Shown here: in pieces, positions 1 through 64,000 of the stretch
Layout: each line of letters starts with the position of its first letter
How positions within the stretch are numbered: the first letter of the stretch is position 1
From: Bradyrhizobium sp. 21
Lineage (GTDB): Bacteria; Pseudomonadota; Alphaproteobacteria; Rhizobiales; Xanthobacteraceae
Direction of reading: 5' to 3'
DNA: 64,000 nucleotides
Assembly (NCBI RefSeq): GCF_023073335.1
Contig: NZ_JADPJG010000012.1
Location: 62,001-126,000, forward strand
Notes under the pieces: model-generated
Databases searched by the model: none
What the model saw: only the letters and a program-made list of their open reading frames with translations
What the model was told of the DNA's origin: nothing
Program-made: the position numbers and the translations under genes

Positions 1-38
1 CCTGTAAATTTGAGTCGAACAAGCGCGGTCAGAGAAAA

Positions 39-839
39 ATGAACAAGCCAGCCACGATCGATTTCGCGACAGCCGCGGCGATTCTAGTCCCCGCGGCGAC
101 TGCCCCCACCCAGGCGCTGCACGATCTGGTCCCCGGCGAAGCCCGCGACAGCCTGCTCGCCGTCCATGACGTACTGCGCCGCGAACTGCCGCAGGGTCCG
201 CTCGCCATCTATGAAGCCGGCGGCGGCTCATGCAGCGTTTTGCCGCCGGAATTGCCGGGCCGCAGCAAGGTCACCGTCGTCGACATCGACGAGGACCAGG
301 TCCGCAACAATACCTACGCGGACGAAGCAATCCTCGGCGACGTCCAGACCTACCGCTTCGGGCACGAAACCTTCGATCTGGTGATCTGCTACAACGTGAT
401 CGAGCATCTGCCCCATGTCGACGCCGCGCTCCTGAATTTTCGCGATGCGCTCAAGCGCGGCGGGATGATCCTGATCGGCGCGCCCAATCCGCGCTCGCTG
501 TCCGGCGTCGTCACCAAATATTCGCCGCACTGGTTCCACGTCTGGTTCTACCGGCACATCCGCGGAATCAAGGATGCGGGCCAGCCGGGCGAGCCGCCGT
601 TCCCGACCTTCTTCCATCCCCTGGTGACGCTGCCGAGGCTCGAAGCGTTCGCCGCGGCCAACGGCCTCGATATGATCTACTGCCGTGAGGTCGAGAGCCC
701 GCGTTATCCCGAGATGCGCCGGCGCAAGCCGCTGGTCGCAGCCCTGGTCGACGCCGGCGCCGCCGCGCTGAACGCCGTATTTCCGCGCGGGACCGACGTC
801 CGCCGCGGCGACTATCACGTCATCCTGCGAAAAAGCTGA
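39..839 (+). CDS. Class I SAM-dependent methyltransferase
   Basis: The 266-residue protein has a Methyltransf_11-type Rossmann fold. A glycine-rich motif I (EAGGGSCSVLP, about residues 59-69) is followed by an acidic strand end (VVDIDED) and the motif IV/post-motif run DLVICYNVIEHLPHVD, typical of the family. No signal peptide or membrane segment is seen, so it is probably cytoplasmic. The substrate cannot be read from the sequence. It lies 282 bp upstream of a Wzz-type polysaccharide gene and on the same strand as glycosyltransferase and epimerase genes, so it may methylate a sugar or glycolipid intermediate; that is inference from context. The ATG at 39 has only a weak purine-rich upstream stretch. 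Confidence 0.85.
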   Translation: MNKPATIDFATAAAILVPAATAPTQALHDLVPGEARDSLLAVHDVLRRELPQGPLAIYEAGGGSCSVLPPELPGRSKVTVVDIDEDQVRNNTYADEAILGDVQTYRFGHETFDLVICYNVIEHLPHVDAALLNFRDALKRGGMILIGAPNPRSLSGVVTKYSPHWFHVWFYRHIRGIKDAGQPGEPPFPTFFHPLVTLPRLEAFAAANGLDMIYCREVESPRYPEMRRRKPLVAALVDAGAAALNAVFPRGTDVRRGDYHVILRKS

Positions 840-1121
840 CCGCCATGGTGCACGTGCGGCCGATCGCAAGTCGAGCGAAGCCTCGCGGCCGCGCTGCGCG
901 CGGTAACGAACCGTTAATTTCTGAGGGACCTCAGCCTCACTGCGACGCGTCGAAGAGTGGCATGCGCTTAAACGCTTTGTTTGCCATTTCGGTGAATAGT
1001 CCCTCAATGAGTATGGTTAATTTTCCCTGTTGCGTTGATTGGGCACCTATATCTGAGGTGCGTGGCGTAGAGCGAAGAGTAACCCCTCAGCACGCGACAG
1101 TTGGAATGAAAGCTGGGGATT
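840..1121. other. Intergenic region upstream of the polysaccharide genes
   Basis: No gene is supported in these 282 bases. The second half is AT-richer than its surroundings and holds a CTATAT hexamer at 1047-1052, which resembles the -10 box of rhizobial housekeeping promoters, but I see no convincing -35 partner. The promoter of the wzz-wecG-galE genes most likely lies here. Confidence 0.4.
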
Positions 1122-3497
1122 ATGCTTGACTACAACCAGCCGATAGATCGGGCCAGACCGGAGGCCCCTCAACAACGGCCTCAGGCCGGCTTCAACGTGC
1201 TGGAGCTCGTCAATTTACTGTGGCGGCGGAAGATCGCGATTGCCGCTGCCGCGCTGCTCGGTGCCACGCTTGCCGTCACCGCGGGCAAGAGCCTGGCGCC
1301 CCGCTACACCGCCACCGCCCAGCTCTATGTCGATCCGCGCGAGCTTCAGCTCGTCGATCGCGAGCTCACGCCCCGCGCGCAGGACGTCTCCGGCATGTCC
1401 ATGGTGGTGGAGAGCCAGGCGCGCCTGATCACGTCGAACAGCGTGCTGCTCCAGGTGATCCAGCAGGCCAACCTCGACAAGGATCCGGAATTCGGCGGCG
1501 GCGGCGACGCCAAGAGCCTGATGTCCTCGCTGCTCGGCCTGATCGGCCTTCAGCCTCCCGCGCCCTCCACTGCTGAGAAGAAGGAAGTGCAGCTCGCGGC
1601 CCTCGAGGCGCTGAACCGGCACATCACCATCCGCAAGACTGAAAAGAGCTTCATCGTCGACATCGAGGTCTGGTCGACCGATCCGGCGAAAGCGGCGATG
1701 CTCGCCAACACGCTGACCACCGCTTACCTCGCGGAGTCCCGCAACTCGCAGGCTTCGGCCGCACGGCGCGCCACCAACGATCTCTCCGGTCGCCTGAAGG
1801 AGCTGCGCGAGCGGCTGCGCAACGCCGAGACCGCGCTCGCCACCTACAAGGCCCAGAACAATTTCGTCGGCACCCAGGACGCCCTGATCAGCGACCAGCA
1901 GCTCTCCGCCAGCAACCAGCGGCTTTCCGCCGCCCGCGCGGCGACGATGGATGCGCAGGCGCGGCTCGACCAGATCGAGGCCAGCCGGCGCACAACGGCG
2001 GATGCGGGCGCCAACACCGAGGCGCTGCAATCGCCGACCATCGCGAATTTGCGCGCGCAATATGCCGACGCACGCAAGAAATATGCGGAGCAGGCCGGCG
2101 AGCTCGGCCCGCGCCATCCGGCGCTGCGCCAGACCGAGAAGCAGGTCGAGGATCTCAAGCGCACCATCAATGAAGAGATCGACCGCTTCGCCCAGTCCGC
2201 CAAGAACGATTTGACGCGCGCCCGCGACTTTGAAGCCTCGCTCAACCGGGCGCTCGAAGCGCAGAAACGGCAGAGCGTCCAGCTCAGCCAGGCCGCCGTT
2301 CGCCTGCGCGAGCTCGAGCGTGAGGCCGATGCCAGCCGCGACGTCTATCAATCCTTCCTCAAGCGCTCGCGCGAGACCGAGGAGCAGGAAACGCTCAATA
2401 CCTCGGCAGCCCGAATCATCGGCGAAGCCACCGTGCCGCAGCGGCGCTCCTTCCCGCCGGCGATGAGCATGTTCGCCATGATCGGCTTCATCGTCGGCGC
2501 GCTCGCCGCCGCAGGCTGGTTCGTTGCCGCCGAGCTGCTGTCGACCGGTGTGATCACGCCGGCGCCCGCACCGGCCCGCCGTGAGCGCACGCTGGCGCCG
2601 CAGACTCCCCGAGCGCCAGAGCCTCCGCGGGCTCCGGAGATTGCTCAGCCCCAACCGGTTTCGCGAGCCCCCGAAGTTGCACGGTCTCTGCCGGAAGTTG
2701 CCGCGCCATCGCTGCAGCCCGCCATGGTCGAAAAGCCGTTGATCGAAAAGCCGCTGATCGCGCGCCTTCAGGAAGCCGACGTCATCCACACGCTCGGCGC
2801 TATTCTCGCCACCGGCAGCGGCGTCGATCTCACCCGGCTGGGCTGGCCGACACTGCGCCCCGGCTTTCCGCTGACGACGCTGCTCAACGCCTGGCGCGAC
2901 ACGCGCGCCGCGGTGGCACGCCGTACCGGCGGCAAGGTGATGCCGGTCATCGCGCTGGTCGGTGCCGGCGAGACCACCGGGCGCAGCGTAACTGCCCTGA
3001 ATTTCGCGCTCGCGGCCGCGCGCGACGGCGCCCGGGTGCTGATGATCGATGCCGACCATCAGGCACATTCGCTCTCGAACAAGGTCAACCGTCCCGGCAA
3101 GAGCGAGGCGAGCAAGCTCGGCTGGCTTTCGATCGGCAGCAACGCCGCGCGCGAAATCAAGACGGTCAACGGCATCTCGGTATTGCCGGCCGCCGGGGGC
3201 GATGCCGGCAAGGCCGCAGACGCCATTCGCAAGGCCATTGAACAGGCGCGCTCCGCCGGCGGTTACGACCTGGTGGTCCTCGATGGCCCCGTGACGCCGC
3301 TCGCGGCCGGCGGCCGCAAGCTGCTCGATGACGCCGACGCTCTGGTGGCCGTGCTGCCGACCAGCCTCGACATCAACGACGGCCTCGAAGAGATCCTGAG
3401 CACGCTCGGCCGCGCCGAGCGCAAGCTCGTCGGTGTCGTCCTCGACGAGCTCACCCCTGCAACCCAAGCGCGCCAGCGAGGCAGACAATATGCTTGA
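1122..3497 (+). CDS. Wzz/GumC-family polysaccharide co-polymerase with CpsD-like ATPase domain
   Basis: This 791-residue inner-membrane protein resembles ExoP/GumC-type chain-length and export proteins. It has an N-terminal Wzz domain with a first membrane segment at about 38-56, a long periplasmic coiled coil (about 210-430), a GNVR-type segment, a second membrane segment near 450-470, a Pro/Ala-rich linker and a C-terminal P-loop ATPase domain like CpsD/BY-kinases. The Walker A is degenerate: GAGETTGRS at 614-622 has Arg621 where the catalytic Lys is expected. The A' motif (VLMIDAD) is kept. The C-terminus has a single Tyr instead of a tyrosine cluster, so phosphotransfer is doubtful. It overlaps the next gene by 8 bp, consistent with one operon. 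Confidence 0.9.
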   Translation: MLDYNQPIDRARPEAPQQRPQAGFNVLELVNLLWRRKIAIAAAALLGATLAVTAGKSLAPRYTATAQLYVDPRELQLVDRELTPRAQDVSGMSMVVESQARLITSNSVLLQVIQQANLDKDPEFGGGGDAKSLMSSLLGLIGLQPPAPSTAEKKEVQLAALEALNRHITIRKTEKSFIVDIEVWSTDPAKAAMLANTLTTAYLAESRNSQASAARRATNDLSGRLKELRERLRNAETALATYKAQNNFVGTQDALISDQQLSASNQRLSAARAATMDAQARLDQIEASRRTTADAGANTEALQSPTIANLRAQYADARKKYAEQAGELGPRHPALRQTEKQVEDLKRTINEEIDRFAQSAKNDLTRARDFEASLNRALEAQKRQSVQLSQAAVRLRELEREADASRDVYQSFLKRSRETEEQETLNTSAARIIGEATVPQRRSFPPAMSMFAMIGFIVGALAAAGWFVAAELLSTGVITPAPAPARRERTLAPQTPRAPEPPRAPEIAQPQPVSRAPEVARSLPEVAAPSLQPAMVEKPLIEKPLIARLQEADVIHTLGAILATGSGVDLTRLGWPTLRPGFPLTTLLNAWRDTRAAVARRTGGKVMPVIALVGAGETTGRSVTALNFALAAARDGARVLMIDADHQAHSLSNKVNRPGKSEASKLGWLSIGSNAAREIKTVNGISVLPAAGGDAGKAADAIRKAIEQARSAGGYDLVVLDGPVTPLAAGGRKLLDDADALVAVLPTSLDINDGLEEILSTLGRAERKLVGVVLDELTPATQARQRGRQYA

Positions 3498-4296
3498 GCG
3501 CCGCGTCAATCTGGACGGCCGGGCCGCAACCGTCGACGTCCCCCGGATCACCGTCGGTGGCCTTCGCATGGCCGCGCTCGACCTGGAAGCGACCGCCGAT
3601 TTCATGATCGAGGCGACTGATCCGCGCCATCGCATCGGCCGCCCGCTGTTCCTGACTTCGGCCAATGGCGAGGTTCTGGCACGCTGCTCGACAGAGCCGC
3701 AGACCGAGCGCCTGTTCCGTGCCGCCGACCTGATCAACGCCGACGGCCAGCCGCTGGTGGCGGCCTCCAAACTGCAATCCTGGTTCCCGCTGCCGGAGCG
3801 CGTCGCGACCACGGACTTGTTCCACGTCGTCGCGCGCAAGGCGGAAGCGCTGGGCCGCACCTTCTACATGTTCGGCGCCAGCGAGGCCGAGAACGCCGCG
3901 GCGGTCGAGAACGTTCGCCGCCTGTATCCGGACCTCAAGATCGTCGGACACAGCCACGGCTATCTCCGTGGCGAGGCGCTGCGCGCGAAAGTCCAGGAGA
4001 TCAACGCGCTTGCGCCGGATTATCTGTGGGTCGCGTTCGGCGTGCCCAACGAGCAGGCATTCGTTGAGGAATTCACCCCGCATCTGACCAATGTCGGCGT
4101 CATCAAGACATCCGGCGGCCTGTTCAACTTCTTGTCGGGCAGCCGGTCCCGCGCGCCGCAATGGATGCAGAAGATCGGGCTCGAATGGGCTTGGCGGACC
4201 TTGCTCGAGCCACGCCGCCTGTTCTGGCGCTATTTGACCACCAACCCCCGCGCGCTCTATCTTCTCTTCAGCCGCAAACGGCCCTTCAATCGCTGA
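3490..4296 (+). CDS. WecG/TagA/CpsF family glycosyltransferase
   Basis: The 268-residue protein matches the GT26 family, which transfers a sugar such as N-acetylmannosamine(uronate) onto a lipid-linked intermediate at the inner face of the membrane. Family marks are LTSANGEV near the N-terminus, INADGQPLV, a GxxxGxGF-like stretch (FYMFGASEAEN) and the PDYLWVAFGVPNEQAFVEE block, followed by the GGLFNFLSG motif and a basic C-terminus that probably touches the membrane. I chose the ATG at 3490, which overlaps the stop of the upstream gene, over a start 57 bp earlier, because the overlap suggests translational coupling and the upstream residues are not family-like. Confidence 0.9.
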   Translation: MLERRVNLDGRAATVDVPRITVGGLRMAALDLEATADFMIEATDPRHRIGRPLFLTSANGEVLARCSTEPQTERLFRAADLINADGQPLVAASKLQSWFPLPERVATTDLFHVVARKAEALGRTFYMFGASEAENAAAVENVRRLYPDLKIVGHSHGYLRGEALRAKVQEINALAPDYLWVAFGVPNEQAFVEEFTPHLTNVGVIKTSGGLFNFLSGSRSRAPQWMQKIGLEWAWRTLLEPRRLFWRYLTTNPRALYLLFSRKRPFNR

Positions 4297-4315
4297 GAGA
4301 AGCGTAGAATACGAC

Positions 4316-5308
4316 ATGACCGACCGACCGACTGTCCTCGTCACCGGAGGCGCGGGCTATATTGGCTCGCACGCCTGCCGCGCACTGACCGCGGCCGGCT
4401 ATCAGCCCGTCGTTTATGACAATCTCTCGACGGGTCATCGCAGCTTCGTTACCGGTCCTCTGGTGACGGGTGATCTGCTCGACGGCGCGGCGCTGGCACG
4501 CGCCTTCGCCGATCACAAGGTCACCGCGGTGATGCATTTCGCGGCGGCCAGTCTCGTCGGCGAGTCCATGACCGACCCGCAGAAGTACTACATCAACAAC
4601 GTCCAGGGCACGCTATCGCTGTTGCAGGCGATGCGGAACGCCGGCTGCCGGCGCATCGTGTTTTCCTCGACCGGCGCCGTCTACGGCAACGCCGATTCCA
4701 AGGAGTTGCCGGAAGACTTCCCCTGCGCGCCGATCAATCCCTACGGGGCGTCGAAATGGATGATCGAGCGCATGCTCGCCGACTATCGCGCGGCCTATGG
4801 CTTCGGCGCGTTCTGCCTGCGCTATTTCAACGCCAGCGGCGCCGATGCGGCCGGCGGTATCGGCGAGTTGCGTGACAACGAAACCCATCTCATTCCGCGC
4901 GCCATGATGGCGCTGCAGGGCCATGTCGACTTTGCCGTATTCGGCGAAGACTACGACACGCCCGACGGCACCGCGATCCGCGACTACATCCATGTTACCG
5001 ATCTCGCGGCGGCGCATCTCGCGGCGCTGAGGCTTCTGGAGGAAGGACACTCCGGCGGCAGCTTCAATCTCGGAAGCGGCTCCGGCTTTTCAGTGCGCGA
5101 GATCCTCACCGCGATCCGGCGGGAGACCGGGCGCGAGGTGCCGCATACCGTCAAGCCGCGCCGCGCCGGCGATCCCACCTATCTCGTCGCGGATCCTTCT
5201 GCTGCGCGAAAGGTGCTGAACTTCGTGCCGCGCCATTCCGACTTGCCTACGGTCATCCGCACCGCCTGGGCCTGGCACCAGACGGCGCATCCGCTCAAGC
5301 CGCGCTAA
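4316..5308 (+). CDS. galE: UDP-glucose 4-epimerase
   Basis: GalE interconverts UDP-glucose and UDP-galactose with bound NAD and supplies precursors for surface polysaccharide. The 330-residue length is normal. It shows the NAD-binding GGAGYIGSH motif at 11-19, YDNLSTGH at 34-41, the catalytic Ser118/Thr119 in FSSTGAVYG, and Tyr143/Lys147 in the YxxxK motif (YGASK). It starts 19 bp after the glycosyltransferase gene, so it is probably in the same operon. Activity on N-acetylated sugars (a WbpP-like role) cannot be excluded from sequence. Confidence 0.95.
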   Translation: MTDRPTVLVTGGAGYIGSHACRALTAAGYQPVVYDNLSTGHRSFVTGPLVTGDLLDGAALARAFADHKVTAVMHFAAASLVGESMTDPQKYYINNVQGTLSLLQAMRNAGCRRIVFSSTGAVYGNADSKELPEDFPCAPINPYGASKWMIERMLADYRAAYGFGAFCLRYFNASGADAAGGIGELRDNETHLIPRAMMALQGHVDFAVFGEDYDTPDGTAIRDYIHVTDLAAAHLAALRLLEEGHSGGSFNLGSGSGFSVREILTAIRRETGREVPHTVKPRRAGDPTYLVADPSAARKVLNFVPRHSDLPTVIRTAWAWHQTAHPLKPR

Positions 5309-5545
5309 TCTGGACGCTGCGGTCGCCGGCGCCTTGCTGCCGGGGACTTGAGGGGCTAAAGAGGTTATGGTCGACGGCGCCGGCAAGTTTCCAGGCCGCC
5401 CGCGCATTTCCCCTATGGCCGACGCTGGTAGCGCGGCGCGTGGCTCCTCGAATTGAGCGAGCCTATTTCTCAGCGACAACAGAGTCTGCCCGTCGGCCCT
5501 GCCTCCAGGTGCCGGCGAGGGAGTACGGCAAGGAGTCGAAAGCGA

Positions 5546-5857
5546 ATGCATCAGGCCGCGAGCCTGCAATTCGAGCGCGTGATGGACGAGCTCGTCCTGT
5601 GGCACGCCGTGCCCGGGGACGAACGCTCGCCGGCACCGGCCTGGTGGTGGGGACCGGCGATGGCCGTGTGCGACGCCCACGAGCCGATGCGGCACGCCTG
5701 GTGTTATGAACTCGGCCTCCACGACGATTCGAGCTTTGCCGAAGGCGCGCATGCCCTTCTCGAGCTGTTCGTCGACCAAACCTCGCTGACCTGGCCGGAT
5801 GATTTTCCGCGCAAGGCGGAAGTCAAGGACGACGACGTCCGCGAGCTGCACCCGTAG
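5546..5857 (+). CDS. Small hypothetical protein
   Basis: A 103-residue soluble, acidic, Trp-rich protein (for example APAWWWGPAM) that I cannot assign to a family. The ATG at 5546 is preferred because an AGGAG sequence lies 5531-5535, while the upstream in-frame residues are low-complexity and Arg-rich. It ends three bases before the stop of the convergent GGDEF/EAL gene. No signal peptide or membrane helix is visible. The function is unknown. Confidence 0.6.
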   Translation: MHQAASLQFERVMDELVLWHAVPGDERSPAPAWWWGPAMAVCDAHEPMRHAWCYELGLHDDSSFAEGAHALLELFVDQTSLTWPDDFPRKAEVKDDDVRELHP

Positions 5858-5860
5858 CCG

Positions 5861-8800
5861 TCAGACGACAGCGCGTTTCAACCGTAGCGCCGCGGCCTCG
5901 GTGGCGGCATGGTCCGGCTCCGGCTGGAGCGGTGGCGCGACAGGCAGCTCCATCGGTCGCAGCAACTCGGCCATCTGGCGCGCCGGCAGCGGCCTGGCGA
6001 TCAGGAAGCCCTGCATCTCGTCGCAGCCATGGGCGCGCAGGAAAGCCTCCTGTTCGGCGTTCTCAACGCCTTCCGCGACGACGGTCATGCCCAGCGCCTT
6101 GCCCATGCTGATGATCGCCTGTGCGATCGCCTGGTCTTCCGAATCCTGTGGCAGGTCCCGCACGAAAGAGCGGTCGATCTTGATGGTGTCGATCGGGAAA
6201 TGCTTCATCAGCGACATCGACGAATAGCCGGTGCCGAAATCGTCGATGGCGAGGCGAATGCCGCGACTCTGGATGGCGTCGAGCACCTTCAGCGCGCGCC
6301 CGACATTGCGCATCATCATGCTCTCGGTAACCTCCAACTGGAGCAGCACCGGCGACATGCCGGAGGCCGCCAGCGCCTCGTCGACGTCCTGCAACAGATG
6401 CTCGTCGACGAACTGACGCGGCGACAAATTGACCGCCATCGACACCGGCAACAGGCCGCGGCGCTGCCAGGCCATGGCCTGCGCGCAGGCCTCCCTGACC
6501 ACCCAACGGCCGATCGGCACGATCAGCCCGGTCTCTTCCGCGAGCGGAATGAACTGCGCCGGCGAGATGCTGCCGAGATCGGGGTGGTTCCAGCGCAGCA
6601 GCGCTTCCACGCCGGTGATCTGGCCGGTCTCCATGTCCACCTTGGGCTGGTAATTCAGCGAAAACTGTTCGCGCTCCAGCGCCCGGCGCAGCGCGCTCTC
6701 CAGCGACAGCCGTTCGATCGACTGCGTCTTCACTTCCTTGGAGAAGAAGCGATAGCCGTTCTTGCCGTCTTCCTTGGCGAGATACATCGCCATGTCGGCG
6801 TTCTTCGTCAGCGTCTGTGCGTCGGCGCCGTTGGCCGGATACATCGCGATGCCGATCGAGGCCGTGGAGTGGCACTCGTGTCCGGCCAGCTCCATGGGCT
6901 GGCCAAGCGCCGTCAGCAGCCCGGTCGCGATGCGCTGGACGTCGTCGATCTCGCCGCACTGGTCGAGGATCACCACGAACTCGTCGCCGCCGAGCCGCGC
7001 CACCACGTCGCTCGCCCGCAATGCGTTGCGCAGCCGGCTTGCGACCTCCAGCAAGAGCAGGTCGCCGGCCTCATGGCCGAGCGAATCGTTAATGACCTTG
7101 AAGCGGTCGAGATCGATGAACAGCACCGCAAAACGGTGGTCGTGGCGCTGTGCCGCGTCGATCGCCTCGCGCAGCAGGGCGTTGAAGGTCTCGCGGTTCG
7201 GCAGGTTGGTCAGGCTGTCATGCGAGGCGAGGTACTCGATCCGCTCGTCCGCCTTGTTCTTCTCGTCGGCCCGATCGAAATTCTCCATCGCGAAGGAGAC
7301 GTTGTCGGCGAGACGCTGCAACAATTCCGCGAACTCGCCCGTAAAGGTATCCGGCTCGGTCGACATATAGATCATGACGCCGACAGCATGGTCGTGCGTA
7401 ACCAGCGGGAACGCCGCTCCCGACCGTGCGCCATCGCCGCGGACGACGGCGTGGAAAGCGCGGACGCGATCGTCGTTGAGATAGTCGTTGCTGATGCAGG
7501 GTTGGCGGGTGCGGAACGCCGTGCCGCTCATCCCGCGGCCCTCGGGACGATCGGGGTCGACGGAAAGACGGACGTTACGCGTGGTTTCGGCGGACGGTCC
7601 TGCCGAGGCCACGATCTCGAGCTGATCGCTGCCGGCTTTGGCGAGCGCGACAGTTGTCGAGGTGAACTTGGCGCCGTTCGACGCCGCGAGGCAGACGAGA
7701 TCGAACAACTCTGCGCGGGACTTCGCCCGCATGATCGCCTCGTTGGTCGCGCTCAGCGCCGCGAACATGCGCGTCAGGCGCTCCTTCTGCGCCTCGGTGC
7801 GGGCCTTTTCCTCGGCGCGCTCGAAATTGTCGAGCGCGAACGACACGTTCTCGGCCAGGCGTTCGAGCAGCTCGACGAGGTCGGGCGTGAACGTGTCTTG
7901 CTCCGGGGCCAGAAAAAGCAGGACGCCTGCGGGCTCGCGACCGGCGCGCAGCAGCGGGAAGCTCGCGGCCGCATTCGTGCCATCCTCGATCGCCTTGGTG
8001 CGCCAATGCTCGGACCGCGGGTCGTTCAGATAGTCGTTGATCACGCAGGGCCGCAGCGACCGCAGCGATGTCCCGATGATTCCCTGACCCTCGGGGTGGT
8101 CGGCTGAAATCGCGCTGATCCGGCCGCACATCTCTCCGTGCTTGCGCCCTTTCGCCGCGACGACGTGAACGAATTCCCGTTTCGGATCCACGATCGCAAT
8201 CGTCGCCGAGGCGAACAGGCCGCCGAGCACGGCCGCCTGGCACGCCACCTCGAACAGCTCCTCGCGCGTCTTGGCACGCATGATGGCTTCGTTGGTGGCG
8301 CTCAGCGCCTCGAACATGCCGCTCAGGCGATTGCGCTGCTTGTCGGCCCGGGCCTTCTCGTCGGCGCGGTCGAAATTCTCCAGCGCGAAGGCGACATTGG
8401 CCTGGAGCTTGCGCAGCAGTTCTACGAATTCCGGCGTGAAGGTGCCGCGCTCCGGCGAATTGAACAGGAAAACGCCTTCCACCCGGTCGCCATTGAAGAG
8501 AGGCAGTGCGGCGGACGACGCGATGCCGTTGCGGCGCGCGCTGGCTTGCCAGGGCTTGATGCGGTCGTCTGTCAGGACATCGTTGCTGATGCATGGCTGC
8601 AGGGTCCGGAATGCGGTCCCGGTCAGCCCCCGTCCCTCCGGCACCTTGTCGCTGACTGCGAACCTGAAGGTTCGTACCTCGTCCGCGTTCGGCCCAAAGG
8701 ATGCGACGACGCGGAGCACCCCGGCGCCCTTGTCGAGCAGCGCAATCGAGGTCGAGGCAAACTTCGCGCCCTGCACGGTGGCTTCGCAAACCAGATCGAG

Positions 8801-9976
8801 CAGTTCGCTGCGCGACTTGGCCCGCAGGATGGCTTCGTTCGTTGCGCTTAGCGCAGCGTACATCCGCGCCAGCCGATCCTCCTCCAGGGCGATCTGCGAC
8901 CTTTCCTGGTCACGATCAAAATTCTCGAGCGCGAAGCACACGTTTTCGGTCATGCGCAGCAAGAGGGCGACAACGCCCTCGTCCCTGGCCCAGGATTTGC
9001 TGACGAAGAAGAACAGCACGCCGACGCTGCTTCCTCGCTTGATCAACGGAGCGGCCACGCAGGCGACGGCGCCGGCATTGACGTTGGTCTGCTCCCAGGT
9101 TGTCCCCTTGGTACGACTGAGGAGGTCTTCCTCGACGATCGCTTTCTGCGTCCGGAACACCTGGCCGGAGATGCCCTTGCCATAAGCGCTCTCCGGATCG
9201 ATCGAATATCGCGACTGCCTGATCAGATCGAGGTTTTGTCCCGTCGCGGCCACAGGCGTCAGCCAATGGGAATTCGCCTCGCGCAGCAGAACGAAAGTGG
9301 CGAGCGACTTGCCGCTATAGACGGATGCGTCGCAGACCCGCTGATACAAATCCAACTCAGTGCTAGCGTGCAGGATTGCTTCATTCGTCGCGCTCAGCGC
9401 GCCGAACATGCGGTTGAGCCGCCGCACTGCCCGCTCGCCATCCAGGCGCGCTCTCTCCCTCGCGAAATTCTCCAGCGCATGGGAGATATTGGCCGACATC
9501 CGCTCGAACAGCGAGACCATCTCCTTGGTGAGGGAGCCAGCCTCTGACCGCGTGATGTACAATACGCCGATACTGCGCCCGCTGCAGATCAGCGGCAGCG
9601 CCGCAGCCGCGCCGACGCCCGCCCTGACTGCGCCCTCGCGCCAAGCCAGCGAGCGGGGATCATTCAGGAAATCGTTGCTGACGCAGAGCTTCTGATCGCG
9701 AAACGCTTCGCCGCCGACGCCCGATCCTTCGGGTGTGCCCGCGTCCGTGGTGATCTCGATCGCGCGCAGCCGCACGATGTCGTCGCCGCAGCCGGCCGCG
9801 AACCGAAGCCGGCCGCCATCCGGTCCCGTCAGGAACACGGCAACGGCCAAAAAGTCCCCGCTCGAAAACCCGGCGTCGCAAACCTTCTGATACAGTTCGT
9901 CCGGCGATTTCGCGTAGAGAATCGCTTCGTTGATGGCGCTCAACGCCGCAAAGGTGCGCGCGAGTGTCGTCGGCAC
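5861..9976 (-). CDS. Five-GAF diguanylate cyclase/phosphodiesterase
   Basis: The 1371-residue cytoplasmic protein has five consecutive GAF domains (about residues 8-905), a GGDEF domain and a C-terminal EAL domain, and so probably makes or degrades cyclic di-GMP in response to ligands of the GAF array. GGDEF is intact at 996-1000 and is preceded by an RxxD inhibitory site (987-990). The EAL motif is intact at 1124-1126, with the usual VNLSPRQF, DDFGTGYSS, KIDRSF and EGVEN motifs, so both activities are possible. The GAF copies share blocks such as ALSATNEAI and FALENFDRA. No membrane segment is seen. The gene stands alone and is convergent with the small gene before it. Confidence 0.93.
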   Translation of the reverse strand: MPTTLARTFAALSAINEAILYAKSPDELYQKVCDAGFSSGDFLAVAVFLTGPDGGRLRFAAGCGDDIVRLRAIEITTDAGTPEGSGVGGEAFRDQKLCVSNDFLNDPRSLAWREGAVRAGVGAAAALPLICSGRSIGVLYITRSEAGSLTKEMVSLFERMSANISHALENFARERARLDGERAVRRLNRMFGALSATNEAILHASTELDLYQRVCDASVYSGKSLATFVLLREANSHWLTPVAATGQNLDLIRQSRYSIDPESAYGKGISGQVFRTQKAIVEEDLLSRTKGTTWEQTNVNAGAVACVAAPLIKRGSSVGVLFFFVSKSWARDEGVVALLLRMTENVCFALENFDRDQERSQIALEEDRLARMYAALSATNEAILRAKSRSELLDLVCEATVQGAKFASTSIALLDKGAGVLRVVASFGPNADEVRTFRFAVSDKVPEGRGLTGTAFRTLQPCISNDVLTDDRIKPWQASARRNGIASSAALPLFNGDRVEGVFLFNSPERGTFTPEFVELLRKLQANVAFALENFDRADEKARADKQRNRLSGMFEALSATNEAIMRAKTREELFEVACQAAVLGGLFASATIAIVDPKREFVHVVAAKGRKHGEMCGRISAISADHPEGQGIIGTSLRSLRPCVINDYLNDPRSEHWRTKAIEDGTNAAASFPLLRAGREPAGVLLFLAPEQDTFTPDLVELLERLAENVSFALDNFERAEEKARTEAQKERLTRMFAALSATNEAIMRAKSRAELFDLVCLAASNGAKFTSTTVALAKAGSDQLEIVASAGPSAETTRNVRLSVDPDRPEGRGMSGTAFRTRQPCISNDYLNDDRVRAFHAVVRGDGARSGAAFPLVTHDHAVGVMIYMSTEPDTFTGEFAELLQRLADNVSFAMENFDRADEKNKADERIEYLASHDSLTNLPNRETFNALLREAIDAAQRHDHRFAVLFIDLDRFKVINDSLGHEAGDLLLLEVASRLRNALRASDVVARLGGDEFVVILDQCGEIDDVQRIATGLLTALGQPMELAGHECHSTASIGIAMYPANGADAQTLTKNADMAMYLAKEDGKNGYRFFSKEVKTQSIERLSLESALRRALEREQFSLNYQPKVDMETGQITGVEALLRWNHPDLGSISPAQFIPLAEETGLIVPIGRWVVREACAQAMAWQRRGLLPVSMAVNLSPRQFVDEHLLQDVDEALAASGMSPVLLQLEVTESMMMRNVGRALKVLDAIQSRGIRLAIDDFGTGYSSMSLMKHFPIDTIKIDRSFVRDLPQDSEDQAIAQAIISMGKALGMTVVAEGVENAEQEAFLRAHGCDEMQGFLIARPLPARQMAELLRPMELPVAPPLQPEPDHAATEAAALRLKRAVV
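7737..9976 (-). repeat. Five tandem GAF-coding units, 546-549 bp period
   Basis: The same coding block (ALSATNEAI and its variant AALSAINEAI) recurs at plus-strand anchor positions 9924, 9378, 8832, 8286 and 7737. The spacings are 546, 546, 546 and 549 bp, that is 182, 182, 182 and 183 codons. The linker helix between units is also conserved. This indicates growth by whole-unit duplication rather than domain shuffling. Confidence 0.9.
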
Positions 9977-10273
9977 GATCTTAACTCCCGGGCATTTCTG
10001 CCTATTTCTCCCGGATGACGTTATGAATGGCGATCACCTAAGTGGTCGTTATTGCGCCCCGCAAACCGTCAATCAAAGTGAACGAGCTGCGAACAACCGG
10101 CGCGAAACTGTCCGGAATCCCGCTCGGCGGGATGGCACCTTCGACCAAAGGCGCGTTCTCTCTCCGAATTTGCAGCCCTGTATTGGTTTACGGGAGATTG
10201 ATATCGCAGCCGCGCTTTGAGACGATGGCACCGAACAAGCAGCCCGTTAAGGGCACCAAGCCGAGGGAACGCC
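9977..10273. other. Divergent promoter region, no gene seen
   Basis: These 297 bases separate the GAF/GGDEF/EAL gene (minus) from the dehydrogenase operon (plus). I see no convincing small gene, palindrome or terminator. Promoters for both directions are expected here but cannot be placed. Confidence 0.4.
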
Positions 10274-11326
10274 ATGCCGATCGTTAGGGCCGACCGCCTC
10301 ACGCGCATCAGCGCCGCACTGCTCCGCGCCGCGGGCACCTCGGAGGAAGAGGCTGACGCGGTCGCAACCGGCTGCGTCAACGCCAATCTCGCCGGCCACG
10401 ATTCCCACGGCGTGATCGCTGTTCCCACTTACATCGACCGGATCAAGGCTGGCCACATCGTGCCCGGCGCCAAATGGAGCATCGTCCAGGAATCGCCGAC
10501 AACGACCGTGATCGACGGCCATTGGGGTTTCGGCTTCCACGTCAACGCCAAGGCGATGGCGCTGACGATCGAGAAGGCGAAGACGGCGAACGTCGCCGCC
10601 TGCACCGTGTTCCGCCAGAGCCATGTCGGCCGCCTCGCAGCCTATCCGCTGATGGCGATGCGCGAAGGCATGATCGGGATTGCAACCGCGGACTCCGGCC
10701 GTTCACCGAAACACGTGGCACCGTTCGGCGGCAAGGAAGCCCGCCTCGGCACCAATCCGATCTCGATCGCGGTGCCGTCCGATCTCGATGCGCCCTTCTA
10801 CCTGGACATGGCGACCTCGGCGGTGGCGGCCGGCAAGATCCAGCTTGCCGTCGCCCGCAGCGAGGAGATTCCGACGGGCTGGATCATCGATGCCGAAGGA
10901 CGGCACACCACCGACCCGACCCAATACCGGAAAGGCGGCGCGCTGCTGCCGCTCGGTGGCACCGAGGGCTACAAGGGCAGCGGGCTCGCCGCCATGGTCG
11001 AGGTGCTGTGCGGCCTGCTCACCGGCCTCGGCTTCGGCGTCGAGCCCACGGGGCGGCACAATGACGGCTGCTTCATGGCGGTGTTCAACGTCGCCGCGTT
11101 CCGCCCGCTGAAAGATTTCAAGCACGAGGTCGCGGAATTCGCGCGCTATCTGAAATCGACGCCGTTGTCCGAGGGCAGCAAGGGCGTGTTCTATCCCGGC
11201 GAGATCGAAGGCATGCGTGAGCAGCAGCGCCTGCGCGACGGCATTGAGATCGAGGATGCGACCTGGGAAAAACTGCGCGCGCTGGCCCGCGAGTACAGGC
11301 TCGATACGGTCCTCAATCTGGCCTGA
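10274..11326 (+). CDS. Ldh family (malate/L-lactate dehydrogenase type) oxidoreductase
   Basis: A 350-residue member of the Ldh_2 family, NAD(P)-dependent 2-hydroxy-acid or imine dehydrogenases unrelated to Rossmann-fold lactate dehydrogenases. The family His lies in GHDSHGV (His45), followed by YIDRIKAG and the conserved GTNPISIAVP and GYKGSGLAAMVEVL blocks. The start at 10274 has GAGGGA just upstream; the in-frame residues before it are not family-like. It is the first gene of a three-gene operon with a flavin monooxygenase (22 bp gap) and an FAH-family hydrolase, so it probably oxidises or reduces a hydroxy/keto-acid intermediate of one catabolic route. The exact substrate is unknown. Confidence 0.85.
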   Translation: MPIVRADRLTRISAALLRAAGTSEEEADAVATGCVNANLAGHDSHGVIAVPTYIDRIKAGHIVPGAKWSIVQESPTTTVIDGHWGFGFHVNAKAMALTIEKAKTANVAACTVFRQSHVGRLAAYPLMAMREGMIGIATADSGRSPKHVAPFGGKEARLGTNPISIAVPSDLDAPFYLDMATSAVAAGKIQLAVARSEEIPTGWIIDAEGRHTTDPTQYRKGGALLPLGGTEGYKGSGLAAMVEVLCGLLTGLGFGVEPTGRHNDGCFMAVFNVAAFRPLKDFKHEVAEFARYLKSTPLSEGSKGVFYPGEIEGMREQQRLRDGIEIEDATWEKLRALAREYRLDTVLNLA

Positions 11327-11348
11327 CGGAATTTTGGAGAACAGCAGC

Positions 11349-12716
11349 ATGACGCGGCAGATGGTACTGGTCGGCTTCCTCCAGGCGCAGAATTGCACGA
11401 ATTTACCGAGCTCGTGGCGGCATCCGGACTCGCGCGACGATTCGATGTCGGCCGACTACTATCAGCAGATCGCCAGGATCCTCGAAGCCGGCAAGTTCCA
11501 CATGGCCTTCTTCGACGACCGGCTGGCGATGCCGGACCGCTATGGCAACGACCACGCCCACACCGTCGAATACGGCATCCGCTGTGTGAAGATGGACCCG
11601 CTGATCGTGCTGACCACGATGGGCCTGGTCACCGAGAAGCTCGGCCTCGGGGCAACCTGCTCGACTACCTATTACGAACCCTTCGACGTCGCCCGCCGCT
11701 TCGCAACGCTCGATTTGATGTCGGGCGGTCGTGCCGGCTGGAACGTCGTGACGTCGCTCAATGACGGCGAGGCCCTCAACATGGGCCGGGATTCCCATCC
11801 CGAACACGACTCCCGCTACGACCGCGCCGACGAATTCATGGAGGTCGTGCTCGGCCATTGGGATACCTGGGAGGACGGCGCACTCATCATGGACAAGAGA
11901 AGCGGCCGGTTTGCCGATCCCAGCAAGGTGAAGCGGCTCGATCACAAGGGACCGGCATTCAAGTCCCGTGGTCCCTTCACCGTGCCGCGCTCGGACCAGG
12001 GCCATCCCGTGATCATCCAGGCCGGCGCGTCCGGCCGCGGCCAGCGCTTTGCAGGACGATGGGGCGAGGTGATCTTCACCGCCGCGCGCAACCTCGCCGG
12101 CGCCAAGGAAGGCTATGCGGCCGTGCGCAACGAGGCCGCGAAAGCCGGCCGCGATCCCGATCAGATGCGCCTTTGCAATTTGACGACGCCGGTCTGCGCC
12201 GCGACCAAGGCCGAGGCAGAGGACAAGATGGCGCTGATCAACAAGCTGCCGCTGCAGATCGACGCGCTGTCGCTGCTGGCGGAAGCACTGAATTACGATT
12301 TCGCCTCCAAGGATATCGACGAGCCGCTGACGACGGACGAGTTGAAGAGCATGCAGGGCATTCTGGGCATTCGCGATGGTGTCCTCAGGAATTCGGGCAA
12401 GAGCAATCCGAGCGCGCGCGACTTCGTTACCTTCTCCGGCCGCGGCCAGGTGCAGGATGCGATGGTCGGCGGCCCCAAGGAAGTCGCGGACAAGCTCGAA
12501 GAAATGTTCGTCGAGCGCGGTTGCGACGGTTTTGTCATCGCCGCGACCTATGTGCCCGGCTCCTATGCCGACTTCGTCCAACATGTCGTGCCGGAGTTGC
12601 AGCGCCGCGGCTTGTTCCAGACGGAGTATCGCGGCAAGACGCTGCGGGAGAATCTCGGGCTGCAGCGACCGGCCGCCGGTGCGTGGAAGTCACAGCCGCG
12701 CGACGCCGCGGAATAA
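11349..12716 (+). CDS. NtaA/DmoA family FMN-dependent monooxygenase
   Basis: A 455-residue class C flavin monooxygenase (luciferase-like fold) of the NtaA/SnaA/DszA subfamily. These enzymes use reduced FMN from a separate reductase to oxidise C-S, C-N or chelate substrates. Family blocks include FHMAFFDDRLAMPD near the N-terminus, EPFDVARRFATLDLMSGGRAGWNVVTS, and SRYDRADEFMEVVLGHWDTW. Start 11349 follows GGAG at 11335. It shares an operon with Ldh-type and FAH-type genes. No flavin reductase gene is next to it. A second member of the same subfamily lies at 32813. Confidence 0.88.
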   Translation: MTRQMVLVGFLQAQNCTNLPSSWRHPDSRDDSMSADYYQQIARILEAGKFHMAFFDDRLAMPDRYGNDHAHTVEYGIRCVKMDPLIVLTTMGLVTEKLGLGATCSTTYYEPFDVARRFATLDLMSGGRAGWNVVTSLNDGEALNMGRDSHPEHDSRYDRADEFMEVVLGHWDTWEDGALIMDKRSGRFADPSKVKRLDHKGPAFKSRGPFTVPRSDQGHPVIIQAGASGRGQRFAGRWGEVIFTAARNLAGAKEGYAAVRNEAAKAGRDPDQMRLCNLTTPVCAATKAEAEDKMALINKLPLQIDALSLLAEALNYDFASKDIDEPLTTDELKSMQGILGIRDGVLRNSGKSNPSARDFVTFSGRGQVQDAMVGGPKEVADKLEEMFVERGCDGFVIAATYVPGSYADFVQHVVPELQRRGLFQTEYRGKTLRENLGLQRPAAGAWKSQPRDAAE

Positions 12717-12731
12717 CAACGAGGACACACT

Positions 12732-13517
12732 ATGCGCTGGCTGAAATTTACCGCCTCGGACAAGACGTCCTGGGGGATCATCGAAGGCGACCAGGTGATT
12801 GCGGTCGACGGCGATCCTTTCGGCGAATGGCAGCGCACCTCGCGCACGCATCCGCTCAGCGACGTCAAGATCGAGCTGCCGCTGATTCCGCGCACCTTCT
12901 ATTGCGTCGGCTTGAACTACCTCAAGCACCTGAAGGAAGCCGCCGACAAGCGCGGCGAGGTGCCTGCCGTGCCTGATCGGCCCGAGATCGGCTATCGCGC
13001 CCAGAACGCGCTGATCGCCCATGGCGAGGAGGTCGTGATTCCGTCCCTTGCGACGGACAAGATCCACTATGAGGGGGAGCTCGTCGTCGTCATCGGCAAG
13101 AAGGTGAAGCATCTCACCAAACAGAACGCGATGGATTGCGTGTTCGGCTACACCATCGGCAACGACGTCAGCGAGCGAAGCTGGCAGAAGGCCGACCGCA
13201 GCCTGTGGCGCTCGAAGAATGCCGATACGTTCAAGCCGATGGGCCCATGGATCGAGACCGAGGCCGATCTCGCGAGAATGGAAACCGTCGTTCGGGTCAA
13301 TGGCAAGGAGACCAACCGTTTCCACACCAATGACATGATCTTTGGCGTGGCGGTGTTCCTGGTTGAGCTCACGAAATACTTTACGCTGTGGCCGGGCGAC
13401 GTGATCTGGATGGGCACGGACGGCGCCTCGCCCGATATCAGGCACGGCGACGTCGTGGAGATCGACATCACCGGCGTCGGGACGCTGCGCAACCGGTTCG
13501 TGCGGGAGCAGCGGTAG
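12732..13517 (+). CDS. Fumarylacetoacetate hydrolase family protein
   Basis: The 261-residue protein belongs to the FAH superfamily, Mg-dependent hydrolases, decarboxylases or isomerases acting on diketo acids in catabolism. The metal ligands are visible in HYEGELVVVIG (the ExE pair) and in the later Asp of GYTIGNDVSER. GDVIWMGTDGAS corresponds to the family GT(P)xG block near the C-terminus. It begins 15 bp after the monooxygenase stop, consistent with co-transcription. It would act late in the pathway, but which diketo acid it uses cannot be told. Confidence 0.9.
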   Translation: MRWLKFTASDKTSWGIIEGDQVIAVDGDPFGEWQRTSRTHPLSDVKIELPLIPRTFYCVGLNYLKHLKEAADKRGEVPAVPDRPEIGYRAQNALIAHGEEVVIPSLATDKIHYEGELVVVIGKKVKHLTKQNAMDCVFGYTIGNDVSERSWQKADRSLWRSKNADTFKPMGPWIETEADLARMETVVRVNGKETNRFHTNDMIFGVAVFLVELTKYFTLWPGDVIWMGTDGASPDIRHGDVVEIDITGVGTLRNRFVREQR

Positions 13518-13580
13518 TCGCATTGCGCGATGTCGCAGGATCTTCTGCGCCCACTCAGGGAGCAGAAGTCCGTATTCAGA

Positions 13581-14501
13581 TCAGCCCGTCCCCCCTGAGC
13601 GGCCCTTCACGTGCTCGATGAAGGCTCGCAACTTCGGCATGATTTGTCGATGGCCGGGATAATAGAGAAACACACCCGGGGTCATCGGCACGAATTGCTT
13701 CAGCACGGGGACGAGTTTTCCCGTTTTCACGGCGTCTGTGGCCAGCGGCCCAGGCACTTGCGCAAGTCCCACGCCTTCGACGGCGGCTCCGAGCATCGTG
13801 GGAAAGTCGTTGGCGATAAAAGGCCCCGAAACCGCAATCTCGATCGGACGACCGTTGTCGTTGAGCGACCACGCGGCGAGCGCACCGTTCGATCGTCGCA
13901 ATCTCAAGCACGCGTGCTCACGCAAATCGTTCAGGCGCTCGGGCCGGCCGCGGCGCGCGAGGTAAGCCGGGCTAGCGACGATGACGAATGGTAATGGCTT
14001 CGTCAGACGCACCGCGACCATGTCAGGGGTTATGAACTGGCCCATCCTGATGCCAGCATCAAAACCTCCGGCTGCGAGGTCGACCAATTCTTCGCTTGCC
14101 GCAAGCTCCACCTCGATCTCGGGAAATGCCCGGCAGAACGACGCGATGAGCGGCTCCAGCAGGATCGGCACGACCGAGCGCGGCACGGTGAGACGCAGGA
14201 GCCCGGCCGGTCGCTGTCCGAGTTCACGCGCGGCACCACTGGCCGCGATGAGCTCTTCGAAGGCAGGCCTTGCGCGCGCAAAAAACCTTTCGCCGGCATC
14301 GGTCAGACCGACGCTGCGGGTCGTGCGGAGGAAGAGCACGGCACCGACGCGCGCCTCGATGGCTCGTATCGCCTGACTGATCGCCGACGGCGTTACCCCG
14401 AGTTCAGCCGCAGCCCGGCGGAAACTGCGGTGCTGGGCGACACTCAGAAACGCCTCGACGCCGTCGAGCGCTCCGTGCCTGACTGTGAAGTTCTGCTTCA
14501 T
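13581..14501 (-). CDS. LysR family transcriptional regulator
   Basis: A 306-residue LysR-type regulator. The N-terminal winged helix-turn-helix is clear (SFRRAAAELGVTPSAISQAIRAIE, residues about 30-53, then LFLRTTRSVGLTDAG) and is followed by a two-lobed effector domain. It is divergent from the three-gene unit starting at 14591, the usual arrangement for a LysR regulator and its target. The 89-bp gap contains no clear T-N11-A dyad that I would defend. It is convergent with the FAH-family gene. The effector is unknown. Confidence 0.92.
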   Translation of the reverse strand: MKQNFTVRHGALDGVEAFLSVAQHRSFRRAAAELGVTPSAISQAIRAIEARVGAVLFLRTTRSVGLTDAGERFFARARPAFEELIAASGAARELGQRPAGLLRLTVPRSVVPILLEPLIASFCRAFPEIEVELAASEELVDLAAGGFDAGIRMGQFITPDMVAVRLTKPLPFVIVASPAYLARRGRPERLNDLREHACLRLRRSNGALAAWSLNDNGRPIEIAVSGPFIANDFPTMLGAAVEGVGLAQVPGPLATDAVKTGKLVPVLKQFVPMTPGVFLYYPGHRQIMPKLRAFIEHVKGRSGGTG

Positions 14502-14590
14502 GGCCCATCAACATTATCGCGAATAGTCGCCCACGGAAAGCGGCCTTAGATCCAAATTGCAAATGAAGCCGCACCGGAGAGACGAAACCG

Positions 14591-14989
14591 ATGAAGGCAA
14601 TCCGTAACCTCATCTTGGCACTCACCCTCACACTGACAGGCGCTACGTCCATGGCCGATCCGTCCCTTGCCCAAACACAAGCCACTTCACCGACAACCGG
14701 CGTTATGGTCATCCTGACCGTCAAGGCCGGCGTCACGCGCGAACAGGTCATGGCCGTCATGCCCGATGAAATCAGGCAGACGGTGCAGCTCTATCTCGGC
14801 GGAAAAATTCGCGAATGGTATTCGCGATCCGATGGGCGCGGAGCCGTCTTCCTGCTGGATGTCAAGGATGTCGCCGACGGACAGGCGATCATGGAGGGCC
14901 TGCCGCTGGCCAGGCAGAATCTCATCGACCACGAGTACACCGCAATCGGTCCGCTTATGCCGCTCCGCTTGCTCATGGCCACACCCTGA
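14591..14989 (+). CDS. Exported muconolactone-isomerase-like protein
   Basis: A 132-residue protein with a signal peptide (basic start, hydrophobic LILALTLTLTGATS, cleavage probably after the Ala of SLAQ near 28). The mature part looks like a dimeric alpha/beta-barrel domain related to muconolactone delta-isomerase: GGKIREWYSRSDGRGAVFLL, then a C-terminal pattern around LPLARQNL and IGPLMPL. An exported version is odd because catabolic isomerases are cytoplasmic. GGAGAG lies 8 bp upstream. It heads a unit with two membrane-protein genes and is divergent from a LysR gene. The function is unknown. Confidence 0.65.
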   Translation: MKAIRNLILALTLTLTGATSMADPSLAQTQATSPTTGVMVILTVKAGVTREQVMAVMPDEIRQTVQLYLGGKIREWYSRSDGRGAVFLLDVKDVADGQAIMEGLPLARQNLIDHEYTAIGPLMPLRLLMATP

Positions 14990-15064
14990 GCGCCGCCGAC
15001 GTCGCGCAAATCGAAGGGCTTCGACCTTGCCCGACCGGATGGTCAATCACAAGGAAATCTGAAC

Positions 15065-15568
15065 GTGCCACCGAGCTTCAACCTTCCGTTCGTCCTGAGC
15101 GTCATCGGAGCCTTCCTGACAAGCTCGGTGGTGGCCGCCGTCTACGTTTGGCCGGCGGTCCGCACAATGCCGCGTTATGACGCCCTGAGACTTCTCGCAG
15201 CTTTCCATGCGTTCAGGTTCTTTGGCATGAACTTCATGGTCGCCGGATTCGTCTCTTCGGAGTTGAGTTCTAATTTCGCCAGCCAGGTCGGATGGGGCGA
15301 TCTCATCGCCGCTGTTCTCGCGCTCCTGTCGATGGCAGCACTGTCGTTGCAATGGTCGATCGCCATTCCGATCGCTTGGATATTCAACGTCTGGGGTACG
15401 CTGGATCTCCTGAATGCGTACTACCTGGGCGTGACGAAGATCCCGGACCCCGGCCTTTTCGGCGCCGGCATTTATATTCCGGCCCTCTATGTGCCCCTGC
15501 TGCTCGTCAGCCACGTCCTTGCCTTCATGATTTTGTCGAGGGCCGGAGCTGAGGAAAAAACAATGTGA
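15065..15568 (+). CDS. Four-helix membrane protein, unknown function
   Basis: A 167-residue protein with four predicted membrane helices (about 9-30, 50-70, 82-118 as one or two, and 135-158) and no soluble domain. It begins with GTG at 15065 after AAGGA at 15050. I do not recognise the family. It is placed between an exported isomerase-like gene and another multi-span membrane gene, 75 bp after the former and 38 bp before the latter, so all three are probably expressed together under the divergent LysR regulator. Confidence 0.65.
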   Translation: MPPSFNLPFVLSVIGAFLTSSVVAAVYVWPAVRTMPRYDALRLLAAFHAFRFFGMNFMVAGFVSSELSSNFASQVGWGDLIAAVLALLSMAALSLQWSIAIPIAWIFNVWGTLDLLNAYYLGVTKIPDPGLFGAGIYIPALYVPLLLVSHVLAFMILSRAGAEEKTM

Positions 15569-15606
15569 CGCTGCGAGGGGACCGGATTCCACATCGGGGA
15601 ATGCTG

Positions 15607-16446
15607 ATGAATACCGATACTGTTTCCGCTGCCGTGACTGCCCCACATCCCGTCTGGCTCAGCCTGACGTGGACCGTTCCATTCACGATGCTGTGGACCT
15701 TGTTGATCTACGCGCTGCCCGTACTTCCGGAAAGCGGCTTTCCGGCTCTTGGCGTTCGGCTGATGGCCTATGGGCTCATTGCGCTGGGCTTGTGGCTCGG
15801 CCTCGAAAACACCGAGCTGACACCAAGACAACGCCGAGCGACCTGGTTGGTCGTCATGATCGCTTTCACACTTTGGGCCGCCGTCGCATGGACGGCAGCC
15901 ATCAACGGCGCATTCCGCACGGGTGCCTTCCCCCTGCCGCTGCTTCCGGCGGCGATGCTGCTGCCGGTGATCGTCGGTGGTCCGCTGTTGCTATGGTCGA
16001 AGCGGGTCGGACAGTTGCTGGACGCAATGCCGCCGACTTGGCTCATCGCGCTTCAGCTTTATCGCATCTTTGGCAGCCAATGGCTTGCTTACTGGCTGCA
16101 AGGAGCGCTGCCGGGCCTATGGGCGTTGCCGGCAGGAACCGGCGATGTGCTGACCGGCCTGTTCGCCGTGCCGGCGGCGATCGCGCTCGCAACCGGAACG
16201 ATCGAGGGGCGGAAGGGGGCGATCCTCTGGAACATCTTCGGCCTCGCGGATTTCGCCGTCGCGATCGCCTTGGGAATGATCATGTCGCCGGGCCCGTTCC
16301 AACTCATCGTTCCGGATGGCCCGAGCATGGCCGTAGACACCTTTCCAAACGTGCTGACCCCTGCCTTCGTGGTGCCAAGTTCGATCCTGTTGCATGCGTT
16401 GTCGCTGCGGCAACTGCTCCGGCGGAATCGGGCAACGGCGGTGTGA
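15607..16446 (+). CDS. Multi-span membrane protein, unknown function
   Basis: About 279 residues with seven or so hydrophobic helices and short loops, ending in a basic tail (RQLLRRNR). The ATG at 15607 is chosen because GGGGA lies at 15596-15600; a GTG at 15565 overlapping the upstream stop is possible and would add 14 residues. No transporter or enzyme motif is recognised. It is the last gene of the LysR-linked unit. Together with the preceding gene it might form a two-component membrane complex, but this is only inference from adjacency. Confidence 0.65.
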   Translation: MNTDTVSAAVTAPHPVWLSLTWTVPFTMLWTLLIYALPVLPESGFPALGVRLMAYGLIALGLWLGLENTELTPRQRRATWLVVMIAFTLWAAVAWTAAINGAFRTGAFPLPLLPAAMLLPVIVGGPLLLWSKRVGQLLDAMPPTWLIALQLYRIFGSQWLAYWLQGALPGLWALPAGTGDVLTGLFAVPAAIALATGTIEGRKGAILWNIFGLADFAVAIALGMIMSPGPFQLIVPDGPSMAVDTFPNVLTPAFVVPSSILLHALSLRQLLRRNRATAV

Positions 16447-16471
16447 GCCACGGCTCGCGGATGAAGTTGCC

Positions 16472-16927
16472 TCAAAACGGCAGAGCCACGCTCGTCTTGA
16501 TTTCCTTCAGCACCACGTTGCTTCTCACATAGCGGATGCCGGGAATGCGGAACATGAACTCGTCGAGGAATCTGTTGTAGGCGGCCATGTCCTGCACGAC
16601 GACGCGCAAATGGTAATCGGCATCGCCAGTCGTGGCAAAGCACTCCAACACCTCACGCCGCGTCGTCACTCGGGCGACGAACTCGTCAACGAATTTTGCA
16701 TCGTGCCGTTCCAACGAGACGTGGAGGATCGCGGACATCGCAAAGCCCGCTTGCTCGCGCGCGATGAGGGCTGCATAGCCCTGGATGACACCGCTCTCCT
16801 CCAGCGCGCGCACCCGGCGCCAGCAGGCCGAAGTGGACATGCCGACCTCGTCCGCGAGTTGCTGATTGGTGGCGCGGCCGTCCTTCTGGAGATGCGCGAG
16901 AATCCGCGCGTCGTGGTCTTCCATCAT
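16472..16927 (-). CDS. Lrp/AsnC family transcriptional regulator
   Basis: About 151 residues: an N-terminal helix-turn-helix (TNQQLADEVGMSTSACWRRV) and a C-terminal RAM effector-binding domain. Such proteins bind amino acids and regulate neighbouring amino-acid catabolism genes. It is divergent from the indolepyruvate ferredoxin oxidoreductase gene, a typical Lrp target. A TTG at 16939 is an alternative start, but the ATG at 16927 gives the usual length. A palindrome at 16977-16991 in the divergent gap is a candidate operator. Confidence 0.92.
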   Translation of the reverse strand: MMEDHDARILAHLQKDGRATNQQLADEVGMSTSACWRRVRALEESGVIQGYAALIAREQAGFAMSAILHVSLERHDAKFVDEFVARVTTRREVLECFATTGDADYHLRVVVQDMAAYNRFLDEFMFRIPGIRYVRSNVVLKEIKTSVALPF

Positions 16928-16976
16928 GATGACTGCCAAACTGGATCACTTTGCCAAATTCTAGCCCATATCGGAT

Positions 16977-16991
16977 AATTCTACCAGAATT
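16977..16991. promoter_or_regulatory. Candidate Lrp operator palindrome
   Basis: AATTCT-ACC-AGAATT is a perfect 6-bp inverted repeat with a 3-bp centre, in an AT-rich stretch between the divergent Lrp and indolepyruvate oxidoreductase genes. Lrp-family sites are often 15-bp dyads of this form. The location supports a role but binding is not shown. Confidence 0.45.
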
Positions 16992-17080
16992 CGTATGCTG
17001 CGAGGTACAATAGGTAAGACCTACCAGTCGCCCCGGCCTACCCTTCGCCTATCCGGCACGGATGCCGCGAGAGGCCCGCC

Positions 17081-20000
17081 ATGGACGCCATACCATCACT
17101 CGACGCCTACGAGCTCTCCGACCGCTACGATCGCGAGGAGGGGCGCGTCTTCCTCACGGGCACGCAGGCCATCGTCCGCATCGCGCTCGACCAAGCCAGG
17201 CGTGACCGCGGCAGCGGACTCAACACGGCAGGCTTCATCTCCGGCTATCGCGGGTCGCCACTTGGCGGCATCGACCTCGAGCTGTGGCGCGTCAAAGAGC
17301 GGCTCAAGCGGGACCGCATCGAATTCCTCCCCGCAGTGAACGAGGACCTCGCAGCCACCGCGGTCCTCGGTTCGCAGCAGGTCGAGACGCAAGGCGATCG
17401 CGAGGTCGATGGCGTGTTCGGGCTCTGGTACGGCAAAGGCCCCGGCGTCGACCGCTCCGGCGATGCGCTGAAGCACGGCAACGCCTACGGTTCCTCGCCG
17501 CATGGCGGAGTTCTGGTGGTCGCCGGCGACGATCATGGCTGCGTCTCGTCCTCGATGCCACACCAGTCCGACGTCGCCTTCATGAGCTGGTTCATGCCGA
17601 CGCTGCATCCGGCGAGCGTCAGCGAATATCTCGAATTCGGCGAGTATGGCTACGCGCTGAGCCGCTTCTCCGGCATGTGGGTCGGCTTCAAGGCGATCTC
17701 CGAGATCGTGGAATCCGGTGCATCCGTCGCGCTGCGCCCGCCGCGCGCCTTCCGCGCGCCCGACTTCACGCCGCCGCCAGGCGGCCTGCACTATCGCTGG
17801 CCCGATCTGCCGGGTCCGCAGATCGAGGAGAGGCTGGAAGCCAAGAAGCACGCGGTCTACGCCTTCGCAAAGGCCAATCCGATCGATCGCCACATCTACG
17901 AGATTCCGGGTGCCACTTACGGCATCGTCACCACAGGCAAGGCGCATCTCGATTTGATGGAGGCGCTGCGGCTGATCGGCCTCGATGAGGCGGCGTGCCG
18001 CAGCATCGGCATCGACATCTACAAGGTCGGCATGGTCTGGCCGCTGGCGCTGCATGACGCGATGGCGTTCGTGAAGGGCAAGCGCGAGATCCTCGTGGTC
18101 GAGGAGAAGCGCGGCATCATCGAGAGCCAGTTCAAGGAATATTTTTACGACTATCCCGGCGCCAAGCCCGTGCGCATGGTCGGCAAGCACGACGAGCGAG
18201 GGGCACGGCTGATCTCCTGGATCGGCGAATTGTCGCCGCGCGCGCTCGCATCCGTGTTGGCGCGGCGGCTCGATCCGATGTTTCCGGGCCTCAATCTCGC
18301 CGCACGCACGGCCGCCCTGCTGCCGGAAGCCGAGCGCACGATCAATGTCGCGGGCGCGACGCGCACGCCCTATTTCTGTTCCGGTTGCCCGCACAACACA
18401 TCGACCAAAGTGCCCGAGGGCTCCAAGGCGCTGGCCGGCATCGGCTGCCATTTCATGGCGAGCTGGATGGACCGCGAGACGTCATCGCTGATCCAGATGG
18501 GCGGCGAAGGCGTGAACTGGGCGGCCTCGTCACGCTTCACCGGCAACAAGCACATCTTCCAGAATCTCGGCGAAGGTACCTATTATCATTCGGGCTCGAT
18601 GGCGATCCGGCAGGCGATCGCGGCCAAGACCAACATCACCTACAAGATCCTGTTCAACGACGCCGTCGCGATGACCGGCGGCCAGCCGGTCGACGGCCCG
18701 ATCAGCGTGCACGCCATCGCGCACAGCGTCCGCGCCGAGGGCGTTGCGCGCATCGCGCTGGTGTCGGACGATCCCTCGCAATTCTCGCCAGGGGACCTGC
18801 CGGTCGGCGTGTCCATCCATCCGCGCGAGGAGATGGACAGCGTGCAGCGCGAGCTGCGCGACATCTCCGGCGTATCGGTGCTGATCTATCAGCAGACCTG
18901 CGCGACAGAGAAGCGTCGTCGGCGCAAGCGTGGCGAGATGGCCGACCCCAAACGCTTTGCCTATATCAACGATCTCGTCTGCGAAGGCTGCGGCGACTGC
19001 TCGGTCGAATCCAACTGTCTCAGCGTCGAGCCCAAGGAGACGCCGTTCGGCCGCAAGCGTCGGATCAACCTCTCATCCTGCAACAAGGACTTTTCCTGCC
19101 TCAACGGGTTTTGCCCGAGCTTCGTCACCGTTGAGGGCGCGATGCGCCGAAAGAAGGGCACGAGCCAGATCGACGTGGTCGGTCACGCGGCCGCGCTTCC
19201 CCTGCCCACGCCCGCGACGCTCGACCGTCCGTACGATCTGCTCGTCACCGGCGTCGGCGGCACCGGCGTGATCACGGTCGGCGCGCTGATTGGAATGGCC
19301 GCGCATCTAGAGCGCTGCGGCGTCTCGGTCCTCGATTTCACCGGCTTTGCGCAGAAGTTTGGGCCCGTGCTGAGCTACATCCGGCTTGCTGCGTCGCCCG
19401 ACGCGCTGCATCAGGCCCGCATCGACCAGGGCGCGGCCGACGCACTGATCGGCTGCGACCTCGTGGTCAGCTCCTCGCCAAAGGCATCCGGCACCTATCG
19501 GAAAGGCACGCGCGCCGCGGTCAACACCGCGGAGATGCCGACCGGGGACGTTGTCCGTTTCCGCGATGCCGATCTCGCCTCGCCCGCCCGGCTGCGTGCG
19601 ATCGGCCGGGTGATCGGCGACCGCAATCTCGACACTATCGACGCCAACGCGCTGGCCGAGCGCCTGCTCGGCGATGCCGTCTATGCCAACATCATCATGC
19701 TCGGCTTCGCCTGGCAGCGCGGGCTGGTGCCGGTCTCGCTTCCGGCGCTGCTGCGCGCGATCGAGCTCAACGGCGTCGCGGTCGAGCGCAACAAGCAGGC
19801 TTTTGCCTGGGGCCGGATTGCGGCCGCCGATCCGGACTTTCTGCCGAAGACGGACGAGGCGCCCAAGGACGAGGTCAAGGCCGAAACGCTCGACCAGCTC
19901 ATCGACCGCCGCGCCGATTTCCTCACGGGCTATCAGGACCGCACCTATGCGACGCGTTATCGAGCCCTCGTTGCAAGGGTTCGCAAAGCCGAAGCCAGCC

Positions 20001-20542
20001 TGAATAGCGAGGGGTTGACCGAGACGGTCGCGCGCGCGCTGTTCAAGTTCATGGCGTACAAGGACGAATACGAGGTGGCGCGCCTGCACATGCAGAGTGG
20101 TTTCCTCGACGAGCTGAAGCGCGAATTCGATGATGGCTTCAGTATCGCGTACCATCTTGCTCCGCCCTTCCTGCCCTCCGAACACGACGCCCGCGGCCGG
20201 CCGCGCAAGCGCGCCTTCGGCCAGTGGATCCAGATGCCGCTTTCCGTGCTGGCGCGGCTGAAGCGATTGCGCGGAACGCCGTTCGATCCGTTCGGCTACT
20301 CCGCCGAACGGCGCGCGGAACGAGAGCTGATCACCTGGTACGAAGGCGTGATCGAACGCATACTCGGCCAACTCGACGCAGCGCGTTTGCCCAACCTCGT
20401 CGCCATCGCAAAAGCGCCGATGGATATCCGTGGCTACGGACCAGTGAAGGACACCGCAATCGCCAAGGTGAAGCCCGAGGTCGAGCGGTTACTTACGAAT
20501 TTGACAACATCGGTCACGCAAAAGATGCATGCCCACCGTTGA
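17081..20542 (+). CDS. Indolepyruvate ferredoxin oxidoreductase, fused subunits
   Basis: This 1153-residue protein carries the alpha and beta parts of an IorAB-type 2-oxoacid:ferredoxin oxidoreductase in one chain. The family oxidatively decarboxylates aryl pyruvates from aromatic amino acids to acyl-CoA with thiamine diphosphate and Fe-S clusters. The N-terminal part has the pyrimidine-type domain (SGYRGSPLGG). A thiamine-diphosphate region includes GIGCHFMASWMD and ILFNDAVAMTGGQ. Cysteines for Fe-S binding occur at 634, 637, 640, 646 and 667, 673, 678. The gamma-type domain begins near 725 with VTGVGGTGVITVG. GAGG precedes the ATG. It is divergent from an Lrp regulator and followed by an amidase. 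Confidence 0.93.
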   Translation: MDAIPSLDAYELSDRYDREEGRVFLTGTQAIVRIALDQARRDRGSGLNTAGFISGYRGSPLGGIDLELWRVKERLKRDRIEFLPAVNEDLAATAVLGSQQVETQGDREVDGVFGLWYGKGPGVDRSGDALKHGNAYGSSPHGGVLVVAGDDHGCVSSSMPHQSDVAFMSWFMPTLHPASVSEYLEFGEYGYALSRFSGMWVGFKAISEIVESGASVALRPPRAFRAPDFTPPPGGLHYRWPDLPGPQIEERLEAKKHAVYAFAKANPIDRHIYEIPGATYGIVTTGKAHLDLMEALRLIGLDEAACRSIGIDIYKVGMVWPLALHDAMAFVKGKREILVVEEKRGIIESQFKEYFYDYPGAKPVRMVGKHDERGARLISWIGELSPRALASVLARRLDPMFPGLNLAARTAALLPEAERTINVAGATRTPYFCSGCPHNTSTKVPEGSKALAGIGCHFMASWMDRETSSLIQMGGEGVNWAASSRFTGNKHIFQNLGEGTYYHSGSMAIRQAIAAKTNITYKILFNDAVAMTGGQPVDGPISVHAIAHSVRAEGVARIALVSDDPSQFSPGDLPVGVSIHPREEMDSVQRELRDISGVSVLIYQQTCATEKRRRRKRGEMADPKRFAYINDLVCEGCGDCSVESNCLSVEPKETPFGRKRRINLSSCNKDFSCLNGFCPSFVTVEGAMRRKKGTSQIDVVGHAAALPLPTPATLDRPYDLLVTGVGGTGVITVGALIGMAAHLERCGVSVLDFTGFAQKFGPVLSYIRLAASPDALHQARIDQGAADALIGCDLVVSSSPKASGTYRKGTRAAVNTAEMPTGDVVRFRDADLASPARLRAIGRVIGDRNLDTIDANALAERLLGDAVYANIIMLGFAWQRGLVPVSLPALLRAIELNGVAVERNKQAFAWGRIAAADPDFLPKTDEAPKDEVKAETLDQLIDRRADFLTGYQDRTYATRYRALVARVRKAEASLNSEGLTETVARALFKFMAYKDEYEVARLHMQSGFLDELKREFDDGFSIAYHLAPPFLPSEHDARGRPRKRAFGQWIQMPLSVLARLKRLRGTPFDPFGYSAERRAERELITWYEGVIERILGQLDAARLPNLVAIAKAPMDIRGYGPVKDTAIAKVKPEVERLLTNLTTSVTQKMHAHR

Positions 20543-20618
20543 CGCGACGCCGGTGAGGCCTCAGCCTCGGGACTTGAGATGGCGCCCTGTCGGCGCCACT
20601 GCAATCAGGTGACGCATC

Positions 20619-22043
20619 ATGGATTTCGATCAGTTGACCCTGACCCAGGCCGTAGCCGACCTCCGCGCCGGAAAAGTCACGAGCAACTCGCTCGCCATGG
20701 AAGCGATTGCCCGCGCCAAAGCCAATGCCGACCTCAACGCCTTCGTCACCCTGGACGAGGCCGGCGCCCTGAAGGCCGCGGCCGCATTCGACGCTGCGGG
20801 CGACAGGACAAAACCGCTCGGCGGCGTGCCCATCGTGATCAAGGACAACATCGAAGTCGCGGGACTACCGTGCAGCGCCGGCACGCCCGCACTGAAGGAT
20901 TATGTCCCAAAGGCGGACGCGCCGGTTGCCGCAAAACTGCGCGCCGCAGGCGCGGTCATCATCGGCAAGACCAGCATGCACGAGCTGGCCTTTGGCATCT
21001 CCGGCTACAACACCGCATTCAAGACCGGCCCAGATTTCGGCGTGCGCAATGCCTACGACCGCGCCCTGATCGCAGGCGGCTCCTCGTCAGGCACGGGCGC
21101 CGCGATCGGCGCACGAATCGTTGCGGGCGGGCTCGGCACCGACACTGGCGGATCGGTCCGTGTACCTGCCGCGCTGAATGGATGCGCCTCGCTGCGCCCG
21201 ACTATCGGCCGTTATCCGCAACAAGGTATCGCGCCGATCTCGCACACCCGCGACACCGCGGGCCCGATGGCCGCGACCATGGCGGATGTCGAACTGCTCG
21301 ACCGCGTCATTGCGGGCGGAGAGGCGGTTGCGCCAGCCGATCTGAAGCGAGTCCGCATCGGCATCGTGAAGACAATGCTGACTCATCTCGATGCGGACAC
21401 CGAGGCCGCCTTCCACGCCGCGGTCACGCAGATGAAAGCGCAAGGCGTTGCGCTGATCGAGATCGAGATGGCGCAACTGGCCGAGCTCAACGGCCAGGTC
21501 GGCTTTCCCGTCGCGCTGTACGAGGCCTATGACGACATGGTGGCCTATCTCGCACACACCGGCACCGGCATTACCATCGAAGCACTGGCGCAGGAGATCG
21601 CGAGCCCCGACGTCAAGGGCACCTATGACGGCCTGGTGATCCCACGCAAACTGCCTGGTCCCGACAATACGCTGGTCGATGCCGAGCCGATCTATAGCGC
21701 CGCCATCCGGTCCGCGCGTCCCGCCCTGCAGGCGCTCTACGGCAGGACCTTTGCCGATAACCGGCTCGACGCCATTGCCTTTCCGACCACGCCGCACGTC
21801 GCGATCGCGTCCAATCCCGACTCCAGCAGCCTCGTCAATTTCGGCCTATTCATCCAGAACACCGATCCCGGCAGCAATGCCGGCATTCCCGGCATCCAGA
21901 TCCCGATTGCGCTCGGCGCGGCCAGCAAAATGCCGGTCGGGCTCGAGCTGGATGGTCCCGCAGGCAGCGATCGCCGCTTGCTTGCGATCGGGATGGCGCT
22001 TGAAAACGTGTTCGGCCGGCTGCCGGCGCCGTCCCGATCATGA
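20619..22043 (+). CDS. Amidase signature family hydrolase
   Basis: A 474-residue amidase with the Ser-cisSer-Lys triad: Lys75 in VIKDN, Ser155 in GGSSSGT and the nucleophile Ser179 in GTDTGGSVR. The 24-residue spacing of the two serines is the family standard. Close relatives are often called indoleacetamide hydrolase, and its position 76 bp after an indolepyruvate oxidoreductase gene would fit an indole or aryl-acetamide substrate, but sequence alone does not fix specificity within this family. Its 3' end overlaps the convergent LysR gene by 6 bp. Confidence 0.88.
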   Translation: MDFDQLTLTQAVADLRAGKVTSNSLAMEAIARAKANADLNAFVTLDEAGALKAAAAFDAAGDRTKPLGGVPIVIKDNIEVAGLPCSAGTPALKDYVPKADAPVAAKLRAAGAVIIGKTSMHELAFGISGYNTAFKTGPDFGVRNAYDRALIAGGSSSGTGAAIGARIVAGGLGTDTGGSVRVPAALNGCASLRPTIGRYPQQGIAPISHTRDTAGPMAATMADVELLDRVIAGGEAVAPADLKRVRIGIVKTMLTHLDADTEAAFHAAVTQMKAQGVALIEIEMAQLAELNGQVGFPVALYEAYDDMVAYLAHTGTGITIEALAQEIASPDVKGTYDGLVIPRKLPGPDNTLVDAEPIYSAAIRSARPALQALYGRTFADNRLDAIAFPTTPHVAIASNPDSSSLVNFGLFIQNTDPGSNAGIPGIQIPIALGAASKMPVGLELDGPAGSDRRLLAIGMALENVFGRLPAPSRS

Positions 22044-22949
22044 ATACGGATTGATCAGCTTTTGCTGCTCGGCGCTATGATGCACGAGCATGTCGATGAA
22101 GGTCCTGACCTTTGCCGACAGATGATGCCGGTGCGGATAGACCGCGTTCATCGACATCTCGACGGGACGATATTCCGGCAGGAGGCGAACGAGGTGACCG
22201 GCTTCGAGATCGTCCTGGACGAGGAAACCCGCCATCAGGCAGACGGCAGCGCCTTCCAGCGCCACCTTCCGCAAGGCCTCGCCGCTGTTGGTGATGAAGC
22301 TGCCGGAAATTCGCACCGATGCCGGCGTACCCTTGCGATCGAAGAAGCGCCAATCGTCCCCGAACGGGTAATTCAAGTGACGGGCGCAATTGTGCGCGGC
22401 GAGTTCATCGAGCTTCTGCACGCGACCATGCCTTTGGAGATAATCGTGCGAGCAGCACAGCACGTGGCGCCAGGTGGCGAGGCTGCGGACGATCAGGCTC
22501 GAATCCGGCGGCGCGGTCATGCGCAGGGCAACGTCATAGCCTTCTTCGATGAGGTCGATTTCGGCTTCGCCCATGCGCAGATCGATCTTGAGCTCCGAAT
22601 AGGTCGACAGGAGCTTCGTCACCACGGGCACGACGAACGGCACCATGTGCGTGGCGACGTGGATCCGTAGCGTGCCGCGGGGCACCGACTGCAATTCGCT
22701 CGCGATATCGTCGGCCTGTTCGATATCGGCGAGTATCTGGATGCAGCGGTCGTAGTAGGCCCTGCCGATTTCGGTGAGGTTGACCTTGCGGGTGGTGCGC
22801 TGAAGCAGCCTCACCCCGAGCCGATCTTCCAGCGCCTGGACGTGATTGCTCACCATGGTGGTCGACATGTTGAGCTTGCGGGCTGCTGCGGAGAAGCCGC
22901 CGGTCTCGACCACCCGGCTGAAGACTTCAAGGCTTGTCAATCGGTCCAT
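22038..22949 (-). CDS. LysR family transcriptional regulator of the efflux operon
   Basis: A 303-residue LysR-type regulator with the HTH at the N-terminus (GFSAAARKLNMSTTMVSNHVQALE, about 18-41; then LLQRTTRKVNLTEIG) and a CrgA-like effector domain. It is divergent from the HlyD/EmrB efflux operon at 23229 and probably controls it. A GATTATC-N11-GATAATC dyad lies 8 bp upstream of its own start, which suggests autoregulation, and a similar dyad precedes the efflux genes. Confidence 0.93.
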   Translation of the reverse strand: MDRLTSLEVFSRVVETGGFSAAARKLNMSTTMVSNHVQALEDRLGVRLLQRTTRKVNLTEIGRAYYDRCIQILADIEQADDIASELQSVPRGTLRIHVATHMVPFVVPVVTKLLSTYSELKIDLRMGEAEIDLIEEGYDVALRMTAPPDSSLIVRSLATWRHVLCCSHDYLQRHGRVQKLDELAAHNCARHLNYPFGDDWRFFDRKGTPASVRISGSFITNSGEALRKVALEGAAVCLMAGFLVQDDLEAGHLVRLLPEYRPVEMSMNAVYPHRHHLSAKVRTFIDMLVHHSAEQQKLINPYS

Positions 22950-22956
22950 GCCGCCT

Positions 22957-22981
22957 GATTATCCGCTCTTGATCGATAATC
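22957..22981. promoter_or_regulatory. Dyad GATTATC-N11-GATAATC, candidate LysR operator 1
   Basis: Two 7-bp arms in perfect inverted orientation separated by 11 bp, a T-N11-A-type geometry expected of LysR regulators, 8 bp upstream of the LysR start codon. A further GATTATC lies at 22998-23004. Confidence 0.55.
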
Positions 22982-23131
22982 GCAAGAAATTCCCTCGGAT
23001 TATCCATCAGATCATCTCCCATGCGGGCATGGCGCATGCGTTAGCAGCAATCGCTCGACGGACGCGGCAATCGCTCTGGGGCGGTCACACCTCTGGTTCG
23101 GTAGTCCTACACGCCAAGGCGAGGTGCCCCT

Positions 23132-23156
23132 GACTATCCACTGCCAGCGGATAATC
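23132..23156. promoter_or_regulatory. Dyad GACTATC-N11-GATAATC, candidate LysR operator 2
   Basis: Same geometry as the dyad at 22957, with one arm base changed (GACTATC), 72 bp before the hlyD-type start. Related heptamers follow at 23173-23179 (GATTATC) and 23198-23204 (GATAGTC), and one more GATTATC at 24469-24475 precedes the transporter gene. The repetition around one operon supports regulator binding. Confidence 0.55.
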
Positions 23157-23228
23157 CTTTCAGCATTTCGCCGATTATCGCACGAACCAGAAAGACCGAT
23201 AGTCTCGACCAGCCGATAGGAGACCGCC

Positions 23229-24410
23229 ATGTCCGAGATGCCCCGCACCGAAAAATTCCAGCAAGCGACTGAAATAACTCAAGATTATAAAAAATCGTCG
23301 CCGCCTGTGCCGAGGCGGAAGATGGTCCGGCGCGCAGCTTTGGTGCTCGCGCTCCTCGCGGGCACGGCAACGATTGTCTATTGGGGACACGACTATTGGA
23401 CCATCGGCCGCTACCTCGAGACCACCGACGACGCCTATGTGAAGGCCGACTCCACGATCATCGCACCAAAAGTCTCGGGCTACATCGCCAAGGTGCTGGT
23501 CAGCGACAACGAAAGGGTCAAAGCGGGCCAGGTGTTGGCGAAGATCGACGACCGCGACCTCAAGGCGGCGCTCGACCAGGCCCGCGCCGATGTCGCCGCC
23601 GCAGAAGCCTCGGTGCGCAACCTCGATGCGCAGCTTGAACTCCAGCAGCCGATCATCGAGCAAAGCACGGCCGACATTACCGCGGCGGACGCCAATCTGA
23701 AATTCGCGCAGGAGGAGCGCGCGCGCTACGACGACCTCATGAAGTCGGGCTCCGGCACGATCCAGCGCGCGCAGCAGACCGATGCAGCGCTGCGCGCCAG
23801 CAACGCGCAATTGCAACACACGAAGTCGGGCCTCGTGGCCGCACAGCGCAAGGTCGACGTGCTCACCACCCAGCGCGCCCAGGCCACAGCCCAGCTCGAG
23901 CACGCCCGCGCCGTCGCGGAGCAGGCGACGCTGAATCTCTCCTACACCGAGATCACCGCGCCGGTCGACGGCACGGTCGGCGCCCGCTCGCTGCGCGTGG
24001 GGCAGTTCGTGCAAGCCGGCACGCAATTGATGGCGGTGGTGCCGCTCGATGCGGTCTATGTCGTCGCCAATTTCAAGGAGACGCAGCTCACGCATGTTCG
24101 CGCCGGCCAACCGGTCAAGCTGCACGTCGACAGTTTTCGGAACCAGCCGCTGCGCGGCCATGTCGACAGCCTGTCGCCGGCGAGCGGGCTCGAATTCGCC
24201 CTGCTGCCGCCGGACAACGCCACCGGCAATTTCACCAAGATCGTGCAACGTGTGCCGGTGAAGATCGTGCTCGACGACCGCAGCCTGACCGGGCTGTTGC
24301 GGCCGGGCATGTCCGCGGTGCCGACCGTCGACACCAAACAGGCGGTGCTGGCCGAGCGCGAGAGCGCCAAGCGCGTCGCCGACAACGCGGCACGACCGAG
24401 CGGCGGCTGA
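23229..24410 (+). CDS. HlyD/EmrA family periplasmic adaptor
   Basis: A 393-residue membrane-fusion protein for tripartite drug efflux. It has a cytoplasmic start, one membrane helix at about 37-52, a biotinyl-lipoyl-like half (TTDDAYVKADSTIIAPKVSG), an alpha-helical hairpin (about 115-240), and the returning lipoyl and beta-barrel portion (TEITAPVDGTVGARSLRVGQFV). An AGGAG sits upstream of the ATG. The adjacent gene is an EmrB-type transporter, so the pair probably exports small toxic compounds together with an outer-membrane channel encoded elsewhere. Regulation by the divergent LysR gene is likely. Confidence 0.93.
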   Translation: MSEMPRTEKFQQATEITQDYKKSSPPVPRRKMVRRAALVLALLAGTATIVYWGHDYWTIGRYLETTDDAYVKADSTIIAPKVSGYIAKVLVSDNERVKAGQVLAKIDDRDLKAALDQARADVAAAEASVRNLDAQLELQQPIIEQSTADITAADANLKFAQEERARYDDLMKSGSGTIQRAQQTDAALRASNAQLQHTKSGLVAAQRKVDVLTTQRAQATAQLEHARAVAEQATLNLSYTEITAPVDGTVGARSLRVGQFVQAGTQLMAVVPLDAVYVVANFKETQLTHVRAGQPVKLHVDSFRNQPLRGHVDSLSPASGLEFALLPPDNATGNFTKIVQRVPVKIVLDDRSLTGLLRPGMSAVPTVDTKQAVLAERESAKRVADNAARPSGG

Positions 24411-24525
24411 GTCTAGGAAGCCGGCGGCATTATCAAGTCCTGCCGGACGATCCTTCCCACGCTTCCTCGATTATCGAAACGATCCGCCCACTGCATCCTG
24501 TCTCCGTGACCGAGACGAGGCTTCC

Positions 24526-26142
24526 ATGACCACGCTCCACCCGACCATCAACGCCGCTTCCACTGCCAGCATTCCCGCCCCTGCTGCGCCCGCCACGCCC
24601 GCGGTCTCCACAAAAACCTGGATTGCCGTGATCGGCGCGACGCTCGGCGCCTTCATGGCGGTGCTGAACATCCAGATCGTCAACGCCTCGCTTGCGGACA
24701 TCCAGGGCGCGATCGGCGCCGGCATCGACGACGGCGGCTGGATCTCGACCTCCTATCTGATCGCGGAGATCGTGGTGATCCCACTGTCCGGCTGGCTGGC
24801 ACAGGTGTTTTCGATCCGCATCTATCTCCTCACCAACGCGGTTCTGTTCCTGGTCCTGTCGGCGGCCTGTGCGCTGGCGCAGGACCTGCCGCAGATGATC
24901 GTGTTGCGGGCGGTGCAAGGCTTTACCGGCGGCGTGCTGATTCCGATGGCGTTCACGCTCATCATCACACTCTTGCCTCGTGCGAAACAGCCGGTCGGCC
25001 TTGCGCTGTTCGCGCTGTCGGCGACATTCGCACCCGCGATCGGCCCGACCATCGGCGGCTATCTCACCGAAAATTTCGGCTGGCAGTACATCTTCTATGT
25101 CAATCTCGTGCCCGGCGCGATCATGGTCGGCATGCTCTGGTACGCGCTCGACGCCAAGCCCATGAATCTTGCACTGCTACGCGAGGGCGACTGGGCCGGC
25201 ATCATCACCATGGCGATCGGCCTGTCCGCGCTCCAGACCGTGCTGGAGGAAGGCAACAAGGACGACTGGTTCGGCTCACCCTTCATCGTCGAACTGTCGG
25301 TCATCGCGGCCGTGACGCTGACCGTCTTCCTGATCATCGAGCTCACGGTGAGGAAGCCGCTGCTGAACCTGCGCCTGCTCGTGCGCCGCAATTTCGGCTT
25401 CGGCATGCTCGCCAACTTCCTGCTCGGAGTAGCGCTCTACGGCTCCGTGTTCATCCTGCCGCAATATCTGGCGCGCATCCAGGGCTACAATGCCGAGCAG
25501 ATCGGCATGGTGCTGGCATGGACCGGATTGCCGCAGCTATTGCTGATCCCGCTGGTGCCACGCCTGATGCAGCGTTTCGATGCGCGGATCATCATCGGCG
25601 TCGGCTTCGTCCTGTTCGCGGCTTCCAACTTCATGAATATCACTATGACCAGCAACTATGCCGCCGATCAGTTGCTTTGGCCCAACGTGGTTCGTGCGAT
25701 CGGCCAGGCGCTGGTGATGGCGCCGCTCTCAGCCGTGGCGACATCAGGCATCGAGCCCGAGAATGCCGGCTCGGCCTCCGGCCTGTTCAACATGATGCGC
25801 AATCTCGGCGGCGCCGTCGGCATCGCGCTGTTGCAGACCCTGCTGACCAAGCGCGAGCAGTATCACTCCAACGTACTGATGCAGTCGGTCTCGGTCTTCG
25901 AACAGGCGACGCGGACGCGGCTCGAACAGCTCACTCAATATTTCGTCAATCACGGCGTCCTCGACCCTGCGGACGCATCGCATCGTGCGTACGTTGCGAT
26001 CGGCCATATCGTGCAGAAGCAGGCCTATATCCTCGCTTTCAGCGATACCTTCTATCTACTCGGCATGGCGCTGATCGTGGCGCTCGCCGCCGTCCTGTTT
26101 TTGAAGAAATCCGGCCAGGCCTCGGCCGGCGGAGCCCACTGA
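24526..26142 (+). CDS. DHA2 family MFS efflux transporter (EmrB/QacA type)
   Basis: A 538-residue inner-membrane proton-driven exporter with about 14 membrane helices. Visible family features are the motif near helix 1 (LGAFMAVLNIQIVNASLADIQ), the DDGGWISTSYLIAE stretch, and motif C-like GFTGGVLIPMAF and APAIGPTIGGYL blocks. It lies 115 bp after the HlyD-type gene; that gap includes a GATTATC heptamer. Together they make an EmrAB-like pump. The substrate is not predictable. Confidence 0.93.
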   Translation: MTTLHPTINAASTASIPAPAAPATPAVSTKTWIAVIGATLGAFMAVLNIQIVNASLADIQGAIGAGIDDGGWISTSYLIAEIVVIPLSGWLAQVFSIRIYLLTNAVLFLVLSAACALAQDLPQMIVLRAVQGFTGGVLIPMAFTLIITLLPRAKQPVGLALFALSATFAPAIGPTIGGYLTENFGWQYIFYVNLVPGAIMVGMLWYALDAKPMNLALLREGDWAGIITMAIGLSALQTVLEEGNKDDWFGSPFIVELSVIAAVTLTVFLIIELTVRKPLLNLRLLVRRNFGFGMLANFLLGVALYGSVFILPQYLARIQGYNAEQIGMVLAWTGLPQLLLIPLVPRLMQRFDARIIIGVGFVLFAASNFMNITMTSNYAADQLLWPNVVRAIGQALVMAPLSAVATSGIEPENAGSASGLFNMMRNLGGAVGIALLQTLLTKREQYHSNVLMQSVSVFEQATRTRLEQLTQYFVNHGVLDPADASHRAYVAIGHIVQKQAYILAFSDTFYLLGMALIVALAAVLFLKKSGQASAGGAH

Positions 26143-26169
26143 CCCCAACTTGAACCAAGGAGAACGACC

Positions 26170-26631
26170 ATGAAACCCCGCATGAATTTCTACCAGGCCG
26201 CCCCCGACACGATGAAGGCGCTGATGGCGCTGGAAGAGCAGATCCAGTCGACGGGACTGGAGAAATCGCTGAGCGAGCTCGTCAAAATCCGGGCATCGCA
26301 GATCAACGGCTGTGCCTTCTGCATCAACATGCACACCGAGGACGCCCGCAAGCGCGGCGAGACCGAGCAGCGCATCTATCTGCTCAACGCTTGGCGCGAA
26401 TCCCCGCTCTATACGGACCGCGAGCGCGCTGCGCTGGCCTGGACCGAGTCGGTGACGCTGATCACCGAGACACACGCGCCGGACGAAGTCTACGCGCAGG
26501 TCCGCGCGCAGTTCTCCGACGCGGAGACGGTGAACTTGACCATGCTGATCGGCGCCATCAATGCCTGGAACAGGCTGGCGATCGCGTTCCGCGCGGTGCA
26601 TCCGGTGAAGGTGAAGGCGTCGGTGGCGTGA
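26170..26631 (+). CDS. Carboxymuconolactone decarboxylase/AhpD-like family protein
   Basis: A 153-residue all-helical protein with the AhpD-type redox motif: Cys48-x-x-Cys51 followed by His55 in GCAFCINMHTEDA. Such proteins act as alkylhydroperoxidase-like thiol peroxidases. It begins 27 bp after the transporter gene with AAGGAG upstream, so it is the last gene of the efflux operon. A role in removing oxidative damage caused by the exported compound is plausible but inferred. Confidence 0.9.
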   Translation: MKPRMNFYQAAPDTMKALMALEEQIQSTGLEKSLSELVKIRASQINGCAFCINMHTEDARKRGETEQRIYLLNAWRESPLYTDRERAALAWTESVTLITETHAPDEVYAQVRAQFSDAETVNLTMLIGAINAWNRLAIAFRAVHPVKVKASVA

Positions 26632-26684
26632 GCCAAAGCGGCTAACCCGTCATTCGAACTCTGCGGCGGCAGCCCCTCACCCCA

Positions 26685-26810
26685 CCCTCTCCCCGTAAGA
26701 ACGGGGCGAGGGAGTGAGAGAGCGACGCGTACCTAACAATGCAGTCTATCGAGATGCACTTAACCTCTCCCCGCTCCTTGGCGGGGAGGGGTCGGATCGC
26801 GTAGCGATCC
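26685..26810. repeat. REP-like palindromes downstream of the efflux operon
   Basis: Three hairpins lie between convergent genes. The first has 12-bp arms with one mismatch and an AAGA loop (26685-26712). The second has perfect 8-bp arms CTCCCCGC/GCGGGGAG (26767-26788). The third is GGATCGC-GTA-GCGATCC (26794-26810). The composition resembles the short intergenic palindromes common in Bradyrhizobium genomes. They could terminate transcription from both sides. Confidence 0.7.
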
Positions 26811-26869
26811 GGGTGAAGGGCAAGGCAATACGTAGCCGAACGAAAAGCCTATCCGACTCGTAAAACAGC

Positions 26870-27730
26870 CTAAACCGCCGTCGCCTTGGCGAACTCCACA
26901 TAGATCTCGCGCAGGCGCGTCGCCATCGGGCCGGGTTTGCCGTCGCCGACCTTCTTTCCATCGATCGCCACCACCGGCTGGACGAACAGCGACGCCGAGG
27001 TGGCAAAGGCTTCCTTGGCGGCGAGCGCTTCGGCGACCGTGAAGGACCTCTCTTCGACTCGGAGCTGGCGCTCTTCGGCGAGCGCCACCACGGCCTTGCG
27101 CGTGCAGCCCGGCAGGATCGCGTTGGAATTCTGTCTGGTGACGATGACGTCGTCCTTGGTCAGGATGAACGCCGTGGACGAGCCGCCTTCGGTCACATAG
27201 CCATCTTGCAGCATCCAGGCCTCGCCGGCGCCGGCTTCGGCCGCAGCCTGCTTCGCCAGCACTTGCGCCAGCAGTGCGACGCTCTTGATGTCGCGCCGCT
27301 CCCAGCGGATGTCGGGCACCGTGATCACATTGATACCGGTCTTGGCTGCCGCTGAGCCGATGATGTCCTTCTCCGAGGTGAACATCACCAGGCTCGACTT
27401 GACCTCGCCCTTGGGGAACGGGAAGTCGCGGCCCTTGTCGGCGCCGCGCGTCACCTGGAGATAGACGAGACCGCTCGCGACCTTGTTGCGCGCGATCAGC
27501 TCCTTCTGGATCTCGGTGATGCGTTCGACCGTCTCCGGCAGCTTCAGCTTGATCTCGCCGACCGAGCGCTCCAGCCGCGCCAGATGCGAGGCGTTGTCGA
27601 CCAGCTTGCCGTCCAGCACGGCAGAGACCTCGTAGATACCGTCGGCAAACAGGAAGCCGCGATCGAGCACCGAGATTTTGGCCTCCGAGAGCGGGACGAA
27701 TGAGCCGTTGACGTAGGCGATCGAGTCCAA
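26870..27730 (-). CDS. D-amino-acid transaminase
   Basis: A 286-residue class IV PLP-dependent aminotransferase. The catalytic Lys is Lys149 in RRDIKS, followed by LLAQVLAKQAA and the VTEGGSST phosphate-binding stretch. These match D-amino-acid aminotransferases more closely than branched-chain enzymes. The start is a TTG at 27730: AGGAG lies 7 bp upstream and the resulting length is normal; the open frame extends 27 codons further but is not family-like. It probably interconverts D-amino acids and 2-oxoacids. Upstream on the same strand is a polar amino-acid ABC transporter, separated by a REP palindrome. Confidence 0.88.
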   Translation of the reverse strand: MDSIAYVNGSFVPLSEAKISVLDRGFLFADGIYEVSAVLDGKLVDNASHLARLERSVGEIKLKLPETVERITEIQKELIARNKVASGLVYLQVTRGADKGRDFPFPKGEVKSSLVMFTSEKDIIGSAAAKTGINVITVPDIRWERRDIKSVALLAQVLAKQAAAEAGAGEAWMLQDGYVTEGGSSTAFILTKDDVIVTRQNSNAILPGCTRKAVVALAEERQLRVEERSFTVAEALAAKEAFATSASLFVQPVVAIDGKKVGDGKPGPMATRLREIYVEFAKATAV

Positions 27731-27805
27731 GGCAGGTCTCCTGGGGAGGGAGGTGGATTTACTCACCCGTATAGGAGATTTGGCGAGCCCGATAAACCCT
27801 CGATC

Positions 27806-27866
27806 CGTCATTCCGGGGCTTTCGCAAAGCGAGTGAGCCCGGAGACCATCGTCCCCCGGAATGACG
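27806..27866. repeat. REP-like inverted repeat
   Basis: CGTCATTCCGGGG (27806-27818) and CCCCGGAATGACG (27854-27866) form perfect 13-bp arms around a 35-bp centre. It sits between the ABC ATPase gene and the transaminase gene, both on the minus strand, and may end or attenuate the ABC transcript before the transaminase. Confidence 0.75.
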
Positions 27867-27874
27867 AGAGAGAG

Positions 27875-28606
27875 TTAATGCGACAGAATCTTCGACAAGA
27901 ACTTCTGCGCACGGTCGCTGCGGGGCTTGCCGAAGAAGTCCTCTTTCGGTGCGTCCTCGACGATCTCGCCGCGGTCCATGAAGATCACGCGGTTGGCGAC
28001 CTTGCGGGCAAAGCCCATCTCGTGGGTGACGACCATCATGGTCATCCCCTCATGGGCGAGGTCGACCATGACGTCGAGCACTTCGCTGACCATCTCGGGA
28101 TCGAGCGCCGAGGTCGGCTCGTCGAACAGCATGACGATCGGGTCCATGGCGAGCGCGCGCGCAATCGCGACGCGCTGCTGCTGGCCACCGGAAAGCTGCG
28201 CGGGAAATTTCTCGGCCTGCTCCTTCAGCCCGACGCGCTCGAGCAGCTGCATGCCTTTTGCCACCGCCTTGTCAGACGACCGGCCCAGCACCTTCTGCTG
28301 CGCGAGGCAGAGATTGTCGATGATCTTCAGATGTGGGAACAGCTCGAAATGCTGGAACACCATGCCGACCCGCGAACGCAGCTTCGGCAGATTGGTCTTG
28401 GGATCGTTGACCTTGGTGCCATCGACGCTGATATCGCCTTCCTGAAACGGCTCCAGCGCGTTGACGCATTTGATCAGCGTCGACTTGCCCGAGCCCGAGG
28501 GACCGCAGACCACGACCACCTCGCCCTTGGTGACGCTGGTGGTGCAGTCGGTCAGCACCTGGAAGGTCGGGCTGTACCATTTGTTGACGTGGCTGATTTC
28601 GATCAT
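27875..28606 (-). CDS. Polar amino-acid ABC transporter ATP-binding protein
   Basis: A 243-residue ATPase with Walker A GPSGSGKS at 35-42, signature LSGGQQQR, Walker [14 protein letters not shown] and the switch His in [10 protein letters not shown]. It matches the GltL/GlnQ/AapP group for glutamate, aspartate, glutamine and related polar amino acids. It is the last gene of the SBP-permease-permease-ATPase set and starts 12 bp after the second permease gene. It works at the inner face of the membrane. Confidence 0.95.
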
Positions 28607-28618
28607 GTTCGACGAACT

Positions 28619-29311
28619 CTACCGGATGATGGCGATGCGCGACTGCAGGCGGCGGACGCCGAAGGACGCAACACAGGAAATGGTGAAATAAACGACGGCA
28701 GCAAACAGATACATCTCGACCAGACGGCCGTCGCGCTGCGCGACCTTGCTCGCCGCACCCAGGAAGTCCGGGATCGAGAGCACGTAGACCAGCGAAGTGT
28801 CCTGGAACAGCACGATCGTCTGCGTCAGCAGCACCGGCAGCATGTTGCGAAACGCCTGCGGCAGCACGACGTAGCGCATGGTCTGGGCGTAGGTCAGGCC
28901 GAGCGCGTTGGCCGCCGCCGGCTGGCCGCGCGAGATCGACTGGATGCCGGCGCGCATGATCTCCGAGAAGTAGGCCGCCTCGAACATGATGAAGGTGATG
29001 AGCGAGGAGGCGAACGCGCCGACGCTGATCGGCCGCGACGCGCCGGTCACCCACTGCCCGATATAGGGCACCAGGAAGTAGAACCAGAAGATCACCAGCA
29101 CCAGCGGCAGCGAGCGCATGAAGTCGACATAGAAGCCGGCGATGCGGCCGAGCACCTTATAGCCCGACAGCCGCATCAGCGCGATCGCCGTGCCGAAGAT
29201 CAGGCCGCCGAGGCCGGCGAGCGCCGTCAAGGTCACCGTGAACGTCATGCCCTCGTAGAACAGATAGGGCAGCGCGCGGCGGATGACGTCGAAATCGAGA
29301 TTGCCGAACAT
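28619..29311 (-). CDS. Polar amino-acid ABC transporter permease (GltK-like)
   Basis: A 230-residue HisM/GltK-type permease with about five membrane helices and the EAA loop (FEAAYFSEIMRAGIQSISRGQPAAANALGLTYAQ) that couples to the ATPase. It follows the other permease gene with a 4-bp gap. Together they make the membrane channel of a polar amino-acid importer, probably for glutamate/aspartate as judged by the binding protein. Confidence 0.93.
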   Translation of the reverse strand: MFGNLDFDVIRRALPYLFYEGMTFTVTLTALAGLGGLIFGTAIALMRLSGYKVLGRIAGFYVDFMRSLPLVLVIFWFYFLVPYIGQWVTGASRPISVGAFASSLITFIMFEAAYFSEIMRAGIQSISRGQPAAANALGLTYAQTMRYVVLPQAFRNMLPVLLTQTIVLFQDTSLVYVLSIPDFLGAASKVAQRDGRLVEMYLFAAVVYFTISCVASFGVRRLQSRIAIIR

Positions 29312-29315
29312 TGCG

Positions 29316-30047
29316 CTATTTCCCCGTGATGTAGCCGGGGATCGCGACGTAGCGCTCGAGGAAGCGCATCGCGGTCACGACAACGGCGTTGACGAGGAGA
29401 TAGATCAGGGTCGCGGCCGTGAAGGCCTCGAACACCTGGAACGAAAACTCCTGCATCGAGCGCGCCTGTCCGGTCAGCTCGAGCAGGCCGATCGTGATCG
29501 CGACCGCCGTGTTCTTGATGGTGTTGAGGAACTCGGAGGTCAGCGGCGGCAGGATGATGCGGAACGCCATCGGCAGCAGCACGTAGCGATAGCCCTGCAG
29601 GGTTGTCAGGCCCAGCGCGGTCGCGGCCATCCTCTGCCCGCGCGGCAGCGAGCCGACGCCGGCCTGTAGTTGCACTGCGACGCGCGCCGACATGAAGAAA
29701 CCGACACCGATCGCAGCCGTCCAGAACGGCGCGTTCGGCAGTTGCTTCAGCCAGGTGCCGGCCGATTTCGGCAGCAATTCCGGCAGCACGAAGAACCACA
29801 GGAACAGCTGCACCAACAACGGCATGTTGCGGAAGAATTCGACCCAGCAGAAGCCGATCCAGGACGCGGTCTTCGACGGCAACGTGCGCAGCACGCCGAC
29901 GATCGTGCCGAAAATCAGCGCGATGATCCAGGCGAGCACGGCCGTCTTGAGGGTCAGCGCCAGTCCCGACAGCAGCATGTCGAGATAGGTGCCGGTCCCC
30001 ATCGGGTTCGGCTCGAAGAATATTCCCCAGTTCCAGTGGTAGTTCAC
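29316..30047 (-). CDS. Polar amino-acid ABC transporter permease (GltJ-like)
   Basis: About 243 residues, HisM/GltJ-type, with an N-terminal NYHWNWGIFF stretch common in GltJ proteins, several membrane helices and an EAA-like loop (RVAVQLQAGVGSLPRGQRMAATALGLT). The start is taken as the GTG at 30047, with GGGGGA upstream; an ATG at 30071 is open but adds atypical residues. It lies 127 bp downstream of the binding-protein gene, with a strong stem-loop in that gap. Confidence 0.92.
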   Translation of the reverse strand: MNYHWNWGIFFEPNPMGTGTYLDMLLSGLALTLKTAVLAWIIALIFGTIVGVLRTLPSKTASWIGFCWVEFFRNMPLLVQLFLWFFVLPELLPKSAGTWLKQLPNAPFWTAAIGVGFFMSARVAVQLQAGVGSLPRGQRMAATALGLTTLQGYRYVLLPMAFRIILPPLTSEFLNTIKNTAVAITIGLLELTGQARSMQEFSFQVFEAFTAATLIYLLVNAVVVTAMRFLERYVAIPGYITGK

Positions 30048-30110
30048 GTGTCCCCCGCGCGAACGCGCCAATCACGGATGCCTTGAGAAAGGTCCCGGCC
30101 TTCTATGCAA

Positions 30111-30147
30111 ATGTCCGGCCACTCCGGTGTCAAGAGTGGCCGGACAT
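30111..30147. terminator. Intercistronic stem-loop between binding-protein and permease genes
   Basis: ATGTCCGGCCACTC and GAGTGGCCGGACAT form a perfect 14-bp stem with a 9-bp loop. It lies just after the binding-protein stop on the minus strand and before the permease genes. No U-run follows, so it is more likely an mRNA-stabilising or attenuating structure that keeps binding protein in excess over permease, as known for other ABC operons. Confidence 0.7.
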
Positions 30148-30174
30148 GATCCCGATCGAAAGATCGAGGTTATC

Positions 30175-31086
30175 TTACTTATAGTCGTCCGGGTTCGGCG
30201 AGTCCGAAGGCTTTGCGAACTCGTTCTTCAGCTCCGCCGAGATCGGGGTATTGAGGTTCAGGCCCTTCGGGGGGATCTTCTGCGTGAACCACTTCTCGTA
30301 GATCTTCTGGCCCTCGCCGGAGGTATAGAGCGCGGCGGTCGCCGCATCGACCACCTTCTTGAACGGCGCGTCGTCCTTGCGCAGCATGATGCCGTAGGGC
30401 TCGGGCTTGGAGAACGCGTCCTTGGAGATGACGTAGTCATCCGGCGACTTCGAGCCGGCAACGAGGCTCGCGAGCAGGATGTCGTCCATCACGAAGGCCA
30501 CCGCGCGGTCGGTCTCGACCATCAGGAAGGATTCGGCGTGGTCCTTGGCCGGAATGATGTTGGCACCAAGGCCCTTCGCGACGTTAGCCTCGGTGAGCTG
30601 CTTGATGTTGGTGGTGCCGGCAGTCGAAACCACCGTCTTGCCCTTGAGATCATCGATCGACTTGAGGCCGCTCGACTTCTTGAAGACGTAGCGGCTGGCG
30701 GTCAGGTAGTGGGTGTTGGTGAAGGCGACCTGCTTCTGGCGCTCGGCATTGTTGGTGGTCGAGCCGCATTCGAGGTCGATGGTGCCGTTGGCCATCAGCG
30801 GGATGCGGGTCGCCGAGGTCACCGGGTTGAGCTTGACCTCGAGCTTGTCGAGCTTGAGCTCCTTTTTCACGGCGTCGACGATCTTGTAGCAGATGTCCAT
30901 CGCAAACCCGATGGGCTTCTGGTTGTCGTCGAGATAGGAGAATGGGATCGAGGAATCGCGGAAGCCGAGCGTGATCGCGCCGGTGTCCTTGATGTTCTTC
31001 AGCGTGCCGGTCAGCTCCTGGGCCCCGGCCTGGCTGACGGCAAAGGTCGCGGCGAGCGCGAGGCCGATGCTACGGAAATGTTTCAC
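30175..31086 (-). CDS. Glutamate/aspartate-type ABC transporter substrate-binding protein
   Basis: A 303-residue periplasmic binding protein of the GltI/family 3 type. A signal peptide (KHFRSIGLALAATFAVSQAGA, cleavage near residue 22) precedes TGAITLGFRDSSIPFSYLD, the usual family opening, and ECGSTTNNAERQ, characteristic of GltI-like proteins. The GTG at 31086 is chosen because AGGGGA lies just upstream. It heads the four-gene transporter set and follows an M20 hydrolase gene by 86 bp. Glutamate/aspartate is the likely ligand class, not proven. Confidence 0.93.
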   Translation of the reverse strand: MKHFRSIGLALAATFAVSQAGAQELTGTLKNIKDTGAITLGFRDSSIPFSYLDDNQKPIGFAMDICYKIVDAVKKELKLDKLEVKLNPVTSATRIPLMANGTIDLECGSTTNNAERQKQVAFTNTHYLTASRYVFKKSSGLKSIDDLKGKTVVSTAGTTNIKQLTEANVAKGLGANIIPAKDHAESFLMVETDRAVAFVMDDILLASLVAGSKSPDDYVISKDAFSKPEPYGIMLRKDDAPFKKVVDAATAALYTSGEGQKIYEKWFTQKIPPKGLNLNTPISAELKNEFAKPSDSPNPDDYK

Positions 31087-31172
31087 TTTTTGGTCCCCTT
31101 TCAGGATGATGCCGGCGGGATGCAAGCACAAATCGGCCCGGATTAGAATGTGACTTTCGACTGGATGGCGGC

Positions 31173-32558
31173 TCAGCTTAGCGGTTTTGGCAATTCCCCG
31201 AGATCCCAGAACAGGCCGGCCATCACGGTCAAGGCCTCTTCGGTCAAAGGCAGCAGGATGTGCTCATTGGGCGCATGCTGGGAGCAGCCCGGATAGGAGT
31301 GCGGCACCCAGATCGTCGGCAGGCCAAGAATCTCGGAAAACACGTCGTTCGGCAGCGAGCCGCCGAAATTCGGCAGCACCGCCGGCGTCTTGCCGGTGGT
31401 CTCCTGCACCGAATCCGCCGCCCATTTGATCCAGGGGCTGTCGAAATCGGTGCGCGAGGCTGCAAAGCTCTGCGCCGCGCGCACCTCAATCATCGGAAAG
31501 CCCTTCTGGACCAGATGCGCACGGATGGCATCGATCAGGCCCTCGATCTTCGTGCCGACGACAAAACGCAGTTGCAGCACGGCATTGGCATGGCCGGGAA
31601 TGGCGTTGGCCGGCTTCTCGATATTGCCCGAGGACATCGCCAGCACCTCGAGCGTATTCCAGGCATAGAGCCGTTCGGCTGCCGACAATCCCTCCTCGCC
31701 CCAGTTCTCGGCCAACGCCGGCTCGTCCTCGGTCGGGACCACCTGCACGTCGGCGAGATAGCTGCGGATTTGGTTGGTGAGGCGCGGCGGCTTCAGCGCA
31801 TCGAGCTGGAGCCGGCCGCGGCCGTCGACCAGCGTCGAGATCGCGTTGGCCAGGATGGTCGCGGGGTTGGCGAGCACGCCGCCCCAATTGCCGGAATGAT
31901 GCCCGCCGTCACGAAGGTTCACATCGAGATGGATGCGGATGCCGCCGCGGCAGCCGAGGAACAGTGTGGGACGGTCGGCGGACAGGCGCGGCCCGTCGGA
32001 GGCCATGAACAGATCGGCCTTGAGCGCGTCGCGATTGAGATCACAGACCTTGCCGAGATCGGGGGAGCCGATCTCCTCGCCCATCTCGACGATGAATTTG
32101 GCGTTGAAGCCGAGCTTGCCGCCGCGTGCCTCGCGCACCGCACGGAGCGCGGCCATATTGATGCTATGCTGGCCCTTGTTGTCGGCGGTGCCGCGGCCAT
32201 AGAGGCGCGTGCCCGCGACCGTCGTGCGCCAGGGATCGCGGCCCTCGCGCCATTCGCCCTCCATGCCATCGACGACGTCGCCATGGCCGTAGATCAGCAC
32301 GGTCGGCGCCGTCTCGCTCTCGATATGCTCGGCGAACAGGAACGGCGCCTTGCCGCTGGGGGATTCGACCAGGCGAGTTTGGAAATCGAGCGCGGCGAAA
32401 GCAGGCACCATCTCCTGTTCCAGATAGCCGCGCAGCTCAGCGCCACGCGACGGATTCTGGCTTTCGGTCTTGAAAGCGACGCGGCGGTCGAGCTCAGTGA
32501 GGAACGCGCCGGATTTGAAATCCTCGCAGGCGCGGGCGATGGCGTCGGCTCTGGTCAT
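31173..32558 (-). CDS. M20 family metallohydrolase
   Basis: A 461-residue two-zinc peptidase or deacylase of the ArgE/DapE/CPG2 family. Zinc and catalytic residues visible are His92 and Asp94 in YGHGDVVDGM, Asp126 in GRGTADNKGQ and Glu161-Glu162 in EMGEEIGS. The dimerisation domain is present in the middle. The ATG at 32558 gives the family length; the frame is open 70 codons further but not protein-like. It is directly upstream of an amino-acid ABC importer on the same strand, so it may release amino acids from peptides or N-acyl derivatives. Confidence 0.9.
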   Translation of the reverse strand: MTRADAIARACEDFKSGAFLTELDRRVAFKTESQNPSRGAELRGYLEQEMVPAFAALDFQTRLVESPSGKAPFLFAEHIESETAPTVLIYGHGDVVDGMEGEWREGRDPWRTTVAGTRLYGRGTADNKGQHSINMAALRAVREARGGKLGFNAKFIVEMGEEIGSPDLGKVCDLNRDALKADLFMASDGPRLSADRPTLFLGCRGGIRIHLDVNLRDGGHHSGNWGGVLANPATILANAISTLVDGRGRLQLDALKPPRLTNQIRSYLADVQVVPTEDEPALAENWGEEGLSAAERLYAWNTLEVLAMSSGNIEKPANAIPGHANAVLQLRFVVGTKIEGLIDAIRAHLVQKGFPMIEVRAAQSFAASRTDFDSPWIKWAADSVQETTGKTPAVLPNFGGSLPNDVFSEILGLPTIWVPHSYPGCSQHAPNEHILLPLTEEALTVMAGLFWDLGELPKPLS

Positions 32559-32812
32559 TACTTGCTTTTTCGTGGGTTCGAGACGGAGGAGCCTATCCCA
32601 GACAGGCAGCCCTTCGAAAGTGGCGGGGACATGGATAGTTCTTCGAGTTCGCTTGGGATTTCGTTGTTGCTCTCTTGAGATTGGCTTGCCAAGTGCGGCA
32701 GCACCGCTGATTTTGGCCTTGCCAAGGTCGCATGCTATGCAAGAACTCCGCCAAGTTGGGGCGCACATCTATCATTCGAAGAGCGCTCAGTACAGAGCGC
32801 CGGGGGACCATC

Positions 32813-34192
32813 ATGGCCAAGCAGATCAGGCTCAACGCTTTTGCGATGAATTGCGTCGCGCACCAGTCGCCGGGCCTGTGGACCCATCCACGCGACCGCA
32901 CCGCCGACTATAACCGCCTGCCCTACTGGATCGATCTCGCCAAAACATTGGAGCGCGGCCGCTTCGACGGCCTGTTCCTGGCCGACGTGCTCGGCGTCTA
33001 CGACGTCTATGGCAATAGTCCTGACGCAGCCTTGCGCAATGCAGCTCAGACGCCGTCGAATGAGCCGCTGCTGCTGCTCTCGGCGATGGCGGCGGTGACG
33101 CAGAATCTCGGCTTCGGCGTCACCAGCAATCTCTCCTTCGAGCCGCCCTATCCGTTCGCGCGGCGGATGTCGACACTGGATCATCTCACCGAAGGACGCA
33201 TTGGCTGGAACGTCGTCACCGGTTATCTCGACAGCGCTGCACGCGGCGCCGGCAAGGAGAAGCAGACCGGGCATGACGACCGTTACGACATTGCCGACGA
33301 ATATATGGAGGTCGTCTACAAGCTCTGGGAAGGGAGCTGGGAGGACGACGCGGTGGTGCGCGACCGCGAGCGCGGCATCTTCACGGATCCCACAAAGGTC
33401 CATCGCGTCAATCATGAGGGCACGAATTACCGCATCAACAATATCATCCACCTGAGCGAGCCGTCGCCGCAGCGGACGCCTGTGCTCTACCAGGCCGGCA
33501 CCTCACCGCGCGGACGGCAGTTCGCCGCACGCCATGCCGAATGCGTGTTCATGTCGGGACCGTCGGCCAAGGTGATCGCGCCGCGCGTCTCCGCAATCCG
33601 GCAGGAGGCTGCCGCGTTCGGACGCAATCCGGCTGAGATCCTGATGTTCTCGATGATGACGATCATCCTCGGACGCACCGAAGCGGAGGCAAACGAAAAA
33701 TATGCCGACTATCGCCGCCACATCAGCCCCGAAGGAGCACTGGCGCTGATGTCGGGTTGGACCGGCGTCGACTTCTCCGGCTACGACCTCGACCAGCAGG
33801 TCCGCCACGTCCAGAACGATGCCGGCCGCAGCGCCATGGACAACGTCACCCGCGCCGATCCTGACCGCATCTGGACCGTGCGCGACGTCATCGAGCATGT
33901 CGGCATCGGCGGCGCCGGTCCCGTGGTGGTCGGCACGCCGGAGATGGTTGCCGACAAGATCGAGGCATGGTTCGAGGCGACAGATGTGGACGGGCTCAAC
34001 GTTGCCTTTGCGATCTCGCCCGGCGATTTCGAGGACATCGCCGATATGCTGGTGCCGGAGTTGACGCGGCGCGGGCGGTACAAGCCGGACTACGCGAAAG
34101 GGACGCTGCGGGAGAAGCTGTTTGGCGAGGGGCGTGCGCGGCTAGGAGCGCCGCATCCAGCGTCGGGATATCGCGTGGGGAGGCAGAGGTAG
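32813..34192 (+). CDS. NtaA/DmoA family FMN-dependent monooxygenase
   Basis: A 459-residue class C flavin monooxygenase (NtaA/SnaA/DszA subfamily). Blocks include LNAFAMNCVAHQSPGLW, GRFDGLFLADVLGVYD, EPPYPFARRMSTLDHLTEGRIGWNVVTGYL and DDRYDIADEYMEVVYKLW. It needs reduced FMN from a reductase that is not encoded next to it. It is divergent from the M20 hydrolase gene and stands alone, ending in a REP-flanked convergent junction. Likely role: oxidation of an organosulfur or amine compound; substrate unknown. Confidence 0.88.
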   Translation: MAKQIRLNAFAMNCVAHQSPGLWTHPRDRTADYNRLPYWIDLAKTLERGRFDGLFLADVLGVYDVYGNSPDAALRNAAQTPSNEPLLLLSAMAAVTQNLGFGVTSNLSFEPPYPFARRMSTLDHLTEGRIGWNVVTGYLDSAARGAGKEKQTGHDDRYDIADEYMEVVYKLWEGSWEDDAVVRDRERGIFTDPTKVHRVNHEGTNYRINNIIHLSEPSPQRTPVLYQAGTSPRGRQFAARHAECVFMSGPSAKVIAPRVSAIRQEAAAFGRNPAEILMFSMMTIILGRTEAEANEKYADYRRHISPEGALALMSGWTGVDFSGYDLDQQVRHVQNDAGRSAMDNVTRADPDRIWTVRDVIEHVGIGGAGPVVVGTPEMVADKIEAWFEATDVDGLNVAFAISPGDFEDIADMLVPELTRRGRYKPDYAKGTLREKLFGEGRARLGAPHPASGYRVGRQR

Positions 34193-34211
34193 GCCCGCGC
34201 CACACCCACAG

Positions 34212-34336
34212 TATCGTCCCGGCGAAGGCCGGGACCGATACTCCCAGGGAGTGGTTTGGCGAAGACTGGTCGTTTGGGACTAACACCACCCGCAATCGAT
34301 AGATCACGCGGTATGGGTCCCGGCCTTCGCCGGGAC
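34212..34336. repeat. Inverted pair of REP units between convergent genes
   Basis: Two 20-bp hairpins, GTCCCGGC-loop-GCCGGGAC at 34216-34235 and at 34317-34336, are exact reverse complements of one another. The first is extended by TATC/GATA arms (34212-34240). They form a BIME-like pair between a plus-strand and a minus-strand gene and probably act as a bidirectional transcription barrier. Confidence 0.75.
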
Positions 34337-34358
34337 GACGCGGTGGATGAAGCCTGCC

Positions 34359-36020
34359 CTACACCTTTCCGTCCACCATCACCTCGATCAGCTTCGTCCC
34401 CGATCGATTGAACGCCGACGACAGCGTTGCCGTCAGCTCGCGGGGATCGCTGACCTTGATCGCCTCACAGCCGAGCGCCTTCGCGACACCGGCAAAATCG
34501 ACCGGCGGATCCACGAAATCCATTCCGACGTAATTGTCATCACCATGGAAGGCGAGAAGGCGCTGCTTGATGATGCGATAGCCGCCATTGTTGGCGATGA
34601 CGACGTTGAGCGGCAGCTTGTGATGCGCCGCAGTCCACAGCGACTGAATCGAATACATCGCACTGCCGTCACCGGAGAAGCACACCACAGGGCGATCCGG
34701 ATTGGCGATGCTGGCGCCGACGGAGGCCGGCAGGCCCCAGCCGATGCCGCCCGAGGCGAGGCCGTGATAGCCGAAGCGGTCGCGATGCGCGCGGAGCGCC
34801 GTGATCTGGCGGCTGGAGGTGAGGCCTTCGTCGACGAGGATGGCGTTGGCGGGCATCGCCTCGACCATTTGCAACACCAGCCAGTCCGGATCGATGGGGC
34901 TGCGGTCGGCGGCTTTGCCGATCTGCTCGACCAGCGCGGCGCGCCGCGCGGTCCAGTTCTTCGGCGCGAGCTCGGCGAGACGCTGCTTTGCGCGTTGCGC
35001 CAGCGCCGCACCGCCCATCTCCTTCAACACGGGAATCAGCGCGCGCAGGGTCTCCCTGAGATCCGCCTTCAGCGCGATCTCGGCGCCGTAGTTCTTGGCG
35101 ATCTCCCAATCGACGAGGCCGATTTGCACGATGCCGAGTCCATCAGGCAGCGCGTCGACTTCGCTATAGACCGACATCCGCAGGGGATCGCCGCCGAGCG
35201 CGATCAGGAGATCGTATGGCGCGAGCGTATCTCGCGCGACCTTCTGCACGCGTGCCAGCGTGCCAACGAAGCTCGGGCTCTCCGAGAGGAAGTGCGATCC
35301 ATAAGGCGTCGAGGACTGGTAGGCGGCTGCGCCCAGCAGCTCGGCGAGCTCGGCGGCCTCCTTCAGCGCGTCGCTCTTCACCACCTCGTCCATGGTGACG
35401 ATCGCGGGACGTTCGGCCTTGAGAAGGCGTGCGGCGAACGCCTTCAGCGCCTCGTCCGATGGCCTTGTGCGCGCGTCGATGCGGGTGGAGCGGCCGAGAT
35501 CTATCCCGGCCTCGCTGTTGAGGATATCGCCGGGCAGCGAGATGAACACCGGTCCGGTCGGCGGCGTCATCGCGACCTTGGCGGCGCGGCGCACGATACG
35601 CGGCAGATCCTCCAGCCGCGTCACCTCGACCGCCCATTTCACCAGCGGCTCGGCCATGCGCACCAACGGGCCATAGAGCACCGGCTCCATCAGGCCGTGG
35701 CCCTGCTCCTGCTGGCCCGCGGTGAGGATCATGGGTGTGCCCGTGAACTGGGCGTTGTAGAGCGAGCCCATCGCGTTGCCGAGGCCGGGCGCGACATGGA
35801 CGTTGCAGGCGACGAGCTTTCCGGAGGCGCGGCTATAGCCGTCGGCGATCGCGACCACCAGGCTCTCCTGCATCGCCATCACATAGGTGAGGTCGGGATG
35901 GTCCTTCAGCGCATGCATGATCGGCAGCTCGGTGGTGCCGGGATTGCCGAACAGATGCGTGATGCCCTCGTCCTTGAGCAGCGCGAGAAAAGCCGAGCGG
36001 CCGGTGATCTTGTTCTTCAT
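34359..36020 (-). CDS. Benzoylformate-decarboxylase-like thiamine diphosphate enzyme
   Basis: A 553-residue ThDP-dependent enzyme of the acetolactate synthase/decarboxylase superfamily. Glu52 in AMQESLVV is the cofactor-activating residue, and GDGSAMYS to IANN is the ThDP-binding motif. It is most like benzoylformate decarboxylase: the NVHVAPGLGNAMG block carries His75, equivalent to BFD His70, and the GDG motif is followed by the same SLWTAAHHKLP stretch. Differences are Thr29 where BFD has Ser26, and no evident His at the BFD His281 position. GGAGG precedes the ATG at 36020. A 2-oxoacid decarboxylase is likely; the exact substrate is uncertain. Confidence 0.82.
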   Translation of the reverse strand: MKNKITGRSAFLALLKDEGITHLFGNPGTTELPIMHALKDHPDLTYVMAMQESLVVAIADGYSRASGKLVACNVHVAPGLGNAMGSLYNAQFTGTPMILTAGQQEQGHGLMEPVLYGPLVRMAEPLVKWAVEVTRLEDLPRIVRRAAKVAMTPPTGPVFISLPGDILNSEAGIDLGRSTRIDARTRPSDEALKAFAARLLKAERPAIVTMDEVVKSDALKEAAELAELLGAAAYQSSTPYGSHFLSESPSFVGTLARVQKVARDTLAPYDLLIALGGDPLRMSVYSEVDALPDGLGIVQIGLVDWEIAKNYGAEIALKADLRETLRALIPVLKEMGGAALAQRAKQRLAELAPKNWTARRAALVEQIGKAADRSPIDPDWLVLQMVEAMPANAILVDEGLTSSRQITALRAHRDRFGYHGLASGGIGWGLPASVGASIANPDRPVVCFSGDGSAMYSIQSLWTAAHHKLPLNVVIANNGGYRIIKQRLLAFHGDDNYVGMDFVDPPVDFAGVAKALGCEAIKVSDPRELTATLSSAFNRSGTKLIEVMVDGKV

Positions 36021-36130
36021 GTTTCCTCCAGAAGCGGGCGTTGCCGCAAGGACGGAAGCATGATGGCCGAAGTCGCGGGATGCACGCAATGGAGCGCGGT
36101 CATGGCTGCGTTGCGCGGGCGCGCAGCGCC

Positions 36131-36634
36131 CTACATTTCCTCCCGCCCCAGCTCGAACGGGTCCTCGCCGCCTGCGCGTTTCTTCTTTTTCGAGCGCTGC
36201 CAGACCACGCCGGGAAAACCCTTCAGCGGCACCAGCGGCTCGCCGGTATAGGCCCATTCCTGCAGCTCGTCGATCGCGATGTGATAGAGCGGCTGGCGGC
36301 CGGTGCGCTCCTTGAACAACGCACGGGGGATGTTGACCATGTGCGGGCCACGTGGGCGCTCATAGGCGATCGGCGTGCCACAATGCGAGCAGAAGCTGCG
36401 TGCGGTCTTGGTCGCGACATCCTCATAACGGGTGATCGCACTTTTGCCCTTGGTGATGCGAAAGCGCTTCTTCCAACTGCCGACATAGGTCGCGTAGGCC
36501 GCGCCGTGGGCGCGGCGGCTGGCGGCGGAGTGATCGTGCCAGGCCCAACGCGCGGGGACGTCGATCTCGAAGGTGACCTTGCCGCAGAGGCATTGGCCGG
36601 TGGCGATACCTGCGGCGACCGCGGCTTTGGCCAT
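36131..36634 (-). CDS. GFA-family protein lacking one cysteine zinc site
   Basis: A 167-residue protein of the glutathione-dependent formaldehyde-activating (GFA/CENP-V) fold. The structural zinc cysteines are present (Cys15, Cys17, Cys82, Cys85). The second site, normally CHCxxCRR, reads DHSAASRR at 34-41, so all three cysteines are replaced by Asp, Ser and Ser. The usual chemistry at that site is therefore unlikely, or it binds a different metal. It begins 18 bp after the Old Yellow Enzyme stop and is likely co-transcribed with it. The function is unknown. Confidence 0.82.
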   Translation of the reverse strand: MAKAAVAAGIATGQCLCGKVTFEIDVPARWAWHDHSAASRRAHGAAYATYVGSWKKRFRITKGKSAITRYEDVATKTARSFCSHCGTPIAYERPRGPHMVNIPRALFKERTGRQPLYHIAIDELQEWAYTGEPLVPLKGFPGVVWQRSKKKKRAGGEDPFELGREEM

Positions 36635-36652
36635 GATCTGTCTCTGTGGGGA

Positions 36653-37780
36653 CTACGCCAGCGTCAATTCGTCATACACCGGATAGTCCGTATAGCCCTT
36701 CTCTTCACCGCCATAGAACGTCGCGCGGTTGTACGGCGTGATCGGGTAGCCGTGCTGCAGGCGGCGCGGCAGATCGGGGTTGGAGATGAAGATGCGGCCG
36801 AAGGCGACGATGTCCGCATGCCCCTGCGCGATCGCGGCGTTCGCCGTCTCGCCCGTAAACCCGCCGGCGGTCATCAGCACGCCGCTATAGAGCGGACGGA
36901 ACAGCAGCATCGCCGAGGGCACGTTCTGCCAGTTGACCTCAGCGCGCCCCGAGCCGCTGGAGCGGGGTTCGATGAAATGCAGATAGGCGAGACCGAGCTC
37001 GTCCAACGCCCTCACCACATCCGTGTAGAGCGGCATCGGATCGGGCTCGCCGGAATCATTGGCAATGCCGTGGGGCGACAGCCGCACGCCGACGCGGCCC
37101 GCGCCCCAGACGTCGATCGCCGCCTGCGTGACTTCGAGCAGAAGCCGCGCACGGTTCTCGATCGAACCGCCATATTGATCGACGCGCTGGTTGCTGCGCG
37201 ACTGCAGGAACTGCTCGAGCAGATAGCCATTGGCGCCGTGGATCTCGACGCCGTCGAAGCCGGCGGCCAGCGCGTTCTTCGCACCCTGCCGGAAGGCCTC
37301 GACGATGTCCTTGACCTCGTCCGTCTCCAGCGCGCGCGGCGTCTCGTAGTCGGAGATCTTGCCGTCGGCAGTCATCGCCTTCATGCCTTCGGCCTTGATC
37401 GCGATCGCCGAGGCCGAGACCGGCAGCGCGCCGCCGTGGAAGGAGGAATGCGAGACGCGGCCGACATGCCAGAGCTGGAGAAAGATGATGCCGCCCTTGG
37501 CATGCACGGCATCGACCACCTTGCGCCAGCCCGCGATCTGCGTCTCCGAATAGATGCCGGGCGTCGCCGGATTACCGCGGCCATGCGAGAGCACGGGAGA
37601 CGCCTCGGCGATGAGCAGGCCGCCTGGGGTGGCGCGCTGACCGTAATATTCGGCGTTGAGCGGCCGCGGCGAAAAGCTCTCGCGCTCGGCGCGCATGCGC
37701 GTCAGCGGCGCCATCGCGACGCGATGCGCGAGCTTGTACGGACCGACCTGCAACGGTTTGAACAACGCCTCGAATATCAT
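36653..37780 (-). CDS. Alkene reductase, Old Yellow Enzyme family
   Basis: A 375-residue FMN-dependent NAD(P)H oxidoreductase that reduces activated C=C bonds. It has the substrate-binding His/Asn pair in EIHGANGYLLEQFL, the SRSNQRVDQYGGSIENRARL block of the classical OYE group, and the FMN-phosphate-binding GGFTGETANA to IVAFGRIFISNPDLP region. It is probably the first gene of a minus-strand unit with the GFA-like gene. A detoxification role for electrophilic alkenes or nitro compounds is usual for the family. Confidence 0.93.
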   Translation of the reverse strand: MIFEALFKPLQVGPYKLAHRVAMAPLTRMRAERESFSPRPLNAEYYGQRATPGGLLIAEASPVLSHGRGNPATPGIYSETQIAGWRKVVDAVHAKGGIIFLQLWHVGRVSHSSFHGGALPVSASAIAIKAEGMKAMTADGKISDYETPRALETDEVKDIVEAFRQGAKNALAAGFDGVEIHGANGYLLEQFLQSRSNQRVDQYGGSIENRARLLLEVTQAAIDVWGAGRVGVRLSPHGIANDSGEPDPMPLYTDVVRALDELGLAYLHFIEPRSSGSGRAEVNWQNVPSAMLLFRPLYSGVLMTAGGFTGETANAAIAQGHADIVAFGRIFISNPDLPRRLQHGYPITPYNRATFYGGEEKGYTDYPVYDELTLA

Positions 37781-37887
37781 GCTGGCCCCAAAATGGTCGA
37801 TGAGAGGACGAGGATCATATGAGAAAGAGCAGCAGCCCGGAAGCCGCTTGGGTGGATGGCTGGCCAGCCAAAAGATGCGGCGGAATC

Positions 37888-37914
37888 AAAAAAGCCCCGG
37901 GCCGGGCCCAGGGC
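37888..37914 (-). terminator. Rho-independent terminator of the beta-barrel gene
   Basis: Read on the minus strand, an 8-bp GC-rich stem (37894-37901 with 37907-37914, one C/A mismatch, 5-base loop) is followed by six T residues (37888-37893). It lies 25 bp after the stop of the outer-membrane protein gene, so it is well placed. Confidence 0.8.
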
Positions 37915-37938
37915 TTGTTGTCCGTTCAGAACGGCAGA

Positions 37939-38802
37939 TCAGTATTTCGCGACGACCTGGCCTGAGCCGAACTTGTAGTTCAAGCCGACCCTTGCGATGT
38001 GGCCCGCGAAATTCGCGGTTGCGTCAAAGCCGCGAGCCGGGCCCGGGGTGAACGGGAACAGCGGATTGAAGATGGTGTATGTCTCGCTGCCGAGATCGTA
38101 ATAGAGGTATTCGAGCTTGACGCTCCAGTTCGACGCGAAGCGATACTCGCCGCCGCCGCCGACCGTCCAGCCCACGCGCCAGCTTTCCACCCCGCCGACG
38201 CTACATATCACATTGAGGCAGGGCGTGCCGCTCGCACCCGTGGGATCCACGATCGACGTCGACGCCTTGACGTGCCCATAGGCAAGACCGCCGGTCGCGT
38301 ACAGCATCAAGTCGGGTACGACGGTGGCTCCGATCCGGCCGCGCACGGTCCCCAACCAATCGACTTTCTGATCTTGCGTGGTCATGATCGTCGGGAAGAC
38401 CGGCAAGGTTCGGGTTACCGTCGAGCTACCCTTGATGTCGGCACCCGCGATATCGGCTTCGACGCCCCACACCAACGAGCCGGTCTGCACATTGTAGCCG
38501 GCCTGCACGCCGCCCAGCACACCACGCGCGTTTGTTGCCAGCGAGGGCGGGACAAGGCCGCCCGCCAGTGCGACGTCGAGCACGCCCGCGGTGAAGACCG
38601 GATCATGCGGCGCGAGATCGTTTGCACCATCGCCCCAACCATACCCGACATTCACGCCGGCGTAGAAGCCGGACCAGTTGTAGGCGACGGGCAGTGGCGA
38701 TGCCTTGTACGCCGGCGCACGTGCGGTCATATCGGCCGCGAGGGCGGGCTGCGCCGAGGCGACGCCCAAAGCCACAAACACGATCGGAGCAAAGCGAAGC
38801 AT
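37939..38802 (-). CDS. Outer-membrane beta-barrel protein (Omp25/Omp31-like)
   Basis: A 287-residue protein with a signal peptide (LRFAPIVFVALGVASAQPALA, cut near residue 22) and a short linker, then WSGFYAGVNVGYGWGDG, the typical opening of rhizobial eight-stranded Omp25/Omp31 barrels. Alternating aromatic beta strands follow, and the chain ends in an aromatic residue as expected for BAM-dependent insertion. A terminator follows directly, and the gene seems monocistronic. Such proteins support outer-membrane structure and surface properties. Confidence 0.9.
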   Translation of the reverse strand: MLRFAPIVFVALGVASAQPALAADMTARAPAYKASPLPVAYNWSGFYAGVNVGYGWGDGANDLAPHDPVFTAGVLDVALAGGLVPPSLATNARGVLGGVQAGYNVQTGSLVWGVEADIAGADIKGSSTVTRTLPVFPTIMTTQDQKVDWLGTVRGRIGATVVPDLMLYATGGLAYGHVKASTSIVDPTGASGTPCLNVICSVGGVESWRVGWTVGGGGEYRFASNWSVKLEYLYYDLGSETYTIFNPLFPFTPGPARGFDATANFAGHIARVGLNYKFGSGQVVAKY

Positions 38803-39005
38803 TGTCGATATTCCAATTCCGAAGATTGACGGTGACCAGAACTAACCGGCCGACATTCGAAATGGGATAGCAAGTCTTGTAATATCGCGAACGAAGCACG
38901 CTTTCGAACCGCTTGTAGCGGCCGGGCAACAACCTCTGGTCGCCGCAAGCGGACTCGCGTCGCCGCAGGCAAGACCCATCGCTGAAGTCCGGACGCGATG
39001 GCGCG

Positions 39006-40502
39006 CTAAGCCGTCTTGATCCACACGGCCTTCACGTTGAGATATTCCTCGACGTGCTGCTTGCCGGATTCGCGGCCGTAGCCGCTCATCTTGTAGCCGC
39101 CGAAGGGCACGGCCGGATCCATTGCCTGGTAGCAATTCACCCACACCGAGCCGGCGCGCAGGCGCTTCGCAACCGCATGCGCCTTGCTGACGTCGCGCGT
39201 CCACAGGCCCGAGCCGAGACCGAACGTGGTGGCGTTGGCACGCTTGACCAATTCGTCCATGTCCTTGAATGCGATCGCGGAGATGACGGGACCGAAGATC
39301 TCCTCTTGCGCGATGCGCATGTTGTCCTGGACGCCCGCAAACACCGTCGGCGAGACGAAGAAGCCTTTTGCAAGCGCGCCTTCCGTGACGCGACCGCCGC
39401 CGGCGAGCGCTCGCGCGCCTTCCTTCTCGCCGATGCCGAGATAGCTGGTGACGCGCTCGAGCTGCTGCTCGGAGACCAGCGGACCGATCTGGGTGTTGGG
39501 ATCGAGGCCGTTGCCCACTTGCAGCTTCTTGCCGAACTCGGCGACGCGGCCGACGAACTCCTCGTAGATCGACTGCTCGACGAACAGCCGCGTGCCAGCG
39601 CTGCAGATCTGGCCGGAATTGGCGAACACGGCCATCGCCGCGCCCGGCACGGCGGCATCGAGATCGGCATCCGCGAACACGATGTCCGGCGACTTGCCGC
39701 CGAGCTCGAGCGAGACGCGCTTGAGGTTGCCGGCCGAGGCACGGATGATCGACTGCCCGGTGACATGCGAGCCGGTGAAGGCGACCTTGTCGACGTCATG
39801 ATGCGAGGCAAGCGCGGCACCCGCGGTCTCGCCATAGCCGGGCACGACGTTGATGACGCCGGGTGGCACGCCCGCTTCCATCGCGAGCTCGGCGATGCGC
39901 AGCGAGGTCAGCGGCGCTTCTTCGGCGGGCTTGAGCACGACGGTGCAGCCGGTCGCGATCGCCGGACCGATCTTCCAGATCGTCGCGGTCAGCGGGCCGT
40001 TCCAGGGAATGATGGCGCCGACGACACCGATCGGCTCTTTCAGCGTGTAGGAGAAGATCTCGCCAGGCAGCGAGTTCTCGATGGTCTCGCCGTGGATTGC
40101 GGTGGTCTGGCCGGCATAGTAGCGCAGCATGCCGACGGCGCGCAGGCGATAGGCGCGGGTGCGGCTGAGCGGCGCGCCCATGTCGAGCGTGTCGAGCTGC
40201 GACAGTTCGTCGAAATTTTTCTCGACGAGGTCGGCGAGCTTGAGCAGCAGGTTCTGCCGCTCGAACGGCTTGACCTTGCTCCAGGGTCCTTCGAAGGCAC
40301 GGCGGGCGGCGGCGACCGCACGGTCGATGTCTTCCTTGTCGCCCTCGGCGACGGTTGCGAGCAATTCGCCGGTGGCGGGATTGTGGGTCTCGAAGCGCTT
40401 GCCGGAGGCAGCATCAACCCATTTCCCGTCGATCAGCATCTGCTTGTAGGACCCGTTGGCGAACGGATGGCGCGTGATCGGAATAGCCTGCGACACAGCC
40501 AT
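39006..40502 (-). CDS. Aldehyde dehydrogenase family protein
   Basis: A 498-residue NAD(P)-dependent aldehyde dehydrogenase. The catalytic Cys300 is in SGQICSAGT, the general-base Glu in LELGGKSP, and the EEIFGPVISAI motif is intact. AGGGAG precedes the ATG. It is divergent from the SDR gene at 40686 and upstream of the outer-membrane gene with a 203-bp gap. The family spans betaine, phenylacetaldehyde and other aldehydes; specificity cannot be told. A co-factor role downstream of the 2-oxoacid decarboxylase at 34359 is possible but only inferred. Confidence 0.93.
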   Translation of the reverse strand: MAVSQAIPITRHPFANGSYKQMLIDGKWVDAASGKRFETHNPATGELLATVAEGDKEDIDRAVAAARRAFEGPWSKVKPFERQNLLLKLADLVEKNFDELSQLDTLDMGAPLSRTRAYRLRAVGMLRYYAGQTTAIHGETIENSLPGEIFSYTLKEPIGVVGAIIPWNGPLTATIWKIGPAIATGCTVVLKPAEEAPLTSLRIAELAMEAGVPPGVINVVPGYGETAGAALASHHDVDKVAFTGSHVTGQSIIRASAGNLKRVSLELGGKSPDIVFADADLDAAVPGAAMAVFANSGQICSAGTRLFVEQSIYEEFVGRVAEFGKKLQVGNGLDPNTQIGPLVSEQQLERVTSYLGIGEKEGARALAGGGRVTEGALAKGFFVSPTVFAGVQDNMRIAQEEIFGPVISAIAFKDMDELVKRANATTFGLGSGLWTRDVSKAHAVAKRLRAGSVWVNCYQAMDPAVPFGGYKMSGYGRESGKQHVEEYLNVKAVWIKTA

Positions 40503-40685
40503 GGCTGCACTCCCTGGTCAGGTGATTGATTGTTCGATCTGGGCGGGATCGTTAGGTCGAAAAGGATACAGCGGTGCCGGAGGGGCGTAAAGGCGGCGTG
40601 GAACGAAGACCTCCCATGCCGACTTATGCAGGGTCGCGCGAGCGCCATGTTATAGCTCGACCGAGCCCCTCCCCGGAGACGATCC

Positions 40686-41531
40686 ATGCCGCACCCCGCC
40701 ATCGTCAAAGACAATGTTGCCGTGATCACCGGGGGCGCGTCAGGCATCGGATTCGCTGCCGCCACCGCCTTCGCGCGTGCGGGCGTGAAGGTGTGCATCG
40801 CCGATGTGGATCAGGCACGGCTGGCGGAAGCCGCAACAAAACTGTCATCCGTTACTTCTGCCACACATGTGATGACCCTCGCGGTCGATGTCAGCAATGC
40901 CGAGAGCGTGGAGGAACTGGAGCGCGCCGTGCGCGAGCGCTTCGGCGGCACCGACATCCTCATGAACAATGCCGGCATCCAGCCTGGCAGCACGCTGTTC
41001 GGCGAACCCGACAACTGGCAGCGCATCATCGCCGTCAACATGTGGGGCATCATCAACGGCTCGCGCACCTTCGCGCCCACCATGCTGGCGCGCGGCAAGC
41101 CAGGCCTGATCATCAACACCGGCTCGAAGCAGGGCATCACCACGCCGCCCGGCGATCCCGCCTACAATGTCTCCAAGGCCGGCGTGAAGGCGTTTACGGA
41201 AGCGCTCCAGCACGAGCTGCGCAATACAAAGGATTGCCGCATCACCGCGCATCTGCTGATCCCCGGCTTCGTCTTCACCGGCTTGACGGCAAAGGGACGC
41301 ACGGAGAAGCCGGCCGGCGCCTGGACGGCTGAGCAGACCGTGGATTTCATGCTGACGCGGCTGGAGGCCGGCGATTTCTATATCTTGTGCCCGGACAACG
41401 ACGTGCCCCGCGCGCTTGACGAAAAGCGCATGCTGTGGGCCGCCGGCGACATCGTCGAGAACCGCCCGCCGCTGTCGCGCTGGCATCCGGACTATGCGGA
41501 TGCATTCAAGAGATTTGTCGAGGGTAAGTAG
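40686..41531 (+). CDS. SDR family NAD(P)-dependent oxidoreductase
   Basis: A 281-residue classical short-chain dehydrogenase: TGGASGIG cofactor loop at 15-22, NNAG at 94-97, and Ser147, Tyr160, Lys164 as the catalytic residues (YNVSK). The C-terminal part is longer than the 250-residue family core, with a Trp-rich tail. It is transcribed away from the aldehyde dehydrogenase gene and may share its regulation. The substrate, an alcohol or ketone, is unknown. Confidence 0.9.
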   Translation: MPHPAIVKDNVAVITGGASGIGFAAATAFARAGVKVCIADVDQARLAEAATKLSSVTSATHVMTLAVDVSNAESVEELERAVRERFGGTDILMNNAGIQPGSTLFGEPDNWQRIIAVNMWGIINGSRTFAPTMLARGKPGLIINTGSKQGITTPPGDPAYNVSKAGVKAFTEALQHELRNTKDCRITAHLLIPGFVFTGLTAKGRTEKPAGAWTAEQTVDFMLTRLEAGDFYILCPDNDVPRALDEKRMLWAAGDIVENRPPLSRWHPDYADAFKRFVEGK

Positions 41532-41586
41532 GCTTGCGCCGCTCCCTCATTCCCTCGCCCAGTTCTTGCGGGGAGAGGTTAAGAAG

Positions 41587-41793
41587 CTACAGCGTTCCCT
41601 GCTGATGCCCGCACTCCTTGCAGGCGAACTTGACCCGGGCCTGGCCCTTTTCCGCCTGAACCCGGTTCGGCGCGCCGCACTTGCCGCAGACGGCCTCGAT
41701 GCGGGTCGAGCCCTGCTTCACAACGATGGTTTTCTTTTCCATCGATTCGCGGATCAGGCGCTCGGCCTCTTCACGCAGGGATTGTTTCGACAA
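41587..41793 (-). CDS. Small zinc-ribbon protein
   Basis: About 68 residues: a helical N-terminal segment (SLREEAERLIRESM) followed by a treble of beta strands with two CxxC knuckles, CGKC and CKEC, which should bind one zinc ion. The TTG at 41793 is preferred because GGAG lies 7 bp upstream; the open frame continues to an ATG at 41859. It lies downstream of the Rieske and amidohydrolase genes on the same strand, 73 bp after the Rieske stop. The function is unknown; nucleic-acid or protein binding is typical for such ribbons. Confidence 0.7.
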   Translation of the reverse strand: MSKQSLREEAERLIRESMEKKTIVVKQGSTRIEAVCGKCGAPNRVQAEKGQARVKFACKECGHQQGTL

Positions 41794-41866
41794 AGCTCGT
41801 CTCCGCCTCTGGAAAGCGCGAGAGCCATATCGCACCTGCGTCGAAATCACAATCGGCAATGCCGGC

Positions 41867-42280
41867 TCAGACCTCGACGATCACGTAACTATCCTCGACA
41901 TGCACCGGAAAAGTCTCGGCAATATACGGGCCTTTCCGGAGTTCCTCGCCGCGCTCCACCGCGACCGGATAGGACCTTATCTTGACGCGCTTCGGGTCGA
42001 ACCAGGACTGGCCGTTGCGCATGTCAAACTCCCAGCCGTGCCAGGGGCAGCGCAGCATTTCGCCGACGCGCGAGCGCTGATAGATGCCGGGCTCGGGCGA
42101 GGTCAGCCGCGCGACGCAGGCGGCTTTCTCCAGCGGCGCGCCCTCGTGCGGGCAGCGGTTGAGCAGCGCGAAGAACTCGCCATTGACGTGGAACACGACG
42201 ATGTCGCGGCCGGCGATATCGACGACCTTGTTGCCGCCGGGCGGGATCTCCGAGGTGCGGGCAATGATGTGACGGGCCAT
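41867..42280 (-). CDS. Rieske [2Fe-2S] protein
   Basis: A 137-residue protein with a single Rieske domain: Cys43-x-His45 in NRCPHEGAP and Cys78-x-x-His81 in RCPWHGWEF bind the cluster. Single-domain Rieske proteins serve as ferredoxin components of ring-hydroxylating or other oxygenases; a Rieske-like protein that regulates or senses redox is also possible. No oxygenase catalytic subunit is in this window. It lies 18 bp after an amidohydrolase gene and is probably co-transcribed with it. Confidence 0.92.
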   Translation of the reverse strand: MARHIIARTSEIPPGGNKVVDIAGRDIVVFHVNGEFFALLNRCPHEGAPLEKAACVARLTSPEPGIYQRSRVGEMLRCPWHGWEFDMRNGQSWFDPKRVKIRSYPVAVERGEELRKGPYIAETFPVHVEDSYVIVEV

Positions 42281-42298
42281 TCCCGTTGAGACCCCCTC

Positions 42299-43411
42299 TC
42301 AGAACTTGTAGACCGCGCGGGCATTGGCGCTGAAGATCTTCCTCCGCTCAACCTCCGTCAACGGCGTCTTGAAGGCGAAGCGCGGATCGTCGAAGTCCCA
42401 GTGCGGATAGTCCGACGAGAACAGCAGCCGGTCGATCCCGACCCACTCGATCAGCGAGCGCAAATGCCGCGCGTCATCCGGCTCGTCGATCGGTTGCGTC
42501 GTGAACCAGAAATGCTCGCGCACATACTCCGACGGCTTTCGCTTGAGATGCGGCACCTCGCTGCGGAAGCGCTCGAAATGCTGGTCCATCCGCCACACCG
42601 CCGAGGGGATCCAGCCGAAGCCACCCTCGATGAAAACGAACTTCAATTTTGGAAACCGCTCCGGCACGCCTTCGATCACAAGACTTGCAAGCTGCGCCGC
42701 GATGGTGTGCGCGTTGGACTGGTGCTCCTCGACATAATAAGACGGCCAGCCGCCGCCGGTCGGCGCGTGGCCGCCATAGCCGCCGACATGGATGCCAAGC
42801 GGCAAATCCAGCGCCTGCGCACGCTCGTAGATAGGCCAATAGCGGCGGCGGCCGAGCGGCTCGTTGGCGCGCGGCGAGACGTTGATCTGGATGTATTCGC
42901 CGATTTTCGCGCAGCGTTCGATCTCCGCGATGGCAAGATCAACGCCATCCTGACCGACCAGGATCGAGGCCTTCAGGCGCGGATCTCTATGCGACCAGAA
43001 TGCCAGCTGCCAGTCGTTGATGGCGCGCTGGATCGCGGCGCCGAACTCCAAATTCTGCTGCGAGAAGATGAAGAGATCGAGCACCTGCAGGATGCCGAAT
43101 TCGACGTCGAGCGGATCGAGATGCTGCTTCTGCATGAAGGCGAGATCGGAGCCGGGCGGCCCGCCGGTCGGCGGCCAGGCGTCGCGACGCGCGATCAATG
43201 GCGAAGAGCGCGGATAGGGCGTTGTGAAAAGATAGGGCGTGCGCAGATGGCTGCCATATTCCTTCAAATGCTGCTGCCAGCGCTTTGGCAGGAACTCGTT
43301 GAGATCGTCGGTCGAACGCAGGCTCGGATGCACGTCGCAATCGGCGATGCGCAGCCGCGAGGCGGCGGGCTTCTCGTCGTCACGCAGCGGACGGTCGATG
43401 ACTTCACTCAT
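42299..43411 (-). CDS. Amidohydrolase family protein (PF04909-type)
   Basis: A 370-residue TIM-barrel metal enzyme of the amidohydrolase_2/ACMSD group. The first metal motif is IADCDVHPS (D-x-H variant), followed by barrel strands with His in GIHVGGYGG and the late Asp in LLFSSDYPHWDFDDP. The group includes decarboxylases and hydrolases of aromatic acids. The ATG at 43411 is chosen because GGAGG precedes it. It starts 15 bp after a second, related amidohydrolase gene and is followed by the Rieske gene. Confidence 0.9.
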   Translation of the reverse strand: MSEVIDRPLRDDEKPAASRLRIADCDVHPSLRSTDDLNEFLPKRWQQHLKEYGSHLRTPYLFTTPYPRSSPLIARRDAWPPTGGPPGSDLAFMQKQHLDPLDVEFGILQVLDLFIFSQQNLEFGAAIQRAINDWQLAFWSHRDPRLKASILVGQDGVDLAIAEIERCAKIGEYIQINVSPRANEPLGRRRYWPIYERAQALDLPLGIHVGGYGGHAPTGGGWPSYYVEEHQSNAHTIAAQLASLVIEGVPERFPKLKFVFIEGGFGWIPSAVWRMDQHFERFRSEVPHLKRKPSEYVREHFWFTTQPIDEPDDARHLRSLIEWVGIDRLLFSSDYPHWDFDDPRFAFKTPLTEVERRKIFSANARAVYKF

Positions 43412-43426
43412 GCGATCCTCCAACGA

Positions 43427-44488
43427 TCAGTTCAGCGACAGCCGCGGGAACGTCTCCAACGGATTGTCGACGCACATCTTGTCGATGATGCTCTGCGGCA
43501 AATGCGGCGGGATCGGATCGTCGCCGTCGAACTGCCAGTGCGGATAGTCGGACGCGAACAAAAACATCTTGTCAGAGCCGATCTGGTCGATGATCTCCTC
43601 GACGCTTTTTGCATCGGCCGGCGCGTCGAACGGCTGCATGGTGACGCGAAAATTGTCGCGGACGATCGCGGCGGGCTCGCGCTCGACCCAAGGCACCTCG
43701 ACGCGGACACCGCGCCAGGTCTTGTTGGCGCGCCACATGAAGGCCGGCAGCCAGCTGACGCCGGACTCCATCAGCACGACCTTGAGGTTTGGAAACTTGC
43801 CGAACACGCCCTCATAGATCAGGCTCAACACCTGCGCCTGAAACGCCTGCGCCTCGACGAAGTAATATTCGTAGCGGTGCGACGGCCAGCCGGCCGAGCT
43901 CGGCGCCTGCCGATATTGCGTGCCGGCGTGGATCGCGAGCGGCAGCTTGTATTTCTCAGCGAGCCGATAGACTGGCCAGAAATGACGCCGTCCCAGCAGC
44001 GTTTCGCCCTGCGCCAGCACCAGGATCGAGACGAAGCGGTTGTCGCCGGCGCGGCGCTCGATCTCCTCGATCGCCAGATCAGGATCCTGCATCGGCACCA
44101 CGATGGAGGCCCGCAGGCGCGGATCGCGCGACAGCCATTCAGCCGCAATCCAGTCGTTGATCGCCTTGCAGAAGTCGGCAGCCATGTAGGCATCGAACAC
44201 GGCCTGCGCGCCATAGAGGACGTTGAGGATCGCGTGGCTCGCGCCGAGCTGATCGAATGCGCCCTTCTGCACCATCGCCAAATCGGAGCCGGGCTTGGCG
44301 CCGTTCGCCGGCCGCCAGTCGGCGCGGCTGGTGAGCGGCATGCTCGGCGGATACGAGGTGAGATCGAGCCCGTCGATGGCGCGGCTCACCACCTGCTCTT
44401 TCCAGTGATCGCCGAGATAGGGCAGCAACGTCGTGCGCGTGCCACCAACCGCCGGGTGGATGTCGCAGTCGATCCGCGTCGCCGCCAT
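43427..44488 (-). CDS. Amidohydrolase family protein (PF04909-type), tandem paralogue
   Basis: A 353-residue amidohydrolase with RIDCDIHPAVGG at the N-terminus, LAIHAGTQYRQAPSS for the metal/active-site His, and FLFASDYPHWQFDGDDP near the C-terminus. It clearly shares its plan with the next gene downstream, so the pair is probably an old tandem duplication. The ATG at 44488 has GAGG upstream. It heads a minus-strand unit: amidohydrolase, amidohydrolase, Rieske protein, zinc ribbon. The substrate is unknown; aromatic carboxylates are typical. Confidence 0.9.
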   Translation of the reverse strand: MAATRIDCDIHPAVGGTRTTLLPYLGDHWKEQVVSRAIDGLDLTSYPPSMPLTSRADWRPANGAKPGSDLAMVQKGAFDQLGASHAILNVLYGAQAVFDAYMAADFCKAINDWIAAEWLSRDPRLRASIVVPMQDPDLAIEEIERRAGDNRFVSILVLAQGETLLGRRHFWPVYRLAEKYKLPLAIHAGTQYRQAPSSAGWPSHRYEYYFVEAQAFQAQVLSLIYEGVFGKFPNLKVVLMESGVSWLPAFMWRANKTWRGVRVEVPWVEREPAAIVRDNFRVTMQPFDAPADAKSVEEIIDQIGSDKMFLFASDYPHWQFDGDDPIPPHLPQSIIDKMCVDNPLETFPRLSLN

Positions 44489-44716
44489 GAATGCTTCCTC
44501 GCCGAGATCTTGTTGGCAGATCTTATTGGCGGCGTTCGTGTGCACCGCTCGCGCAGAGTGCTCCGGCCGCCGCCGCTGCGCAAGACCGCGCACCCGCACG
44601 ATCCGTCATGGCTCGGATGCATTTCGCAAGCGCGATATGAGATTCGGCGGAACTACGCCGGCGCCGAAGCAGCGGTGCGAGTTGCACCGCTGCTTCCCTG
44701 CGTCCTGTCCATGCCA

Positions 44717-44992
44717 TCAAGCCGCCTTGGAGACTTCCATCAGCAGACGTTCTGCCTTGGCATCCTCGATGCGGTTCACCATCCGGCTGCTCTCGTGATT
44801 GTCGCGGACGGTCTTGGTCAGGGTGATGCAGGTCTGCATCAGCATGACGATGCCCATGGTGAGATAGCCCTTCATCCAGAGGTCGATCGGCAGGAAGAAG
44901 ATGCCGATGGCGACGAGGAAGGCGGAGGCTGCGAAGGACACGTAAGTGAAGGTCACCCAGGCGCCGCTGTGGGGCTGGCCGTTCTGGTTCAT
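44717..44992 (-). CDS. YiaAB two-helix membrane protein
   Basis: A 91-residue inner-membrane protein with a YiaA/YiaB-type helix pair (AWVTFTYVSFAASAFLVAIGIFF and YLTMGIVMLMQTCITLTKTVRD, about residues 11-60) and a charged cytoplasmic tail. AGGAGA precedes the ATG. It follows the PspA-like gene by 52 bp and is probably co-transcribed with it. The family has no established biochemical role; here it may be the membrane partner of the PspA-like protein. Confidence 0.85.
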   Translation of the reverse strand: MNQNGQPHSGAWVTFTYVSFAASAFLVAIGIFFLPIDLWMKGYLTMGIVMLMQTCITLTKTVRDNHESSRMVNRIEDAKAERLLMEVSKAA

Positions 44993-45044
44993 GATGGTCT
45001 CCTGTTGGTTCGAATGAGGATTGGTTTGAGAGATTGAGGTGAGA

Positions 45045-45740
45045 TCAGGCAGTCGGCATGCGCTTGGACTTCAGCCGCGCCAGCACGTCGTCCGCGGTCG
45101 TCTTGAGCCGGGGGCCAAAGCCCTGCTCGGCAAGCTTCTCGGCGACCGCGAGCGGACCGGTGGCCGCATCGAGCTCGACCAGCGCGTCGTCGGCGGCCTG
45201 GGCTTCCATTTGCCGCTCGCGAAGCCGCCTCAAGGTGCTCTCCGCCTCCGGCAGCGTGGATTCGTAGGGGCGTGCCGCCTCGATGCCGCTGCGGCGAAGC
45301 GAGCGCACCGCTTCCGAGGCGCGGGCGACACGGCGACCGCGGTCGAGGTCGGTGATGCGGGCCTGCGCGCTCGCGACGTGCCGCTTCAGCCGGGCGATCT
45401 CGGTTGCGAACAAGGCGCGTGCCGTCATTGCCGCATCGCGATCGGCCTCCAGGTCTGCGATGGCTTCGGCGGCATCCTTGGCGAGATCCTCGCGGCCGCC
45501 GTCGAGCGCCGCAACCGCGCGGGTCTCGATATCCGCGATGCGGGCGACGGTCGCCTCGAGCTTGCGGCCTTCCTGCTGGTCCTGGGCGATCGCCAGCGCC
45601 AGCGTCCGCTTGCCGCGCTCGACGGCGGCAGCCGCATCGCGCATCTGCTGGTCGAGGATCAGAAGGGCCGTCCGGTCCTCCAGTTCCTCGCCGGCGGCGG
45701 CCACGCTGCCGCGGAAAAGTGTCACTACGGTCTTGAACAT
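45045..45740 (-). CDS. PspA/IM30 family envelope-stress protein
   Basis: A 231-residue, almost entirely helical coiled-coil protein that begins MFKTVVTLFRGSVAAAGEELED, the usual opening of PspA/IM30-like proteins, followed by long Ala/Arg/Glu-rich heptads. These proteins bind stressed inner membrane and form ESCRT-III-like assemblies. No pspF, pspB or pspC gene is near; a TetR regulator is divergent and a YiaAB gene follows. The usual PspF-type regulation is thus replaced by TetR. Confidence 0.88.
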   Translation of the reverse strand: MFKTVVTLFRGSVAAAGEELEDRTALLILDQQMRDAAAAVERGKRTLALAIAQDQQEGRKLEATVARIADIETRAVAALDGGREDLAKDAAEAIADLEADRDAAMTARALFATEIARLKRHVASAQARITDLDRGRRVARASEAVRSLRRSGIEAARPYESTLPEAESTLRRLRERQMEAQAADDALVELDAATGPLAVAEKLAEQGFGPRLKTTADDVLARLKSKRMPTA

Positions 45741-45756
45741 CTGCTACTCCCTGTTA

Positions 45757-45827
45757 TGAGCGTTGCTCACACACGTTTAGTAGCAGCGAACTTGAACATC
45801 GTTCAAGAAATATTTGAGCGCCGCTCA
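45757..45827. promoter_or_regulatory. Three TetR-type operator palindromes
   Basis: Three perfect or near-perfect 13-bp dyads occur between the divergent pspA-like and TetR genes: TGAGCGTTGCTCA (45757-45769), TGAACATCGTTCA (45793-45805, extended to a 15-bp TTGAACATCGTTCAA) and TGAGCGCCGCTCA (45815-45827). They share the form TGA(G/A)C-N3-G(C/T)TCA. Placement in the only shared promoter region strongly suggests binding by the TetR protein. Confidence 0.75.
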
Positions 45828-45841
45828 GGAATTTAGTTAGT

Positions 45842-46450
45842 ATGGCTAAGGCCCTGGAACGACGGGCGAAACTTCGGTCTGATCTGATTCAGGCGGCCGA
45901 GCGGATGATCGCCGAGCGCGGGTTGGCGGGTCTGAAAACCCGCGATCTCGCCCGCGAGATCGGCTGCGCCAATGGCGCGGTCTATAATCTCGTGACTGAT
46001 GTGGACGAGTTGATCCTGCGCGTTGGCTCCCGCACCTTGCTTCGCCTGGACGAGGCGCTTAGCGCGGCGGAACAGGCGGGCGAGCGCTCGCCGCAGGAAA
46101 CGCTGGTCCGCATCGCCCTCACCTATTGCGATTTCGCCGCCGAAAATCTCGAGCTCTGGCGCGCGTTGTTCGAGCACCGCATGGAGGTCGACAAGGCCCT
46201 CCCCGACTGGTCCGTCAACGACCAGATGCAGCTGTTCCGCCACATCTACCAGCCGCTGACCGCGCTGTTTCCAAAGCGCAGTCCGGAAGAGCTCGGCATC
46301 ACCGCGCGCAGCCTGTTCTCGGCGGTGCATGGCATGGTGGCGCTGGGACTGGAGCAGAAGCTGGTCGCCGTTCCGCTGCCGGCGCTGCGGAAGGAAATCG
46401 CAGCGCTCGTGCGCGCGATGATCGACGGGCTGGTCGCGCGGGCGGCGTAG
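45842..46450 (+). CDS. TetR/AcrR family transcriptional regulator
   Basis: A 202-residue TetR-type repressor. The HTH is near residues 28-47 (LKTRDLAREIGCANGAVYNL) and is followed by an all-helical ligand-binding domain. Its start lies 14 bp after the third operator palindrome, so autorepression is likely. Divergent from the PspA/YiaAB genes, it probably controls them. The inducer is unknown; a fatty acid or membrane-active compound would fit the target but is inference. Confidence 0.93.
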   Translation: MAKALERRAKLRSDLIQAAERMIAERGLAGLKTRDLAREIGCANGAVYNLVTDVDELILRVGSRTLLRLDEALSAAEQAGERSPQETLVRIALTYCDFAAENLELWRALFEHRMEVDKALPDWSVNDQMQLFRHIYQPLTALFPKRSPEELGITARSLFSAVHGMVALGLEQKLVAVPLPALRKEIAALVRAMIDGLVARAA

Positions 46451-46559
46451 AGGCCGGGAGAGCACAACTGTCGGCGGCGCCTGACTAAAATTTCGCCTGT
46501 CACATCGCATGCAGCGCGCTTAGCTTCGCGAGATCCTCCTCTCTCTTTCGGAGCCTTCC

Positions 46560-48014
46560 ATGCCCCTCCTCATCCGCGGCGGCACCGTCGTCAATCACGA
46601 TCATTCGCGCCGCGCGGACGTGCTGATCGATGGCGAGACCATCGTCGCGGTCGGGGCATCGCTCGAGAGTCCGACTGGTAGCGAGATCATCGACGCCGGC
46701 GGCGCTTACATCATCCCGGGCGGGATCGATCCGCACACCCATCTCGAGATGCCGTTCATGGGCACCGTCACCGCCGACGATTTCGAATCGGGAACCAAGG
46801 CGGCGCTGGCCGGCGGCACCACCATGGTGGTGGATTTCTGCTTGCCCGATCCCGGCCAGTCGATGCTCGCGGCCTATCAGGAGTGGCGGCACAAATCCGA
46901 GAAGGCGGCAGCCGACTACGGCTTTCACATGGCGGTGACGTCATGGTCGAAGCAGATCCATGACGAAATGGAGACCGTGGTCAAAACCTACGGCATCAAC
47001 ACCTTCAAGCACTTCATGGCCTACAAGGGCGCGTTGATGGTGAATGACGACGAGCTTTACAACTCGTTCGCGCGCTGCGCCCATCTCGGCGCCATGCCCG
47101 TGGTGCACGCGGAAAACGGCGACGTCGTCGCCCTGATGCAGGAGGCGCTGATCGCACGCGGCGTCACTGGCCCTGAGGGACACGCTTATTCGCGGCCACC
47201 GGAGGTCGAGGGCGAAGCCACCAACCGCGCCATCATGATCGCCGACATGACAGGGACGCCTGTTTACATCGTGCACACGAGCTGCCGCGAAGCGCATGAG
47301 GCGATCGCGCGCGCACGCGCGGCGGGAAAACGCGTCTATGGCGAGCCGCTGATCCAGCATCTGCTGCTCGACGAACGTGAATACCAGAACAAGGACTGGA
47401 ATCATTCCGCGCAACGCGTGATGTCGCCGCCGTTCCGCGACAGGTCGCACCAGGACAGCCTATGGGCCGGCCTGCAATCCGGTTCGCTGCAGGTGGTCGC
47501 GACCGACCACTGCGCCTTCACCACCGAGCAGAAGCGGTTCGGGCTCGGCGACTTCAGAAAGATCCCGAACGGCACCGGCGGCCTCGAAGATCGCCTTGCG
47601 CTGCTATGGACCGCGGGTGTCGCTACGGGGCGGCTGACGAAAGAGGAATTCGTCGCGGTGACCTCGGCGAACATCGCCCGCATCCTCAACATCTATCCGC
47701 GCAAGGGCGCGGTCGCCGTCGGCTCGGATGCAGATGTCGTGGTCTGGGATCCCAAAGCGAGCAAGACCATCAGCGCCAAGCAGCAGATGAGCCGGATCGA
47801 TTACAACGTGTTCGAGGGCTTTGCCTGCACCGGCGGACCGGCGGCGACGCTGTCGCGCGGCCGCGTCGTCTGGAAGGATGGCGATCTGCGTGCCGAAGCC
47901 GGCGACGGCCGTTACATCGAGCGTCCCGCATTCTCGCCGGTACATGTCGCGAACTCCACCTGGAAAGAGCTGACTGCCCCGCGCGCGGTGGCACGCGGAG
48001 CGGTGACGCCGTAG
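46560..48014 (+). CDS. hydA: Dihydropyrimidinase (D-hydantoinase)
   Basis: A 484-residue cyclic amidohydrolase that opens dihydropyrimidines or 5-substituted hydantoins. The metal residues are His59 and His61 in DPHTHLE, the carboxylated Lys150 in TFKHFMAYKG, and later His in PVVHAENG and YIVHTSC. The Asp in ATDHCAF is also kept. GGAG precedes the ATG. A Tat-exported binding protein gene follows by 95 bp. It may work in pyrimidine or hydantoin scavenging. Confidence 0.93.
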   Translation: MPLLIRGGTVVNHDHSRRADVLIDGETIVAVGASLESPTGSEIIDAGGAYIIPGGIDPHTHLEMPFMGTVTADDFESGTKAALAGGTTMVVDFCLPDPGQSMLAAYQEWRHKSEKAAADYGFHMAVTSWSKQIHDEMETVVKTYGINTFKHFMAYKGALMVNDDELYNSFARCAHLGAMPVVHAENGDVVALMQEALIARGVTGPEGHAYSRPPEVEGEATNRAIMIADMTGTPVYIVHTSCREAHEAIARARAAGKRVYGEPLIQHLLLDEREYQNKDWNHSAQRVMSPPFRDRSHQDSLWAGLQSGSLQVVATDHCAFTTEQKRFGLGDFRKIPNGTGGLEDRLALLWTAGVATGRLTKEEFVAVTSANIARILNIYPRKGAVAVGSDADVVVWDPKASKTISAKQQMSRIDYNVFEGFACTGGPAATLSRGRVVWKDGDLRAEAGDGRYIERPAFSPVHVANSTWKELTAPRAVARGAVTP

Positions 48015-48109
48015 GGAGTGCGGCTCGCACAGCACGCGGCGCCACGAAGCGCAGCCAATGGCATGCGCCTTGCCTCTTTATGTCGCAAATTTCTCTTGAG
48101 GAGGCCGCG

Positions 48110-49729
48110 ATGAGCGCATCACCTTTCGATTTCAGCCGCCGCAACCTCGTCCTCGGCGGCCTCGGTGTCGCCGGAATGACGGCGACCTCGCGCTTCGCCT
48201 GGGCGCAGGGGCGCGGCGAGACGCTGCTGGTGGTGCAGGAGTTGGGCCCGAATTCGCTCGACATGCAGGGCGTGGGCTCCAACCAGACCGTGAACGGGCT
48301 GTCCTGGAATTGCTACGACCGCCTGCTGAGCTACGCCTCAAAGACGCTGCCTGACGGGACGCTGTCCTACGATCGCGAGAAGCTCGCGCCCGAACTGGCG
48401 GAGAGCTGGGAGGTTGCCGCCGACGGCATGTCCTGCACTTTCAAGCTGCGGCAGGACGCAAAATTCCACGATAGCACGCCCGTCACCGCCAAGGACGTCA
48501 AATGGTCGTTCGACCGCGCGGTGAAGGTCGGCGGCTTCCCGACCTTCCAGATGTCGGCGGGATCTCTGGAAAAGCCCGAGCAGTTCGTCGCGATCGACGA
48601 CCACACCTTCCGCATCGACTATGTGCGCAAGGACAAGATGCTGCTGTTCAACGTCGCGGTGGTCGTGCCCTTCATCATCAACTCCGAGCTTGCGAAGAAG
48701 AACGCGACGGCGGAAGACCCGTGGGCGCTCGCTTGGCTCAGGACCAACGAGGCCGGTGGCGGCGCCTACAAGATCGAGAGCTGGAAGCCCGGCAGCGAGA
48801 CTGTCTTCACGCGGTTCGACGACTGGAAGAGCGGCCCGCTGCCGAAGCTTAAGCGCATCATCGCGCGCGACGTCCCTTCCGCCGGCACCCGCCGCGCCAT
48901 GCTGGAACGAGGCGATGCGGATATCTCCAGCGGCTTTGCGCCGCGCGACTTCGAGCAGATCATTAGAGAAGGCAAGGTCAAGGTCTCGGGCGTGCCGATC
49001 CCGAACGCGCTCTGGTCCGTCGCGCTGAACACGGCAAAGCCGCCGTTCGACAATGTCAAGCTGCGCCAAGCCATCGCCTGGGCGATGCCCTATGAGCAGA
49101 TCCAGAGCAGCGCGTTCTTCGGACGCGCCGTGCCCATGTATGGCGGAGCGGCCGACGTCGCGAAGCCAGTCTGGCCGCAGCCCTTTCCCTATGTCACCGA
49201 TCTCGACAAAGCCAAGGCGTTGATGAAGGACGCAGGCTTCGAGTCCGGCTTTGAGACGACCTTGTCGCTTGACACCGGCACTGCGACTGTCGGCGAGCCG
49301 ACTGCGATCCTGATCCAGGAAAGTCTCGCCAAGATCGGCATCAAGGCATCGATCGAAAAGATTCCCGGCGCGAACTGGCGCACGACGCTGAACAAGAAGG
49401 AGCTGCCGCTCGCGCTCAACCGCTTCAGTGGCTGGCTCGATTACCCCGAATATTACTTCTACTGGAATTTCCACGGCAACAACTCGATCTTCAACATCTC
49501 CTCCTACCAGAACAAGGAGATGGACGCGCTGATCGACAAGGCGCGGTTCACCACGGATGCAGCCGAGTACGACAAGGCTGTGAAGGATTTCATCGCGCTC
49601 TGCATGCGCGACGTTCCCGTCGTCCCGCTCAACCAGCCGATCCACGACGTCGCCATGCAGAAGGCCATCACCGGCTACGAGTTCTGGTTTCATCGTGAAC
49701 CTGACTACCGTCAGTTCGCGAAAGGCTGA
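48110..49729 (+). CDS. ABC transporter substrate-binding protein, family 5, Tat-exported
   Basis: A 539-residue periplasmic binding protein of the DppA/OppA group. A twin-arginine signal (FSRRNLVLGGLG at about 8-19) indicates folded export, and PELAESWEVAADGMSCTFKLRQDAKFHD plus the KDVKWSFDRA block are family hallmarks. GAGGAGG precedes the ATG. No permease or ATPase genes follow, so it must use membrane components from elsewhere. The adjacent dihydropyrimidinase gene suggests a peptide-like or cyclic ureide ligand, which is inference. Confidence 0.92.
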   Translation: MSASPFDFSRRNLVLGGLGVAGMTATSRFAWAQGRGETLLVVQELGPNSLDMQGVGSNQTVNGLSWNCYDRLLSYASKTLPDGTLSYDREKLAPELAESWEVAADGMSCTFKLRQDAKFHDSTPVTAKDVKWSFDRAVKVGGFPTFQMSAGSLEKPEQFVAIDDHTFRIDYVRKDKMLLFNVAVVVPFIINSELAKKNATAEDPWALAWLRTNEAGGGAYKIESWKPGSETVFTRFDDWKSGPLPKLKRIIARDVPSAGTRRAMLERGDADISSGFAPRDFEQIIREGKVKVSGVPIPNALWSVALNTAKPPFDNVKLRQAIAWAMPYEQIQSSAFFGRAVPMYGGAADVAKPVWPQPFPYVTDLDKAKALMKDAGFESGFETTLSLDTGTATVGEPTAILIQESLAKIGIKASIEKIPGANWRTTLNKKELPLALNRFSGWLDYPEYYFYWNFHGNNSIFNISSYQNKEMDALIDKARFTTDAAEYDKAVKDFIALCMRDVPVVPLNQPIHDVAMQKAITGYEFWFHREPDYRQFAKG

Positions 49730-49880
49730 TTCCTGTCAACGACACGCACAGCGCGTGAAGCGGCTCGCGCCTGCTCCGTTGGAAAACCTCTTTCCAGTCG
49801 TGCCTCGCTCGCACGCAGCATCGCCGCGTCGAGCTTGCCGTGCCGCGATCCCTCCAGGGCGCAGGCAAAGACCCGGTTGA

Positions 49881-50273
49881 ACTGCGCGCCGTGCCGACCT
49901 CAGGAGCCGGTTTCCGGCCAGCACAATCTCGGCCGGCGGCAGCCTCGAGCGGACGATCGGCATGTCCGGCGAGAAGGCGCTGATCGTGCTGTCGCACCTC
50001 GCCGACAACGCGGTGCGCCACAAGGCGGGGTCAATCCGGCTGGAGGCGGTCGACGAGCGCACCACCCTGCTTCTGACGGTCAGCAATGACGGCGAGCCGA
50101 TCTCGGCGCCGAATCGTAACAGGATCTTCGACGCCTTCTTCACCACGCGCCGCGACCAAGGCGGGAGCGGGATGGCAATCGCGCGCGCGGTGATGGCGAG
50201 CCATGGCGGCTCGATCAGGCTCAAGCCGGCCGACGAGGGTGCGACCTTCGAGCTACAGTTTCCCGTCACCTGA
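49881..50273 (+). pseudogene. Histidine-kinase C-terminal remnant (HATPase domain only)
   Basis: The reading frame opens after a stop at 49878-49880 and encodes only an ATP-binding domain: N-box LSHLADNAVRH, a degraded G1 (VSNDGEP), F-box RIFDAFFTT and G2-like GGSGMAIARAV. No sensor, HAMP or phospho-accepting His domain precedes it, so it cannot be a complete kinase. An ATG at 49962 could give a 103-residue protein. It is best read as a remnant cut off by deletion just after the binding-protein gene, unless it is used as an anti-sigma-like ATPase. Confidence 0.7.
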
Positions 50274-50275
50274 GG

Positions 50276-50416
50276 CTAGATCGCAAACACCCAGGCGGCG
50301 ACAATGGTGCCGATGGTGACCAGACCGGCGATGGTCCATCCGGCGGCGTATTCCAGCTCGGGATGACCGGTCGCCCGCATGATCTCTGCCGGATCGGCGG
50401 TATGCTTATGTGCCAT
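50276..50416 (-). CDS. Small 46-residue membrane protein
   Basis: A short open frame encodes 46 residues with a polar His-rich start (AHKHTADPAEIM) and one hydrophobic helix (WTIAGLVTIGTIVAAWVFAI, about residues 27-46) ending at the C-terminus. GAGG lies about 8 bp upstream of the ATG at 50416. It lies between the kinase remnant and the AlkB-like gene on the opposite strand. It resembles the many unrecognised single-span small proteins; its function is unknown. Confidence 0.6.
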   Translation of the reverse strand: MAHKHTADPAEIMRATGHPELEYAAGWTIAGLVTIGTIVAAWVFAI

Positions 50417-50495
50417 GACAGCCTCGCACGTTACTTTCCGCGTCATATGTAAGTCGCATCAGCACCCATTAGGTTCCATCACGGAAGTGCGAGGA

Positions 50496-51065
50496 ATGAC
50501 GCAGCTTGGTTTGTTCGCCAATCCGCAAGCAGGGCCCGCCGGCCTTCGCTATGCCGATGACTTCGTCGAGGCCGCCGCCGAGCAGGCGCTCATCGACCGC
50601 ATCGCAGCATTGCCGCTCCAGCGCTTCCAGTTCGGCGCCTTCGAGGGCAACCGCCGGGTGGCGTCCTTCGGCTATCGCTATGACTACACGCTGCAGCGGC
50701 TGGCCGAGGCCGAGCCGATCCCGGACTGGGTCCTCCCTGTCGCGCGGCAAGTCGAGGCATGGGCGGGGCTCGCCGGCGGCAGCGTCCGCCAAGTGCTCTG
50801 CACCGAATACGAGGCCGGCGTCGGCATCGGCTGGCATCGGGACAAGCCGCACTTCGACAAGATCCTCGGCCTGTCGCTTGGCTCGTCCTGCAAATTCCGC
50901 TTCCGCCGACGCAGCGGCGACAAATGGGAGCGCCACACGCTCGAAGCCCTGCCACGCTCGCTTTACATGATGGATGGCGAGGCGCGATCGCAATGGGAGC
51001 ACAGCATCCCGCCGGTCGAGGCGTGCCGCTATTCCATCACCTTCCGGACCATGAAGCAGGCCTGA
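50496..51065 (+). CDS. AlkB-like 2-oxoglutarate/Fe(II) dioxygenase
   Basis: A 189-residue dioxygenase with the Fe ligands His114 and Asp116 in GWHRDKPHF and His169 in WEHSIPP, and the 2-oxoglutarate Arg178/Arg184 pair in CRYSITFR. AlkB-type enzymes reverse alkylation damage in nucleic acids or demethylate proteins. GAGGA precedes the ATG at 50496; upstream in-frame codons are not family-like. It stands alone on its strand, divergent from the small membrane protein gene. Confidence 0.9.
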   Translation: MTQLGLFANPQAGPAGLRYADDFVEAAAEQALIDRIAALPLQRFQFGAFEGNRRVASFGYRYDYTLQRLAEAEPIPDWVLPVARQVEAWAGLAGGSVRQVLCTEYEAGVGIGWHRDKPHFDKILGLSLGSSCKFRFRRRSGDKWERHTLEALPRSLYMMDGEARSQWEHSIPPVEACRYSITFRTMKQA

Positions 51066-51268
51066 CCGACTGGCCAAAACAAAAAACGCGAAAACAACCC
51101 CATGCACAGTAGAAGACCGTTGCCGGCTCGAGGCTGGGTCGCGCCACGCAAGCATTTGACGCCCGGGTGCAAAACGGCCGCTCCGTGCAATCGCCGTGTG
51201 ACCTGCACCTTGCCTTCCGAATCCGGTTGCATGCTAGACTGGATGCGATCCACGGCAGGAGGGAAAGC

Positions 51269-51676
51269 ATGGCCGATAACAAGGTAAAACGGGGCGGAGC
51301 GGATCGCGCGCTGATCGCGCTCACCGAGAAATACGAAGTCGCCTACTGGTCGAAGAAGTTCAAGGTGACCCCGGCCAAACTGAAATACGCCGTCAAGAAG
51401 GTCGGCCACTCCGCCAAAAAGGTCGAGGAATACATCAAGATCCAGAAGCACCGCGCCGCCGACAAGAGCCGGATCGCGCTCAGCGAGGCCTATGAGGTGC
51501 GCTACTGGTCGAAGAAGTTCAAGATCACCCCGGCGAGGCTGAAGGCCGCCGTCGCCGCAGCCGGCCATTCCGCCAAGAAGGTCGAGGCCTATCTCGCCGC
51601 GCAGAAGGCGGCGAAGAAGAAGAAGGCGGCCAAGAAGGCCACGAAGAAGGCCGTCAAGCGCAAGAAGGCGGCCTGA
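51269..51676 (+). CDS. Tandem DUF3606 protein with H1-like basic tail
   Basis: A 135-residue basic protein. Two copies of a DUF3606 domain (about residues 12-55 and 66-109) share the blocks YWSKKFK(V/I)TP and GHSAKKVE. The C-terminus is a lysine/alanine run ending in VKRKKAA, like histone H1 or AlgP-type tails. Such a composition suggests DNA binding. GGAGGG precedes the ATG. DUF3606 is usually found singly in short proteins; the role is unknown. Confidence 0.85.
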   Translation: MADNKVKRGGADRALIALTEKYEVAYWSKKFKVTPAKLKYAVKKVGHSAKKVEEYIKIQKHRAADKSRIALSEAYEVRYWSKKFKITPARLKAAVAAAGHSAKKVEAYLAAQKAAKKKKAAKKATKKAVKRKKAA

Positions 51677-51865
51677 AGGCACGCCGCCACCTCTCTTGCG
51701 GCGCACACGGCGGAACGCCGGTAGTAGCGGCGTCGCCCTCGACTCTCCCTAAAATTGTACGTTAATCTCGGTACTATCCGTCCATTTCCGGCGGGCCTCG
51801 TCGCATTTGTGAACAGGGCGGCCACAGCGCCGCCCGGCAGAAGACATTTTCAGGGGAAGCATCCG

Positions 51866-53488
51866 ATGCGTTCGCTGTTTGCGCGGCTGCACCGGCGTTA
51901 CGGGCCCAGGATTTCGGGGGCGGAGCGCCAGCGGCGGGTCAAGGACAAGCTCGCCCTACAACCCGCCCTACCCGCAATCCGCTCACCCGTCGCTCGCCGC
52001 GCGCTGGCGCAGCGGCGCCCGAAGGTCGCGATCATCGGCGGCGGCTTCGCCGGGCTGATGGCGGCATCCGAGCTCGTCGCGCATTGCGACGTCACGCTGT
52101 TCGAGGCGCGCGACCGCTTCGGCGGCCGGGTTTTCAGCAAGAAGAAGCCGAGCGGAATCGTCGAGGCTGGTGGCGAGCTGATCGGCTACAACCATCCGCT
52201 CTGGCTGAAATACGCCAAGCGTTACGAGCTCGGCCTGTCCGTCATCACTTCGGACACCAATTTCGACGCGCTCGAGCTCGACATGCCGCTGTTCCTCGAC
52301 GGCCACAAGCTGTCCGAGGGCCAGATGAAGCTGGTATATCGCGAGATGGACGACGCCTTCGGCAAGCTCAGCCGGTGGGCCGGCAAGGTCGACCCTCGCA
52401 AGCCCTGGCGCACCAAGGGCGCAAGGAAGCTCGACGCAAGAACGATCGCGGAGTGGATCGCAGACCTCGACTGCTCGAAGCTCACCCGGCATGCCATCGA
52501 AGAGCAATTCTCCAACGACGCCGGCCAGCCGACCACCGAGCAGAGCTTCCTCGCCAACCTCGCCGTCGTCGCCGGCGGACGGATGAAGCATCAGATCGAC
52601 GCCTTCTTCACCCAGACCGAAACGCTGCGCTGCTCGGAAGGCAATCAGGAGCTCGCCATTCGTCTCGCCGATGACATCGGACGTAACGGCGCCGGCACTC
52701 ACCTGTCGACACCGGTGCGCGCCATCCGCATCGACGACGAGGGCGTGACCCTGGACTTCAGCCCTTCCAGGAACGGCACGACGCGCGCCGCCTTCACTGT
52801 CGATTACGCCGTGCTCGCGATCCCCCCGAGCCTGTGGCCGGCCTCACCGAACGCCAAAATCGCCATCACGCCCGAGCTGCCGCGCGACTACTACGTCACG
52901 ATGGGAACGGCGGTGAAATATCTCAGCCCGCTGAAGCGGCGCTTCTGGATCGGCGAGGGCCTTGCCCCGACGGCAACCTCGAACCGCTTCGGCGTCACCT
53001 GGGAAGGGACCGACAACCAGATTGGGCCGCCCGAGCGCCCGGTCGAGCTCAGCCTGTTTGCCGGCGCCGACGCCGCGAAGGAAGCGCTCAAGCACTACCA
53101 GCCCGGCAACCAGACGCAGGTCGACGCGTTCTATGCGCAGCAGATCGGCGGCGTCTACAAGGGTTACGTGGCGCATTTGGCCGATAAGCCCGAATTCATG
53201 GCCTGGCCGCGCGACGAATGGACCGCTGCCGGATATTCCTGTCCGGCTCCCGGCGAAGTTTGCCGCGCCGGGCCGCTGCTGGCCAAGGGTTTTGAGGACC
53301 GTCTGTTCTTTGCCGGCGAGCACACCTGCTTTGCCTATTTCGGCTACATGGAAGGCGCGCTCCAGTCCGGCCAGACGGCCGCCGCTGCGATCATCAAGGC
53401 CATCGACAAGCAGGCTGGAGCGCAAGGCTCTGCCACGAACGGCAATTCTGTCATAGGATCGAGACCTCTCGCGGCGTCGAAGCCGTGA
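51866..53488 (+). CDS. FAD-dependent amine oxidase family protein
   Basis: A 540-residue flavoprotein of the monoamine/L-amino-acid oxidase family. It has a basic N-terminal extension of about 50 residues, the FAD-binding GGGFAG at 58-63 with FEARDRFGGRV as the second strand, and the C-terminal FAGEHTCFAYFGYMEGALQSG motif. The ATG at 51866 has GGGGA upstream. It probably oxidises an amine or desaturates a substrate with release of peroxide. A short exported protein gene overlaps its end. Confidence 0.88.
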   Translation: MRSLFARLHRRYGPRISGAERQRRVKDKLALQPALPAIRSPVARRALAQRRPKVAIIGGGFAGLMAASELVAHCDVTLFEARDRFGGRVFSKKKPSGIVEAGGELIGYNHPLWLKYAKRYELGLSVITSDTNFDALELDMPLFLDGHKLSEGQMKLVYREMDDAFGKLSRWAGKVDPRKPWRTKGARKLDARTIAEWIADLDCSKLTRHAIEEQFSNDAGQPTTEQSFLANLAVVAGGRMKHQIDAFFTQTETLRCSEGNQELAIRLADDIGRNGAGTHLSTPVRAIRIDDEGVTLDFSPSRNGTTRAAFTVDYAVLAIPPSLWPASPNAKIAITPELPRDYYVTMGTAVKYLSPLKRRFWIGEGLAPTATSNRFGVTWEGTDNQIGPPERPVELSLFAGADAAKEALKHYQPGNQTQVDAFYAQQIGGVYKGYVAHLADKPEFMAWPRDEWTAAGYSCPAPGEVCRAGPLLAKGFEDRLFFAGEHTCFAYFGYMEGALQSGQTAAAAIIKAIDKQAGAQGSATNGNSVIGSRPLAASKP

Positions 53489-53508
53489 TGCGGGGAGGCG
53501 CGACGCGA

Positions 53509-54024
53509 ATGACATTCACGACCTGGTCTCGACTCAAGATGTGGGGCTGCACCGTCCCTGCCCTCGTTCTTGCCGGCGCCTCCAGCATTGCCGGTGCCTC
53601 CGGCGCGGCGCCCGCAAACGTCTCGGGCTCGACGGCGCTGGCGCTCGCGGGGGTGATCGCGCCGCTGTCGCCGATCCTGTCGGGCGCCGAGAAGAAGGCA
53701 ATGGCGATGCTGTTCGCCGCCAACAGCGACATTCCCTACAAGAAACCGATCGTGGTGACCGCCGATAGAATCGTCTGTCGCACCGGCAATGTCGACATCA
53801 CCGTGCGGAGCTGCGAGGTCACCTTCGGCAAGAAGACGAGGACCGTGAACGGCTCCACGGCCAACGAGATCTTCGCCACCGAAGCGCTGGCCGGCATTCC
53901 GCCCGACGGCGCCGCGGGATCGAATTTCGAGAGCCTGAGCAAATTGAGCTGCACGATCGACCCCAACGCTATCAGGCGAAAGGACGGAAGCGGGGCCGAT
54001 TGCACGTTCCAGCCGGGAAATTGA
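53509..54024 (+). CDS. Exported hypothetical protein
   Basis: About 171 residues with a signal peptide (hydrophobic VPALVLAGASSIAGAS, cut near residue 34). The mature part has four cysteines and a pair of blocks, IVCRTGNVDITVRSCEVTFG and KLSCTIDPN, that look like a disulfide-linked small beta domain. The ATG at 53509 has GGGGAGG upstream; an ATG at 53488 overlapping the amine oxidase stop is possible. It is probably co-transcribed with the amine oxidase. The function is unknown. Confidence 0.7.
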   Translation: MTFTTWSRLKMWGCTVPALVLAGASSIAGASGAAPANVSGSTALALAGVIAPLSPILSGAEKKAMAMLFAANSDIPYKKPIVVTADRIVCRTGNVDITVRSCEVTFGKKTRTVNGSTANEIFATEALAGIPPDGAAGSNFESLSKLSCTIDPNAIRRKDGSGADCTFQPGN

Positions 54025-54148
54025 ACCGAACATGGAGGACGAACGAAGGTGCCGTGAAATCGCCTCAAGGCCAACTAACTAATAAGGCGAATTGAAAAGA
54101 CAGGCCAAACGCGCGAGCCCATATCGGGCACGCAAGGCCAGCACCGGT

Positions 54149-55081
54149 ATGATGAAGAATTATCTCGCATTTCTCCTTGTTCTGACCGTGACAACGGCGT
54201 CCGCGCACGGCCCGTTGCCGGTGCGCCCTTCGGCGCCCTCCGATCTTGTCCAAACAGGCCTCACCGACAACGACACCACGGCCGGCGGCACGGCGCGGCT
54301 GTGCGAGCAGGTCACCTTCTCGCGCGGCCTGCGCTACGGCGACAGCGAAGCCAATGTGCTCGATGTCGCCACCAGCACGACCAAGGCGGATACGCCGCGG
54401 CCGGTGCTGTTGTTCGTGGCCGGTGACACCTTCACCGGCGACCGCGCCGCGCCGGAGCTGTCGCGCCAGATCCAGGACCAGGCCATGTGCTTTGCCGCGC
54501 GCAACGACATGATCGGCGTGCGCGTCAACTACCGGCTGGCGCCCTCGGCGACGTGGCCCACCGGGGCGACCGACGTGGCGTCGGCGCTGTCCTGGGTCCA
54601 CGGCAATATCGACCTGTTCAACGGCGATGCCCGCGAGATCGTCGCGGTCGGCTACGGCGCCGGCGCCTTCCATGTCGCCACCCTGCTGGCGCATCCCGAG
54701 CTCCAGACCGACCGTGCCGACGTCGCCGCCGTGGTCCTCGTATCCGGCGTCTACCGCGCGGGCAAGGACGCCAGCGACAGTGAGAAGGCCTATCTCGGCA
54801 GCGACGCCAGCCAGTACAACAAGCGGTCGGTCTTCCCCGGCATCCTCAATGTCGATGTACCGATCGTGCTGGCCTGGGCCGCGGACGATTCCGCCGGGCT
54901 CGTGGCTCAGGGCGAGATCCTGAAGAAGACGCTCTGCGGCGCCGGCCATTGCCCGCGCAGCGCACTGCTGCGCAGCCGCGACGGCATCGCCGCCGCCTTC
55001 GGCCTCGACGGCTCCGGCGACAGCCTCGCCGAACCGACGCTGCTGCTGGTGAAGCAGCTGGAGGCGCGGGGGCTGCCGTAG
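54149..55081 (+). CDS. Exported alpha/beta-hydrolase-like protein without catalytic serine
   Basis: A 310-residue protein with a signal peptide (MMKNYLAFLLVLTVTTASAHG) and an alpha/beta-hydrolase core of the carboxylesterase/BD-FAE type (VLLFVAGDTFTGDRAAP, VNYRLAP, IDLFNGDAREIVAVGYGAGAF). The nucleophile elbow, normally GxSxG, reads GYGAG at 168-172, so Ser is Gly170. The oxyanion HGG is also replaced by AGD. It is therefore probably not an active esterase; a binding or structural role is possible. An ATG at 54152 is an alternative start. Confidence 0.82.
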   Translation: MMKNYLAFLLVLTVTTASAHGPLPVRPSAPSDLVQTGLTDNDTTAGGTARLCEQVTFSRGLRYGDSEANVLDVATSTTKADTPRPVLLFVAGDTFTGDRAAPELSRQIQDQAMCFAARNDMIGVRVNYRLAPSATWPTGATDVASALSWVHGNIDLFNGDAREIVAVGYGAGAFHVATLLAHPELQTDRADVAAVVLVSGVYRAGKDASDSEKAYLGSDASQYNKRSVFPGILNVDVPIVLAWAADDSAGLVAQGEILKKTLCGAGHCPRSALLRSRDGIAAAFGLDGSGDSLAEPTLLLVKQLEARGLP

Positions 55082-55256
55082 CGGGCTGTTGCCGGCGGCG
55101 CGTCAGCACGCCTGTCGTTTTCGTTCGGGGCTGATAATTGCGCCGCCTTGAAGCGGCCGCTCAGCCACAGGAATGACAAACGCTTGACCTAGATCAACCG
55201 GCCCTGGTGCGGATTGAGCCGACCTCGATGAGGGGGCCAACGTCAAGGTGTCGAAC

Positions 55257-56480
55257 ATGCGCGTCATCGGCAAGATGCTGTTCGTTTCGATGATCGCACT
55301 CGCATCGCTCGGCGCGATGTCCGAGCAACGCGCGGACCAACCCACCAGCGACAAGGAAATCCGCATCGGCAATGTCATGCCGTATTCGGGACCGCTCTCG
55401 GAATTCGGCGCCATCGGCCAGGCGGAGGCCGCCTATTTCGACATGATCAACGCGCGCGGCGGCATCAACGGCCGCAAGATCCGCTTCATCACCCGCGATG
55501 ACAATTCCGATCCCACGACCGCGTTGGAGCTGACGCGCAATCTGGTCGAGACCGACGACGTGCATTTGATGTTCGGATCGTTCGGCACGCCCGGCAATCT
55601 CGCCACGCGCTGGTATCTGAACGAGAAGAAGATCCCTCAACTTTTCGTCGCCTCCGGCGACGAGGAGCTGAGCCAGGCCAAGGCGTTTCCCTGGACCATG
55701 GGCTGGCAGCCGTCGTTCCGGTCGGAGGGACGCATCTACGCGAACTACATCCAGGCCTATTACCCCCGGAAGAAGATCGTGGTGCTCTGGCAGAACGACC
55801 AGTTCGGGCGTGCACTTCTCAAGGGCATGGAGGAAGGTCTTGGCGATCTGAACCGTCTCGTCCTCGTCGACATCGCCTTCGACCTTGCCGATGAGCATCT
55901 CGATGGACACGTCTCGATCCTCAAGCGCGCCGGCGCCGATATTTTCGTCTTTCTCGGCGTGCCGTCGACGGCGTCCAAGGTGATCAAGCTGGCGGCGTCG
56001 TTGAAATGGCGCCCGGTCTTCATCGTCAACGACGCCTCCGCCTCGATCGCCAACGCGATGGCGCCCGCGGGGCTGGAGAATTCCTCCGGCGTGATCTCGG
56101 CCGCCTTTCTGAAGGATCCGAGCGATCCCGCATGGAAGGACGATCCTGCCATGAAGGACTGGTTCGCCTTCATGGACAAGTACCATCACGTCGAAAGCAT
56201 CAACAACAGCGCCGCGCTCTATGGCTACGCCGCGGCCGAGGCGCTGACGCAAGTGCTGAAGCAATGCGGCGACGATGTCTCGCGCGAGAACATCATGCGT
56301 CAGGCGGCCTCGCTCAGGGACCAGCACCCCTCTGTCGCCTTGCCCAATATCAGGATGAACACCTCCCCGAACAGCTATCTGCCGATCAGGCAGATGCGGC
56401 TGGTCCAGTTTGACGGCCGGTCATGGCAGCCGTTTGGTGAGGTGATCGAGACCGCGTTTACGGAAGGCGCGGCAAGGTGA
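55257..56480 (+). CDS. Branched-chain amino-acid-type ABC substrate-binding protein
   Basis: A 407-residue LivK/LivJ-type periplasmic protein with a signal peptide (MRVIGKMLFVSMIALASLGA, cut near 20-25). Family marks are EIRIGNVMPYSGPLSEFG, INARGGINGRKI and the LVVETDDVHLMFGSFGT-like lobe, then VIVLW-type lobe 2. The GTG at 55248 is an alternative start with a weaker Shine-Dalgarno sequence. No permease or ATPase gene follows. Members of this family also act as sensors for amides or aromatic compounds; the ligand is unknown. Confidence 0.9.
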   Translation: MRVIGKMLFVSMIALASLGAMSEQRADQPTSDKEIRIGNVMPYSGPLSEFGAIGQAEAAYFDMINARGGINGRKIRFITRDDNSDPTTALELTRNLVETDDVHLMFGSFGTPGNLATRWYLNEKKIPQLFVASGDEELSQAKAFPWTMGWQPSFRSEGRIYANYIQAYYPRKKIVVLWQNDQFGRALLKGMEEGLGDLNRLVLVDIAFDLADEHLDGHVSILKRAGADIFVFLGVPSTASKVIKLAASLKWRPVFIVNDASASIANAMAPAGLENSSGVISAAFLKDPSDPAWKDDPAMKDWFAFMDKYHHVESINNSAALYGYAAAEALTQVLKQCGDDVSRENIMRQAASLRDQHPSVALPNIRMNTSPNSYLPIRQMRLVQFDGRSWQPFGEVIETAFTEGAAR

Positions 56481-56572
56481 GCGGACTTGGGCTCTGCTGG
56501 TACGGTAGTTCGAGACGCGCGGGCTGCGAAAGCAATCTGGCCTTATTTGGGCTACAGATGGGCCCGCGGGCT

Positions 56573-56687
56573 CGACCTCTCCCGCTTGCGGGAGAGGTCG
56601 GCGCGAAGCGCCGGGTGAGGGCTCTATCCGCTCGCGGGATATCGCTTATGGAGGCAGCCCCCTCCCCAGCCCTCCCGCAAGCGGGAG
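56573..56687. repeat. REP-like palindromes between convergent genes
   Basis: A perfect 13-2-13 hairpin (CGACCTCTCCCGC with loop TT, 56573-56600) is followed by GGCGC-GAA-GCGCC (56600-56612) and a second hairpin with perfect 7-bp arms (CTCCCGC-AA-GCGGGAG, 56672-56687) in opposite orientation. They resemble the repeat at 26767 and sit in the gap between the binding-protein gene and the adenylate cyclase gene. Confidence 0.75.
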
Positions 56688-56747
56688 AGGGAGCGCACCT
56701 TATTTGTGGCCACAGGTCAGGCTCAATCAGACCGATCGTGAACTGCC

Positions 56748-58310
56748 TCACGCCGCATTCAGCGAGGCCAGCGCGCCCTCCAGTAGCGAGCGCACCCGTG
56801 CGGCATCACCGGACTTCACGACGGCCGGGTCGAGATAGAGCTCCAGGCCCGGTGCACGCTCGGTGATGACCCCGCTTCGCTCCGCCGCCGCGTCGTTCAG
56901 CGCATCGACCGAATAGGGAATGATTTCGCGGCTGATGCCCTTCATCGTGATCCCAGGCAACGCGTGGGCGCGAACGATGTCGCTGACCAGCGCAAAGGTC
57001 TCGTAGCTCAGCACGATGCCGCCGGGCTCGGCGATCGATTGCAGGCGCGCGGCGAGGTTCGCCTCGGCACCGATGATCGTGTAGTCCATGCGGTCGCTGC
57101 TGCCGAAATTGCCGACATTGCAATAGCCCGAGTTGATGCCCATGCGCGCCTTGAACGGCAGCTCGATGCCGGAGGCGCGCCACTTTGCGTTGAGCTCGCC
57201 AAGGCGCTGCTGCATGCGCCAGGCCATCTGAAGGCAGGCCTGCGCATCGATGCGGTCGCCCTTGGTCTCGGGGTCGCCGAAGAAAATCAACATGGCATCG
57301 CCGATGAACTTGTCGATGGTGCCGCCATATTCGTGCGCGATCGCCGACATCTCCGTGAAATATTCGTTGAGGAGCTGGGTCAGCAGCTCCGGCTGGAGCC
57401 GCTCGGCGGTCGCGGTAAAATTCTGGATGTCGGAGAAGAAGATGGTGAGCTTCTTGCGCTCGGTGTGGATGGTGACGTCCTTCTGGCCGGAGAAGATGCT
57501 CCTGTAGACCTGCGGCGGGATATAGCGCGAGATCTTCATGGAGAGCGAGGCGAGGAAGTCGTTGGCGGATTCGAGCTCCTTGTTCATGATTTTGATGCGG
57601 CCGGACTGACGGCGCTGGAGCGAGAGGAACGACAGGCCGCTGCCGGCGGCGATCAGGAAATAAGCCAGCAGGAACTTGAACGAGAAGATGTTGGCGGCGA
57701 TCGGCTGGGCGATGATCACCTCCTGGATGCCTCTGATGTCGCCGACCTTCCAGTCCTTCTTCGGGCTCTCGGGGTGGCTGTTGTGGCAGCTGACGCAGGC
57801 TGGACCCATCGTCACCGGAGCGATCAACCGGACCTTGTCGTTGAACAGCGAGGTCTCGGTCTCGACGATCTTCCGCTCGGGATCGGCGCGCAGGGCGTCC
57901 AGCGCGTCCTTCTCGAATTTGTCGAGCTGGTGCGGGGCGCGGTTCTGGAACGGGAAGTCCGAGACGAAACGGTAGGTGATGTTCTCCTGTTGCGCGCCGA
58001 TCACCCGCCCGAGCTCCAGCGATAATGTCGCCGGGATCGGAATCGCGCCGGGGACGGATTCGTAGTTGTGAACGACCTTGGTCGAGCCATTCGGATTGGC
58101 GAGGACGCGGCCGACCACGTTGGCCGCATAATAGCTGCGCACGCTGGTAATGACCGAATTGAGATCGGCAGCCTGCCGGCGCAGCGCCGTCTTGCTCAGC
58201 TCCGTCAGGTCCAGCCACACCGCCAGCGGCAGGGCGAGCAGCAGGAAGGCGATCACGGCGCCGGTCAGGATGCCGCTCTTGTGCTGTTCTTCGGAGATCT
58301 CTTGCTTCAC
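56748..58310 (-). CDS. Membrane adenylate cyclase with DUF3365-type CxxCH sensor
   Basis: A 520-residue protein: an N-terminal membrane helix (15-33), a periplasmic DUF3365/Tll0287-like domain with a covalent heme motif CVSCH at 172-176, a second helix (about 209-231), then a class III cyclase domain. Catalytic residues are intact: metal Asp294 and Asp338, adenine-selecting Lys334 and Asp409, and transition-state Asn418 and Arg422. It should make cyclic AMP in response to a redox or ligand signal at the heme. The GTG start at 58310 has GGAG upstream. Confidence 0.92.
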   Translation of the reverse strand: MKQEISEEQHKSGILTGAVIAFLLLALPLAVWLDLTELSKTALRRQAADLNSVITSVRSYYAANVVGRVLANPNGSTKVVHNYESVPGAIPIPATLSLELGRVIGAQQENITYRFVSDFPFQNRAPHQLDKFEKDALDALRADPERKIVETETSLFNDKVRLIAPVTMGPACVSCHNSHPESPKKDWKVGDIRGIQEVIIAQPIAANIFSFKFLLAYFLIAAGSGLSFLSLQRRQSGRIKIMNKELESANDFLASLSMKISRYIPPQVYRSIFSGQKDVTIHTERKKLTIFFSDIQNFTATAERLQPELLTQLLNEYFTEMSAIAHEYGGTIDKFIGDAMLIFFGDPETKGDRIDAQACLQMAWRMQQRLGELNAKWRASGIELPFKARMGINSGYCNVGNFGSSDRMDYTIIGAEANLAARLQSIAEPGGIVLSYETFALVSDIVRAHALPGITMKGISREIIPYSVDALNDAAAERSGVITERAPGLELYLDPAVVKSGDAARVRSLLEGALASLNAA

Positions 58311-58498
58311 GCTGTGGCTCCGTTGTGGGCGTTTTGTCGCAAATTCGGGGGAATTTCTGTACGACAGGCGGCGGCACGGAACCCGCGAACGCAGGCCGGC
58401 ACAACCCCCTATGATGGGAGTCGCGGCAGGCAGCTTTTCGTTTCACAATGGACGTTTAAAATCAGCATCGTCCTGTACCTGCGCCGCCTGGAGACCCC

Positions 58499-59590
58499 AT
58501 GACCGAGACCATCCGCATCAAGCGCCTTATTGCGCGGCCCGTGATCGTGCCGATGAACCTGCCGCTCCAGACCGCCACCGGCGCGGTCGACAAGGCGCCG
58601 CTGGTGCTGATCGATTGCGAGACCGACCAGGGCGCGATGGGGCACGCTTATCTGTTCTCGATCACGCCCTCGGCCCTGAAGCCGCTGACGGCGATGGTCA
58701 CGGAAATGTCAGAGCTCGTCGCCGGCGACGAGCTGCTGCCGTTCGAGATCGAGCGCAAGCTGACCCAGCGCTTCACGCTGCTGGGCCTCGCCGGCCTGCA
58801 GCGGCTGGCGCAATCCGGCATCGACATGGCGGTGTGGGACGCGCTGGCGCGGGCTCGAGGCCTGCCGCTGGCGCGGCTGCTCGGCGGCGCGCCGAAACCG
58901 GTGAGGGCCTATAATTCGAAGGGGCTCGGCATCATGCCGGCCGGCGCCGCGGTGGAGGAAGCCCACAAGCTGCTGGCCGAAGGCTTTCAGGCCGCGAAGA
59001 TCCGCGTCGGCCGGCCCGATGCACGGGAAGACCTGAAGGTGGTCCGCGCCGTGTGCAAGGCGGTCGGCGACGACGTGACCTTGATGTGCGACTATAACCA
59101 GGCGCTGACGGTCACCGAGGCAATCCGCCGCGGCGAGATGCTCGACGACGAGGGCCTGACCTGGATCGAGGAGCCGATCCGCCACGACGACTATGAGGGT
59201 TGCGCCCGCATCGCGGACGCGCTGCGCACGCCGGTCCAGATCGGCGAAAATTTCGACAGCGCGTTCGCGATGCAATCGGCGCTTTCCGCGGAAGCCTGCG
59301 ACTATGTGATGCCCGACGTGCAGCGCATCGGCGGCGTCACCGGCTGGCTGCGCGCCGCCGCGCTGGCACATGCCGCCGGCATCGAGATGTCGACGCATCT
59401 GTTCTCGGAGGTCAGCGCGCATTTGCTCTGCGTGACGCCGACCGCGCATTGGCTGGAATATGTCGACTGGGCCGACGCGGTGCTTTCGACACGGCTGCAG
59501 ATCAAGGACGGCTTTGCGTTGCCAGGCGAGGAGCCGGGCAACGGCATTGCGTGGGACGAGGCGGCGGTCGCCAAATATCTTGTGACATAG
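58499..59590 (+). CDS. Mandelate-racemase-like enolase-superfamily enzyme
   Basis: A 363-residue MR-subgroup protein closely resembling mandelate racemase of Pseudomonas putida in length and blocks (APLVLID, GIDMA-WDAL, TPTAHWLE). Relative to that enzyme all numbering is offset by exactly 3: metal ligands Asp198, Glu224, Glu250 (195, 221, 247), Asp273 and His300 (270, 297) and Glu320 (317). The S-specific base Lys166 is Arg169 here, and Lys164 is Lys167. It may therefore be a one-sided epimerase or dehydratase of a 2-hydroxy acid rather than a true racemase. It ends 10 bp before a convergent RidA gene. Confidence 0.9.
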   Translation: MTETIRIKRLIARPVIVPMNLPLQTATGAVDKAPLVLIDCETDQGAMGHAYLFSITPSALKPLTAMVTEMSELVAGDELLPFEIERKLTQRFTLLGLAGLQRLAQSGIDMAVWDALARARGLPLARLLGGAPKPVRAYNSKGLGIMPAGAAVEEAHKLLAEGFQAAKIRVGRPDAREDLKVVRAVCKAVGDDVTLMCDYNQALTVTEAIRRGEMLDDEGLTWIEEPIRHDDYEGCARIADALRTPVQIGENFDSAFAMQSALSAEACDYVMPDVQRIGGVTGWLRAAALAHAAGIEMSTHLFSEVSAHLLCVTPTAHWLEYVDWADAVLSTRLQIKDGFALPGEEPGNGIAWDEAAVAKYLVT

Positions 59591-59599
59591 GACCCAATC

Positions 59600-60022
59600 C
59601 TACGCCCGAACAGCGGCCATCATATTCAGCTCGACCGGAGCCCCTCGCGGCAACTCGGCGACGCCGACAGACGTACGCGTGTGACGACCGCGATCGCCGA
59701 GGCGTTCGATCAGCCGGTCGGAGGCACCGTTCATGACTTGCGACTGCCGAGTAAATCCAGGCGCCGAGGCAATGTACCCAACGAGCTGGAGGACCTGGAC
59801 GATCTTGTCTTCTCCGCCTGTTGCTTGGTTGATGGCCGAAATGCAGAGATCAGCACAGAGGGCTGCGGCCTCCTGTGCGGACTCGATATCGACACCCGCC
59901 CCGACTTTGCCCGCGTACAGCAGGTCTTCACCACGTCGCGGCAGCTGACCGCTGACATATGCAATTCCGCCATGGATGATCACCGGCAAGTAGTTACCGC
60001 CCGGCTTGTTCACGCTGCTCAT
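59600..60022 (-). CDS. RidA family protein
   Basis: About 140 residues of the YjgF/RidA fold, which hydrolyses reactive enamines or imines formed by PLP enzymes. The C-terminal active-site stretch VGVAELPRGAPVELN and the middle GGEDKIVQVLQL block are family features. The ATG at 60022 is preferred with an AGG upstream; a GTG at 60046 overlapping another stop (GTGA) would add eight residues. It is convergent with the racemase-like gene. Confidence 0.85.
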   Translation of the reverse strand: MSSVNKPGGNYLPVIIHGGIAYVSGQLPRRGEDLLYAGKVGAGVDIESAQEAAALCADLCISAINQATGGEDKIVQVLQLVGYIASAPGFTRQSQVMNGASDRLIERLGDRGRHTRTSVGVAELPRGAPVELNMMAAVRA

Positions 60023-60042
60023 CTCGATAACCTGCCTTCTTT

Positions 60043-60247
60043 TCACGTCCAGCTAAGCGATATCTCGCCGAACGCCTCAACCTCGATCTCACCAGACTCA
60101 TTGCCGTGGTAGATGACGAGACAATGGCAGGCGGCCAATAGCGGATCAAGACAGCGAAGCTTTGCAGAAGGCGGAGCGGATCCGGCCCGGCAACAGCTCC
60201 CCTCAGCGCATTGCGCAGCGGGCGGCGAGCACTATAACGATCTCCCC
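60043..60247 (-). pseudogene. Possible C-terminal coding remnant upstream of ridA
   Basis: On the minus strand an open frame ends in SGEIEVEAFGEI and a TGA at 60043-60045 that overlaps the GTG at 60044-60046, a typical coupled junction. The frame has no good start in the available bases and no recognised family. It may be what remains of a gene that once preceded ridA. Confidence 0.25.
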
Positions 60248-60715
60248 ATGACCACATGGCGCCCTCACCCTCACATCCGCGTCGTCGCGATCGGCCTGCA
60301 CTGCCGGGATGGGCGCCTCTTGGCGGCGGAAGTTCGTGACGATGCGGGCCGGATCAAGGGCGTGCGTCCGCTCGGCGGCGAGATCAAGTTTGGCGAAAGC
60401 TGGCGCGCGGCGCTGGTGCGGGAATTCTATGAAGAGCTCGGCATCGACATCACCATCACGGGCGAGCCGTCGATGATGGAGAACATCTTCATGCACGAGG
60501 GAGCGACCGGGCACGAGGTCATGTTCGTCGCGGAGGTCGCGTTTCCGGACGGCGCGTTCAGCGGCCAGGACCGCATCGATTTCCGCGAGGATAACGGGGA
60601 GCAGATCGTCGCCCGCTGGTTCGACCTCGCCGATCTCGACGGCGCGGGCGGACCGAGCCTCTATCCGACCGGGTTGAAGGACTTGCTGCTCGGGCGGAAG
60701 AAGACGTCCACCTGA
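60248..60715 (+). CDS. Nudix hydrolase
   Basis: A 155-residue Nudix enzyme, hydrolysing a nucleoside diphosphate-linked substrate. The box is complete: Gly44, Glu50, Arg58, Glu59, Glu62, Glu63 and Gly65 (GX5EX7REUXEEXG). The Pro-His-rich N-terminus leads straight into the first strand. The ATG at 60248 has no strong Shine-Dalgarno; upstream in-frame codons are not protein-like. It lies beside but opposite to ridA. The specific substrate is unknown. Confidence 0.9.
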   Translation: MTTWRPHPHIRVVAIGLHCRDGRLLAAEVRDDAGRIKGVRPLGGEIKFGESWRAALVREFYEELGIDITITGEPSMMENIFMHEGATGHEVMFVAEVAFPDGAFSGQDRIDFREDNGEQIVARWFDLADLDGAGGPSLYPTGLKDLLLGRKKTST

Positions 60716-60726
60716 CGATCCCCTCG

Positions 60727-60987
60727 CTACCAGGTCTCCGCGCCGGGAATTTTCTTGCGCACCGCCATGCGCTGGATCCAGATGCAACGGCGGACGGATC
60801 TGTTGGAGCGGCCGACGGCGGATATTCCCTCGCCGGCCTGCAGCAGCGGCGCCACGCTTTCACGCAGCGTCCGGCAGCGCTGGAGTTCGGCCTGCCAGTC
60901 GATGATCGCCGCGTCGGCGCGCGACGCGATCAGCACCGATATGGTCAAGGCGAGACAGCTCGCCCGCATGATTCGCATTGCCTTCAC
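60727..60987 (-). CDS. Small exported protein
   Basis: An 86-residue protein with a signal peptide (MRASCLALTISVLIASRADAA) and a short mature region with two cysteines (LQRCRT, RRCIWIQ). The start is the GTG at 60987, with GAGGGG 6-7 bp upstream, and it overlaps the stop of the upstream remnant as GTGA. I recognise no family. The function is unknown. Confidence 0.6.
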   Translation of the reverse strand: MKAMRIMRASCLALTISVLIASRADAAIIDWQAELQRCRTLRESVAPLLQAGEGISAVGRSNRSVRRCIWIQRMAVRKKIPGAETW

Positions 60988-61148
60988 TGTGATCCCCTCG
61001 CCTCGTGACGGTAGCGGAAATTGCAATGATCGGCACCCTGCATGATCGTTTGCGCCCGCGTGAGCTTGACGTCGCGACCAAACCCTTCCGCAGTCGCAAA
61101 GTCGGCGGTGCAGGTCAGCAGGAAGCCAAGCTCCGACACTGATGTGGT
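60984..61148 (-). pseudogene. Truncated ATC-hydrolase-family remnant
   Basis: About 54 codons encode SVSELGFLLTCTADF, then GRDVKLTRAQTIMQG and ADHCNFRYR, which match the C-terminal end of the L-2-amino-thiazoline-4-carboxylate hydrolase family. Homology stops near 61148 and no full-length N-terminal part is present upstream in any frame, so about three quarters of the gene is lost. The stop overlaps the start of the exported-protein gene. Confidence 0.6.
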
Positions 61149-61613
61149 GCGGCCTTGCTGGTTTCCTGTTGCTGCGACTCTTTGGCCAAGTGAAATGGAA
61201 CACATTTGCGACCATCTTAAGGTTGTATGATCGCATCTTATATCTGTCCCTTACCGGGCAGGCACGCGCCCGAAATCCATTCTTGATGATCTCATTTTCG
61301 CGCACGGAGTCGGAGGAGGCAATGCCTTCACCCCAACTCGCAGTGCTCACCCTGTTGCTCGACCTCATACTTGCAAGAACCATAAGTTGAAAATCACGAT
61401 CGATTCACGCAGTCCCGTTCAGCATATCACCGGGCCGGCGACGTAAGGCCACTCAATGTTCTCCGTGACTACGCGCGCATGAGCGCGCGTGAACGACGTG
61501 CCATGCCCGGCGTCGGGCGGGATCACGATGCGCGATAACGAAAGACTCGCCTGCCCGGAAGGCCGGCCCGGGAGAATGCCGGCATCGACAGTTGCAGCAT
61601 CACGAGGATCACC
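61149..61613. other. Unassigned region, decayed or non-coding
   Basis: 465 bases without a gene I can support. The first half is clearly AT-richer than neighbouring DNA. It lies where the missing part of the hydrolase remnant would be expected, so it may mark an old deletion or insertion junction. The second half probably carries the promoter of the next gene. Confidence 0.35.
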
Positions 61614-62912
61614 ATGGACGAGCCCAAATCGCTGACGAGTACATTCGCGAAGACCGCAAACTTCTCCATCCACCAGGTCGATAACGTGTTCAGGGACGCC
61701 GCACAGCCCGCCGCGGCGGCCGCCGCCCGGGTTGCGCCTCCGCAGGTCACCCCGCCGCCGATCCTCGGTCCGCTATCGGCTTTCACGGGCACGTTCACTG
61801 GACAGGGATTCAATACGATCTTCCGGCCCGACAGCAAGATCACGCCGACAGCGATGCCGGGACCGATCAACACCACGGACCCGGACGACAACGTGCTGGA
61901 GCTGAACCTCACCGACGAGACGATGTCCTTCTCGAACAATCTCGGCTCGATCCCCAATCGCGGCTCGCAGCAGCAGGCAGACGCATTCCTGAACGGCGTG
62001 CCGTATCTTCAGACCATCAACGACGTCACCACGGGAACGCCTGTCGGCATCCACTTCGAGCCTGGCATCTGGCTGGCAGTGCCGGCCACCACCCATCCGA
62101 ACGAGCCGTTCACCGTTGCGCGCATGGCATCTATCCCTCACGGCACGACGATCACCGCGCAGGGGACTGCGCTGCCACCCGTCGCCGGCAAGCCGACGAT
62201 CGCGGCGATCGACATCACCCCGTTCATCGGCGGCAATCCGAACAACAAGATCCCGTTCCAGAACCAGACCGCGACTAACAAGAACACCCGCAGGCTGCCG
62301 CAGGATCTGACCGCGCTGATGGCCTCCGGCAAGCTCACCCAGGCCATGATCACCGACCCGAACACAATGCTGCGCGATCAGATCGCCAATCAGACCATCA
62401 CCCAGACCATCGTCATCGAGACGTCGACGAAGCCCGGTACGCCGCTGTCCGGCGGACCTTTGCCGGCCATCCCCGCGCCCGGCCCGCATCCGCAGGCGCC
62501 GAACTTCGCCGGCGGCACCTCGAACATCGCATTCCTTCAGGGCTTGCCCGTTCCGCCGCCCGGCGGCAACGGCGCGAACGCCAACGCCTTCCAGATGGAC
62601 GCGGTGTTCTGGATCGAAACGGTGGTTTACGACATCGACGTGCCGCACCTGCCGCCGGGAACGCCGCCGGTGATCCTGCAACCGCGCCAGAGAGGCAGCG
62701 TGCCGCTGGTTCCGAGCTTCGTCGCCGCGATCCCGTTCGTCCCCAACAAGGGCTTCAAGGGCGGCCACGTCAGGGTGGCGACGACGCAGATCCAGTACTC
62801 ACAGAAGGTCATGCTGGATTTCGCCGGCCTGACCTGGCCGCACGTCTCCGTCGCATCGCTGGTGCCGGCCGCGCCGGTGCCGATCCCGGACCATCTTCTG
62901 CCGCTGACCTGA
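61614..62912 (+). CDS. Uncharacterised beta-rich protein
   Basis: A 432-residue protein without signal peptide or membrane helix. The start has an Ala/Pro-rich segment (about 31-50). The body holds GTFTGQGFNTIFRP, LELNLTDETMSFSNNLGS, HFEPGIWLAVPATT and ARMASIPHGTTI, beta-strand-like blocks somewhat like calycin or nitrobindin barrels, then a Pro-rich linker (GGPLPAIPAPGPH) and a second beta region. GAGG precedes the ATG. I cannot assign it to a functional family; heme or small-molecule binding is only a guess. Confidence 0.7.
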   Translation: MDEPKSLTSTFAKTANFSIHQVDNVFRDAAQPAAAAAARVAPPQVTPPPILGPLSAFTGTFTGQGFNTIFRPDSKITPTAMPGPINTTDPDDNVLELNLTDETMSFSNNLGSIPNRGSQQQADAFLNGVPYLQTINDVTTGTPVGIHFEPGIWLAVPATTHPNEPFTVARMASIPHGTTITAQGTALPPVAGKPTIAAIDITPFIGGNPNNKIPFQNQTATNKNTRRLPQDLTALMASGKLTQAMITDPNTMLRDQIANQTITQTIVIETSTKPGTPLSGGPLPAIPAPGPHPQAPNFAGGTSNIAFLQGLPVPPPGGNGANANAFQMDAVFWIETVVYDIDVPHLPPGTPPVILQPRQRGSVPLVPSFVAAIPFVPNKGFKGGHVRVATTQIQYSQKVMLDFAGLTWPHVSVASLVPAAPVPIPDHLLPLT

Positions 62913-63171
62913 GCGGAGGCTGAGGCGGGATGCGGACCTCGGTCACTGGGAATGAGCGGCAACGCGCCGCCCGCATCTCGTCAGGAGGTGCGGGCCGTGC
63001 CCGGGATCGCGAAGATCCCTTGCCGGAGCGGCGAAAGAAAATCGGCGCGGTCCTCAGTTCGTTGAGGCTGTGCCTGACGCGCTTGGCCTGGATCGATTTG
63101 ACCGCCGCAAGGGAGGATCGCGGTGGCTTGCGATCAAAAGTACACCTGCGCCCGTTGGGCTTGGGCGTGGC
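62913..63171. other. Intergenic region, no gene seen
   Basis: No supported coding frame. It holds the 3' flank of the uncharacterised gene. A stem-loop at the tRNA end is listed separately. Confidence 0.5.
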
Positions 63172-63202
63172 ATCCTTCTCTCGGCTATCGCGAGCGAAGG
63201 AT
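63172..63202 (-). terminator. Candidate tRNA-Val terminator hairpin
   Basis: On the minus strand just after the CCA end, ATCCTTC pairs with GAAGGAT (63172-63178 with 63196-63202) and an inner CTCG/CGAG pair extends the stem. There is no clear U-run, so confidence is low. Confidence 0.35.
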
Positions 63203-63276
63203 GGTGGGCGCGACAGGGATCGAACCTGTGACCCCTACCATGTCAAGGTAGTGCTCTCCCGCTGAGCTACGCGCCC
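63202..63276 (-). tRNA. tRNA-Val (anticodon GAC)
   Basis: 75 bases read on the minus strand fold as a cloverleaf. The acceptor stem GGGCGCG/CGCGCCC is perfect, the anticodon stem is CTACC/GGTAG with loop TTGACAT and anticodon GAC (valine), and the T-loop GTTCGATCC is standard. The 3' CCA is encoded. Confidence 0.97.
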
Positions 63277-63350
63277 TAGATGTCGTCTAGATCGGGTCGG
63301 GTCCCTATAACGGCTCAGCGGAGCCGGTGCAAGGACGGAAGGGGGCCGAT

Positions 63351-63710
63351 TTAGGCCGCCAGCATCTTGTTCACTTCGCTGACCAATTCGCGCAGATGCA
63401 CGGGCTTGGACAGCACCTTGGCGTTCTTGGGGGCGTCCGAATCCGAGTTCAGGGCGACCGCGGCGAAGCCGGTGATGAACATGATCTTGATGTCGGGGTC
63501 GAGTTCCGAGGCCCTGCGGGCGAGCTCGATGCCGTCCATCTCCGGCATCACGATGTCGGTGAGCAGCATCTCGAACGGCTCTTCCCGCAGCCGCTGATAG
63601 GCGGCCATGCCGTTGTCGTGGGACGAAACCTGAAAACCGGCGTTTTCCAGCGCCTTGACCAGGAAACGGCGCATGTCGTTGTCGTCTTCGGCGAGCAGGA
63701 TTTTTGCCAT
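63351..63710 (-). CDS. cpdR: CpdR-like single-domain response regulator
   Basis: A 119-residue receiver domain with no output domain. The acidic pocket is Asp9/Asp10, the phospho-accepting Asp is Asp52 in LLTDIVMP, and Lys is in VLSKPVHLRELV. The MAKILLAEDD opening and the MFITGFAAVAL block match CpdR of alphaproteobacteria, which controls ClpXP localisation and degradation of cell-cycle proteins. The ATG at 63710 gives the family length. The gene is 74 bp from the tRNA-Val gene on the same strand. Confidence 0.95.
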   Translation of the reverse strand: MAKILLAEDDNDMRRFLVKALENAGFQVSSHDNGMAAYQRLREEPFEMLLTDIVMPEMDGIELARRASELDPDIKIMFITGFAAVALNSDSDAPKNAKVLSKPVHLRELVSEVNKMLAA

Positions 63711-64000
63711 AGCGGAAACGTCGAATCCCCAGAGGAGGTCAGCAGAGGTCACTAAGCCCGACGGAGGGTAAATTTGGGGTGAAAATCTTTACCCTCGGCA
63801 GCTCGCGCTGCGGTCCCTTCTGAACCGGAATGCGGCACGAAGCAATCGAGCCGCGCCTGCCGATCCCCACCTCGCTGCCCGCAGGGTTAAGACATGTTCC
63901 AGCGCAGATCACATCTTTTCGCTTGGCAGGATGGTTGCGATTCCGGACAATGGCGACACATAAGAGCCGCTCGACCGGCCGAATCAATTCGCCAAAGCCT
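63711..64000. other. Upstream region of cpdR
   Basis: 290 bases with no gene I would defend. A minus-strand frame (63739-63987) is open but its residues look random. The cpdR promoter is expected here. Confidence 0.4.

Follow-up and report, generated by a model that had tools for sequence, protein, structure and literature searches.

A TetR-family repressor with three matching operators is predicted to control pspA-yiaAB in Bradyrhizobium as one arm of a membrane-repair regulon

We analyzed a 64,000-nucleotide stretch of the genome of Bradyrhizobium sp. 21 (contig NZ_JADPJG010000012.1, positions 62,001 to 126,000), referred to below as the window. It holds a pspA gene on the minus strand and a tetR gene on the plus strand, which diverge from a 101-bp gap at 45741-45841. 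An earlier sequence-only reading had drawn attention to the interval 45741-46450, which comprises this gap and tetR; pspA and yiaAB fall outside it. The genes and control elements of the locus, in window coordinates, are as follows.

44717-44992, minus strand: yiaAB, second gene behind pspA, encoding a 91-aa two-helix membrane protein (PF05360)
45045-45740, minus strand: pspA, encoding a 231-aa protein of the PspA/IM30 family (PF04012)
45747-45753, minus strand: CAGGGAG, probable Shine-Dalgarno sequence of pspA, invariant in an alignment of 81 gaps
45757-45769, no strand assigned: operator O1, TGAGCGTTGCTCA, at the inferred pspA transcription start
45777-45782, minus strand: TACTAA, inferred pspA -10 after a conserved TGC (extended -10), from conservation in the 81-gap alignment
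45793-45805, no strand assigned: operator O2, TGAACATCGTTCA, of the GAAC type, as at the TetR2/LplT-Aas locus
45801-45806, minus strand: TTGAAC, pspA -35 inferred from the sequence, overlapping O2, 18 nt from the -10
45815-45827, no strand assigned: operator O3, TGAGCGCCGCTCA, directly ahead of the tetR start codon
45842-46450, plus strand: tetR, encoding the 202-aa TetR1 (TetR_N, E 5e-7; TetR_C_33, E 9e-10)

Profile searches placed all three proteins in their families. PspA matched PF04012 over residues 2-227 (79 bits against a cut-off of 33.9, E 5.3e-22) and is the sole match to that family in its genome, and it diverges from E. coli PspA, reaching only 14.9 of 243 bits with TIGR02977. YiaAB scored 68.3 bits with PF05360 (cut-off 26.6, E 6.6e-19) and 25.3 of 150 bits with the NCBIfam model of E. 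coli YiaA, which it does not reach. TetR1 scored 29.8 bits with PF00440 (cut-off 24) and has the all-helical body of the family, as seen in its structural model and Foldseek matches. In the PspF-PspABC system of E. coli, a PspA/IM30 family effector is likewise under dedicated stress control; the window differs in its TetR-type neighbor and its YiaAB partner. A genome-wide search with the PspC profile (PF04024) found no match in this genome while finding PspC in the E. coli control. With a single PspA and no recognizable PspC, a PspC partner is unlikely here. The pairing of PspA with TetR and YiaAB in place of PspF or PspB/C, which the sequence-only reading had pointed out, recurs across the group, at the 80 loci and 66 operator trios described below.

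The gap carries three exact copies of TGARCNNNGYTCA (TGARC-N3-GYTCA), at 45757-45769, 45793-45805, and 45815-45827. Their starts are 36 and 22 bp apart, so the three 13-bp palindromes are exactly as first described. No further exact site occurs anywhere in the window. Allowing one mismatch yielded 4 matches in the whole window versus 7.7 expected; the loose motif is thus not enriched. What stands out is that three exact copies cluster, and exact clusters were used thereafter. The 7.03-Mb genome contains 9 exact sites (8 with the reversed-pattern control): three at this locus, two on contig C15 next to the gene of a TetR paralogue, and four single sites (on C2, C17, C22, and C37), which we set aside as background given the count in the reversed control. 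At background density, the chance of three sites falling in the gap is about 1e-13 to 1e-14, and none of 200,000 mono-nucleotide shuffles of the gap contained more than one.

A consensus scan of the gap returned no sigma-70 site at the scan threshold, and the promoter elements listed above come from the alignment of 81 gaps. Besides the palindromes, CAGGGAG before pspA is invariant in this alignment and TGCTACAAA, between O2 and O1 and read on the pspA strand, is conserved. We infer that the former is the Shine-Dalgarno sequence of pspA and that the latter spans its extended -10, which reads TACAAA in most relatives versus TACTAA in the window. With the extended -10 so placed, TTGAAC 18 nt upstream would be the -35, and O2 would therefore cover the -35 and O1 the transcription start.

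The arrangement is strongly conserved among close relatives. From 337 TetR relatives confirmed in a scan of named genomes, we kept the best 80, at 72-91% identity; all came from records named Bradyrhizobium or Bradyrhizobiaceae, bar one named Frankia sp. RB7 (L153), which has a typical Bradyrhizobium locus and whose name looks wrong. Every one of the best 80 has PspA, and upstream of tetR there are always exactly three exact operators, spaced 34-36 and 21-23 bp apart. In 79 of them yiaAB lies on the same side (78 close by, one displaced by about 1.3 kb), and in the 80th the contig ends first. The co-occurrence of TetR, PspA, and YiaAB, for which the sequence-only reading had suggested a search in other rhizobia, is seen at these loci. 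In a wider sample of the genus, at least one exact site pair is present in 89 of 117 genomes, versus 1 of 117 for the reversed control; the other 28 have not even an exact pair.

Across the order, the whole-trio pattern was found at 65 places in 61 of 397 genomes and 23 of 141 genera, with no hit for the reversed control; the remaining 336 genomes lack an exact trio. In a sample of the class, 4 of 385 genomes had the pattern, including two not already counted. We examined 66 trios: every place in the order except the one in the window (64 of 65), and the two added by the class sample. In 65 of these, the 6.5 kb on the O1 side contain at least one of PspA, YiaAB, and Aas, though not always as the first gene. 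The O1 side holds PspA and YiaAB without Aas in 26 cases, Aas only in 20, PspA only in 8, all three in 8, PspA with Aas in 2, and YiaAB with Aas in 1, and contig ends may hide further members from this tally. Thioclava, of the Rhodobacterales, also has tetR, the trio, pspA, and yiaAB. The single exception among the 66 trios (L087, 6416-8400) has a KAS III-like gene, named by eye, on the O1 side and a DUF3419 (BtaA-like) gene opposite, with no TetR: lipid genes with the same sites.

TetR adjoins 58 of the 66 trios. Automatic calling had given 11 trios without TetR, and three of these calls proved to be artefacts (two involved frames across the gap and one a TetR co-directional with PspA), which leaves 8 without an adjacent TetR. 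A single strong TetR homologue is present elsewhere in every one of these 8 genomes, and five also have a weak one (E about 1e-18), in a search whose query alignment included rows from three of the 8 (G139, G170, and G367). The strong homologue stands with PspA-YiaAB in four genomes (G103, G139, G170, and G263) and with Aas in two (G092 and G367); in the other two (G343 and G264), the stretch examined around it showed no partner gene. One TetR thus seems to serve two operons in trans in these genomes.

A second operator pair in the Bradyrhizobium sp. 21 genome, at positions 127650 and 127680 of contig C15, lies upstream of a gene for TetR2, a TetR1 paralogue with 39% identity, and divergent from an lplT-aas fusion gene. 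The fusion is one open frame of 1168 residues, in which MFS, acyltransferase, and AMP-binding domains all score over their cut-offs. By its domain content, LplT-Aas would carry out lysophospholipid transport and re-acylation. Both sites at this aas locus are of the GAAC type and none is GAGC. In E. coli, LplT and Aas are likewise known, and PA3267, the Aas of Pseudomonas aeruginosa, is reported to be homologous to both; this sister locus has all three domains in one protein. LplT-Aas is tied here to PspA/YiaAB by shared operators, whereas aas of P. aeruginosa is described as belonging to the GacA/GacS regulon. The P. aeruginosa protein is reported to aid resistance to lipase effectors (PMC12663445).

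A match between protein and operator links the two repressors to their sites. In the tet repressor, the side chains of Arg28 and Gln38 are reported to hydrogen-bond bases +2 and +3 (PMC7102968), and R34 and N44 of TetR1 align with these residues by eye. The comparison took in 72 distinct TetR loci that have sites close by; because the site pattern itself had retrieved many of them, only base +3 counts as evidence. R34 is invariant over the 72 loci, base +2 is always G, and base +3 is C or T. Where residue 44 is N (26 loci), the outer operators are of the GAGC type, with a single AG half-site at two of the loci, and O2 is GAAC in 8 of the 26. With L, V, I, or P at position 44, 44 of 46 loci have GAAC operators only; the other two, both TetR2 loci, combine a GAGC with a GAAC site, and their genomes encode TetR1 as well. 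This is the trace expected of a change in specificity, but N44 seems to have arisen once, so the match between N44 and GAGC counts as one evolutionary event.

We also considered O2 as a site for TetR2. A GAAC-type O2 goes with the presence of TetR2 (29/29 versus 19/44 genomes with TetR2, Fisher 9e-8), but the association involves just 3 changes on a tree of 75 loci, too few independent pairs, and reflects mainly shared descent. O2 as a TetR2 site, and with it cross-control by TetR2, is therefore kept as a working hypothesis.

Published expression data from Rhizobium tropici bear on the signal. Plasmid pRtrCIAT899c of strain CIAT 899 carries tetR, three exact operators, pspA, yiaAB, and aas in a row and has one PspA place. 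Its gene order and three exact operators are the same as in the window, with the difference that aas is in the same row there and split off under TetR2 in the window's genome. In the reported RNA-seq data, PspA (RS28825) had a log2FC of 4.87 at pH 4.5, about 29-fold up, and of 4.42 after 45 min of acid shock, when 11 genes were induced (PMC5936775). The next gene, RS28820, annotated as "hypothetical," reached 4.46; the cut-off was lenient (p under 0.15) (PMC5936775). TetR RS28830 was named among the regulators in the acid response, and the authors guessed that it controls efflux (PMC5936775). Judging by consecutive locus tags, RS28820 would be yiaAB and RS28830 the tetR of the trio locus, which was located in an unannotated sequence record. 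The acid effect on pspA may be indirect.

TetR1 gave a confident AlphaFold2 model (mean pLDDT 94.7), and its best PDB match, by far, is 3cjd, a TetR protein of Jannaschia (profile E 3e-63; 41% identity in Foldseek). DesT (3lsj) and a "Fatty acid metabolism regulator protein" (3whb) are among the profile matches, and FasR is among the weaker Foldseek matches, on about the same level as drug and nucleotide sensors. These TetR-family lipid regulators share the fold of TetR1, but their matches are far weaker than that of 3cjd. The literature searched does not name 3cjd, which may hold a fatty-acid-like ligand.

Taken from comparative sequence evidence, TetR1 is most likely an autoregulated repressor of pspA-yiaAB that acts through O1-O3, within a membrane-repair regulon that also includes LplT-Aas. 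TetR1 dimers would bind O1 at the pspA start, O2 at the pspA -35, and O3 before tetR, shutting off both divergent units. A membrane-damage signal, which we guess is most likely a lipid fitting the TetR pocket, would release TetR1, and PspA and YiaAB would be made. In Bradyrhizobium sp. 21, the same control through TetR2 and its two matching operators would govern LplT-Aas, which is expected to import lysophospholipids and re-acylate them, so that PspA, YiaAB, and LplT-Aas would together form the regulon. The proposal of TetR control through the three palindromes gains strong in silico support from the recurrence of the trio and its spacing across genera and from the helix/operator match, and the proposed role as an envelope-stress switch fits the reported pH 4.5 induction of the orthologous R. 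tropici pspA. The description of the switch as self-contained is not supported, given the matching operators at LplT-Aas beside TetR2 and the 8 of 66 examined loci without an adjacent TetR. Because LplT-Aas lies under a paralogue with two matching sites, we read the module in the window as one arm of a split regulon, in which membrane shaping appears to be coupled to lipid repair.

A serious though less favored alternative is a strictly local switch, in which TetR1 controls itself and pspA-yiaAB, the LplT-Aas sites are TetR2's alone, and the circuits are independent. The division of N44 TetR1 with GAGC and V44 TetR2 with GAAC suits such independence, as do the two GAAC sites of the aas locus in this genome and the failure of the O2/TetR2 association to survive correction for descent. 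Yet O2 in the window is itself of the GAAC type. GAGC pairs stand at aas in both genomes of the genus without TetR2 that were looked at (G839 and G812), and at the aas locus of two genomes with TetR2 (G001 and G010) a GAGC site is paired with a GAAC site; in other genera, a single TetR appears to serve both loci.

The remaining rivals concern what is sensed and what binds. We consider it improbable that TetR1 detects a xenobiotic (a solvent, phenolic, or detergent) as efflux regulators do, with PspA/YiaAB as a detoxification response. The many drug sensors of the TetR family, some of them among the structural matches of TetR1, and the efflux control guessed for the R. tropici protein (PMC5936775) speak for it, but the recurrent O1-side genes are PspA, YiaAB, and LplT-Aas (65/66, in a tally of these three), with single cases of KAS III-like, lipase-like, or phospholipid-synthesis genes. 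That another regulator binds the palindromes, TetR being an incidental neighbor, is very unlikely: TetR adjoins most trios, the other 8 genomes have a homologue elsewhere, and operator base +3 varies in step with the helix residue that would contact it.

Beyond the repressor-regulon reading itself, we offer a broader and more tentative proposal. A lipid-sensing TetR family with a three-operator code may couple an ESCRT-III-like membrane remodeler, PspA with YiaAB, to lysophospholipid re-acylation across Alphaproteobacteria, with PspA answering a damaged-lipid cue and not membrane tension via PspF/B/C; in Bradyrhizobium, duplication of the circuit may have produced two repressors that cross-talk and are distinguished by a single recognition residue. 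To our knowledge, little is known of PspA's signal and needed partners outside PspF/B/C systems, and YiaA is seldom named with YiaB in the literature searched. A conserved operator that links PspA/YiaAB with lysophospholipid repair points to a function for YiaAB and predicts a lipid cue. Rhizobia suit a simple test, as the published R. tropici data place pspA among the genes that acid induces most strongly (PMC5936775). Term searches in the main text of a 2024 survey of PSP systems (PMC11237479) found none of YiaA, TetR, and acyltransferase, and our literature searches, which covered some sources in part, returned no prior description of a regulon of TetR, trio, PspA-YiaAB, and Aas.

Other exact operator pairs occur in the genus. 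Among the matches listed, 16 further pair loci were fetched: 10 of them lie by a ceramidase-like (CREST) gene and another 4 by Aas, which leaves 2 with neither gene. At the 10 CREST loci (L110-L118 and L123), the operators lie 28-31 bp apart at the 5' end of this membrane-protein gene, and no TetR was seen near any of them. The gene is a possible third regulon member; its Ceramidase match is below the Pfam cut-off, and a search of the Bradyrhizobium sp. 21 genome, run without a positive control, returned no match to it. The two remaining loci, L119 (3153-3188) and L120 (3119-3153), have exact pairs 22-23 bp apart, and PspA, Aas, and the CREST gene are all missing from their surroundings. Between the TetR2 operators and LplT-Aas, a conserved unannotated small frame of about 88 residues (L001, 2363-2629; similar in L035) had no match in a Pfam search.

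Several loci combine these genes in other ways. At L075, TetR and the trio stand beside genes for a methyltransferase, a CDP-alcohol phosphatidyltransferase, an acyltransferase, a cytidylyltransferase, and LplT-Aas; phospholipid-synthesis genes here stand in a row where PspA would be. In Rhizobium sp. 32-5/1 (L253), TetR lies between two operator groups; LplT-Aas, with Aas split over two overlapping frames, is to one side of it and PspA-YiaAB to the other. At L040 (640-1497), PspA and YiaAB share one open frame, which may be a fusion or a frame error; if genuine, it would be a physical link between both proteins.
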